Under the pieces are notes generated by a model. The model made no database searches and was not told where the DNA came from. It saw only the letters and a list, made by a program, of their open reading frames with translations. The translations under genes and the position numbers were made by a program. A DNA stretch of 38,640 bases from Erysipelotrichia bacterium (GTDB taxonomy: Bacteria > Bacillota_I > Bacilli_A > Erysipelotrichales > Erysipelotrichaceae): contig JAUNFB010000001.1 of the NCBI GenBank assembly GCA_030525245.1, positions 1 through 38,640 on the forward strand. Direction: 5' to 3'. How positions within the stretch are numbered: the first letter of the stretch is position 1; every line of letters begins with the position of its first letter. This document shows, piece by piece, positions 1 to 38,640 of the stretch.

Positions 1-144
1 TAAGTTCTTTTTTTAATTATCCGACTTGAGTCTTTTTTTATATAGTATTTGTTTCACATCAATTGTATAACAACAAATGCTAGGATAAAATTTACATTTT
101 GTTATTTACTTTTACTTGAAAATGTTTTATTATAATAGGGCATT
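1..144. other. Upstream non-coding stretch
   Basis: This AT-rich stretch lies before the tRNA gene and I see no gene in it. The first bases include T-runs (about 8-14 and 32-38) that could be the tail of a terminator for a gene outside the window. A TATAAT at 131-136 sits about 9 bases before the mature tRNA and is the likely -10 of the tRNA promoter. No -35 at normal spacing is convincing. Confidence 0.5.
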
Positions 145-222
145 GGCGGTTATGGTGAAGTTGGTTAACACTCTGGATTGTGGCTCCAGCACTCAGGGGT
201 TCGAGTCCCCTTAATCGCCCCA
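145..222 (+). tRNA. tRNA-His (GTG anticodon)
   Basis: A full cloverleaf can be drawn by eye. The seven-pair acceptor stem is 146-152 with 212-218, including one G-T pair. The extra 5' G at 145 pairs with the discriminator C at 219, the hallmark of bacterial tRNA-His, and CCA is encoded at 220-222. The anticodon stem is 173-177 with 185-189, and the loop carries GTG at 180-182. The T arm contains GGTTCGA. It stands alone, with its own -10 box upstream and a terminator downstream. Confidence 0.96.
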
Positions 223-236
223 TTATAAATATTCAA

Positions 237-264
237 GGCAATGCTGCGAAGTATTGCTTTTTTT
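237..264 (+). terminator. Rho-independent terminator after tRNA-His
   Basis: An 8-bp hairpin (238-245 with 250-257, one G-T pair, GCGA loop) is followed by seven Ts. It separates the tRNA transcript from the leuS leader. Confidence 0.85.
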
Positions 265-306
265 GATTTTAGTGAATAAAATCATTGTGCATAATAATTG
301 ATTATG

Positions 307-315
307 TGCTATATT
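307..315 (+). promoter_or_regulatory. Candidate promoter of the leuS leader
   Basis: TGC followed by TATATT forms an extended -10 box (307-315), suitably placed for a transcript starting near 322 at the beginning of the T-box leader. The only -35-like hexamer, TTGTGC at 285-290, has a 19-base spacer, so the call rests on the -10 alone. Confidence 0.45.
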
Positions 316-321
316 ATTTAT

Positions 322-528
322 AGGTGTTATAAAATAGCCGGTGATGAATAGAAATAGTAAGCGACCTGTTTGTTTGCAGAAAGTCAATGGTTGATGAAAA
401 TTGATACAGCAGTAGCCGAACTCACTCTATGAACCGACCGCTTGACAGCGTTACAGTCAACAGAGTGGACTTGAGTCAACTAAGGTGGTACCGCCCATAA
501 GGGTCCTTAGGGTAACACCTTTTATTTT
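322..528 (+). promoter_or_regulatory. T-box riboswitch (Leu) controlling leuS
   Basis: The 5' leader of leuS carries the canonical T-box AAGGTGGTACCGC at 482-494. The AGTA motif of the specifier loop is at 356-359, and GAA followed by CTC is at 418-423, so the likely specifier codon is CTC (Leu) at 421-423. A competing terminator forms from 482-487 with 516-521 and is followed by a T-rich run at 520-528. By family knowledge, uncharged tRNA-Leu binding the specifier and T-box stabilises the antiterminator and turns leuS on when leucine charging is low. Confidence 0.93.
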
Positions 529-548
529 GGGAAAGAGGAGAGTTATTT

Positions 549-2951
549 ATGAGTTACAATCACGAGATCGTGGAAAACAAATGGCGCAAGTATTGGCAAG
601 AAAATAAAACATTTAAAACCGATGCATATGATTTTTCAAAGCCGAAATATTATGTTTTGGATATGTTCCCTTATCCGAGCGGACAAGGTTTGCATGTTGG
701 TCATCCGGAGGGATATACTGCAACTGATATCGTTGCCAGAAAGAAAAGAATGGAAGGTTATAATGTATTGCATCCGATTGGTTTTGATTCCTTTGGACTT
801 CCTGCTGAGCAATACGCTATTTCTACCGGTAATCATCCGGAGGGTTTCACGAAGAAAAATATCACAACATTTACCGCTCAACTAAAAAATTTAGGTTTAT
901 CTTATGATTGGGATAGGGTTGTTTCGACTTGTGATCCATCATTTTATAAATGGACACAGTACATTTTTAAACTGTTGTTTGATGATGGATTAGCAAAATG
1001 CGTTGAAATGCCGGTAAACTGGTGTGAAGGATTAGGTTGCGTATTAAGCAATGATGAAGTAATTGATGGAAAATCAGAGCGTGGCGGTTATCCGGTTGTT
1101 CGTAAGAATATGAAACAGTGGGTTATTGATATTGTCAAGTACGCCGATCGTCTTTTAAATGGTTTGGATGAAATTGATTGGCCTGAGTCAACAAAGGAAA
1201 TACAGCGTAATTGGATTGGCAAATCAACAGGAGCTCAAGTAATATTTAAAGTTAAGGGGACTGATAAATCCTTTAAGGTATTTACAACCCGTTGTGATAC
1301 TTTATTTGGCGCTACTTATTGTGTATTGTCTCCGGAACATAATTTGGTTAATGAAATTACTACTGATGATAAGAAAGAGGAAGTTGAAAAATATCAAGCA
1401 ATATGTGCAACTAAGAGTGATATGGAAAGAACCGAATTGAATAAGGAAAAAACCGGTGTCTTTACAGGTGCATATGCGATAAATCCGGTAAACGGTAAGG
1501 AAATCCCGATATATATCAGTGATTATGTATTGGCAACTTACGGCACAGGAGCGATTATGGCGGTTCCAGCACACGATGATCGCGATTATGCATTCGCTAA
1601 AAAATTTAATTTGGATATCATTCCGGTACTTGCCGGGGGAAATATAGAAGAGCAGGCATATACACAAGATGGTTTACATATCAATTCAGGCTTTTTGGAT
1701 GGTTTGAATAAACAAGAAGCAATTGATAAAATGATTGCTTGGTTGCAGGAAAATAAATGTGGGGAAGCAAAAGTCAATTATCGTTTGAGAGAATGGATTT
1801 TTGCCAGACAGAGATATTGGGGTGAACCTATTCCGGTTATTCACTTGGAAAACGGCAATATGGTATCTTTGAGAGAAGATGAATTACCGTTATTGTTGCC
1901 ACCATTAAATGATTATTCACCGAACAAGGCCGGAGCGGCACCTTTGGATCGGGCTACCGATTGGGTAAATGTAGAAGTAAATGGTGTAAAGGGAAAAAGA
2001 GAAACTTCGACTATGCCTGGTTCTGCCGGAAGCAGTTGGTATTTTTTGCGCTATATTGATCCGCATAATGATAATGCGATTGCCGATCCTGTATTGCTGA
2101 AACATTGGATGCCTGTTGATTTATATGTCGGTGGTCCGGAACATGCTGTCGGACATTTACTTTATGCCAGAATGTGGAATAATTTCTTATACGATAAGGG
2201 ATTAGTTTTCTGTAAAGAACCGTTTAAGAAATTGGTTCATCAGGGAATGATTTTAGGAGCCAACGGTATTAAAATGGGTAAACGGTATCCTCAATATATT
2301 GTTGATCCAAATGATATTGTTAGATTGTATGGCGCTGATACTTTAAGACTTTACGAAATGTTTATGGGACCTTTGGAAGCCAGCAAACCGTGGAGCGAAC
2401 AGGGCGTTGAAGGGGCAAGAAGATGGATTGATCGTGTATGGCGTTTGGTGATGGAAAATGATGATAAAATAACTACTGATCCGACAGAAAATTTAGATTA
2501 TATTTTCCATAGCACAGTTAAAAAGGTAACCGAAGACTATGATAGTCTGAATTTTAACACCGCTATCAGCCAGATGATGATTTTTGTCAATGAATGTTAT
2601 AAGAGCGAGAAAATCAATCGTAATATGATAATTGACTTTATTAAAATTTTAAGTCCGATCACTCCGCATATATGTGAAGAAATGTATCAGCATTATACCG
2701 GTAAAGACACAATTGCCTATGAAAGTTGGCCGACATATGATGAAAGTAAATTGGAAGTTAAAAAGGTTGACTTTGCGGTACAAGTAAATGGAAAGTTAAG
2801 AGGAGTTGTCAGTGGCAATAAAGATGACAAACAAGAAACTGTTTTAGAATTAGCAAAAGAGGTATCATCCGTTAACAATCAACTTATCGGCAAAACTATT
2901 CGTAAGATAATTTTTGTTCCTAATAAATTAATCAATATTATTGCCAATTAA
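549..2951 (+). CDS. leuS: Leucyl-tRNA synthetase
   Basis: This cytoplasmic class I synthetase charges tRNA-Leu with leucine. The 800-residue length is normal for the bacterial enzyme. The HIGH signature is HVGH at residues 49-52. The CP1 editing domain is present, with the threonine-rich FTTR at 245-248 and conserved aspartates in AHDDRDY (from about 341), so mischarged tRNA should still be hydrolysed. The usual KMSKS loop reads KMGKR at 575-579, which is unusual. The C-terminal anticodon-binding domain follows. An AGAGGAG ribosome site lies before the ATG at 549, and the gene sits directly behind a Leu T-box, which fits its identity. Confidence 0.98.
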
Positions 2952-2974
2952 TAAAGATAAAAAATTAAATATTA

Positions 2975-3003
2975 TTGACAATGAGTTTGGTAATTGGTAT
3001 TAT
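2975..3003 (+). promoter_or_regulatory. Promoter of the infC-rpmI-rplT operon
   Basis: A consensus TTGACA at 2975-2980 is separated by exactly 17 bases from TATTAT at 2998-3003. It lies just after leuS and precedes the infC leader. Confidence 0.85.
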
Positions 3004-3009
3004 ATATAC

Positions 3010-3132
3010 GCAAAAGGAATGTGGAAAGAAGAAGCACCCCTTCTCACCTGATATCGGATAGATATAGGTAAACAGCTACTATCAAGATCTTAAACGGATT
3101 GATTTTAGTGGGTGCAAGCCCACTTTTCTTTT
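3010..3132 (+). promoter_or_regulatory. infC leader with attenuator (L20-leader-like)
   Basis: The roughly 140-base untranslated leader ends in a terminator: stem 3107-3112 with 3119-3124, a six-base loop, then a T-rich run interrupted by one C. Because the terminator lies just before the infC ribosome site, it can act as an attenuator. In Bacillus subtilis the infC-rpmI-rplT operon is repressed by ribosomal protein L20, which promotes premature termination in its leader. Gene order and position match that system. I infer the same control but have not matched the RNA fold to the family model. Confidence 0.75.
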
Positions 3133-3153
3133 ACGAAGAAAGAGGTGTTAAGT

Positions 3154-3681
3154 ATAAGCAAGAAAAATATGTCTGACGGTTTAGTCAATGAGAGCATTCG
3201 ATTCAAAGAAGTATTGGTTATCGGACCTAATGGTGAATCATTTGGTGCGATGTCGCGTAATGAAGCTATCAATAAAGCTTACGAGTATGAGTTAGACTTG
3301 GTTTGTGTTGCTCCGAAAGCAACTCCTCCGGTATGTAAAATATTAGATTACGGAAGATATCGCTTTGAACAACAAAAGAAAGCAAAAGAAGCGAAGAAAA
3401 ACCAACATGTTACGGAAGTAAAGTCTTTAAGACTTTCTCCGGTTATAGACACTAACGATTTTAATACGAAAGTCAAACAGGCCAAGGGTTGGATCGAAGA
3501 TGGCAACAAGGTCAGAGTGGACATGCGTTTCAGAGGAAGAATGATGACTCGTCAAGATGTTGGAAAGAAAGTAATGGATAATTTCATTTCTGAATTAAAA
3601 GAAGTTGCTAATGTTGACAAGTTACCTAATCTTGAAGGCAACACATTGTCTTGTACATTATCACCGAACAAATCAAAATAG
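3154..3681 (+). CDS. infC: Translation initiation factor IF-3
   Basis: IF-3 binds the 30S subunit, prevents premature 50S joining and checks start-codon and initiator-tRNA pairing. The sequence shows the N-terminal domain (NESIRFKEVLVIGPNGE), a Lys-rich linker (about 75-95) and the C-terminal domain with MRFRGRMM. A GTG at 3112 is in frame but lies inside the attenuator stem, so it is not the start. AGAGGTG at 3141-3147 is followed after six bases by ATA at 3154, giving 175 residues and the usual N-terminus (I/M-S-K-K-N). The first ATG (3169) is too far from the ribosome site. infC commonly uses a poor start codon (AUU) for autoregulation; AUA would be a variant of that. Confidence 0.93.
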   Translation: MSKKNMSDGLVNESIRFKEVLVIGPNGESFGAMSRNEAINKAYEYELDLVCVAPKATPPVCKILDYGRYRFEQQKKAKEAKKNQHVTEVKSLRLSPVIDTNDFNTKVKQAKGWIEDGNKVRVDMRFRGRMMTRQDVGKKVMDNFISELKEVANVDKLPNLEGNTLSCTLSPNKSK

Positions 3682-3699
3682 TGAAAGGAAGAAAAAACA

Positions 3700-3894
3700 A
3701 TGCCAAAGATGAAGACAAAGAGAGCTTTAGCTAAGAGAGTTAAAGTTACTGGTACTGGTAAGTTAAAGAGAATGCATGCATATGTTTCTCACTTAGCACC
3801 AAGAAAGACTCATAAACAAAAGATGCACTTAAGAAAGTCATCAACAGTTTCAAAGAGCGATTACAAGCGTATTAAATCGCTTCTTCAAAATTAG
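3700..3894 (+). CDS. rpmI: 50S ribosomal protein L35
   Basis: This is a 64-residue, very basic protein beginning [13 protein letters not shown], the standard L35 N-terminus, and it has the usual family length. It is a structural protein of the large ribosomal subunit. It lies between infC and rplT, 18 bases after infC, with an AAAGGAAG ribosome site. The infC-rpmI-rplT order is conserved across bacteria and is probably co-regulated through the leader upstream of infC. Confidence 0.98.
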
Positions 3895-3909
3895 TAGGAG
3901 GAAATCAGC

Positions 3910-4281
3910 ATGAGAGTTAAAACAGGATATGTTACCCACAGACGTCATAAAAAGACATTGAAATTAGCAAAGGGTTATTTTGGATCTAAACATGCTTTAT
4001 ACCGTACTGCTAATGAACAAGTAATGCATTCATTAAAATATGCTTACAGAGATAGAAAAGTATTAAAGCGTGAAATGCGTAAATTATGGATTGCTCGTAT
4101 TAATGCAGCAGCTCATAATAACGATATTAACTATTCTAATTTAATGCATGGATTAAAGTTAGCTAAGATTGAAATTAACAGAAAGATGTTAAGTGAAATT
4201 GCTATTCACGATCCAAAAGGCTTTACAACAATCGTAAATAAAGCTAAAAAAGCATTAGAAAAAGAAGCTGCAGCAGCTTAA
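3910..4281 (+). CDS. rplT: 50S ribosomal protein L20
   Basis: This 123-residue protein starts [22 protein letters not shown] and carries the [10 protein letters not shown] segment typical of L20. L20 is needed early in assembly of the large subunit. In Bacillus it also binds the leader of this operon to repress it. AGGAGG lies just upstream of the ATG, 15 bases after rpmI. It is the last gene of the operon and is followed by a strong terminator. Confidence 0.98.
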
Positions 4282-4290
4282 GAAAATTAT

Positions 4291-4326
4291 AAAACTCACT
4301 TTGTTAAAACGGAGTGAGTTTTTTTA
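4291..4326 (+). terminator. Terminator of the infC operon
   Basis: A perfect 8-bp stem (4293-4300 with 4313-4320) has a 12-base loop and is followed by a run of Ts to 4325. Confidence 0.9.
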
Positions 4327-4414
4327 TGCCTAAAATGTCATTTATGCGGAAATTCTACTTGTAGTTCCTGTTAATTAAGTTGATTTTACATTAATATATA
4401 GATGGTGATGAAAT

Positions 4415-5101
4415 ATGAGACAAAATAAAGTAGGTCAATTTATAGCATTGAGACGTAAGGAGTGCGGATTGACCCAATCATGTTTAGCTGAAAAGATGAA
4501 TGTATCGGATAAAGCAGTTTCCAAATGGGAAACAGGAAAATGTTTTCCGGACAGTGATAAGCTTTTTGAACTATGTGCTATATTGAAAATATCCGTAAAT
4601 GAATTATTTACCGGCGAACATATATCTTCGGAAAAATATCGTCTTGAAGCGGAGCAGAATATTGTATCTTTACAAGAACAAATGACAAAAATCAGAACTA
4701 AAAATAGTTTATTGTTAAAAATAATTCTTTTTTCATTTTTAGTATCTGTAGCAATTTTATGTTCGTTTCTTGTATATAACAATACAAATTATAATAAATT
4801 TAATAATCCGGAAATCATTGCGGGGACATTTATTAACGGTGATGAATTAAAGGATCCGGAATATATTGTCATCGATCAAAAACTTAATATATATCGATAT
4901 CATCAATTCGATAAGGTTGAGCAAGGAAAAATAGAGCGAATAAATGACTCGAATTATTATTTAATATCTTTTAATGATGAGCAATATTATTTAATTTATC
5001 ATACAAATTATGCTGAAATCTTAAAAGATAAATTTAAAATGTCCGTAAAGAAAATAAGCAATGTAGTTGTATTTGTAAATGTTGAAAAACCGAAAGATTA
5101 G
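4415..5101 (+). CDS. Membrane-anchored XRE-family transcriptional regulator
   Basis: The protein has 228 residues. Residues 6-65 form a classic XRE/Cro-type helix-turn-helix (LTQSCLAEKMNVSDKAVSKWE). A predicted coiled coil follows (about 72-96), then one membrane segment at about 99-121 and a roughly 105-residue domain expected outside the cell. This is the one-component membrane-regulator layout, in which an outer domain could sense a signal and the inner HTH bind DNA. The outer domain matches nothing I recognise. A GGTGATG ribosome site precedes the ATG. The next ORF begins 23 bases after the stop, so the pair may be one transcript. DNA target and signal are unknown. Confidence 0.85.
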   Translation: MRQNKVGQFIALRRKECGLTQSCLAEKMNVSDKAVSKWETGKCFPDSDKLFELCAILKISVNELFTGEHISSEKYRLEAEQNIVSLQEQMTKIRTKNSLLLKIILFSFLVSVAILCSFLVYNNTNYNKFNNPEIIAGTFINGDELKDPEYIVIDQKLNIYRYHQFDKVEQGKIERINDSNYYLISFNDEQYYLIYHTNYAEILKDKFKMSVKKISNVVVFVNVEKPKD

Positions 5102-5124
5102 TAGTTTTTTCTTTAATTAATGGA

Positions 5125-5727
5125 ATGTTTCTTAACTATATAGAAGCTGAAAATGATATAACAAATAAAGAAAATATATATGAAATAATTGATGATAATG
5201 GAAATATAGAAATTTTTCTAAGTTTGGATGGTAGCCAAATTAATAATTTGTCTGAAGAAGATAAGTTGAATATTACTAAAATTGTCGGAGATGATTATTT
5301 ATCAAAAAAATTAAATAATGCAAGAGGCAGAGGTGAATATTTTAACGAATATGGATCGGTTCAAAGAAAAGTATTTAAAGGTTTTGCCGGTAATCAGCCC
5401 GTTATCGGAACTCAATTTCCTACCGGTGGCGGATTTTACTGGAGCTACTCCGAAGGACCTGAAGCAAGTCTAAGTATCGATTTTAGCGGATTAAGCAAGT
5501 ATCTTGATGGATTATCTGTTTCAGTAAATCTTGGAGTGTCAGGTAGTTTCGGACTATTTGCAAATGCTCCGACAACAACAGATTATTATAAGTTATATGT
5601 TGAAAGAGAGTACGATTGTACACCATATGTCACTTATTATAGAAATAGTACCGGTGAAGTATCGGCGTTTGGTAAAAACATTATAAAAGTGCATGTTATT
5701 GACAGAGCATATTCAAAAAAAAGTTAA
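5125..5727 (+). CDS. Hypothetical protein, beta-rich, possibly N-terminally truncated
   Basis: I do not recognise this 200-residue protein. Residues 1-70 are acidic and Asn-rich. From about 80 on it is rich in Gly, Ser and aromatics with alternating beta-like patterns (SLSIDFSGL, SVSVNLGVSG, YKLYVEREY). That style is common in secreted or surface proteins, yet there is no signal peptide or membrane helix. The start is weak: no clear ribosome site precedes ATG 5125, and the frame is closed by a stop at 5083. It could be a truncated gene that lost its export signal, or it could be translated by coupling to the XRE gene. A 14-bp hairpin ends the unit downstream. Confidence 0.55.
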   Translation: MFLNYIEAENDITNKENIYEIIDDNGNIEIFLSLDGSQINNLSEEDKLNITKIVGDDYLSKKLNNARGRGEYFNEYGSVQRKVFKGFAGNQPVIGTQFPTGGGFYWSYSEGPEASLSIDFSGLSKYLDGLSVSVNLGVSGSFGLFANAPTTTDYYKLYVEREYDCTPYVTYYRNSTGEVSAFGKNIIKVHVIDRAYSKKS

Positions 5728-5815
5728 TTAATTTTATTTGAATTTAATTATTAAATGATATGCGATATGCTTAATGAATGATTAAATAATAATGAGCAGT
5801 CATTTTCATTATAAA

Positions 5816-5860
5816 AGTGGTAAGTCAATGAATTACATCTATTGATTTACCACTGTTTAT
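5816..5860. terminator. Long hairpin between convergent genes
   Basis: Fourteen-base arms (5816-5829 and 5841-5854, one G-T pair) flank an 11-base loop. It lies between the rightward hypothetical gene and leftward plsY, with a T-rich tail on the right and an A-rich flank on the left, so it probably terminates in both directions. Confidence 0.75.
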
Positions 5861-5871
5861 TTATCAATATG

Positions 5872-6486
5872 TTATTGTTTTTTTAATTTGATGCCGACAT
5901 GTTTTCCGTTTATACCGATTTCTTCTTTATTCAGTAGGCGGCGGAAGTTAATAATATGTTTGTACAGGATTACTAAGCTGACAATAACGGAAGATATAAT
6001 TGTTATCGGTTGAGCATGGGTAACAATATTATAAATCGGAAAAGATAAAATAAAGGTCAATGTTGCCATTACTACCCAATTGGTAAGTAATGATAATATT
6101 GCTCCGATAGCTAATAGTATCAATCCCAATTTCCAATTGATAGCGAAAACCATCCCAATGTAGGCAGCAAATCCTTTGCCGCCTTTAAAATTAAGATAGA
6201 ATGGAAAGATGTGACCAATAACTGCCGAACAACCGGCTAATATCGTTGCATCATTGCTTCCCGGGAATAATTTTTGAATGATAAACATGGCTAATACTGA
6301 TTTAAGTGCGTCATATAAAGCACAGAAAATACCGTACTTCCAACCCATTGTTGTCTTAGCATTGGATGCTCCGGCACTCATCGTTCCTCTTGTTCGAATG
6401 TCAAAGCCTTTAGCTTTAGCGAAAAAATAAGCCGGGTTGATGCAACCCAAACCGTATCCTAATAATAATGCGATAATATAATTCAT
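5872..6486 (-). CDS. plsY: Glycerol-3-phosphate acyltransferase, PlsY family
   Basis: PlsY transfers an acyl group from acyl-phosphate to glycerol-3-phosphate, the first step of phosphatidic acid synthesis in Gram-positives. The protein is membrane-embedded with about five helices. Family motifs are visible: the first cytoplasmic loop (KGFDIRTRGTMSAGASNA) and GHIFPFYLNFKGGKGFA. The first loop differs from the usual GSGNIGATN, so this belongs to a divergent PlsY subgroup and its activity is less certain. The ATG at 6486 is chosen over an in-frame ATG at 6519 because GAGGG lies seven bases before it and the protein then starts at the first helix; this gives 204 residues. It is transcribed alone, divergent from the phosphatase gene. 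Confidence 0.85.
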   Translation of the reverse strand: MNYIIALLLGYGLGCINPAYFFAKAKGFDIRTRGTMSAGASNAKTTMGWKYGIFCALYDALKSVLAMFIIQKLFPGSNDATILAGCSAVIGHIFPFYLNFKGGKGFAAYIGMVFAINWKLGLILLAIGAILSLLTNWVVMATLTFILSFPIYNIVTHAQPITIISSVIVSLVILYKHIINFRRLLNKEEIGINGKHVGIKLKKQ

Positions 6487-6585
6487 ATTCAATCCCTCAT
6501 CTGTTTTATAATAACACATTATGTCAAATAATTATTATCAAATATCAAATATTATGTTAATATAGTCAAGTGGAGTTGATGAATT

Positions 6586-7119
6586 GTGAATATTTATATT
6601 ATGCGTCATGGTCAAACGGATTGGAATATCAATCATAAAGTTCAGGGATTAACTGATATTCCTTTGAACAGCACAGGTATTGCTCAGGCTCAAGAGGCAT
6701 TTGAAAAGCTAAAAAATATTCATTTTGATTATGTTTATTGTTCACCTTTGACAAGAACAAAACAAACTGCTGCATTAGTTACCGGAAACAAATATCCGAT
6801 AATTGTTGACCCTTTGTTGATCGAACGAGATTTCGGAGATTTGGAAGGTGTTGATTTTTGGGTATATGACATGAGCGACTTTTGGGATCGCCCGTTGGAT
6901 AAGTCATTTAATAATGAAGAAACTGTCATGCATATGTTGTATCGTGCTCAAAAATTTGTGGATAAACTACCAAAAGCCGAAAATATATTGATTGTAACTC
7001 ACGGAGCTTTCTATCGGGCTTTACGAGCGGTTTTGACGGATGTAGATGTAACTAAGGTCAATTTATACGACTTTAAGTTAAATAATTGTGAGTTTTTTAA
7101 AGTTGAAAGGAATAGTTAA
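6586..7119 (+). CDS. Histidine phosphatase (phosphoglycerate mutase-like) family protein
   Basis: This 177-residue enzyme has the phosphohistidine core: RHG at residues 7-9 (catalytic His8), Arg57 in SPLTRTKQT, acidic Glu80 and the second His139 in VTHGAFYRAL. These mark the cofactor-dependent PGM/phosphatase superfamily. Most members of this size are broad phosphatases rather than true glycolytic mutases, and the substrate cannot be read from sequence. It starts at GTG 6586, with GTGGAG about ten bases before it; the next in-frame ATG (6601) would cut off the first beta strand. rdgB follows after two bases, so they are co-transcribed. Confidence 0.9.
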   Translation: MNIYIMRHGQTDWNINHKVQGLTDIPLNSTGIAQAQEAFEKLKNIHFDYVYCSPLTRTKQTAALVTGNKYPIIVDPLLIERDFGDLEGVDFWVYDMSDFWDRPLDKSFNNEETVMHMLYRAQKFVDKLPKAENILIVTHGAFYRALRAVLTDVDVTKVNLYDFKLNNCEFFKVERNS

Positions 7120-7121
7120 AG

Positions 7122-7700
7122 ATGAAAGATATAATGATTGCTACTTCCAATCTAGGAAAAGTTAAGGAATATAAACAATTGCTTGAGCCACTGGGATATA
7201 CCGTTCATTCATTAAAAGAGATAGACCATGTTGATATAGACGAGAATGGCCAGACATTCGCGGAAAATGCTTTAATTAAAGCAAAAAGCATCAAAAATAA
7301 ATGCGATATGATAGTTATTGCTGATGACTCCGGTTTGGAAATCGATGCTTTAAATAAAGAACCGGGAATTCATTCGGCGCGTTATTTAGCTGGACATGAT
7401 TATGATTATAAAAATAAAATTATTTTGGAAAGAATGAAGGATAAAACCGATCGTAGAGCGCGTTTCATTTGTGCAATCGCCTTAATAGATGATAAACAAC
7501 ATGTTTTTGAAGGAGTAATGGAGGGGACAATTGCCTATGAGCCTGCCGGTACTAATGGATTTGGATATGATCCGATTTTTGTTGTTCCGCAGTTTAATTT
7601 AACCAGTGCTCAACTCACTGCTCAAGAAAAGAATTCTGTTTCTCACCGTGGTCAGGCAACTGAAAAATTATTGGCCTATTTAAAGGAGCATAATTTATGA
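7122..7700 (+). CDS. rdgB: XTP/dITP diphosphatase (HAM1/RdgB)
   Basis: This enzyme hydrolyses non-canonical purine triphosphates (XTP, dITP) to monophosphates and keeps deaminated bases out of DNA and RNA. The 192 residues are typical. Signatures include the N-terminal IATSNLGKVKE, the ADDSGLEIDAL metal site (Asp68, Asp69), PGIHSARY, TNGFGYDPIF and the C-terminal SHRGQA. It begins two bases after the phosphatase gene and overlaps trmL by four bases (ATGA), so the three are translationally linked. Confidence 0.97.
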   Translation: MKDIMIATSNLGKVKEYKQLLEPLGYTVHSLKEIDHVDIDENGQTFAENALIKAKSIKNKCDMIVIADDSGLEIDALNKEPGIHSARYLAGHDYDYKNKIILERMKDKTDRRARFICAIALIDDKQHVFEGVMEGTIAYEPAGTNGFGYDPIFVVPQFNLTSAQLTAQEKNSVSHRGQATEKLLAYLKEHNL

Positions 7701-8230
7701 TTCATATCGTACTGTTTGAACCGGAAATTCCGCAAAATACCGGTAATATTATTCGTACTGCTATGGCAACCGGATCTATTTTGCATCTAATTAAACCATA
7801 TGGATTTGTTCTTGATGAAAAGCATTTGCAGAGAGCTTCAATGGACTACATTGATTTAGCTCAAATAGTTCAACATGTAAATTGGAATGATTTTGTTTCC
7901 ACAATTAAAGAAAATGATGAACTGTTTTATTTAACCCGTTATGGCAATAACTTGCCGGCTTCATACAATTATAAGGAAGTTGTTGGTGATATCTATTTGG
8001 TTTTCGGTAAGGAATCAACAGGCATTCCTAAAACAATTTTAAAAGAGAACTTGGACCACTGTATTCGATTACCGATGAAAGCTAATGCACGCAGTTTGAA
8101 TTTGTCTAATACAGTTGCTATTATGGCATATGAAGTATTAAGGCAATTGGATTATCCGGGATTAAGTCAGACTGAAGTTATAAAGGGTTCCGATTTTTTA
8201 ACTGCTCATGATTTCAAAGAAAATTTTTAA
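7697..8230 (+). CDS. trmL: tRNA (cytidine/uridine-34 2'-O)-methyltransferase TrmL
   Basis: This SPOUT-class enzyme methylates the ribose at wobble position 34 of certain tRNA-Leu species. The 177-residue protein starts MIHIVLFEPEIPQNTGNIIRTA, the family hallmark. It continues with FGKESTGIP and the knotted SAM-binding end (RLPMKANARSLNLSNTVAI). Its start overlaps the rdgB stop by four bases (ATGA). Confidence 0.96.
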   Translation: MIHIVLFEPEIPQNTGNIIRTAMATGSILHLIKPYGFVLDEKHLQRASMDYIDLAQIVQHVNWNDFVSTIKENDELFYLTRYGNNLPASYNYKEVVGDIYLVFGKESTGIPKTILKENLDHCIRLPMKANARSLNLSNTVAIMAYEVLRQLDYPGLSQTEVIKGSDFLTAHDFKENF

Positions 8231-8241
8231 GAGACAAAGTA

Positions 8242-8250
8242 TGCTATAAT
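8242..8250 (+). promoter_or_regulatory. Extended -10 promoter before the small ORF
   Basis: TGC followed by a perfect TATAAT (8245-8250) lies 11-15 bases after the trmL stop and about 18 bases before the small ORF start. No strong -35 is seen, as often happens with extended -10 promoters. Confidence 0.6.
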
Positions 8251-8268
8251 AAGAGGGGAGGATTTCAG

Positions 8269-8430
8269 ATGCTAGAAAATATGAATGATTACCTATCTGT
8301 ATTGGCTGTAATGTTGATTTTTCTTTTGATTGGTGGGGTAGCTTTGTATTTTATGAATTTGAAAAAAATTGAAGAAAATGTACGCAAAGAAGTACAGTAC
8401 TATGATTATGAAAAAAGAAAAGAACTATGA
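8269..8430 (+). CDS. Small single-pass membrane protein, 53 residues
   Basis: This short ORF begins with ATG 8269 behind a strong AGGGGAGG ribosome site and its own extended -10 box. It encodes a short N-terminus (MLENMNDYLS), one hydrophobic helix at about residues 10-29, and a highly charged, probably helical tail (KKIEENVRKEVQYYDYEKRKEL). Its stop overlaps the YitT start (ATGA), suggesting translational coupling and a shared membrane role. I do not recognise a family. The ribosome site, promoter and overlap make it a likely real gene. Confidence 0.75.
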   Translation: MLENMNDYLSVLAVMLIFLLIGGVALYFMNLKKIEENVRKEVQYYDYEKRKEL

Positions 8431-9287
8431 AAAACAATAAATTTATTTTAATTAAAGATATTATTTTAACGGTGCTAGCAGCTTTTATAATGGCTTTTAA
8501 CCTCAATTCTTTTGTACATGACGGAAATATAACACCCTGTGGTTTTTCCGGTTTAGCAGTATTGATAACCAGAATCGGTACTAAATTTAATTTTAAAACG
8601 CCAAGTTATTCGATTTTATATTTACTGTTTAATTTGCCGGCAACTATTTTGGTTGTTAAAACAGTTGGTAAAAGATTTACCTTCATATCATTGATTGATG
8701 TTGTTTTAACAAGTGTATTTGTCAAAATTTTGCCGAATATCAAGATAACCGATGATTTATTATTGGCAGCTGTATTCGGTGGTATTCTGAATGGTGTATC
8801 CAATTCGTTGGTATTAATCGGAGAAGGATGCGGTGGTGGTTTAGATTTTATATCGATTTATGCCGCAAAGAAATTTAAAAAATCATTTTGGAATGAAGTG
8901 ATGTTTTTAAATGCTTTGATGATTTGTATTGCCGGAGTTTTATTCGGATGGGAATCAGCTCTATATTCTATTATATTTCAGTTTGTTAATACGCAAGTGC
9001 TTAATTATACTGACAACCGTTTTAAACGAACTTGCTTGGTTATCATCACTCAAAAGACAAATGAGGTATGCCAAGCAATATATAAAGACTTTCACCATAC
9101 GGTGACTATTATGGATGGTATCGGTGGTTTCACTCAAGAACCGCGAAAAGTATTATATACCGTATGCGGGCAGTATGAAACAAATAATTTAATTGAGAAA
9201 ATTTTATCGTTAGATCCCAAAGCGTTTATTAATATAACGCATTCGCAAAGAGTAATCGGTAATTTTCACGAAAAACCTTTCTATTAA
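8427..9287 (+). CDS. YitT family membrane protein
   Basis: The protein has 286 residues. An N-terminal membrane domain of about five to six helices (residues 10-195, with the family-like FNLNSFVHDGNITPCGFSGLAVLI and GEGCGGGLDFISIYAAKK) is followed by a soluble C-terminal DUF2179 domain (about 205-285, including VTIMDGIGGFTQEPRKVLYTV). YitT proteins are common in Gram-positives; their transport or sensing function is not firmly known. The start overlaps the preceding 53-residue ORF, so coupled translation is likely. Confidence 0.93.
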   Translation: MKNNKFILIKDIILTVLAAFIMAFNLNSFVHDGNITPCGFSGLAVLITRIGTKFNFKTPSYSILYLLFNLPATILVVKTVGKRFTFISLIDVVLTSVFVKILPNIKITDDLLLAAVFGGILNGVSNSLVLIGEGCGGGLDFISIYAAKKFKKSFWNEVMFLNALMICIAGVLFGWESALYSIIFQFVNTQVLNYTDNRFKRTCLVIITQKTNEVCQAIYKDFHHTVTIMDGIGGFTQEPRKVLYTVCGQYETNNLIEKILSLDPKAFINITHSQRVIGNFHEKPFY

Positions 9288-9333
9288 AATTAGGATAAAC
9301 GGTCTTTTAAAACAATGATTTATTGAGGTGTTT

Positions 9334-10137
9334 ATGAAAAAGAAAATCTTGATATCAATCATTGTTTTTTTAGTGGTAACGATTATTCTAATGTTAATTT
9401 TAACGAATTCTTATATTGATGATAATATTCAATTGACGCAAGTCCTTTATGGAAGTATATCGCCGGAATACAATTTCTTAGCCAGTGCACAAGGGGAGAA
9501 GCATTATCAGTTCTTTTCCGGCACAATAAAGGAACTCTATTATTTACCGCCTGATAAGATTAATAAAGATGACATTGTACTTGATTACTATGACGCATAT
9601 GGTAAAGTGAAGAATCTTAAAGCAAATTATAATGGTTTCTTACTTGAATTTTAAAATTATTATATCAAAATCTAAGAAAATGATTACTATTTGATAGCTG
9701 AAGTTAAACAAGAAATATATGAAAAAGTTGAACTTGGAGATATGGCTGTATATCAATATGATGAAGACTTTTATCCATGTGAATTGATTGAAAAAAATGA
9801 TAATGGTTTCGAAAAGGACGGACAAATATTTTATTCGATGAAGTTCAAAACTTTTGACAATATTCTTTTACCAAAACAAAATACCATTATCAAAATAACT
9901 GTTGATAAACTTAGCGGACTTATCGTTGATAAAAATGCCTTGTTACAGATAGATGATAAGACTTATTTACTTTCTGAGGCATATATAAATGATTTTTCCA
10001 ATATCGGTAAATATAAAATACCGGTTGATGTAATTTGTTGTACTCAAGATGAAGCGCTGATTTCCGGTATTGATTTAGAATGTAAAAATGTGTGTATACT
10101 TGATGAAAATTTAAGGAGAATTTTAGAAGATGATTGA
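9334..10137 (+). pseudogene. ABC efflux adaptor (MacA/HlyD-like) split by two compensating frameshifts
   Basis: The first part (9334-9654) has an N-terminal membrane anchor (about residues 4-24) and part of a barrel-sandwich domain ending NGFLLEF. The second part (9691-10137) continues with EVKQEIYEKVELGDMAVYQ and a beta-rich C-terminus. Both are in the same frame but separated by TAA codons at 9652 and 9673. Between them the +1 frame is open (residues KIIISKSKKMITI) until TGA 9692. One extra T in the run at 9649-9652 and one missing T at 9690-9691 would restore a protein of about 270 residues. It may be a pseudogene, a sequencing or assembly error, or recoding. GAGG precedes ATG 9334. It overlaps the ATPase gene by eight bases. 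Confidence 0.75.
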
Positions 10138-10783
10138 ACTTGTCAATGTGTCTAAAATATATAGATTGTCTGATAGAGAAGTAATGGCTTTAGACAGTGT
10201 CAATTTAACTATCCAAAATAACGACTATGTCAGTATTGTCGGTCATTCCGGCAGTGGCAAAAGTACTTTATTGAATATATTAGCCGGATATGAAAGTATT
10301 GACGATGGTCAATATTACTATAACAGTTTCAATGTGAGTAAGTTTTCGAAAAATGAGTTAAACAAATTTAACAAAAAAATCGGTTTTATATTTCAAGATT
10401 ATCAATTGTTGAACTATATGCCGGTGAAAGAAAATATACTGTTGGGGAGTATTTATACGAAAAAAAGGACAAATAAAAATAAATTAATAAATATTGCGAA
10501 AAAATTGAAAATAGATGATTTGTTGAATAAATATCCTTGGCAACTGTCCGGTGGGGAAAAACAAAGAGTAGCAATCGCACGAATATTATTAACAAAGAAA
10601 ACATTGATTTTGGCTGATGAACCGACAGGAGCATTGGATAAAGAGAATGCTTTGATGATTATGTCTTTGTTTGAAGAAATGCATAATAATGGTATGACTA
10701 TTATTTTGGTCACTCACGATGAAAAAGTGGCAGCATGCAGCAAACGCATTATCAGAATGGAGAATGGTCATGTTCTTACTTAA
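10130..10783 (+). CDS. ABC transporter ATP-binding protein (MacB/LolD-type)
   Basis: This 217-residue ATPase powers an export or extraction-type ABC complex. Walker A GHSGSGKST is at residues 38-46, the Q-loop FQDYQLL near 88-94, the LSGGE signature at 139-143, Walker B LILADE at 159-164 and the switch His196. The ADEPTGALD sequence is typical of the MacB/LolD/SalX subgroup that works with FtsX-fold permeases. It overlaps the adaptor gene before it and the permease after it, so the three form one operon. Likely substrates, by family, are antimicrobial peptides, macrolides or lipids; the sequence does not decide. Confidence 0.96.
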   Translation: MIELVNVSKIYRLSDREVMALDSVNLTIQNNDYVSIVGHSGSGKSTLLNILAGYESIDDGQYYYNSFNVSKFSKNELNKFNKKIGFIFQDYQLLNYMPVKENILLGSIYTKKRTNKNKLINIAKKLKIDDLLNKYPWQLSGGEKQRVAIARILLTKKTLILADEPTGALDKENALMIMSLFEEMHNNGMTIILVTHDEKVAACSKRIIRMENGHVLT

Positions 10784-11831
10784 ACAGTTATATTATCAGC
10801 GGAAGTTTCATTTATTGACTTTATTGGCCAACAGTGTAGCTATTTTCTTGTTATTATCTGTTCAAACTTTTTCGGATTATCTTCTCGAACAGTTGCAGCA
10901 ACAGTTGGAAAGTTTAGCTATTGGGGTTGAGACAATTCAAATCATTAATAACAATGTGAGTGATAAAAACATTGAAATGTTTTTTTCTGATAAAGGAATA
11001 GATGAATTTTATCACTTTAATTTAAAGGAGTTTGGAGATTATAATTTGGTAAATTGCGATAATATAGCGGAGATATTCGATTTTAATTACTATATGGGTT
11101 ATTTTTTCTCAGACTATCAAATAAAATACAACGATAATGTTGTTGTTTTAGGATATCAGCTATATGAATCTTATTCTTATCCGCAAATTGGTGATTTTAT
11201 AACGATTAATGGTGCATCGTTTAAATTAATTGGTGTTTTAAAATCTGATACATCTAATTTATATTTTAATGCTGATAAATGTGTATTTTTTCCTAATGGT
11301 TATGATTTTGGCAATATGAAACGACAATATTTTTTTCGAAGTGAAATAGTTGTAGAAGAAAGTGACTTAGAATATTATTTAAATAACAATGATTACTTAT
11401 TGGTTTCACAAAAGGAAAGTCAAAAGTCTTTTGAAATAATGGGCAGTCTTATAAAAAACATTCTTTTGTCTTTGTCATTTATAGCGGTTATAGTTGCTTT
11501 TATCGGTATAATTAACAACTCTCTGAGTAATATTGATTTGCGAAAGCAAGAAATAGGTATAAAAAAAGCTATGGGTGCCACCGATAAAGATATATATAAG
11601 CAATTTCTCAGTGAAGTAGTTCTTATTATTCTTTTATCGTTACTTTTATCACTCACAGCTTTGTATTTGGTTTTATTTCTTATGAAAGTCACATTGTCTT
11701 GGACAATTATCCCAAATTGGGATAATTGTGGCGACTTGTTGTTTGCGGTGGTACTTTTAGGGGCAATTTGCGGTATTTATCCGGCAATAAAAGCCGGTAA
11801 AGTATCGATTATTTCCGCTATTCGTCATTAA
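10770..11831 (+). CDS. ABC transporter permease, FtsX/MacB family
   Basis: This 353-residue permease has one N-terminal helix (about 13-33) and an extracytoplasmic MacB-like domain of about 190 residues. Three C-terminal helices contain the FtsX-family signature (RKQEIGIKKAMGATDKDI) after the second helix. The four-helix layout is that of MacB and related mechanotransmission ABC transporters. ATG 10770 is chosen because GGAG lies seven bases upstream; the in-frame ATG at 10719 would overlap the ATPase gene by 65 bases. It is the last gene of the operon, and the convergent trpS stop overlaps its end by four bases. Confidence 0.92.
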   Translation: MFLLKQLYYQRKFHLLTLLANSVAIFLLLSVQTFSDYLLEQLQQQLESLAIGVETIQIINNNVSDKNIEMFFSDKGIDEFYHFNLKEFGDYNLVNCDNIAEIFDFNYYMGYFFSDYQIKYNDNVVVLGYQLYESYSYPQIGDFITINGASFKLIGVLKSDTSNLYFNADKCVFFPNGYDFGNMKRQYFFRSEIVVEESDLEYYLNNNDYLLVSQKESQKSFEIMGSLIKNILLSLSFIAVIVAFIGIINNSLSNIDLRKQEIGIKKAMGATDKDIYKQFLSEVVLIILLSLLLSLTALYLVLFLMKVTLSWTIIPNWDNCGDLLFAVVLLGAICGIYPAIKAGKVSIISAIRH

Positions 11832-12814
11832 AAGATGTCAACACCCATTTTTTTCTGTACTTTCTTTAATTTCTTGTAAGATATTTTATTGGCTTTTTCC
11901 GCACCTTGTTTTAAAATTTCTTCCATTTTACCGGATGCGATTACTTCGTTATATTTTTCTTGTATTTGAGCTAATGTATCGCAGACAATATCAGCAGCTT
12001 CTTTTTTTAATTGACCATAGCCGCAACCTTGATAACGATTTACGATACTTTCGATAGGTTCATCACTCAGAGCAGACATGATTTCCAATAAATTGGAAAT
12101 GCCCGGTTGATTTTCCTTATCGTAATTGATTTTAGCCAGATTATCGGTAACGGCGGACATTATTTTTTTACGTGCAGCATTAAGATCATCCAAAAGATAG
12201 ATACAGCCTTTATTTATACCATCAGATTTACTCATTTTTTTGGTTGGATCAGATAAAGACATAATTCTTGCTCCTATTTTAGGAGTAACAGGTTCAGGTA
12301 AAACAAATGTTTCTCCATAACGATTGTTGAAACGGGCTGCCAGATTGCGTGCCAATTCCACATGTTGTTTTTGGTCATCTCCTACAGGAACATAATCGGC
12401 ATCGTATAAAAGAATATCGGCTGCCATTAATGAAGGATAGGTAAATAAACCGGCAGTAATGCCATCGGTCTGTTTAGCACTTTTTTCTTTAAACTGGGTC
12501 ATTCTTGATAATTCACCCATGTAACTTTGGCAAGTAAGCAACCAACCTAATTGTGCATGTGCCGGTACATCTGATTGTAAAAAGATTGTACACTTTTGAG
12601 GATCAAGTCCACAGGCTAAATATAAAGCAATTGAATCTTTTAAATTTTTTTTGAGTTGCTGTGGCTCTTGATAAAAAGTTACGCAGTGTAAATTGGCAAT
12701 GAAGCAAAATAATTCGTAATCATCTTGAAAATTAACAAAATTTCTTAAAGCTCCAATATAACTGCCTAAATGTAATTGACCGGTCGGTTTGATACCGCTA
12801 AGCATTCTTTTCAT
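11828..12814 (-). CDS. trpS: Tryptophanyl-tRNA synthetase
   Basis: This class I enzyme attaches Trp to tRNA-Trp in the cytoplasm. The 328-residue length fits the bacterial type. The HIGH-equivalent is in PTGQLHLGSYIG (residues 10-21), and a canonical KMSKS occurs in DPTKKMSKSDG. AVPVGDDQ-like chemistry is represented by DADYVPVGDDQKQHVE. The start is ATG 12814, with GGAGGT eight bases before it. An in-frame ATG at 12907 reads backwards through the T-box and terminator and is rejected. The gene is single, under its own promoter and T-box, and converges on the ABC permease with a four-base overlap of 3' ends. Confidence 0.97.
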   Translation of the reverse strand: MKRMLSGIKPTGQLHLGSYIGALRNFVNFQDDYELFCFIANLHCVTFYQEPQQLKKNLKDSIALYLACGLDPQKCTIFLQSDVPAHAQLGWLLTCQSYMGELSRMTQFKEKSAKQTDGITAGLFTYPSLMAADILLYDADYVPVGDDQKQHVELARNLAARFNNRYGETFVLPEPVTPKIGARIMSLSDPTKKMSKSDGINKGCIYLLDDLNAARKKIMSAVTDNLAKINYDKENQPGISNLLEIMSALSDEPIESIVNRYQGCGYGQLKKEAADIVCDTLAQIQEKYNEVIASGKMEEILKQGAEKANKISYKKLKKVQKKMGVDIF

Positions 12815-12834
12815 AATAATTACCTCCAAGATAT

Positions 12835-13034
12835 AAAAAAAACACCATTTTTTTGGGACCCGATAGGGCGGTGCCACCCAAATTACTTTTGATAAAACAA
12901 AAGTCACTTTAATTGTTATAAGGGAACAACCCTTTCGCTCCTGTAACCCAATTTGTCAAAAACTCGCATCGGATTTTCACCGTCACCGATTCTCTTTGTA
13001 GCGGAGGTTTTTGATGTACAATACAATCATCGCT
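12835..13034 (-). promoter_or_regulatory. T-box riboswitch (probably Trp) controlling trpS
   Basis: On the minus strand the T-box GGGTGGCACCGC lies at 12868-12879, and a terminator (CACC 12870-12873 pairing with GGTG 12843-12846, then eight Ts at 12835-12842) follows. A 7-bp stem III lies just upstream (12885-12891 with 12898-12904). The 5' part looks compact: a stem closed by CAAAAAC and GTTTTTG with an inner ATCGG/CCGAT helix. The only TGG upstream of the T-box that could be a Trp specifier is at 12948-12950, just outside that stem, so the specifier assignment is unsure. Confidence 0.85.
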
Positions 13035-13040
13035 GTTTGT

Positions 13041-13068
13041 ATTGTAACATTTTTGAATGAAAAATCAA
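13041..13068 (-). promoter_or_regulatory. Promoter of trpS
   Basis: On the minus strand TTGATT (13063-13068) is followed after 16 bases by TACAAT (13041-13046), with TGT directly before it making an extended -10. The -10 lies in one arm of a perfect 10-bp inverted repeat (13017-13026 with 13037-13046), which could bind a regulator or be part of the leader fold. Confidence 0.7.
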
Positions 13069-13252
13069 TAGAATAATATTGCGAAAATAATTTGCTTTTG
13101 CTAGAATAAGGGCGTCAGCAATGTAAGATAAGTGCTTTTAATAATTTTGCGGACAAGTGAATGATATGGCATGAAAAATCGAATGAAAAATTCGATAAAA
13201 TATATATTTTATGCATAATTGTTTCGAAAATCGGTAAATATGATTTAAATCA

Positions 13253-13282
13253 TTGGTATTACGCTTGCATTTTTACTATAAT
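13253..13282 (+). promoter_or_regulatory. Promoter of spxA
   Basis: TTGGTA (13253-13258), an 18-base spacer and a perfect TATAAT (13277-13282) lie about 24 bases before the spxA start. The stretch 13069-13252 between the divergent promoters shows no gene, only a small A/T-rich inverted repeat at 13178-13196. Confidence 0.7.
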
Positions 13283-13305
13283 GTAACCGGAAAGAGGTGA
13301 GCGTA

Positions 13306-13731
13306 ATGGTATTATTATATACATCAGCCGGTTGCGCTAGTTGCCGGAAAGCTAAACAATGGTTTAAAGACCGTGATATTAAATATACCGAAAGAAATAT
13401 ATTTACCACTTTATTGAAAGATAAAGAAATTCGCTTTTTATTGACCCGTTCCGAGAACGGAACAGAAGACTTGATTTCCAAGAGAAGTAAAATAATTAAA
13501 GATAACGACATAGATATTGATGATATGTCGGTTAATGAATTAATTGACTTTGTTCAAAAAAATCCTTCGGTATTGAAAAGACCGATTATTATAAACGAAA
13601 ATAGTCTTTTGATCGGATATGATGAAGAAGAAATTGAGATTTTTGAACAACAACCGCATAATTTCAAGTTTGGTTGTGCGAAAGAAAGTTGCCCAAATTA
13701 TGCTATTTGCGGCAAACTGAGAGAAGAGTAA
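13306..13731 (+). CDS. Spx/ArsC-family regulator
   Basis: Spx proteins bind the RNA polymerase alpha C-terminal domain and redirect transcription under thiol stress. This 141-residue member has a thioredoxin-like fold with the redox switch C-x2-C at Cys10 and Cys13 (GCASCRK). It also has the typical SVNELIDFV and LKRPIIINENSLLIGYDEEEI. A C-terminal tail carries three further cysteines (FGCAKESCPNYAICGKL), which I would not expect in classical Spx. The ATG at 13306 is preferred to GTG 13297 because AGAGGTG is then six bases upstream. It leads the operon with mnmA, whose product also uses sulfur chemistry. Confidence 0.9.
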   Translation: MVLLYTSAGCASCRKAKQWFKDRDIKYTERNIFTTLLKDKEIRFLLTRSENGTEDLISKRSKIIKDNDIDIDDMSVNELIDFVQKNPSVLKRPIIINENSLLIGYDEEEIEIFEQQPHNFKFGCAKESCPNYAICGKLREE

Positions 13732-13753
13732 AAAGGATTAAGGGGATAAGAAA

Positions 13754-14902
13754 ATGAAAAAGGTTTTGGTAGGTTTATCCGGTGGAGTTGATAGCGCTGT
13801 TGCCGCATATTTATTAAAAAAGCAAGGATATGATGTAACCGGAGCCTTTATGCGAAATTGGGACTCGGCAACAAACAATGATATTTTAGGTAATCCGACA
13901 ATAAAGGATGATGTTTGTCCACAAGAGAAGGACTATCATGATGCACAAAAAGTTGCTGAAAAATTAGGCATTGAATTATTGCGAGTGGATTTTGTTAAAG
14001 AATACTGGGATGATGTTTTTGAAAATTTCATCAGCGAACATCAAAAAGGACGTACACCTAACCCGGATATACTGTGCAATAAATATATAAAATTTGCGGC
14101 ATTTTTTGATTATGCCATGAATAAAGGTTTTGATTTAGTGGCTACCGGACACTATGCCCGAGTTCAAGAGAAAAATGGAGTTTATAATTTGTTAAAAGCG
14201 GTTGATCAAAATAAGGACCAGTCTTACTTTTTGGCTCAGATTAATCGTCAAGTGTTAAAAAATACACTTTTCCCTTTGGGAAATATAGATAAACCGCAAG
14301 TGAGAAGTATTGCATTGGAAACGGATATACCTGTCGCTCAAAAGAAGGATTCAACAGGTATATGTTTTATCGGTGAAAGAAACTTTCGTGAGTTTTTACA
14401 AAATTATTTACCTTCTAAGGAAGGCAACATTATCGATATTGTCAGCAAAGAAGTTGTTGGTAAGCATATGGGAGTTTTGTATTATACCATCGGTCAAAGA
14501 AAGGGTCTGGGTATCGGTGGAGACCATGGCCGTTGGTTTGTAGTCGGTAAGGATGTTGAAAATAACGAGTTGTATGTGACTTGTCAAAATGATGAGCAAT
14601 GGTTGAATTCGGACAGTTGTTTAGTCAGTAATTTTAACTTTTTAGTCGATTTCGACTTTCCAAAGCAATGTAATTGTAAATTCCGCTATCGTCAAAAGGA
14701 CAATCCGGTAATGATCGAAAAAAGCACTGACGGAATGATTTTAGTTAAATACCCTCAAAAAATTAAGGCGGTTACTCCAGGACAACAGGCAGTTTTCTAT
14801 GATGGAGATGTATGCTTAGGAGGGGGAGTAATCGAAAAAACTTATATCAATAATGTATGGCATCAACAGATGCTCCACGAACACATACACGGTGAAAAAT
14901 AA
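13754..14902 (+). CDS. mnmA: tRNA-specific 2-thiouridylase MnmA
   Basis: MnmA activates U34 of Lys, Glu and Gln tRNAs with ATP and inserts sulfur to give 2-thiouridine. The PP-loop SGGVDS is at residues 9-14. The catalytic pair is Cys108 (NPDILCNKYIKF) and Cys204 (STGICFIGE). The central and C-terminal domains include YYTIGQRKGLGIGG and the terminal beta barrel with VTPGQQAVFY. The 382-residue length is somewhat over the common 360-370. AAGGGG lies upstream of the ATG, 22 bases after spxA. The stop shares one base with the recD2 start (TAATG). Confidence 0.97.
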   Translation: MKKVLVGLSGGVDSAVAAYLLKKQGYDVTGAFMRNWDSATNNDILGNPTIKDDVCPQEKDYHDAQKVAEKLGIELLRVDFVKEYWDDVFENFISEHQKGRTPNPDILCNKYIKFAAFFDYAMNKGFDLVATGHYARVQEKNGVYNLLKAVDQNKDQSYFLAQINRQVLKNTLFPLGNIDKPQVRSIALETDIPVAQKKDSTGICFIGERNFREFLQNYLPSKEGNIIDIVSKEVVGKHMGVLYYTIGQRKGLGIGGDHGRWFVVGKDVENNELYVTCQNDEQWLNSDSCLVSNFNFLVDFDFPKQCNCKFRYRQKDNPVMIEKSTDGMILVKYPQKIKAVTPGQQAVFYDGDVCLGGGVIEKTYINNVWHQQMLHEHIHGEK

Positions 14903-17079
14903 TGGAGATAAAAGGCTTTTTTACCAAAATATTGTTTTATAAACGAGAAAATGGCTATGCAGTAGCTCTTTTTTCGTGTACTCAACCGGAACAAGAGGAG
15001 TCAGTACCGGTTACAGGTTATTTTGGCGAAATCAAATTAGGCGAAAGCTATTGTCTGGAAGGAAGTTACATTGATCATCCGAAATACGGAATTCAATTTA
15101 AGACAGAAAGTTTTAATATTATGACCGCTTCCGATGAACAATGGCTGATAAATTATTTTTCTGGTCCTTTTTTTAAGGGAATCGGTAAAAAATATGCCAA
15201 AATAATTGTTGATGCCTTGGGATTAGAGGCAATAAAACAAATAAGAGTAGACAATAACATTTTGGATAAAATTCCTCAAATGAATACAAAACGAAAAAAG
15301 GCAATTTTGGAAGGTATTGGCAAGGAAAATGATGATGACATTGCTTTTTTATTGGGACATCATTTTTCAATGCAGGATATTATTCGCCTAAAGAATAAAT
15401 ACAAAAGTGAATTAATGACTGTTTTGTATGACAATCCATATCAGATAATTGCTGAAATAAACGGCTTGGGATTTGCGAAAGTAGATAAATTCGCAATGTC
15501 AATAGGCATTCCGGAGGATAATTTTTTTAGGATATGCGCCTATTGTGAAACCTTATTGATGGAATTGTGCATGAAAAGCGGCGACAGCTATGTCGAATAT
15601 GAAGAATATGTCAAATATATTCAGAAAAAAACAAGTGCTTTTTCTTTTTCGACAGATGAAGTTATTCAGCGGTTACAGATTGAGCGTCGGATAGTAAGGG
15701 AAGATGACAGGGTCTATCCGATAAGTCAATATGAAAGCGAAGAATTTATCAGTCATTATTTGTGTGATTTTCCTAAGCAAGAAGTTGAACCGGCTGATAC
15801 TGAACGCTTATTTAGGGAAATAAACAAATTACAAGAAGAATTAGCAATTACTTACCAACATAAGCAATTACAAGCTATTATGTCTTTTTTTGAAAATGAT
15901 CTATTGATTGTTACTGGTGGTCCGGGAACAGGGAAAACTACTATAGTTGCTGCAATGCTGGATCTGGCTGCTAAAATATATCCTCATTACAGTATAAATT
16001 TGTTGGCACCTACAGGAAGAGCGGCTAAGCGTTTATCTCAATTAACCGGATATGATGCTAAAACTATTCATTCCGTTTTATTATGGGACAAGGAAACAGG
16101 AAAATTTGCTAAAGATGAAAAAGATCCTTTAACAACGGATATATTAATAGTCGACGAGTTTTCGATGGTTGACCAGTATTTATTTTATCGTTTGTTAAAA
16201 GCAGCAACTTATTGTCGTAAGATTATAATCATTGGTGACAGTGATCAGTTGCCATCGGTGGCAATGGGGGCTGTTCTGAGAGATTTAATTGATTCGCAAT
16301 TATTTACTACCGTAAAACTGGATAAAATATACCGTCAAAAAGAAGGAAGCGACATAATTGGATTGGCCTATGATATAAAAAATAATTGTTTGAAAGAAGT
16401 TCCGGTGAAAAATGATATCCGTTTCTTCGAATGTGATCCATCATCCATCAAGGATATTTTAGTCCAAGTTGTGGATAAGGCATTGAAATGTTATGGTACA
16501 TTAGAGGAGGGCTTTATGAATGTACAAGTTTTGGCGCCGAAACATAGCGGATTAAACGGTATAGATCGTTTAAACAAGGAACTCCAAGAGGAATTTAATC
16601 CGCCGGATATGCATAAAAAACAGTTGAAATTAGGTTATCGGATTTATAGAGAAAAAGACAAAATTCTTCAACTGAAAAATCAACCTGATGATGATGTATA
16701 TAATGGCGACATCGGGATTGTTAAAGAGATCATAACAGCTAAGGAAGATTATAATTCTTTAGATCGAATCATTGTTGATTTTGATGGCAGAATCGTTGAA
16801 TATACCGGTGATACTTTTTCTAATATTACTCATGCTTATTGTATGAGTGTGCATAAGGCTCAAGGAAGCGAATATCCTATTGTTATTTTACCTATCAGCA
16901 ATGAATATAATATCATGTTACAAAAGAGATTGATTTATACGGCAGTAACCAGAGCATATAAAAGTTTAATTTTTATTGGGCAAAAGCAAGCTTTTTATCG
17001 AGGAATAAATACGGTTGAACATTACAGTCGTAAAACAACTTTAAAAGAAAAATTATTGAAAGTTGAGTCATATGAATAA
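14902..17079 (+). CDS. recD2: RecD2-type ATP-dependent DNA helicase
   Basis: RecD2 is a 5'-3' superfamily 1B helicase that acts without RecBC and helps replication forks and repair. The 725-residue protein has an N-terminal OB-like region (1-80), helix-hairpin-helix segments (about 95-200, including GIGKKYAKII) and a helicase core. Walker A GGPGTGKTT is at 339-347, Walker B in DILIVDEFSMVD, then GDSDQLPSV and QKEGSDI. The C-terminal UvrD-like motif is HAYCMSVHKAQGSEYPIVIL. It overlaps mnmA by one base and the cyclo-ligase gene by eight. The mnmA-recD2 neighbourhood is common in Firmicutes. Confidence 0.95.
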   Translation: MEIKGFFTKILFYKRENGYAVALFSCTQPEQEESVPVTGYFGEIKLGESYCLEGSYIDHPKYGIQFKTESFNIMTASDEQWLINYFSGPFFKGIGKKYAKIIVDALGLEAIKQIRVDNNILDKIPQMNTKRKKAILEGIGKENDDDIAFLLGHHFSMQDIIRLKNKYKSELMTVLYDNPYQIIAEINGLGFAKVDKFAMSIGIPEDNFFRICAYCETLLMELCMKSGDSYVEYEEYVKYIQKKTSAFSFSTDEVIQRLQIERRIVREDDRVYPISQYESEEFISHYLCDFPKQEVEPADTERLFREINKLQEELAITYQHKQLQAIMSFFENDLLIVTGGPGTGKTTIVAAMLDLAAKIYPHYSINLLAPTGRAAKRLSQLTGYDAKTIHSVLLWDKETGKFAKDEKDPLTTDILIVDEFSMVDQYLFYRLLKAATYCRKIIIIGDSDQLPSVAMGAVLRDLIDSQLFTTVKLDKIYRQKEGSDIIGLAYDIKNNCLKEVPVKNDIRFFECDPSSIKDILVQVVDKALKCYGTLEEGFMNVQVLAPKHSGLNGIDRLNKELQEEFNPPDMHKKQLKLGYRIYREKDKILQLKNQPDDDVYNGDIGIVKEIITAKEDYNSLDRIIVDFDGRIVEYTGDTFSNITHAYCMSVHKAQGSEYPIVILPISNEYNIMLQKRLIYTAVTRAYKSLIFIGQKQAFYRGINTVEHYSRKTTLKEKLLKVESYE

Positions 17080-17632
17080 GTGTGAACAGAGAAAACTTAT
17101 TAAAAGCAGATTAAAGCAACTAAATCACGGAGAAAGGTTAAATTATTCGCTGATAATAGTTGATAAATTGCGGAGATTGATCCATTACTACAAACCAAAT
17201 AATATAATGTCTTATCAACCGATACAAGAAGAAGTTGATTTGACTGCACTTAATAAAGAATTTGATTGCTTTTATCCGGTGATTGTCGGTGAAAATATGA
17301 TTAGCGGTAAATCAAAAGATTATGTTGTTAATAAATATGGTATAAAGGAACCATTGATCGTAACGGATCAACAAACTCAAACAATGGATTTAATTATTGT
17401 ACCGCTAATCGGTTTTGATGAAAATAATAATCGTTTAGGACGAGGAAAAGGTTATTACGATCGCTTTTTAAAAGGATATGTCGGTTTAAAGATCGGTGTA
17501 GGCTATGAATGTCAGAAATTAAACAATATCATTGTTGAAAAAAGTGATGTAAAAATGGATATAATAATTACGGAGAGAGAAATTTATGGAAGAAATATTG
17601 ATGAAATTAAAAAATATCTTGGAAGAAAGTGA
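17072..17632 (+). CDS. 5-formyltetrahydrofolate cyclo-ligase
   Basis: The enzyme uses ATP to turn 5-formyl-THF into 5,10-methenyl-THF, returning stored folate to one-carbon metabolism. The 186-residue product has the N-terminal QRKLIKSRLKQL helix, MSYQPIQEEVDL, and the nucleotide and substrate signature GRGKGYYDR at residues 123-131. It ends a little shorter than some relatives (usually 180-200). ATG 17072 is used; a TTG at 17063 is an alternative. It overlaps recD2 by eight bases and the DUF1893 gene by 47. Confidence 0.95.
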   Translation: MNKCEQRKLIKSRLKQLNHGERLNYSLIIVDKLRRLIHYYKPNNIMSYQPIQEEVDLTALNKEFDCFYPVIVGENMISGKSKDYVVNKYGIKEPLIVTDQQTQTMDLIIVPLIGFDENNNRLGRGKGYYDRFLKGYVGLKIGVGYECQKLNNIIVEKSDVKMDIIITEREIYGRNIDEIKKYLGRK

Positions 17633-18005
17633 GGCTACTTGTGTAATCGGCAAGAATTCAGATGTTTGTGTCAGTAAACAAAAAGGGCTAAAACCTTTGA
17701 TTCAATTCTATAATGAGAATAAAAGAGGTTATTATGCAGCAGATAAAGTTGTCGGTAAAGCAGCAGCATTTATTCATGTGTTGCTGAAAACAAAAGCTGT
17801 TTATACCGATACGATAAGTGTTTCCGGACTGCAAGTATTAAAACAACACAATATTCCGGTATATTATCGTGAAAAAGTCGAAATAATCGCAAACAGAGAA
17901 AAATCGGGCATGTGTCCAATGGAAAAAGCGGTTAAAGATATTGATGATCCGGTAATCGCATATGCGGAATTGATGAATGTTATTCAATCAAAGAAAAATA
18001 ATTAG
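17586..18005 (+). CDS. DUF1893 family protein
   Basis: The 139-residue cytoplasmic protein carries the DUF1893 pattern: TCVIGKNSDVCVSKQKGLKPLIQFY, then GKAAAFIHVLL, VSGLQVLKQHNIPVYYREKVEIIANREKSGMCPMEKAV. The conserved GKAAA and R-x5-CPME elements suggest an enzyme related to deaminase-fold proteins, but the function is not established. GGAGAG sits eight or more bases before ATG 17586, supporting this start despite the 47-base overlap; ATG 17601 is an alternative. The gene ends the spxA-led group. Confidence 0.85.
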   Translation: MEEILMKLKNILEESEATCVIGKNSDVCVSKQKGLKPLIQFYNENKRGYYAADKVVGKAAAFIHVLLKTKAVYTDTISVSGLQVLKQHNIPVYYREKVEIIANREKSGMCPMEKAVKDIDDPVIAYAELMNVIQSKKNN

Positions 18006-18023
18006 TGTATATTAAAAAAGATG

Positions 18024-18032
18024 TGTTATAAT
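18024..18032 (+). promoter_or_regulatory. Promoter of the alaS leader
   Basis: TGT followed by a perfect TATAAT (18027-18032) forms an extended -10 just downstream of the DUF1893 stop. The -35 region (TTAGTG near 18003) is weak. Confidence 0.65.
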
Positions 18033-18038
18033 TTTAGC

Positions 18039-18256
18039 GTTAAAGCGTAAATTTTGTATTAGTATGCAGTGGATTTTTTTAGAGAGATAGCGGTCGGTGT
18101 AAGTTATTAAATGAAATTGTTGAAGCTCACAAAACAGTGCAATGTAAACATTGACGTAATCGGGCGTTAACCGAATGAATTAAGGTGCAGGCAATTATTG
18201 CTTGAATTAGGATGGTACCGCGATTATCAACTCGTTCCTAACGGAATGGGTTTTTT
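18039..18256 (+). promoter_or_regulatory. T-box riboswitch (Ala) controlling alaS
   Basis: The leader contains the T-box AGGATGGTACCGCG at 18209-18222. GAA followed by GCT at 18122-18127 places an alanine specifier codon at 18125-18127. The terminator is an 8-bp helix with wobble pairs (18231-18238 with 18243-18250, four-base loop) followed by six Ts. Low charging of tRNA-Ala should favour antitermination and alaS expression. Confidence 0.94.
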
Positions 18257-18277
18257 ATTTATAAAGGAGAGAAAATT

Positions 18278-20896
18278 ATGAAACAATTGACAAGTGCTCA
18301 AGTAAGAAAGATGTTTTTGGATTATTTTGCGGAAAACGGTCACATGATAGAGCCGGGTGCTTCACTGATACCACATAATGATCCGACTTTATTATGGATC
18401 AATGCCGGCGTTGCCGCTTTAAAAAAGTATTTTGATGGAACTGAAAAACCTAAAAATAAAAGAATTACCAATGCTCAAAAGTCCATTCGAACAAACGATA
18501 TTGAAAATGTCGGAAAGACAGCCAGACACCATACTTTTTTTGAAATGTTAGGTAATTTCTCTATCGGTGATTATTTCAAAAAAGAAGCAATTCCGTTTGC
18601 TTGGCATTTTTTAACCGATGAACGTTGGATGGCATTTGATAAAAACAAATTATATGTAACGGTTTATATTGACGATCAACAAGCTTATGATATTTGGACT
18701 AGAGATTGCGGTGTAGATCCGAGCCATATGTTAAGAACACCGGAGAATTTCTGGGAAATAGGTAATGGACCTTGCGGACCTGACAGTGAAATATTTTATG
18801 ACCGCGGTGAAAAATATGACCCTAATCATTTGGGAGAAAAACTTTTCTTTGATGAAATGGAAAATGACCGTTATGTCGAAATTTGGAACATTGTCTTCTC
18901 TCAATATAATTCTCAAGAAGGGGTCGACAGAAAAGACTATAAAGAATTACCGCAGAAAAATATAGATACGGGAATGGGTTTGGAAAGATTGGTGTCTATT
19001 GTTCAAGATGGCGAAACCAATTTTGATACAGATTTGTTCTTGCCTATTATCCATGCTACAGAAGCAATGACGGATAAGAAATATATCGGAGAAAACAAAA
19101 TGGCTTACAGAGTAATCGCTGACCATATTCGTACGGTTACTTTTGCTTTGGCAGACGGTGCAACTTTTTCCAATGAAGGTAGAGGATATATTTTAAGACG
19201 TGTATTAAGAAGGGCTGTAAGGTACGGTAAAAAATTAAATATTCAACACGCTTATATGTATAAACTGGTTCCGGTAGTTGCTCAAAACATGCAAGACTAT
19301 TATCCTTACTTGATGGAAAAAGTCGAATATATTCAAAAGTTGGTTAAGGCAGAAGAAGAAAGATTTGAAACTACATTAAATGAAGGGGAGAAAATTTTAC
19401 AGAATGTTTTGCAGAATGCCAACAGTAAGGTGCTTGATGGAGAAGTTGTCTTTAAACTGTACGATACATACGGTTTCCCTGTCGAACTAACTGAAGAAAT
19501 AGCCGGAGAAAAAGGATTTACAATCGATAAAGACGGCTTTGAAAAATGTATGCAGCAGCAAAGAGAAAGAGCCAGAAATGCCAGAAACGATGATCAGTCA
19601 ATGGGATCACAGGCTGTTGATTTGTTGAACTTTACTGCTCATAGTGAATTTATCGGTTACGATCATAACAGTAATGTATCCTATGTTGTAGGTCTGTTTA
19701 AAGACGGTAAAAAAGTTGATGAAATCAGTGATGAGGGTGATGTTGTATTTGCTCAAACATGTTTCTATGCGGAAAGTGGCGGTCAAATTTACGATACAGG
19801 CATTATTTACAATGATAATTGTCATATGGAAGTTACCAAAGTAACTAAAGCTCCGTTAAAACAATTTTTACATCATGTAATTGTTAAAGACGGAACCATT
19901 CATTATGGTGATAAATTTAATTTGGTTATTAATGTTGAAGACAGAAATTTGATTAGAGCAAATCACTCGGCTTTACATCTACTGCAAGCAGCTTTGCAGA
20001 AGGTGGTTGGTAATCATGTTCATCAGGCAGGTTCATTTGTATGTAAGGATTACGGACGTTTTGACTTTACTCATTATGAAAAAGTAAGTAATGAACAACT
20101 TAAAGAAATCGAACAATTAGTAAATGAAGTAATCGCTCGTAAATTACCGGTTGTTACCGATGTAATGGATATTGAAAGAGCAAAACATAGCGGAGCTATG
20201 GCCTTATTTGATGAAAAGTATGAGGATGTTGTTCGAGTAGTTAATATGGGTGATTTTTCAAAAGAATTATGCGGTGGGACACATGTTACTAATACATCGG
20301 AAATCGGTTTATTTAAAATTATTTCCGAAGAGTCTGTCGGTTCAGGTATTCGTCGAATAACTGTTAAGACCAATTACGGAGCATATTTAGAAGATGCAAT
20401 GCAACAACAGTTGTTGTTAGGTTTAGCCGAAATGTTGAAAGTCACAAATGTCGGTAAGATTGAAGAAAAACTACAACAAATTCTAAGAGAAAATAATCAA
20501 TTAAATCAAACGATTAAAGAGTTGAAAGAAAAATTGTCGGCTAGTGCATCACAGGATTTGTTAAAAGAGGCGACGGTAATTAACGGATATAATGTATTGA
20601 TTAAAAAAGTCGAAATGGAAAATAGCGAAATTAAGCCGTTGGCTCAACAATTGGCTGAGAAAATGTCTGATGCTGTAGTTTTGTTGTATACAGTTAATGG
20701 CGAAAAAGTCACTTTTGTTGCAGCATGTTCACCGCAGACTATTGCTAGAGGTGTCAAAGCAAGCGCTGTTGTTAAATCAGCTGCTCAGGCAACGGGTGGA
20801 AACGGTGGCGGAAAAGATGATCTTGCTTCTGCCGGAGGAAAGGACAGCAGTAAATTATCTCAAGCAATTGAAGCTGTTAAAGAATTATTAAAATAA
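18278..20896 (+). CDS. alaS: Alanyl-tRNA synthetase
   Basis: This class II synthetase charges tRNA-Ala and clears mischarged Ser and Gly. The 872-residue protein has the full domain set. The catalytic core (1-240) contains FFEMLGNFSIGDYFKKEAI and GLERL. The tRNA-recognition region follows. The editing domain has the zinc and catalytic residues His563 and His567 (HSALH) and Cys665-His669 (CGGTH). A coiled coil (about 715-755) leads to the C-Ala domain with GGNGGGKDDLASAGG. GGAGAG precedes the ATG. It is under an Ala T-box and is followed by ireB. Confidence 0.98.
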   Translation: MKQLTSAQVRKMFLDYFAENGHMIEPGASLIPHNDPTLLWINAGVAALKKYFDGTEKPKNKRITNAQKSIRTNDIENVGKTARHHTFFEMLGNFSIGDYFKKEAIPFAWHFLTDERWMAFDKNKLYVTVYIDDQQAYDIWTRDCGVDPSHMLRTPENFWEIGNGPCGPDSEIFYDRGEKYDPNHLGEKLFFDEMENDRYVEIWNIVFSQYNSQEGVDRKDYKELPQKNIDTGMGLERLVSIVQDGETNFDTDLFLPIIHATEAMTDKKYIGENKMAYRVIADHIRTVTFALADGATFSNEGRGYILRRVLRRAVRYGKKLNIQHAYMYKLVPVVAQNMQDYYPYLMEKVEYIQKLVKAEEERFETTLNEGEKILQNVLQNANSKVLDGEVVFKLYDTYGFPVELTEEIAGEKGFTIDKDGFEKCMQQQRERARNARNDDQSMGSQAVDLLNFTAHSEFIGYDHNSNVSYVVGLFKDGKKVDEISDEGDVVFAQTCFYAESGGQIYDTGIIYNDNCHMEVTKVTKAPLKQFLHHVIVKDGTIHYGDKFNLVINVEDRNLIRANHSALHLLQAALQKVVGNHVHQAGSFVCKDYGRFDFTHYEKVSNEQLKEIEQLVNEVIARKLPVVTDVMDIERAKHSGAMALFDEKYEDVVRVVNMGDFSKELCGGTHVTNTSEIGLFKIISEESVGSGIRRITVKTNYGAYLEDAMQQQLLLGLAEMLKVTNVGKIEEKLQQILRENNQLNQTIKELKEKLSASASQDLLKEATVINGYNVLIKKVEMENSEIKPLAQQLAEKMSDAVVLLYTVNGEKVTFVAACSPQTIARGVKASAVVKSAAQATGGNGGGKDDLASAGGKDSSKLSQAIEAVKELLK

Positions 20897-20949
20897 AAAA
20901 CTTTAAATTTTTTGACCAATTTAGTAGAATATATGCAGGAGGTAGCTTT

Positions 20950-21210
20950 ATGAAAGATAATAAGCAAGCAACTATAATTTTTAATTCCGAGCAAATTAAA
21001 CAGGAAAATATTAAATATATTCTTAAAACTGTTAATGATGCTTTAAATGAACGTGGTTACAGTGCGGTTACGCAGATTGTCGGCTACTTAGTTACTAACG
21101 ATCCTGCATATATTTCCAGTTATAAAAATGCTCGAACATTGATACAGACTGTGGATCGCGATGATATATTGAAAGAAATTGTAAGGAGTTATTTAAACAC
21201 CAATGAATAA
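20950..21210 (+). CDS. ireB: IreB family regulatory phosphoprotein
   Basis: IreB (DUF965) is a small cytoplasmic protein phosphorylated by the PASTA kinase IreK in Enterococcus, where it affects cell-wall stress and cephalosporin resistance. This 86-residue protein has the family pattern: VNDALNERGYSAVTQIVGYLVTNDPAYISSYKNAR, then IRTVDRDDILKEIVRSYL-like sequence. AGGAGG lies just before the ATG. The alaS-ireB-ruvX order matches other Firmicutes, and its stop overlaps the ruvX start by eight bases. Confidence 0.95.
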   Translation: MKDNKQATIIFNSEQIKQENIKYILKTVNDALNERGYSAVTQIVGYLVTNDPAYISSYKNARTLIQTVDRDDILKEIVRSYLNTNE

Positions 21211-21622
21211 AATAATGGGATTGGATTTAGGTAGCAGAACTTGCGGTGTTGCTTTAAGTGACAGTTTGCAGATGATTGCTACCGGTAAAGAAACTATTCA
21301 TTTTGCGGAAGATGATTATTCAACTGCTTTAGAAAAAGTCTGTGCAATTATTGACGAAAATAAGGTAGAGACTGTAGTTTTGGGATTACCTAAGCATATG
21401 AATGGTGATGAGGGCGTCAGAGCAGATATTTCCAAGAAATTTAAAGAAATGTTGACTGAAAAACGTCCTGTGAAAGTGGTATTGTGGGATGAGCGTTTAA
21501 CAACGGTTAGTGCTCAAAAAAGCATGATCGCTTCCAATATGAATCGCCAAAAGCGAAAGAAAATGATTGATACAATGGCAGCTCAAATAATTTTACAGAG
21601 TTATTTGGATGCCAGAAGTTAG
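21203..21622 (+). CDS. ruvX: RuvX/YqgF family pre-16S rRNA nuclease (Holliday junction resolvase-like)
   Basis: The 139-residue RNase H-fold protein starts MNKIMGLDLGSRTCGVALSD, with the first catalytic Asp at residue 7. It has the family motifs VVLGLPKHMNGDEG and LWDERLTTVSA. YqgF proteins trim the 5' end of 16S rRNA in E. coli and were earlier proposed as Holliday junction resolvases; both roles rest on studies of relatives. It overlaps ireB by eight bases and precedes the DUF1292 gene by 12. Confidence 0.95.
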   Translation: MNKIMGLDLGSRTCGVALSDSLQMIATGKETIHFAEDDYSTALEKVCAIIDENKVETVVLGLPKHMNGDEGVRADISKKFKEMLTEKRPVKVVLWDERLTTVSAQKSMIASNMNRQKRKKMIDTMAAQIILQSYLDARS

Positions 21623-21634
21623 GAGCAAATATAA

Positions 21635-21886
21635 ATGGATGACAATATTCTTTTTATCACGACAGATGATGGTCGGGAAATGAAAATGGAACAACTGTTT
21701 AATTTTTACAGTGACCAGTATGGAAAATCTTATGTCCTCTATGTCGATCCGCAAAAAGATGACGGACAGGTGTATGCTATGAGTTTTGACGAAGATAAAA
21801 ATTTATATGCTGTTGAAACCGAAGAAGAATGGGATATGATTGAGGAAGTATTTGAGGCTTGGAATGATGAACAACAAAAAAACTAA
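21635..21886 (+). CDS. DUF1292 family protein (YrzB-like)
   Basis: This small acidic protein of 83 residues shows the DUF1292 pattern: an N-terminal ITTDDGREMKMEQLFNF, a beta-rich middle (YVLYVDPQKDDGQVYAMSFDED) and an acidic end ([18 protein letters not shown]). Its function is unknown, but it is regularly found between ruvX and mltG in Firmicutes, as here. Its 3' end overlaps the chosen mltG start by 23 bases. Confidence 0.9.
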   Translation: MDDNILFITTDDGREMKMEQLFNFYSDQYGKSYVLYVDPQKDDGQVYAMSFDEDKNLYAVETEEEWDMIEEVFEAWNDEQQKN

Positions 21887-22928
21887 CAAGAAAGTCAAAT
21901 TGATCATCGGATTAGCGATAGTTGTAGTAATACTCATTGGAGTTTTATTTGTATATCGTTATTATTTGGATCAACTGAAACCTGTCAGTGAAAAAAGTGA
22001 ACAGGTAATCTTTACCATAGATGACGGTTCATATATGAATGATGTAATCGACAATTTATATGAAGAAGGTTTAATCAAAGATACGAAGATTGTTAAATTA
22101 TATGTTAAATTAAATAAACGCAATACTTATTATGCCGGTAATTATCTTTTGAATAAAAACATGAGCGTAAAAGAGATTTTTGATGCTCTTGCCGATGTCA
22201 ATAATTCTTATACGGAAGAAGTCACGGTAACTATTGTTGACGGTGATTGGGCAAAAGATGCCGCATCAGCTATTGCTGATAAAACTAATTTGACAAAAGA
22301 AGAGATATTGGATAAATGGAATGATTTAGATTACATTTATTCTTTGATTAGTAAATATGATTTCTTAACCGAAGATATTTTTAATTCTGAGCATTGTTAT
22401 TTAGAAGGATTCATTTATCCTAATACTTACAATTTTTATAAACAAACTACTGTAGAGGAAGTAACGGAAAAAATATTGAATGAGACAGATCGTGTGTACC
22501 AAAAGTATGCTCAACAAATTAAACAGTCCGGTTACAGTACCTATCAAATTTATACATTAGCAAGTATGATTTTGTTTGAGGCTAATAATCAAGAAGATAT
22601 GCGTTTGGTAAGTAGTGTATTCCATAATCGCTTAAATGATAATTATCCTTTACAGTCATCGGTTACTGTATGTTATGCTTTGTACACTTACGATTCTTGG
22701 CAAGAATGTGAAACAAGTATAGATATTGATTCAAAATATAACACTTATGTTTATGATGGCTTACCTATTGGCCCGGTCTGCAATCCAAATGAAATGGCTT
22801 TGGAAGCAGCATTGAATCCGGCAGAAAGCAATTATTACTATTTTTTGGCCGATGTAGATACCGGAAAAGTATATTTTGCGGAAACCTACGCAGAACATTT
22901 GCGAAACATTGAAAAATATTTGAATTAG
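21864..22928 (+). CDS. mltG: Endolytic transglycosylase MltG
   Basis: MltG (YceG) cuts new peptidoglycan strands at the membrane and helps set chain length during cell elongation. The 354-residue protein has a short Lys-rich cytoplasmic tail, one helix (about 10-32), a LysM-like domain and the YceG catalytic domain. Family landmarks are [49 protein letters not shown] and [10 protein letters not shown]. Relatives usually have a Glu at both ends of the E-x-E in the first landmark; here the first position is Leu. ATG 21864 follows GAGG by six bases and is preferred over TTG 21840; ATG 21867 is also possible. Confidence 0.92.
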
Positions 22929-22939
22929 AGGAGTTATTT

Positions 22940-23584
22940 ATGTCAAAGCCAGTCATTATCGGAATTGCCGGTGGCAGTGCCAGCGGTAAAACATCAGTAG
23001 CGGAAATATTGCGTGATGCTTATGCCGGAAGCAAGTCCGTAACAATTATTCGTCAGGACGATTATTATAAAGATCAGTCGGATATGGAATTTGCGGAAAG
23101 ATTAAAAACTAATTATGATCATCCTTTTGCTTTTGACAATGATTTATTGATTAAGCAACTTGATGAGTTGATTGCCGGACATCAGATAGATAAGCCAACA
23201 TATGACTATGTCAATCATACACGAAGTCAAGTAACCGAAATAGTAAATCCAAGCGATGTTATCGTTATGGAAGGCTTGTTTGTGTTACAAGATGAAGCAA
23301 TAAGAAGTAAATTGGATATGAAAATTTACATTGATACCGATGCTGATATTCGCTTTATCCGACGGGTAAATCGTGATGTAAAGGAAAGAGGCAGAACATT
23401 GGATTCTGTTTGCGATCAATATATGTCAACCGTGCGGGTAATGCACAATGCTTTTGTTGAACCAAGCAAAAAATATGCTGATGTAATTATTCCGGAAGGA
23501 TCGCATAATGTTGTTGCTATTGATTTATTGATGACTAAAATCAGCAGCATAATAGAAAAAAATTTACAAGAGAAAAACTTATAG
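22940..23584 (+). CDS. udk: Uridine kinase
   Basis: Udk phosphorylates uridine and cytidine in pyrimidine salvage. The 214-residue protein has Walker A GGSASGKT at 11-18, RQDDYYKD, the substrate-contacting [16 protein letters not shown] and the lid region [22 protein letters not shown] lies before the ATG, 11 bases after mltG, and greA follows after ten bases. The mltG-udk-greA order is the one found in Bacillus. Confidence 0.96.
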
Positions 23585-23594
23585 GAGTGGAAAT

Positions 23595-24275
23595 ATGGAA
23601 GAAAATAAAGTAGCTTTAACTATAGAAGGCTTGAAGAAATTAGAAAATGACTATATCAGGTTATTGCATATAGAACGTTATCAAAACATAGAAGAACTTA
23701 AGGCAGCCAGAGCTCAGGGAGACTTATCTGAAAATGCCGATTATGATGCTGCCAGAGATCAACAGGGAAGAATTGAAGCAACTATTAAGCAATATGATTA
23801 TATGCTTTCAAACTTGGAACTGATTGATGCTAAAGAAACAAAGAGCAAAGATAAGTTACAAGAAGAATTGGATAATTTAAAGGAAGAAAGAATTGTCAAA
23901 ACAGAAGCCATTACCGAGGCTAAGAAAGATGGTTTAGGAAAAGAAAACGAAGCATTAAATGAAGCGGTAGATGGTTTAGCACAAGTTGAAACAAGAATAA
24001 AAATTATCGAATATCTTCTGTCGAAAACAACGGAAACCACTAAAAGCAGAGGACGTAAAGCAGTTAAATTGGGATCAACGGTTACTATTTTGACACTTGA
24101 TGAAAACGAATTGGAAACTTATACAATTGTCGGTACGGTTGAAGCTGATCCGTTAAATGGTAAGATATCAAATGAATCACCGTTGGCTAATGCTTTGATG
24201 GATCGCAAGATTGATGATGTTGTTACGGTAATGGTTCAACATCCGTATAAAGTTAAAATAAAAGAAATTAATTAA
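23595..24275 (+). CDS. greA: Transcript cleavage factor GreA with duplicated coiled coil
   Basis: GreA enters the RNA polymerase secondary channel and stimulates cleavage of backtracked RNA. The first coiled coil (about 11-75) carries the acidic tip GDLSENADY with Asp43 and Glu46, and the C-terminal FKBP-like domain is at about 158-226. Between them residues 84-146 look like a second copy of the coiled coil. A 71-residue offset matches RIEATIKQYDYMLSN to QVETRIKIIEYLLSK and GDLSEN to GLGKEN. The total of 226 equals a normal GreA (about 158) plus one unit. The second tip has lost the first Asp (Leu114) but keeps Glu117. AGGAG lies before the ATG. Confidence 0.93.
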   Translation: MEENKVALTIEGLKKLENDYIRLLHIERYQNIEELKAARAQGDLSENADYDAARDQQGRIEATIKQYDYMLSNLELIDAKETKSKDKLQEELDNLKEERIVKTEAITEAKKDGLGKENEALNEAVDGLAQVETRIKIIEYLLSKTTETTKSRGRKAVKLGSTVTILTLDENELETYTIVGTVEADPLNGKISNESPLANALMDRKIDDVVTVMVQHPYKVKIKEIN

Positions 24276-24308
24276 GGAAAAACAGTTAAGAGAAAACAAT
24301 TATATAGT

Positions 24309-24785
24309 ATGAAAAAAATATTATATTGGTTTTCTCTTTTATTTTTGCTTACATTTTTTCTTTTTCCTAATGATGATAAAATTGATCTTGCTAATTTTAA
24401 AACTAAGCAAATCCAAGTTGAAGTAAAAGGAGAAGTAACAAATCCGGGAGTATTTCAAATAAATGCTTACAGCAAGATTGAAGATTTATTAAAGATGGTC
24501 CAATTAAAAGATACTGCCGAACTAAGTACAATAAATAAAAATACTGTTTTAAAAAACAATGATGTGCTGGTAATTCCTAAAAAAAGTGATCAAGTTAAAA
24601 TATCGATTAACAGTGCTTCTTTAGAACAGCTGTGCCAAATACCTTTTATTGGTGAAAAAACTGCCCAAAAAATAATTGATTATCGAGAGCAATACGGAAG
24701 CTTTCAACAATTGGAGGACTTGTTAAATATAAAGGGTATTGGTGAAAAGAAATTAGAGAAAATAATTGAATATATTTGTTTATGA
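24309..24785 (+). CDS. comEA: Competence protein ComEA
   Basis: ComEA is the membrane-anchored receptor that binds incoming double-stranded DNA during transformation. This 158-residue version has an N-terminal helix (about 4-19), an SLBB domain (about 35-92, with VEVKGEVTNPGVFQI) and a C-terminal helix-hairpin-helix pair (IPFIGEKTAQKIIDYR and IKGIGEKKLEKI) that binds DNA. It is shorter than Bacillus ComEA. No strong ribosome site is seen. It overlaps comEC by four bases (ATGA). comEB is absent between them. Confidence 0.95.
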   Translation: MKKILYWFSLLFLLTFFLFPNDDKIDLANFKTKQIQVEVKGEVTNPGVFQINAYSKIEDLLKMVQLKDTAELSTINKNTVLKNNDVLVIPKKSDQVKISINSASLEQLCQIPFIGEKTAQKIIDYREQYGSFQQLEDLLNIKGIGEKKLEKIIEYICL

Positions 24786-26698
24786 AAATAAATTATTTAC
24801 TTATGGGAAGCAGTATGCTGTTTGTCTGCCTCTTCAATGAATTTCGTTTGCGTATAATGGCCGCATTTATTATTGCTTTAAGTTATAAATTTTATTGCGG
24901 TGCGGAAAGAATTGTATATCGCTTTGGTTTAGTATTAATTTTAGTATGTTCAATTCCTTTAACTGCCGAATATTTTGCTTCGGGATATGTCTGTGATATA
25001 AAAGATAATTATTATGTGGTTACTAATGGTTTATATAAAGTACTAATTTATGATAATACAGATATTGCTTATGGCAGTAGAGTTGTTGTTCAAAAAGAAG
25101 TTAAACCCATAAATTATTACAACAATTTTGAATTGTCTGATTTCAATGTTTATTGCAGAGCTAATAACATTATTGGTACAGTGGATAATGAAGGTATCAA
25201 AGTTGAAAATGAACCTTTTTCTATAAAAACTCTTTGGTATCGGCATAATATGAAAATAGGTAATTATTGGGCTAATCGTTTGTTATTTGGCCGTTCATTG
25301 GAAATTGATGGTGAAAATGTGTATTTGATCACTAAATCGGGATTGCATTGTTCTTTTTTATTTGCGTTGTTGCGAAAAATACTAAATCGTCATTTTTATA
25401 AGCAAAAAACCATTAAAATTCTTTTGCCTCTGGCAGTATTGTTTTCTATATTTATGGGATTCAACTTTGCGTCTGTGCGAATTATTGTAGCATTGGTTTG
25501 CGAATTATTTGTTAAAGAAAGAAGAAATAGATTGGGCATAGAAATTATTGCCTTATGTGTACTGAAACCTTATTATGTGTTGTCTTTGTCTTTCTTGTTA
25601 ATTGAAGGATTGAAATTAATTCACTTGTTTGTTAATAGGAAAACAAAAATTGTTGATGTTTTGTACTTAACATTTATCCAACTTTTGTTTTACCACCATT
25701 GCTATTTACTACAAATTATTCTTTTTCCTTTGGTGCGCTGCTGTAGTGGATTACTTTTTTTAGCTGCTTTTATTATTCATTTCCCGTTAAATTTAAATGA
25801 AACAGTAATAAATTATGTCCGCTTTTTTGAAAATTTTACTCTTATTTCGGTGAGTGGTGAAATGAGTTTATTGTTCGGATTTTTCTTTTTAAGATCAATG
25901 TTTCTTTATTTGCGGACAAGTTATAAAAAATATCTGTTCATTCAGATATTACTTTTGGTAATGAATAACTATTCGGCGTATTTTAGACCGTATTATACTG
26001 TAACTTTTATGGATATTGGGCAAGGAGATTGTTGCATTATAACTACTCCCTTCAGTACTGAAGCTTTTTTGATTGATACAGGGGGAAATAAGTATAAAGA
26101 TGTAAGCAAAGATTTAACAATACCATATTTAGAAAGTATGAATATCAACAAAATCAAAGTGCTTATAACTCATTTTGATTATGATCATTACGGCGGACTA
26201 GAGAGTTTGATAGAAAATTTTAATGTTGATAATATATATACAGATAAAAAAGAACTGCTTAAATTTCATGATTTGTCCGTTTTCAATCCTTTATATGATC
26301 ATGATTATAATGACGAAAATGATAATTCTTTGATCAGTTATATAAAAATAAATCAGTTTTACTTTTTGTTTTTGGCTGATGTAAGTCAAACAGTGGAAAA
26401 TGATTTAGTAAATGAGTATGCTGATTTGCAAGTAGATGTCATAAAATTATCTCATCATGGTTCTAAAACAGCAACAAGTAATACTTTATTATCAAACTAT
26501 CGCGTAGCCTATGCGATTATTTCGGCAGGGCGCAACAATCGATATGGTCATCCGGATAAGAGAGTATTGGAAAGGTTAAATGATTATCAAATAAAGATTT
26601 TGTCGACTAAAGATAATCATGGAATAAAGTTTTATATTTTTAACCATTTGTTGTTTTACATTACTGCTGATAATCATTGGGGTATTTATCTAAAATGA
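24782..26698 (+). CDS. comEC: Competence DNA channel protein ComEC
   Basis: ComEC forms the membrane channel through which single-stranded DNA enters. The 638-residue protein has an N-terminal helix pair, an OB-like DUF4131 region (about 60-140), a multi-helix competence domain (about 150-400) and a C-terminal metallo-beta-lactamase domain. That domain has MDIGQGDCCII, IDTGGN, the metal motif THFDYDHYGG and LSHHGSKTATS, so the nuclease-like site appears intact. ATG 24782 overlaps the comEA stop and is preferred to TTG 24776. It is somewhat shorter than Bacillus ComEC. Together with comEA it suggests a competence capacity, although pilus genes are not in the window. Confidence 0.95.
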   Translation: MKINYLLMGSSMLFVCLFNEFRLRIMAAFIIALSYKFYCGAERIVYRFGLVLILVCSIPLTAEYFASGYVCDIKDNYYVVTNGLYKVLIYDNTDIAYGSRVVVQKEVKPINYYNNFELSDFNVYCRANNIIGTVDNEGIKVENEPFSIKTLWYRHNMKIGNYWANRLLFGRSLEIDGENVYLITKSGLHCSFLFALLRKILNRHFYKQKTIKILLPLAVLFSIFMGFNFASVRIIVALVCELFVKERRNRLGIEIIALCVLKPYYVLSLSFLLIEGLKLIHLFVNRKTKIVDVLYLTFIQLLFYHHCYLLQIILFPLVRCCSGLLFLAAFIIHFPLNLNETVINYVRFFENFTLISVSGEMSLLFGFFFLRSMFLYLRTSYKKYLFIQILLLVMNNYSAYFRPYYTVTFMDIGQGDCCIITTPFSTEAFLIDTGGNKYKDVSKDLTIPYLESMNINKIKVLITHFDYDHYGGLESLIENFNVDNIYTDKKELLKFHDLSVFNPLYDHDYNDENDNSLISYIKINQFYFLFLADVSQTVENDLVNEYADLQVDVIKLSHHGSKTATSNTLLSNYRVAYAIISAGRNNRYGHPDKRVLERLNDYQIKILSTKDNHGIKFYIFNHLLFYITADNHWGIYLK

Positions 26699-26705
26699 AA
26701 ATACA

Positions 26706-26714
26706 TGTTATAAT
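26706..26714 (+). promoter_or_regulatory. Extended -10 box before holA
   Basis: TGT followed by TATAAT (26709-26714) lies in the short gap between comEC and holA. It could give holA, an essential gene, its own transcript independent of the competence genes. No clear -35 is seen. Confidence 0.5.
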
Positions 26715-26729
26715 GTTAACGGAGATAGT

Positions 26730-27686
26730 ATGAATTATTTATTGATCGGCAACGAATATTACAATTTGCGCAAACGAAAAAATGAATTGTTAAGCGGGAT
26801 TCAACAGAGTGATTTGAATGTCATCTATTATAATGACGCATCCGAAAGTGCTATTGATGAAATCGTTAATGATTGTCAAACAGTTCCTTTTTTTGCTGAT
26901 AAAAAAGTGATTGTCTGTACTAACCCTTTATTTATTGTCGATAACAAAAATGCCGGTAAGGATGATTTGAATAAGATAATCAATTATTTAAGAGAACCGA
27001 CAGATACAACGGAATTGATAATTTATGTTGAAAAAAATATGTCTCTTAACCAAAATGCATTAAAACAATTGATAAAATATCTTAATGTTGAAAAGTATGA
27101 TGCACTAAATGAAGAAGAATTCACCGAATTGGTGAAAAAAGATTTGAAAGATGCTCATGTCGAAATAAATAACGCGGCTTTAAATTTATTATTGAAGAGA
27201 TTACCGTTAAATGTAGAAAATTGGAAGAGTGAATTAAATAAATTGTGCATATATGATAAACCTTTAGACAAAGAAGCAATTAATAGTTTGGTTTGTCGTC
27301 AATTAGAAAAAGATGCTTTTGCTTTAACTAAGGCAATAAATAAAAAAAATTTGGTTGCAGCTCTGCAGATATTTCATGATTTATTGACAATAAATAAAAG
27401 TGATTTGTTAGGATTGTTGGCTTTGGTTGCTATTCAATTCAGAACAATGAGTCAATACAAGATATTGCAGGAAATGGGAAATACAAATAATGACATTGCC
27501 CAAAAAATGAATGTCAGTGCCGGAAGTGTCTATTATAAGTTAAAAGAATGTGATGGGCGAAACAGTGGCCAATTGTTAAATATGCTGAATGAATTAGCAT
27601 TGTTAGATCAAAATATCAAAAGCGGAAAAATTGATCCGGTATTGGGAATGGAATTATTTATAGTTAAAGCTGTAAGGAGTAGTTAA
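26730..27686 (+). CDS. holA: DNA polymerase III subunit delta
   Basis: The delta subunit of the clamp loader opens the sliding clamp. The 318-residue protein has the family outline: N-terminal MNYLLIGNEYYNLRKRKNELL, VIVCTNPLFIVD-type AAA+-like core without a Walker A, and a C-terminal helical collar (DLLGLLALVAIQFRTMSQYK, AQKMNVSAGSVYYKLKE). GGAG precedes the ATG. The comEC-holA adjacency is conserved in Firmicutes. The serine dehydratase gene begins two bases after its stop. Confidence 0.94.
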   Translation: MNYLLIGNEYYNLRKRKNELLSGIQQSDLNVIYYNDASESAIDEIVNDCQTVPFFADKKVIVCTNPLFIVDNKNAGKDDLNKIINYLREPTDTTELIIYVEKNMSLNQNALKQLIKYLNVEKYDALNEEEFTELVKKDLKDAHVEINNAALNLLLKRLPLNVENWKSELNKLCIYDKPLDKEAINSLVCRQLEKDAFALTKAINKKNLVAALQIFHDLLTINKSDLLGLLALVAIQFRTMSQYKILQEMGNTNNDIAQKMNVSAGSVYYKLKECDGRNSGQLLNMLNELALLDQNIKSGKIDPVLGMELFIVKAVRSS

Positions 27687-27688
27687 AT

Positions 27689-28906
27689 ATGGAATCATTA
27701 AGAGAATTATATCGTATCGGTCCCGGGCCATCATCTTCTCATACATTGGCGGTTAAAAATGCCTGTTTATATTATTTGAAACAGTATCCGCATGCAGAAA
27801 AATATTTTGTTGAATTGTGTGGATCGCTGGCGTTAACCGGTAAAGGTCATATGACTGACAGAATTATTTCATCAGTTTTTTCTGCCGATAAAGTAATTAT
27901 AAAATTCAATAAGAAAATGTATGATGACAAACCAAATGTGATGATTTTTCATACCCTTGATCATAATGAATTAAACAATGAAATGGTGATAATTTCGACC
28001 GGTGGCGGCGCAATAGAGATTGAAGGGCAATCATCATTAGTCGATAAAAATATTTATCCTCATAGATCTTTAAAGGAAATAGAAGATTTTTGTGCGAATA
28101 ATAACATTGATTTTTTGCAATATGTTTATCATTTTGAACCGGATATTAAACAATATTTACTAACAGTTGCTGATCAAATGATCAAAGAAATTGAAAATGG
28201 TTTAAATAGTGAAGGTGTGTTACCCGGTGAGTTGAAGTTGATGAAGGTTGCCCGTTCATTGTGGATAAAGTCATTGGAGTGTAACGATGATAACATTAAA
28301 CAAAAGTTACAAATCAGTGCATTTGCTTATGCGGCAATGGAGGAAAATGCTGATGGCAATACCGTGGTAACCGCGCCTACTTTAGGAAGTTGTGGTGTCC
28401 TCAGTGCAATATTGCGTTATTATTATCAAAAAGGTCGCAAAATGGAAGAATTGGTTGACGGTTTGGCTGTTGCCGGGATTTTCGGTAATATTGTAAAAAC
28501 AAATGCGACTATTTCAGGTGCTGTTGGCGGTTGTCAGGCAGAAATAGGAACAGCATGTTCTATGGCTGCCGCATTTAGTGCGTATTTGGAAAAATTACCT
28601 ATGAAACAGATAGAGTATGCTGCAGAAATAGCTATGGAACACAATTTAGGCCTAACATGTGATCCGGTAGGAGGATATGTACAGGTCCCTTGTATTGAAA
28701 GAAACGGACAGGCAGCATTAAGAAGTTTAGATTCAATGCTTTATGCCAAATATTTGGGCGAAATAAGGGAAAATAAAGTCAGCTTTGACATGATCGTCGA
28801 AGCAATGAATTATACCGGTCAAAAGTTAGCCATGGAGTTGAAAGAAACATCATTAGGCGGTTTGGCTGAGGTAGTTCCGATTAAAAAAGATCCGCTTGGT
28901 TGTTAA
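27689..28906 (+). CDS. sdaA: Single-chain iron-sulfur L-serine dehydratase
   Basis: The enzyme deaminates L-serine to pyruvate and ammonia with a [4Fe-4S] cluster. The 405 residues contain both halves: the beta part (GPGPSSSHTLAVKNA, GSLALTGKGHMTDR) and the alpha part (TVVTAPTLGSCGVL, GGCQAEIGTACSMAAAF, LGLTCDPVGGYVQVPCIERN). The cysteines at GCQ, GTAC and VPC are the likely cluster ligands. Many Firmicutes have separate sdaAA and sdaAB genes; here they are one chain. AAGGAG precedes the ATG. It is inserted between holA and rpsT, which are usually adjacent. Confidence 0.92.
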   Translation: MESLRELYRIGPGPSSSHTLAVKNACLYYLKQYPHAEKYFVELCGSLALTGKGHMTDRIISSVFSADKVIIKFNKKMYDDKPNVMIFHTLDHNELNNEMVIISTGGGAIEIEGQSSLVDKNIYPHRSLKEIEDFCANNNIDFLQYVYHFEPDIKQYLLTVADQMIKEIENGLNSEGVLPGELKLMKVARSLWIKSLECNDDNIKQKLQISAFAYAAMEENADGNTVVTAPTLGSCGVLSAILRYYYQKGRKMEELVDGLAVAGIFGNIVKTNATISGAVGGCQAEIGTACSMAAAFSAYLEKLPMKQIEYAAEIAMEHNLGLTCDPVGGYVQVPCIERNGQAALRSLDSMLYAKYLGEIRENKVSFDMIVEAMNYTGQKLAMELKETSLGGLAEVVPIKKDPLGC

Positions 28907-28936
28907 AAAAATCGACAGAATTTGTCGATTTTTTTG
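28904..28936. terminator. Bidirectional terminator between sdaA and rpsT
   Basis: A 7-bp stem (28911-28917 with 28923-28929) is flanked by seven As on the left and seven Ts on the right, giving a U-tail in both directions for the convergent genes. Confidence 0.92.
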
Positions 28937-28969
28937 ACAAAATAAAAGAACCTAATGGTTCTCTATGGG

Positions 28970-29233
28970 TTATGCTAATGTATTTACAGCTTTTGCTAAG
29001 CGTGCTTTTTGACGGCTCGCATAGTTCTTGTGATGAATGCCGTTAGTTACAGATTTATCTAATTTAGAAAATGCTTCGTTTAATGCAACTTTAGCAGCAT
29101 CTGCATCTTTAGCTTCAACAGCAACCAATACCTTTTTAATAGCGGTTTTTAATTCACTTTTGAATGCTTTGTTGGCAGCATTAGCTTTTAAATTAGTAAC
29201 AGCGCGTTTCTTTTGCGATTTGATATTAGGCAT
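28970..29233 (-). CDS. rpsT: 30S ribosomal protein S20
   Basis: This 87-residue basic protein starts MPNIKSQKKRAVTNLKANAANKAFKS and ends with HHKNYASRQKARLAKAVN, both S20 hallmarks. It is a primary 16S rRNA-binding protein of the small subunit. AGGGAGGT lies before the ATG. It is transcribed alone and converges on sdaA, as it converges on holA in Bacillus. Confidence 0.98.
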   Translation of the reverse strand: MPNIKSQKKRAVTNLKANAANKAFKSELKTAIKKVLVAVEAKDADAAKVALNEAFSKLDKSVTNGIHHKNYASRQKARLAKAVNTLA

Positions 29234-29267
29234 AAACTTACCTCCCTTAGCTTCTTTTTGCTAGTAT

Positions 29268-29296
29268 ATTTTAACAAACCTGCATTCAAATTGCAA
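29268..29296 (-). promoter_or_regulatory. Promoter of rpsT
   Basis: On the minus strand TTGCAA (29291-29296), exactly 17 bases and TAAAAT (29268-29273), preceded by TGT, form a good promoter about 35 bases before rpsT. Confidence 0.8.
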
Positions 29297-29324
29297 ATAC
29301 ATATTAACGGTGAGAGAATAAATG

Positions 29325-29353
29325 TTGAATATTTTATCGGAAAATAATAAGAT
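29325..29353 (+). promoter_or_regulatory. Candidate promoter of the SIMPL-HTH pair
   Basis: TTGAAT (29325-29330), a 17-base spacer and TAAGAT (29348-29353) lie just before the ribosome site. The -10 has four of six consensus bases. Confidence 0.45.
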
Positions 29354-29373
29354 AAATTATAAGGAGTGAGAAA

Positions 29374-30024
29374 ATGGAAAAAAAATTACAAATTATCGGA
29401 AACGGAAAATTAAATTTGAGTGTTGACCAAATTGAATTTGATCTTTATTTAAAAGCCCTCAAGCCGAACTATAATGATGCTTATAAATTGGCAGAAATAC
29501 AATTATCACAACTACAAAAAGATATGGCGAAAATAGGATTTGCCAAGGATGCGTTGAAGACTAATTCATTTGTTATAAATCAACATTATGAAAATTATCG
29601 GGATGAAAATAATAATTACCAAACAAAATTGGTCGGTTATGAGGTTAATCACCAGTTGACTTTAAAATATGCTTACGATGTGGATATGCTGGGAAAAATA
29701 ATTAATATATTGACCGAGTGTGATGCTCAACCGGAATTTAACATTCGTTTTACAGTTAAGGATCAGAATCAGGCAAAATTAGAACTGTTGAAAAGAATCA
29801 CAAAAGATGCCAAGGCTAAAGCGCGTGTATTGGCCAAGGAGAATAAAGCGAAATTAATCGGTATTGCAGAAATAGATTATACTTACAGTGATAATAACTT
29901 TTACAGTCCAACAGTTTATGAGCACTCGGTAAATGCTAAATGTTTAGCTGCTACAGGGATGGAAATTACGGCCGCCGATGTGCAAATTGAGGGCAGTGCG
30001 CGCTTTGTTTGGGAAATTGAGTAA
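29374..30024 (+). CDS. SIMPL (DUF541) domain protein
   Basis: The 216-residue protein matches the SIMPL/DUF541 family: an N-terminal strand (LQIIGNGKLNLSVDQIEFDLYLKA), the helix-rich middle, GYEVNHQLTLKY, and AKLELLKRITKDAKAKARVLA. The C-terminal end (DVQIEGSARFVWEI) is a beta strand. Many relatives are exported, but no signal peptide is present here, so it is probably cytoplasmic. Function in this family is poorly defined. AAGGAGTGAG precedes the ATG. The stop shares a base with the start of a small HTH gene (TAATG). Confidence 0.85.
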   Translation: MEKKLQIIGNGKLNLSVDQIEFDLYLKALKPNYNDAYKLAEIQLSQLQKDMAKIGFAKDALKTNSFVINQHYENYRDENNNYQTKLVGYEVNHQLTLKYAYDVDMLGKIINILTECDAQPEFNIRFTVKDQNQAKLELLKRITKDAKAKARVLAKENKAKLIGIAEIDYTYSDNNFYSPTVYEHSVNAKCLAATGMEITAADVQIEGSARFVWEIE

Positions 30025-30290
30025 TGAAAATTGAATTTCAAGGGGAAAAAATTACAATTTATTTTGCTCAAAATTTGGCTTATTTGTTAAAGAAAAATCA
30101 CTTTACATATAAGGATTTGCTTAAAGAATTGGAATATGATTATAGTTATGTTTACTTGATTGGCAAGTGGGTTAATGACTTACAATTTCCCAAGTTAGAA
30201 GAAATAATAAAAATAGCAATCATTTTTCAAGTAAGCTTGGAAGAATTGATTACTATTAATTTGGAAGTTAAAGATAATATTAAGCACTAA
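30024..30290 (+). CDS. Small XRE-like helix-turn-helix protein
   Basis: This 88-residue protein has a short N-terminal strand, then a helical region resembling an XRE/Cro HTH (NLAYLLKKNHFTYKDLLKELEYDYSYVYLIGKWVNDLQFP, then LEEIIKIAIIFQVSLEELI). The last part is typical of the fourth and fifth XRE helices. The DNA-reading helix is diverged (YDYSYVYLIGKW), so DNA binding is likely but not certain. Translation is coupled to the SIMPL gene by the TAATG overlap. It is followed by a terminator. Confidence 0.7.
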   Translation: MKIEFQGEKITIYFAQNLAYLLKKNHFTYKDLLKELEYDYSYVYLIGKWVNDLQFPKLEEIIKIAIIFQVSLEELITINLEVKDNIKH

Positions 30291-30312
30291 AGGAGAACAA
30301 TCTCCTTTTTTA
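30291..30312. terminator. Terminator after the HTH gene
   Basis: A 7-bp stem (30291-30297 with 30302-30308, ACAA loop) is followed by Ts to 30312. It overlaps the stop of the convergent dehydrogenase gene (30310) by three bases. Confidence 0.85.
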
Positions 30313-31332
30313 AAAGCATTTTTTGTCTCTTTTTCCTTTGCAATATTCGATTTTAGGACAATGATAGCACAATTCATTTTCGGAAAATTCACCATTTTTG
30401 AAAGCGTAAATGTTTTTTATTGTTGTTTGTGCGATGTTATCCAAGGCCTCTCTTGTTAGGTAAGCTTGATGAGAAGTGATAATTACATTAGGCATGGAAA
30501 TAAGTCGAGCAAGAGTATCGTCATTTAAAATGTGATTAGAATTATCATGATAAAAAATGTCGGCTTCTTCTTCATAAACATCTAAACATGCTGCACCGAT
30601 TTTTCGAGATTTTATGCCATCTAAAAGCGCGTTAGAATCAATCAGTGCTCCGCGTGAGGTGTTGATAATGATTACTCCTTTTTTCATTTTATCAATTGAA
30701 TGAGTGTTGATCAGATGAAATGTATCATCGGTTAGCGGACAGTGCAAAGAAATAATATCGCTGTTTTCAAAAAGATTTTCCAAACTGACATAGTTATATT
30801 CTCCGTTGGGGAAAGGATCGTAGGCAATGATGTTCATTCCGAATCCACGACAAATTTCAATGAAACATTTGCCTATTTTACCTGTTCCGATTACACCGAT
30901 GGTTTTATTGTGTAAATCAAATCCGGTCAAGTCATTTAAAGAAAAATTAAAATCTCTTACCCGATTATAGGCTTTATGAATTCTTCTTACGGATGTTAAA
31001 AGTAAAGCCATGGCATGTTCGCTAACAGCATAAGGTGAGTATGCCGGAACATGCATAACGCGAATTTTTTTATAACAATAGTTGATATCAACGTTATTAT
31101 AACCAGCACAACGCAGAACAATTAATTTAATACCGTATTGTACTAATCTATCTATAATTTCAGCATTACAGGTGTCATTGACAAAAATACATATCGCATC
31201 ACTTCCGGCTGCTAAGGCAACGGTGTCAATATTAAGTCTTGTTTCATAGAATTTAAATTCTAAATTTTCATCTTTATATTGTATAAATGAGCTGATATCA
31301 TAAGGTTTACTGTCAAAAAAAGCAATTTTCAT
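30310..31332 (-). CDS. D-2-hydroxyacid dehydrogenase (D-lactate dehydrogenase-like) with Cys-rich tail
   Basis: This NAD-dependent enzyme probably reduces pyruvate or a related 2-keto acid to the D-hydroxyacid. The 340-residue protein has the catalytic and NAD domains: VLRCAGYNNVD, the Rossmann loop GTGKIGKCF (near residue 149), the catalytic Arg in NTSRGALID, the Glu in DVYEEE, and the catalytic His in SHQAYLT. These match the D-LDH (LdhA/VanH) group. Unusually, the last 19 residues carry C-x2-C-x5-C-x7-C (Cys322, 325, 331, 339). GGAGG lies before ATG 31332. It stands alone between convergent and divergent neighbours. Confidence 0.9.
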   Translation of the reverse strand: MKIAFFDSKPYDISSFIQYKDENLEFKFYETRLNIDTVALAAGSDAICIFVNDTCNAEIIDRLVQYGIKLIVLRCAGYNNVDINYCYKKIRVMHVPAYSPYAVSEHAMALLLTSVRRIHKAYNRVRDFNFSLNDLTGFDLHNKTIGVIGTGKIGKCFIEICRGFGMNIIAYDPFPNGEYNYVSLENLFENSDIISLHCPLTDDTFHLINTHSIDKMKKGVIIINTSRGALIDSNALLDGIKSRKIGAACLDVYEEEADIFYHDNSNHILNDDTLARLISMPNVIITSHQAYLTREALDNIAQTTIKNIYAFKNGEFSENELCYHCPKIEYCKGKRDKKCF

Positions 31333-31417
31333 TTTAAATCCTCCAAATTTATTATACAGGATATCAGAGCTTACTCAAGAAAAATGCTTTTATCATAAAA
31401 ATTTCATAAAAAAAACT

Positions 31418-31423
31418 TATAAT
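31418..31423 (+). promoter_or_regulatory. -10 box before the VanZ gene
   Basis: A perfect TATAAT lies 17 bases before the VanZ start. No clear -35 at normal spacing is visible. Confidence 0.45.
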
Positions 31424-31439
31424 AAATCCGGTAGGTGAG

Positions 31440-31889
31440 ATGGAATTGAAAAAAACAAATTTAATGAAATATGTTTTGTTTATATTATATATTTTTATCT
31501 TAATTGATTTGTTGCTTTTAGCAAGGGAAGTTGATATGGAAGTTGGTGTAAATATTATTCCGTTTTATTCTTTTAAGATGTTTATCCCACTGCTGAAGAG
31601 TGGTTATCAGTCTTACAGATATTTGGCAATCTCCAATCTGTTTGGGAATATTTTGATTTTTATACCAATGGGTATTTTTTTGCCACTTATTTTTAAAAGA
31701 AATAATAATTTTCTTTACCTTTTAATTAATACATTTTTGATTTCCTTGAGTATTGAGGTAATTCAATATTATACTAAATTAGGTACTGCCGATGTTGACG
31801 ATATCATCTTAAATGTATTGGGATCGGTACTCGGATTTGCGATCTATAAAATTTGGAAGAGAGGAAGAAAAGATGAATATTTTAACTAA
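31440..31889 (+). CDS. VanZ family membrane protein
   Basis: This 149-residue integral membrane protein has about four helices. It shows the VanZ-like pattern: a first helix, then VNIIPFYSFKMFI, NLFGNILIFIPMGIFLPLIF, SLSIEVIQYYTKLGTADVDDIILNVLGSVLGFAIY. The D-x2-D-x6-G region in the last helices is characteristic. VanZ gives teicoplanin resistance in some enterococci, but most chromosomal homologues have no known role. AGGTGAG precedes the ATG. It overlaps the methyltransferase gene by 17 bases. Confidence 0.92.
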   Translation: MELKKTNLMKYVLFILYIFILIDLLLLAREVDMEVGVNIIPFYSFKMFIPLLKSGYQSYRYLAISNLFGNILIFIPMGIFLPLIFKRNNNFLYLLINTFLISLSIEVIQYYTKLGTADVDDIILNVLGSVLGFAIYKIWKRGRKDEYFN

Positions 31890-32430
31890 AACAACTCAAC
31901 TTGTGCACTATTTGGCGTTGCCGTATCTTTCAAAAGAAGATGTTGCTGTTGATGCCACATGCGGTAATGGCAATGATACTTTATTTTTAGCTGAAAATTG
32001 CCGGTATGTATATGGCTTTGATGTTCAAAAGTCGGCAGTTAGTATTACAGAAAACTTGTTGAAGAGCAATGAACTGGACAATTATTGTTTGATAAATGAC
32101 GGGCACCAAAATATAGATCAATATGTTAAAGAAAGATGTGCTGTAATTTTATTCAATTTAGGTTATTTGCCGAAAGGTGATAAAAATATTACTACTTTAG
32201 CTTATACGACATTAATCGCAGTTGAGAAATGTCTGAATTTATTAAAATTGAATGGATTGATGATAATAACGATCTATTGTGGACACCAAAACGGAAAAGA
32301 AGAGAAAAAACAATTGTTGGATTATTTATTATCTGTAGATGAAAATAAATTTATGATTCGAAAAATAGAAAATCTGCATAAAGAAAAAAATCCGCCGGAA
32401 ATAATTGTTATTACGCGAAAAAGTGCTTAA
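31873..32430 (+). CDS. mnmM: Class I SAM methyltransferase, MnmM/YtqB family
   Basis: MnmM (YtqB) enzymes add the final methyl group of mnm5-type uridine at tRNA position 34 in many Gram-positives. This 185-residue protein has the SAM motif AVDATCGNGNDTLFLA (about 24-39) and the family stretch VILFNLGYLPKGDKNITT, then LMIITIYCGHQNGKEEKKQL and NPPEIIVI. ATG 31873 follows AGAGGA by about eight bases; an upstream in-frame start at 31813 would overlap VanZ more. mnmA, for the thio part of the same wobble base, lies 17 kb away in the window. Confidence 0.85.
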   Translation: MNILTKTTQLVHYLALPYLSKEDVAVDATCGNGNDTLFLAENCRYVYGFDVQKSAVSITENLLKSNELDNYCLINDGHQNIDQYVKERCAVILFNLGYLPKGDKNITTLAYTTLIAVEKCLNLLKLNGLMIITIYCGHQNGKEEKKQLLDYLLSVDENKFMIRKIENLHKEKNPPEIIVITRKSA

Positions 32431-32439
32431 TTAATATAT

Positions 32440-32467
32440 TGCAGTTTGTTTACAAACTGTTTTTTTG
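32440..32467 (+). terminator. Terminator after mnmM
   Basis: A 7-bp stem (32442-32448 with 32453-32459, four-base loop) is followed by seven Ts. Confidence 0.88.
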
Positions 32468-32484
32468 TTAATTTGTGTTAAAAA

Positions 32485-32527
32485 AATTATCAATAGATAA
32501 TTTTTACTGAATTATCTATTGATAATT
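32485..32527. repeat. Perfect 18-bp inverted repeat, probable operator
   Basis: The arms 32485-32502 and 32510-32527 are exact reverse complements, with a seven-base spacer. Each arm is itself near-palindromic (ATTATC, a four-base centre, GATAAT). The right arm overlaps the -35 of the next gene, so a protein bound here would block the promoter. The HTH protein encoded just downstream is the obvious candidate. Confidence 0.9.
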
Positions 32528-32546
32528 TTCGATGAAGTGCTATACT
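32519..32546 (+). promoter_or_regulatory. Promoter of the Panacea-type regulator
   Basis: TTGATA (32519-32524), 16 bases and TATACT (32541-32546), with TGC directly before the -10, form a promoter. Transcription would start at about 32553, exactly on the chosen ATG. Confidence 0.7.
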
Positions 32547-32552
32547 TTATAT

Positions 32553-33458
32553 ATGAAAGAAACGATCGAAAAAAAGTACATTGAAAAAAAACGTTTAGTT
32601 AAAAAGGTTTTTCGTAACGAATTGGTCGAGTATGTTGAAGTATATTATGTGGATTCTTCTACAAATGAAGAAGTATACTTTAAAGCAATCGAAAAAGAAA
32701 ATAAACTGCGTTACTTAGATGCTTATAAAGCTAAAATTGGGTTGCTGACTTCAGAACAGATAAAAAATATTCGTAAAAAATACGATTTATCTCAGAGAGA
32801 ATATTCTTTTGCTCTTGGATTGGGAGAAATTACGGTTCATCGCTATGAAAAAGGAGCAATTCAATCGTTCGGAGATAATCAATTGTTGTTGCTGAGTAAA
32901 GATGCTAAACATTTTTTGACAATGATTAATGAAAACCAGGACTGTTTTGATAGTCAACGATATGAAGAGATTGTTTCGGGATTACAAAAATACTTGCTTC
33001 TAGAGAAGCACAGGATTGTTTCATTAGATGAGCTATATAGAATTAAGGGAAGTTTTGTTACTGCCGATGTTGAAGATATTGCTGCTCATATTTACGGAAA
33101 TTATCAAAAAAATATTATCGATGGATCTGAAATGAATGTTATGAAAATGCAGAAAATGCTTTATTATTTGCAGGGATTATCGGTATATTACTTTAATTGT
33201 CATGCGTTTGAAGAAGATTTTTATACTTCTGAAAATGGTCCTTATTTAAAAGGTCTTAACAGTATTCCGCATTATAAAGAAAAAGTGTACCTGTCTGAAG
33301 GGATGTACCACTTATGTGAATTGTTAATTTCGGCATATGGGAAATATGAATGTTCTTATTTGGCTAAATTATCTTTAGAAGAATTTGGTTTTGACGGCAA
33401 AGAGAAGATCATTAGTATTGAAAATATTAAAAGATATTTTAAAAGTATCTATCAGTAA
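32553..33458 (+). CDS. MqsA-like HTH plus Panacea (SocA/DUF4065) domain protein, orphan antitoxin-like
   Basis: The protein has 301 residues. The N-terminal part has an extended strand region and then an MqsA-type HTH (TSEQIKNIRKKYDLSQREYSFALGLGEITVHRYEKG). The C-terminal part resembles the Panacea/SocA domain found in antitoxins (MNVMKMQKMLYYLQGLSVYYF, AFEEDFYTSENGPYLKGL). In PanA systems the antitoxin pairs with an adjacent toxin gene; here neither neighbour looks like a toxin. ATG 32532 is inside the promoter, so ATG 32553 is preferred. Neither has a ribosome site, suggesting a leaderless mRNA. An 18-bp inverted repeat suggests autoregulation. Confidence 0.85.
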   Translation: MKETIEKKYIEKKRLVKKVFRNELVEYVEVYYVDSSTNEEVYFKAIEKENKLRYLDAYKAKIGLLTSEQIKNIRKKYDLSQREYSFALGLGEITVHRYEKGAIQSFGDNQLLLLSKDAKHFLTMINENQDCFDSQRYEEIVSGLQKYLLLEKHRIVSLDELYRIKGSFVTADVEDIAAHIYGNYQKNIIDGSEMNVMKMQKMLYYLQGLSVYYFNCHAFEEDFYTSENGPYLKGLNSIPHYKEKVYLSEGMYHLCELLISAYGKYECSYLAKLSLEEFGFDGKEKIISIENIKRYFKSIYQ

Positions 33459-33473
33459 AGAGAGGAATAGCGG

Positions 33474-34940
33474 ATGAAAAATATTAAAAAATTAACCATA
33501 TTACATTCCAATGATTTACATGGTGATTTTCTGGCTGAGAGAATTGATGAACGATTAGTTGGCGGCGTTGCTTATCTTTCCGGATATATCAACAAAGTAA
33601 GAGAAGAGGAAAAAAATGTTATCTATGCGATTGCCGGAGATATGTTCAGAGGATCGGTCATTGATAGTGAATATAAGGGAATCTCAACAATAGAAATTAT
33701 GAATGCTTTGGCACCTGATGTTGTATCGATAGGGAACCACGAGGTTGATTATGGAATTGCCCATCTGTTATTTATTGAAAAATGTGCAAAATTTCCGATT
33801 GTTAATGCGAATATGTATATAAAAACCAATGGAGCAAGATTGTTTAATCCATATAAAATTATTGAGATAGATGGTATGAAGATACTGTTTATCGGTATAG
33901 TTACAGAGGAAATATTGGCTTCGGCTAAATCGGAAGGATTAGTCGGTTCAATTATTGATACAGTTGATGCTGCTAAAGAAGTAGGTCGAATTTGTAATGC
34001 ACATAACGGAATAGATATTGATTTTACAGTGCTGTTAACACATATAGGTTTTGAAGAGGATAAAAAATTAGCCCAACTACTGGATCCGCAATGGGGAGTT
34101 GATATTATCATCGGCGGACATTCGCATACATTTTTGGATGAACCGGCTATTGTTAACGGTATTCCGATTGTTCAAGCTGGTATGGGTACAGATGGCATCG
34201 GCAGATTTGACATTGATATTGATACGGATAACAATTGTATTGACACATTTAAATGGCAGTATGTTCCGATTGATAATACGACTTGCCAAAAAGATATGAT
34301 TTTGGAGAATATCATTCATAATTATAAGAACGAAACAGATTTGAAATATGGCAAGATAGTTACAAAATTTAAACATCAGTTGACTCATCCTCGACGCAAT
34401 CAAGAAACAACTTTGGGCAATTTGGTTGCTGACATTATGAAGCAATCTTTAGGTTTGGATGTGATGCTGTTCGGTTCTGGCTCAATTCGTTTAGAAAAAT
34501 TAGGTCCGACAGTAACTTTAGGAACGCTTAATGAATGTTTTCCTTATCACGATAAGGTATATATGTTAAAAATTAAAAAAGATCAACTTCTGCATATGTT
34601 AAAATATATATGTCGTGATGAAACATGGTTGGGAGATCATACGGAATTTTATCAATTATCTCATGGAATGCATTGTATTTACAGCAAGTCAAAAAAAGAT
34701 TTTTTGAAAGTCGAATATGAAGGAAAGGATTTGTGCGGTGATGAGATGCTTAAAGTTGGATTGCAGAATTTTCATTTCAATAATTTTGAGCAGTTCTTCG
34801 GCTTGTCATTGAATGAAATACTACTCAACGGAGATAGTAAAGTTATCTCAACTAACGATTTTGATAACATTTATGAATATTTAGCTGCTAACAACATAAT
34901 AGACAGTCAGATTGAAGATAGGCTGCTTGTTGTTGATTAA
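33474..34940 (+). CDS. Bifunctional metallophosphatase/5'-nucleotidase-like protein
   Basis: The 488-residue protein belongs to the UshA/YhcR 5'-nucleotidase family. The N-terminal metallophosphoesterase has all metal motifs: NDLHGDF, GDMFRGS, GNHEVDYG, LTHIGFEEDK and GGHSHTF. The C-terminal domain contains the substrate-binding NQETTLGNLVADIMK. Relatives usually have a signal peptide and act outside the cell; this one starts MKNIKKLTILHSND, so it is predicted to be cytoplasmic. Its nucleotide or nucleotide-sugar substrate is not evident. AGAGAGGAAT precedes the ATG, 15 bases after the Panacea gene. Confidence 0.9.
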   Translation: MKNIKKLTILHSNDLHGDFLAERIDERLVGGVAYLSGYINKVREEEKNVIYAIAGDMFRGSVIDSEYKGISTIEIMNALAPDVVSIGNHEVDYGIAHLLFIEKCAKFPIVNANMYIKTNGARLFNPYKIIEIDGMKILFIGIVTEEILASAKSEGLVGSIIDTVDAAKEVGRICNAHNGIDIDFTVLLTHIGFEEDKKLAQLLDPQWGVDIIIGGHSHTFLDEPAIVNGIPIVQAGMGTDGIGRFDIDIDTDNNCIDTFKWQYVPIDNTTCQKDMILENIIHNYKNETDLKYGKIVTKFKHQLTHPRRNQETTLGNLVADIMKQSLGLDVMLFGSGSIRLEKLGPTVTLGTLNECFPYHDKVYMLKIKKDQLLHMLKYICRDETWLGDHTEFYQLSHGMHCIYSKSKKDFLKVEYEGKDLCGDEMLKVGLQNFHFNNFEQFFGLSLNEILLNGDSKVISTNDFDNIYEYLAANNIIDSQIEDRLLVVD

Positions 34941-34972
34941 TAGAAATTAATAAGTGAAAGGAGACATAAAAT

Positions 34973-36163
34973 ATGGGACTTATTAGAGCAGGTTTAGGTG
35001 CTGCTATCAGCACTTTGAAGGATTCATGGAAGGATTACATTTATTGTGATTCTTTGGAAAATGATGTTTTGGTTGCTAAGGGGCAAAGACACACCAGCGG
35101 TTTATTTTCTAACAATAATGGTAATGATAATATTATTACCAACGGAAGTAATATTATTGTTAATGACGGACAATGTATGATTATTGTTGATCAAGGTAAA
35201 GTTGTTGAAGTATGTGCCGAAGCCGGTGGATTTACTTATGACAGTTCTTCTTCACCTTCGTTGTTCGGCGGAAATTTAGTCGATGGCATTCAATCGACAT
35301 TCCAAGAAATTAAAGAACGTTTTGTATTTGGCGGCGAAGTGGCAAAAGATCAAAGAGTTTATTACTTCAATACAAAAGAAATTTTAGATAATAAATTCGG
35401 AACCGTTAACCCTATTCCGTTTAAAGTTGTAGATAAGAAAATTAATTTGGATGTTGATGTAAGTATTCGTTTAGCCGGACAATATTCATATCGCATCATC
35501 GATCCTGTATTATTCTACAGCAATGTTTGCGGCAATGTGGCTAGTGTTTATACAAGAGATGAAATTGATAATCAATTGAAAGCAGAATTTATCAGTGCTT
35601 TGCAGCCGGCAATCGGAAAATTATCTTCATTGGAAATGAGACCTAATGAAATTGTAAACCACAATTCGGAATTGGAAGTATATTTAAATGAAGCATTATC
35701 GGCTAAATGGTCTCAAACAAGAGGAATTAAAGTTGTTAATGTAGCAATTGCTACTGTAACTTTGCCGGAAGAAGATGCTGAAATGATTAAGATGGCTCAA
35801 AAAGCCGGAATGTATACTAACGCAGCTATGGCCGGTGCCGGTTTGGTTGATGCACAAATTGAAGCCATGAAGAATGCTTCTAAAAACAGCGGAGGCGCAG
35901 CAGTTGGCTTTATGGGAATGAATATGGCTCAAAATGCCGGTGGCATGAATGCTATGAATTTCTTTAATATGAACAATCAACAGCAAGCTCAACAAGCTGC
36001 TCAACAACAGGGTTGGACATGCAGTTGCGGAACGGTTAATACCGGCAAATTCTGTTCGAATTGTGGAAGTGCAAAACCGACAGATGGCAGTTGGACATGC
36101 AGCTGTGGAACAGTTAATACAGGTAATTTCTGCTCGAATTGTGGCAGTAAAAAACCTCAATAG
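34973..36163 (+). CDS. SPFH domain protein with two C-terminal zinc ribbons (YdjI-like)
   Basis: The 396-residue protein is an SPFH (stomatin/prohibitin/flotillin) scaffold protein without a membrane helix. Residues about 20-290 form the SPFH domain (YYFNTKEILDNKFGTVNPIPFKVVDKK, VSIRLAGQYSYRIIDP), then a Gly/Met/Asn/Gln-rich linker (about 300-345). Two nearly identical zinc ribbons (from Trp348 and Trp374, 26-residue period) have C-x-C then C-x2-C. In Bacillus subtilis the SPFH protein YdjI works with YdjG and YdjH at the membrane. AAAGGAGAC precedes the ATG. It leads a four-gene run with three further genes, two of them zinc-ribbon proteins. Confidence 0.9.
   Translation: MGLIRAGLGAAISTLKDSWKDYIYCDSLENDVLVAKGQRHTSGLFSNNNGNDNIITNGSNIIVNDGQCMIIVDQGKVVEVCAEAGGFTYDSSSSPSLFGGNLVDGIQSTFQEIKERFVFGGEVAKDQRVYYFNTKEILDNKFGTVNPIPFKVVDKKINLDVDVSIRLAGQYSYRIIDPVLFYSNVCGNVASVYTRDEIDNQLKAEFISALQPAIGKLSSLEMRPNEIVNHNSELEVYLNEALSAKWSQTRGIKVVNVAIATVTLPEEDAEMIKMAQKAGMYTNAAMAGAGLVDAQIEAMKNASKNSGGAAVGFMGMNMAQNAGGMNAMNFFNMNNQQQAQQAAQQQGWTCSCGTVNTGKFCSNCGSAKPTDGSWTCSCGTVNTGNFCSNCGSKKPQ
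36014..36160 (+). repeat. Tandem repeat encoding two zinc ribbons
   Basis: Two copies of a 78-base unit (36014-36091 and 36092-36160, the second slightly shorter) encode W-T-C-S-C-G-T-V-N-T-G followed by F-C-S-N-C-G-S. The copies differ mostly by synonymous changes, so selection keeps the protein while the DNA drifts. Confidence 0.9.
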
Positions 36164-36171
36164 GTATAAAA

Positions 36172-37065
36172 ATGGGTTTGTTCGATAAGAAATACTGCGA
36201 TATATGCGGAAACCAAATCAAATTTTTGGGTAACAGAAAAGTAGAGGATGGCAACATTTGTAAAGATTGTGCCAAAAAACTTTCCCCTTTCTTTTCTGAC
36301 AGAAAGAGAAGTACAGTTGCGGAAATAAAGCAACAGCTGGAATATCGTCAACAAAATCAAATCAATTTACAATCATTTAATCCTGATAAAGTAATAGGCA
36401 GAAATTGGAAAGTATATATTGACAGCCGTAAAGGTAATTTTGTGGTAAGTTATGCCAATGATTTTCGCAAAGAAAACGCCGATATTATTGATATTCAATC
36501 TGTTAACAGTTTTGAAGCAAATGTAACTGAAAGTAAATCAGAAATTTATTGTGAGGATCAAGACGGCGAGAATGTTTCTTATGTTCCTCCGCGTTATAAT
36601 TATAGTTACAGATTTTATGTTAAGATAACACTCAGTAATCCTTATTTTGATGAAATCAATTTTGAATTGACTTCTGAAAAACCGGATAGCTGTACTTCGC
36701 CGTTGTTTATGGAATACGAAAAGATTGTTAATGATTTATCGTTAGCATTAACAGGTAATGATTATTATTTGAATAAGAGTATGTTTGAAGCTCCTGATGC
36801 TTATTTATCAAATAACATGAGTTATTACAACAATAACCGTGTAAATAATTATCAGAGCAACAATACTTTCCAACGCAATCAAAATGTAACACAAAATGGT
36901 GGTTGGACTTGTCCTCAGTGTGGTAATGTGAATAATGGTAATTTCTGTAGCACATGCGGTGCAACCAAGCCAACACAAATTGGAGGAAAATTTTGTCCTA
37001 ATTGTGGGGAAAAAATAGATAGTTCAGTTAAATTTTGTCCGCAATGCGGAAAACAATTATATTAA
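36172..37065 (+). CDS. DUF4428 and double zinc-ribbon protein
   Basis: The 297-residue protein starts with a DUF4428 zinc domain (Cys9, Cys12, Cys31, Cys34; ICGNQIKFLGNRKVEDGNICKDC). A beta-rich domain of unknown function follows (about 75-195). An Asn/Tyr-rich linker (about 205-245) leads to two zinc ribbons (WTCPQCGNVNNGNFCSTCG and FCPNCGEKIDSSVKFCPQCG). The first ribbon closely resembles those of the SPFH protein before it, pointing to a shared partner or common origin. The ribosome site is weak (AGGT), eight bases after the SPFH stop, so coupling is likely. No membrane segment is seen. Confidence 0.85.
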   Translation: MGLFDKKYCDICGNQIKFLGNRKVEDGNICKDCAKKLSPFFSDRKRSTVAEIKQQLEYRQQNQINLQSFNPDKVIGRNWKVYIDSRKGNFVVSYANDFRKENADIIDIQSVNSFEANVTESKSEIYCEDQDGENVSYVPPRYNYSYRFYVKITLSNPYFDEINFELTSEKPDSCTSPLFMEYEKIVNDLSLALTGNDYYLNKSMFEAPDAYLSNNMSYYNNNRVNNYQSNNTFQRNQNVTQNGGWTCPQCGNVNNGNFCSTCGATKPTQIGGKFCPNCGEKIDSSVKFCPQCGKQLY

Positions 37066-37067
37066 TT

Positions 37068-37096
37068 TATTCAACCGGTATTATACCGGTTGAATA
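37068..37096. repeat. Intercistronic perfect inverted repeat
   Basis: Fourteen-base arms (37068-37081 and 37083-37096) surround a single central base. It fills the gap between the DUF4428 gene and the next zinc-ribbon gene. No T-run follows, so it is not a typical terminator; an RNA processing or stabilising hairpin, or a regulator site, is possible. Confidence 0.8.
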
Positions 37097-37111
37097 TTAG
37101 AAAGGTAAATT

Positions 37112-38191
37112 ATGAGTGATTTGCAAGAATTTAAATGTCCTTCTTGCGGTGGTCAAATAAATTTTGATGCCCAAAGTGGCAAGTTAAAATGCCCTTATTG
37201 CGGAACGGAATTAGATGTTGATTCAATGAAACAATATCAACAAGACTTATCGGAGACTATTGATGAGGAAATAAGTTGGACAAGCAAGCCATCACAACAA
37301 TGGGGAGATGAGGCTAATTCTCTCAAATCTTATGTTTGTAAATCTTGTGGTGGGGAAATAATTACAGATGAAAGCACGGCAGCTACAAAATGTCCTTATT
37401 GTGGTTCGCCGGTCGTTTTAAACAGCAAGTTTTCCGGTAACTTAAAGCCGGATTATGTTATTCCTTTTAAATTGGATAAAAAAACCGCCAAAGAAAAATA
37501 TTTGGAACATCTAAAAGGAAAACCGTTGGTTCCTAAGACATTTAAGACGGAAAACCATTTAGATGAAATAAAAGGTGTTTATGTTCCTTTTTGGTTATAT
37601 GATGCTGAAATAGAGGCAACATGCAATTTCCGAGGAACAAAGGTGTCTAGCTGGTCAGACAGAGATTACAATTACACAAAGACGGATTATTATTCTATTT
37701 ATCGCAGCGGAGAAATGGCATTTGACAATGTTCCTGTTGATGGATCGAGTAAGATTGATGCAATATTAATGGAATCAATTGAACCGTTTGATATGAGTGC
37801 GGCTGTGGATTTCCAAACGGCATTTTTATCTGGCTATTTGGCCGATAAATATGATATTGATGAAATTCAATCGCAAGAAAAAGCGGATATACGAATCAAA
37901 AATTCATCGGCTGCTCAATTGGAATCAACAATATTCGGTTATAGTTCATTGGTACGAGAAAGCGGTAATGTCAGATTGAATAACGGTTATGTAAAATATT
38001 GTTTGTTACCTGTTTGGTTGCTGAATACAACTTATCGCGGAAAAAAATATACTTTTGCGATGAATGGTCAAACCGGTCGCTTTGTAGGTGATTTGCCGGT
38101 AGATAATGCTGAATATTGGAAGAGATTTGCGATCGTATTTGCGATTGTTACGATAATTGTTGCAGTATTGTCATACATTATTGGGAGGTAA
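37112..38191 (+). CDS. Zinc-ribbon membrane protein (YdjG-like)
   Basis: The 359-residue protein has two N-terminal zinc ribbons (Cys9, 12, 27, 30 and Cys76, 79, 94, 97). A conserved domain (about 105-330; KPDYVIPFKLDKKTAKEKYLEHLKGKPLVPKTF, GVYVPFWLYDAEIEA, LLPVWLLNTTYRGKKYTFAMNGQTG) is followed by one C-terminal helix (about 338-358) that anchors it with the ribbons in the cytoplasm. This is the layout of Bacillus YdjG. AGAAAGGT precedes the ATG. The stop is four bases before the TPM gene, with GGGAGG overlapping it, so the two are co-translated. Confidence 0.9.
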   Translation: MSDLQEFKCPSCGGQINFDAQSGKLKCPYCGTELDVDSMKQYQQDLSETIDEEISWTSKPSQQWGDEANSLKSYVCKSCGGEIITDESTAATKCPYCGSPVVLNSKFSGNLKPDYVIPFKLDKKTAKEKYLEHLKGKPLVPKTFKTENHLDEIKGVYVPFWLYDAEIEATCNFRGTKVSSWSDRDYNYTKTDYYSIYRSGEMAFDNVPVDGSSKIDAILMESIEPFDMSAAVDFQTAFLSGYLADKYDIDEIQSQEKADIRIKNSSAAQLESTIFGYSSLVRESGNVRLNNGYVKYCLLPVWLLNTTYRGKKYTFAMNGQTGRFVGDLPVDNAEYWKRFAIVFAIVTIIVAVLSYIIGR

Positions 38192-38194
38192 CAA

Positions 38195-38640
38195 ATGATT
38201 AAAAAAATAAGTAAATTGTTATTTGTGGCAGCGATCATGCTGTTTATGTTTGTTCCGTCATTTGTTGTCGCTAAAAGTGATTTTGTTATAGATGAAACGG
38301 GAGAATTGACTTCTGAACAATTAAGTGAACTCAATACCTTGTGTGATAAATTAAGCACGGAACATCAGGCAGATATTTGTGCTGTTGTTGTTAATTCTAC
38401 TCAAGGATATGATATAGACGACTATGCTAATATGATCTATGAAGAATACGGATACGGCCAAGGAAGTAATTATTCGGGTATACTTTTGACTGTAGATATG
38501 GAAACTAAAACATATTATTTTACAACCGATATTGATGGTATCTGTTTTAACTATATTACTGATTACTCAATTGAAAATTTAGGAAATGTTTTTGCTTCTA
38601 CATATAATTCATATTACGCAACCGGATCAGAATTATATCA
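38195..38640 (+). CDS. TPM-domain secreted/membrane protein (YdjH/YgcG-like), 3' partial
   Basis: This gene starts at ATG 38195 behind GGGAGG and stays open to the end of the window (148 codons seen). It begins with a signal peptide (KKISKLLFVAAIMLFMFVPSF, cleavage likely near VVA-KS, about residue 26). A TPM domain follows (FVIDETGELTSEQLSELN, HQADICAVVVNSTQGYD, YEEYGYGQGSNYSGILLTVDM). TPM proteins such as YgcG and YdjH usually end with a membrane helix and a Gly-rich tail; that part lies outside. It sits outside the membrane, complementing the cytoplasmic zinc-ribbon partner. Confidence 0.88.
   Translation, partial: MIKKISKLLFVAAIMLFMFVPSFVVAKSDFVIDETGELTSEQLSELNTLCDKLSTEHQADICAVVVNSTQGYDIDDYANMIYEEYGYGQGSNYSGILLTVDMETKTYYFTTDIDGICFNYITDYSIENLGNVFASTYNSYYATGSELY

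Follow-up and report, generated by a model that had tools for sequence, protein, structure and literature searches.

Almost every GreA in the sampled phylum carries one hairpin and comprises about 158 residues. The locus described here raises the question of why an Erysipelotrichia bacterium encodes a GreA that does not match this form, having two hairpins and 226 residues, and what the additional hairpin might do. The gene was recognized from the list of open reading frames and from matches to PF03449, PF01272, and NCBIfam profiles as encoding a double-hairpin transcript cleavage factor. It occupies positions 23,595–24,275 on the forward strand of the window—the whole stretch of 38,640 nucleotides that was analysed—and all features given below lie on the same strand. 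An AGGAG ribosome-binding site visible in the sequence (23,583–23,587) overlaps the stop codon of udk, and the gene order ruvX-DUF1292-mltG-udk-greA-comEA-comEC-holA is constant across the genus as far as contigs reach. PF03449 has exactly two matches in the genome, both inside greA (23,613–23,819, 74.2 bits; 23,847–24,026, 34.5 bits) and both above the curated cut-off of 24.5 bits. The first hairpin (H1; residues 6–78, 23,610–23,828) has all parts of a GreA N-terminal hairpin, among them base strands at residues 6–8 and 74–76 assigned by DSSP to the predicted structure. The second (H2; residues 85–151, 23,847–24,047) lies in the interdomain linker and is followed by a short hinge (residues 152–154, 24,048–24,056) and by a single C-terminal RNA polymerase-binding domain (residues 155–225, 24,057–24,269) that scores 78.6 bits against PF01272 (cut-off 26.9). 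The 226-residue protein exceeds the NCBIfam GreA models NF001263 (188.4 bits, cut-off 145) and TIGR01462 (161.2 bits, cut-off 139); an identity as GreB was rejected, the corresponding NCBIfam models staying below their cut-offs (82.6 versus 188 and 67.9 versus 171). No further Gre gene was found in this genome, which is 88.9% complete, and the double-hairpin greA is the sole Gre factor seen in it. Some small genomes are known to have GreA as their only factor of this kind (PMC4598747).

An earlier note made from the DNA alone had proposed an internally duplicated GreA hairpin, and the two PF03449 matches together with shuffling tests bear this out. Residues 38–73 of H1 and 109–144 of H2 align without gaps at an offset of 71 with 12 of 36 positions identical, as the note had correctly counted (A38, G42, E46, N47, A53, D55, E61, I64, K65, Y69, L71, and S72 in H1 numbering); H2 has a one-residue deletion before this stretch, so that the offset in that part is 72. 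Taken by itself, H2 has the fold of a generic two-helix hairpin, and its homology must therefore be judged by sequence. This leaves room for the view that H2 is an unrelated coiled-coil linker resembling GreA by chance, since a lone two-helix hairpin fits many unrelated folds and the identity to H1 amounts to merely 12 of 36. The scores, however, make such a coincidence exceedingly improbable. A profile search, which could have exposed residues 84–146 as an unrelated linker, matched the GreA N-terminal family instead: isolated H2 scores 36.5 bits (E 5.5e-9) against Pfam GreA_GreB_N, above the family cut-off and far above the best unrelated coiled coil, ZapB, at 16. Against a hidden Markov model built solely from single-hairpin relatives, the H2 copies of five species score 17.5–23.2 bits, and each exceeds all of its own approximately 1,000 shuffles preserving the hydrophobic pattern (5,000 in total; top shuffle in any set, 16.3). 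When simple shuffling was used, 2 of 2,000 sequences reached or exceeded the observed H1/H2 score. With phmmer, H2 and the C-terminal domain (residues 85–212) match Gfh1 and a GreA/Gfh1 chimera as one stretch, and H1 separately matches GreA. On these sequence comparisons, H2 is homologous to the GreA hairpin.

H2 occurs in five of the seven species of the genus (G000, G001, G002, G005, and G006) and, being common to all five, is not an assembly error; an artefact of this sort was ruled out as its source. The greA copy of G002 is cut by a contig end, which leaves four complete double-hairpin copies. In the sister species G003 and G004, GreA is an ordinary 158-residue protein from which H2 is cleanly absent, the insertion point lying exactly between ...ELID, where the base strand of H1 ends, and the linker to the C-terminal domain. 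Related GreA proteins thus follow a clean present/absent pattern and not the gradual insertion that would have spoken against the reading of the earlier note. The double-hairpin protein is a real, lineage-fixed GreA variant. Overlapping surveys at the level of the family (273 genomes), the class (395), and the phylum (245), about 714 genomes in total, revealed no other gene with two hairpins at a threshold (E 0.001) that a strongly decayed hairpin would escape, and each genome that gave two matches was examined further. In four of these (G123, G173, G213, and G291) the copies sit on separate contigs, in four others (G010, G260, G021, and G270) the extra match is a solo hairpin, and in G450 it is a weak match within a 591-residue frame; a 786-residue greA frame in G033 arises from an assembly gap of N. 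In two near-complete genomes (G022 and G191, 98–99%), PF03449 had no match and no Gre factor was recognizable. No report of a two-hairpin Gre factor was seen in the available parts of the open-access literature dealing with duplication, tandem arrangement, or fusion of Gre factors.

Because the outgroups have one hairpin, H2 is a gain. In an rpoC tree, which includes just those double-hairpin species whose rpoC was found, the double-hairpin species form one clade (100/100) and the single-hairpin sisters another (100/100); the fork among these two clades and G029 is not settled by this tree. A tree of the hairpins themselves joins the H1 copies of the double-hairpin proteins to those of G003 and G004 (94/93), apart from the genera with solo hairpins, and leaves H2 unplaced on a branch of 5.08; a clade uniting H1 and H2 is compatible with the data (p-AU 0.34). 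Tandem duplication is therefore preferred over insertion of a paralogous hairpin on grounds of parsimony. The simplest history would be an in-frame duplication of the 5′ half of greA in the ancestor of the five species.

Extra GreA hairpins are also found elsewhere in the family, where two other genera have, immediately ahead of a normal greA, a hairpin that lacks the C-terminal domain. In G010 (L039:1812-2672) and G260 (L055:2450-3316), the C-terminus of uridine kinase carries this hairpin as a fusion (72.1 and 54.1 bits, respectively); both fusions keep the tip DLSEN and are followed by a normal 155-residue greA. In G021 (L040:1792-2046), a stand-alone 84-residue hairpin frame with an intact tip (80.7 bits) lies between udk and greA, and its end overlaps the greA start. 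That two other routes have also led to an additional hairpin next to greA suggests some usefulness of a spare hairpin in this family. Far from greA and near transposase-like frames, G270 (L056:4640-4900) carries a further stand-alone GreA-type hairpin of 86 residues (36 bits) with the tip KDDALDNSEYD. A derivation of H2 from the solo hairpins of other genera found no support, given the very long branch of H2 and the grouping of H1 with G003 and G004; as the H1 copies group with the single-hairpin sisters and not with those genera, the events at udk and the gain of H2 look independent.

The two hairpins of the double-hairpin protein differ markedly at their tips. In E. coli GreA, D41 and E44 contact the catalytic magnesium (PMC7527559), and their equivalents in H1, D43 and E46 within the tip QGDLSEN (23,715–23,735), are invariant in an alignment of 39 sequences. 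H1 retains all tip positions that are invariant among relatives (G42, D43, L44, E46, N47, A48, D49, Y50, D51, A53, R54, and Q57), with S45 kept in three of four copies. The H2 tip, GLGKEN (residues 113–118, 23,931–23,948), preserves Glu and Asn and has Leu in place of Asp, in agreement with the earlier description of an intact first tip and a second one lacking its Asp. H2 keeps G42; all five copies retain N47 and an acid (E/D) at position 46, and all five have lost D43 (to Leu/Val), Y50 (to Leu), R54 (to Val/Cys), and Q57 (to Leu); the tip Asp, the Tyr, and the basic patch of a catalytic Gre hairpin are thus missing from every copy. In the Gre factor of Mycobacterium tuberculosis (MtbGre), Asn47 and Tyr50 are said to be required for binding of backtracked RNA (PMC3132773). 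The reverse pattern is found at the base, where in the four complete copies H1 has changed R63 to Thr and L67 to Tyr/Asn, while H2 keeps Arg at 63 and a hydrophobic Ile/Val at 67. H2 may therefore have taken over part of the role of the base.

Despite the loss of its catalytic residues, H2 is under purifying selection, although the constraint is looser than on H1 and the C-terminal domain. In the closest pairs, dN/dS is approximately 0.08–0.21 for H2 (0.13 in the pair with least saturation, where dS is 0.47), 0.00–0.06 for H1, and 0.04–0.10 for the C-terminal domain; many other pairs are saturated at synonymous sites. Identity between the window and the other copies is 46–54% in H2 and 72–78% in H1 and the C-terminal domain. 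These figures bear on the view that H2 is a structural passenger, a spacer that the protein tolerates, retained solely as a folded hairpin and having no partner of its own. It is indeed the fastest-evolving part of the protein, its conserved positions (the turn Gly/Asn, core Leu/Ile, and E-x-R-I) are those needed for hairpin folding, and the functional motifs are kept in H1 and the C-terminal domain. Yet a dN/dS well below 1, and the persistence of H2 in frame in five species—among the four measurable, rpoC differs by up to 7.5%—with loss in none of them, make a mere passenger somewhat unlikely.

A structure predicted by AlphaFold2 from the 39-sequence alignment (mean pLDDT 90.1, pTM 0.63) finds its best fold matches in GreA, GreB, and Gfh1. 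In the model, H1 consists of helices 10–40 and 48–72 along with its base strands, H2 forms a separate antiparallel hairpin (helices 85–110 and 119–151) in the linker, and the C-terminal domain adopts the usual GreA form, joined by a hinge whose pLDDT falls below 50 at residues 151–153. The idea, also raised in the earlier note, that the second hairpin lengthens the reach of the coiled coil found no support, as the model comprises two hairpins of ordinary length and not one longer coiled coil. Strands 6–8 and 74–76, which pack a GreA hairpin onto the C-terminal domain, belong to H1 only; H2 lacks them and is not a second complete domain. In E. coli GreA, the proposed contacts of F88 in the globular domain are I75 and P5 at the hairpin base (PMC7527559). 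The equivalent of I75, I77, and its surrounding strand lie in H1, and H2 ends before them. When H2 and the C-terminal domain were modelled alone, pTM was 0.48, the hinge again fell below a pLDDT of 50, and the model deviated from GreA by an rmsd of 14 over 137–141 residues, so the orientation of H2 relative to the C-terminal domain is undefined in both models.

GreA attaches to RNA polymerase through its C-terminal domain and inserts its hairpin into the secondary channel, where the hairpin replaces the trigger loop in backtracked complexes (PMC4598747). The earlier note had also suggested that the second hairpin may compete for the channel or bind another partner. One alternative reading takes H2 as a built-in competitor that alternates with H1 in the channel, entering without cleaving, like a Gfh1 in cis, and displacing the trigger loop or blocking H1, so that one polypeptide would form a two-state switch. 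H2 has normal hairpin length and directly precedes the C-terminal domain, and the two together align to GreA models and Gfh1 without interruption. H2 also keeps one tip acid and the Asn in all five copies and retains the base residues that H1 has lost; the non-cleaving Gre-like hairpins Gfh1 and Rv3788 can inhibit or compete (PMC4598747). However, the missing base strands, the lack of any predicted fixed orientation towards the C-terminal domain, the loss of D43, Y50, R54, and Q57, and the faster evolution of H2 than of H1 speak against such competition, which appears quite unlikely. About as unlikely is the full single-chain switch, in which one docking domain would serve a cleavage hairpin and a non-cleaving competitor that take turns in the channel; if true, a single protein would both rescue and restrain transcription.

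On the side of the polymerase, the RpoC region that we take to be the β′ rim helices, by reference to E. coli β′, has no insertion, and its tip RLHKRGLLTEQEWE is identical in double- and single-hairpin species. No match for rpoC was found in the window genome at its 88.9% completeness. In the RpoC alignment, no feature matching the double-hairpin species was seen; it is the single-hairpin sisters that have insertions. RpoC of G004 (L068) and G003 (L069) carries an insertion of about 94 residues (alignment columns 967–1060) between the bridge helix and the trigger loop and two further ones of 17–18 residues, all three being missing from the double-hairpin species.

The reading that we favor, with a probability of roughly 0.55, is that of an ordinary GreA working through H1, to which H2 has been added as a non-catalytic accessory hairpin outside the channel that adjusts docking or the hinge. 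The C-terminal domain would dock on the rim of the secondary channel and H1 would bring Asp43 and Glu46 to the active site of backtracked complexes. H1 has both the catalytic and the domain-packing residues. H2, its catalysis presumably lost, has the look of a hairpin that loops out where the hinge joins H1 to the C-terminal domain. It would most likely remain outside the channel, where extra contacts with the polymerase could adjust docking or hinge geometry. With the putative rim helices the same in double- and single-hairpin species, we infer that docking has not changed and that cleavage persists, with H1 as the arm entering the channel and H2 remaining outside it. A fixed and selected hinge hairpin of this type offers a natural test of how the labor of entering and leaving the secondary channel is divided among Gre hairpin, linker, and docking domain.

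Among known systems, GreA itself (E. coli 1GRJ; NF001263/TIGR01462) is shared in the full catalytic tip of H1, the C-terminal domain, the status as sole Gre factor found, and the adjacency of greA to udk seen in relatives. The differences are the extra, apparently non-catalytic hairpin in the interdomain linker, which is about 65 residues long, the total length (226 versus about 158 residues), and the altered base of H1 helix 2. Gfh1 of Thermus and Rv3788 of M. tuberculosis resemble H2, a hairpin of the Gre type that probably does not cleave. In contrast to H2, which resides within a cleavage factor and has lost its Asp, they are separate one-hairpin proteins that keep their tip acids. The NCBIfam families PRK14720 and PRK06330 (“transcript cleavage factor/unknown domain fusion”) also represent GreA with added domains. 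While these models exceed 700 positions and have the Gre part at the end, in the protein described here the GreA hairpin itself supplies the added part, as a second copy.
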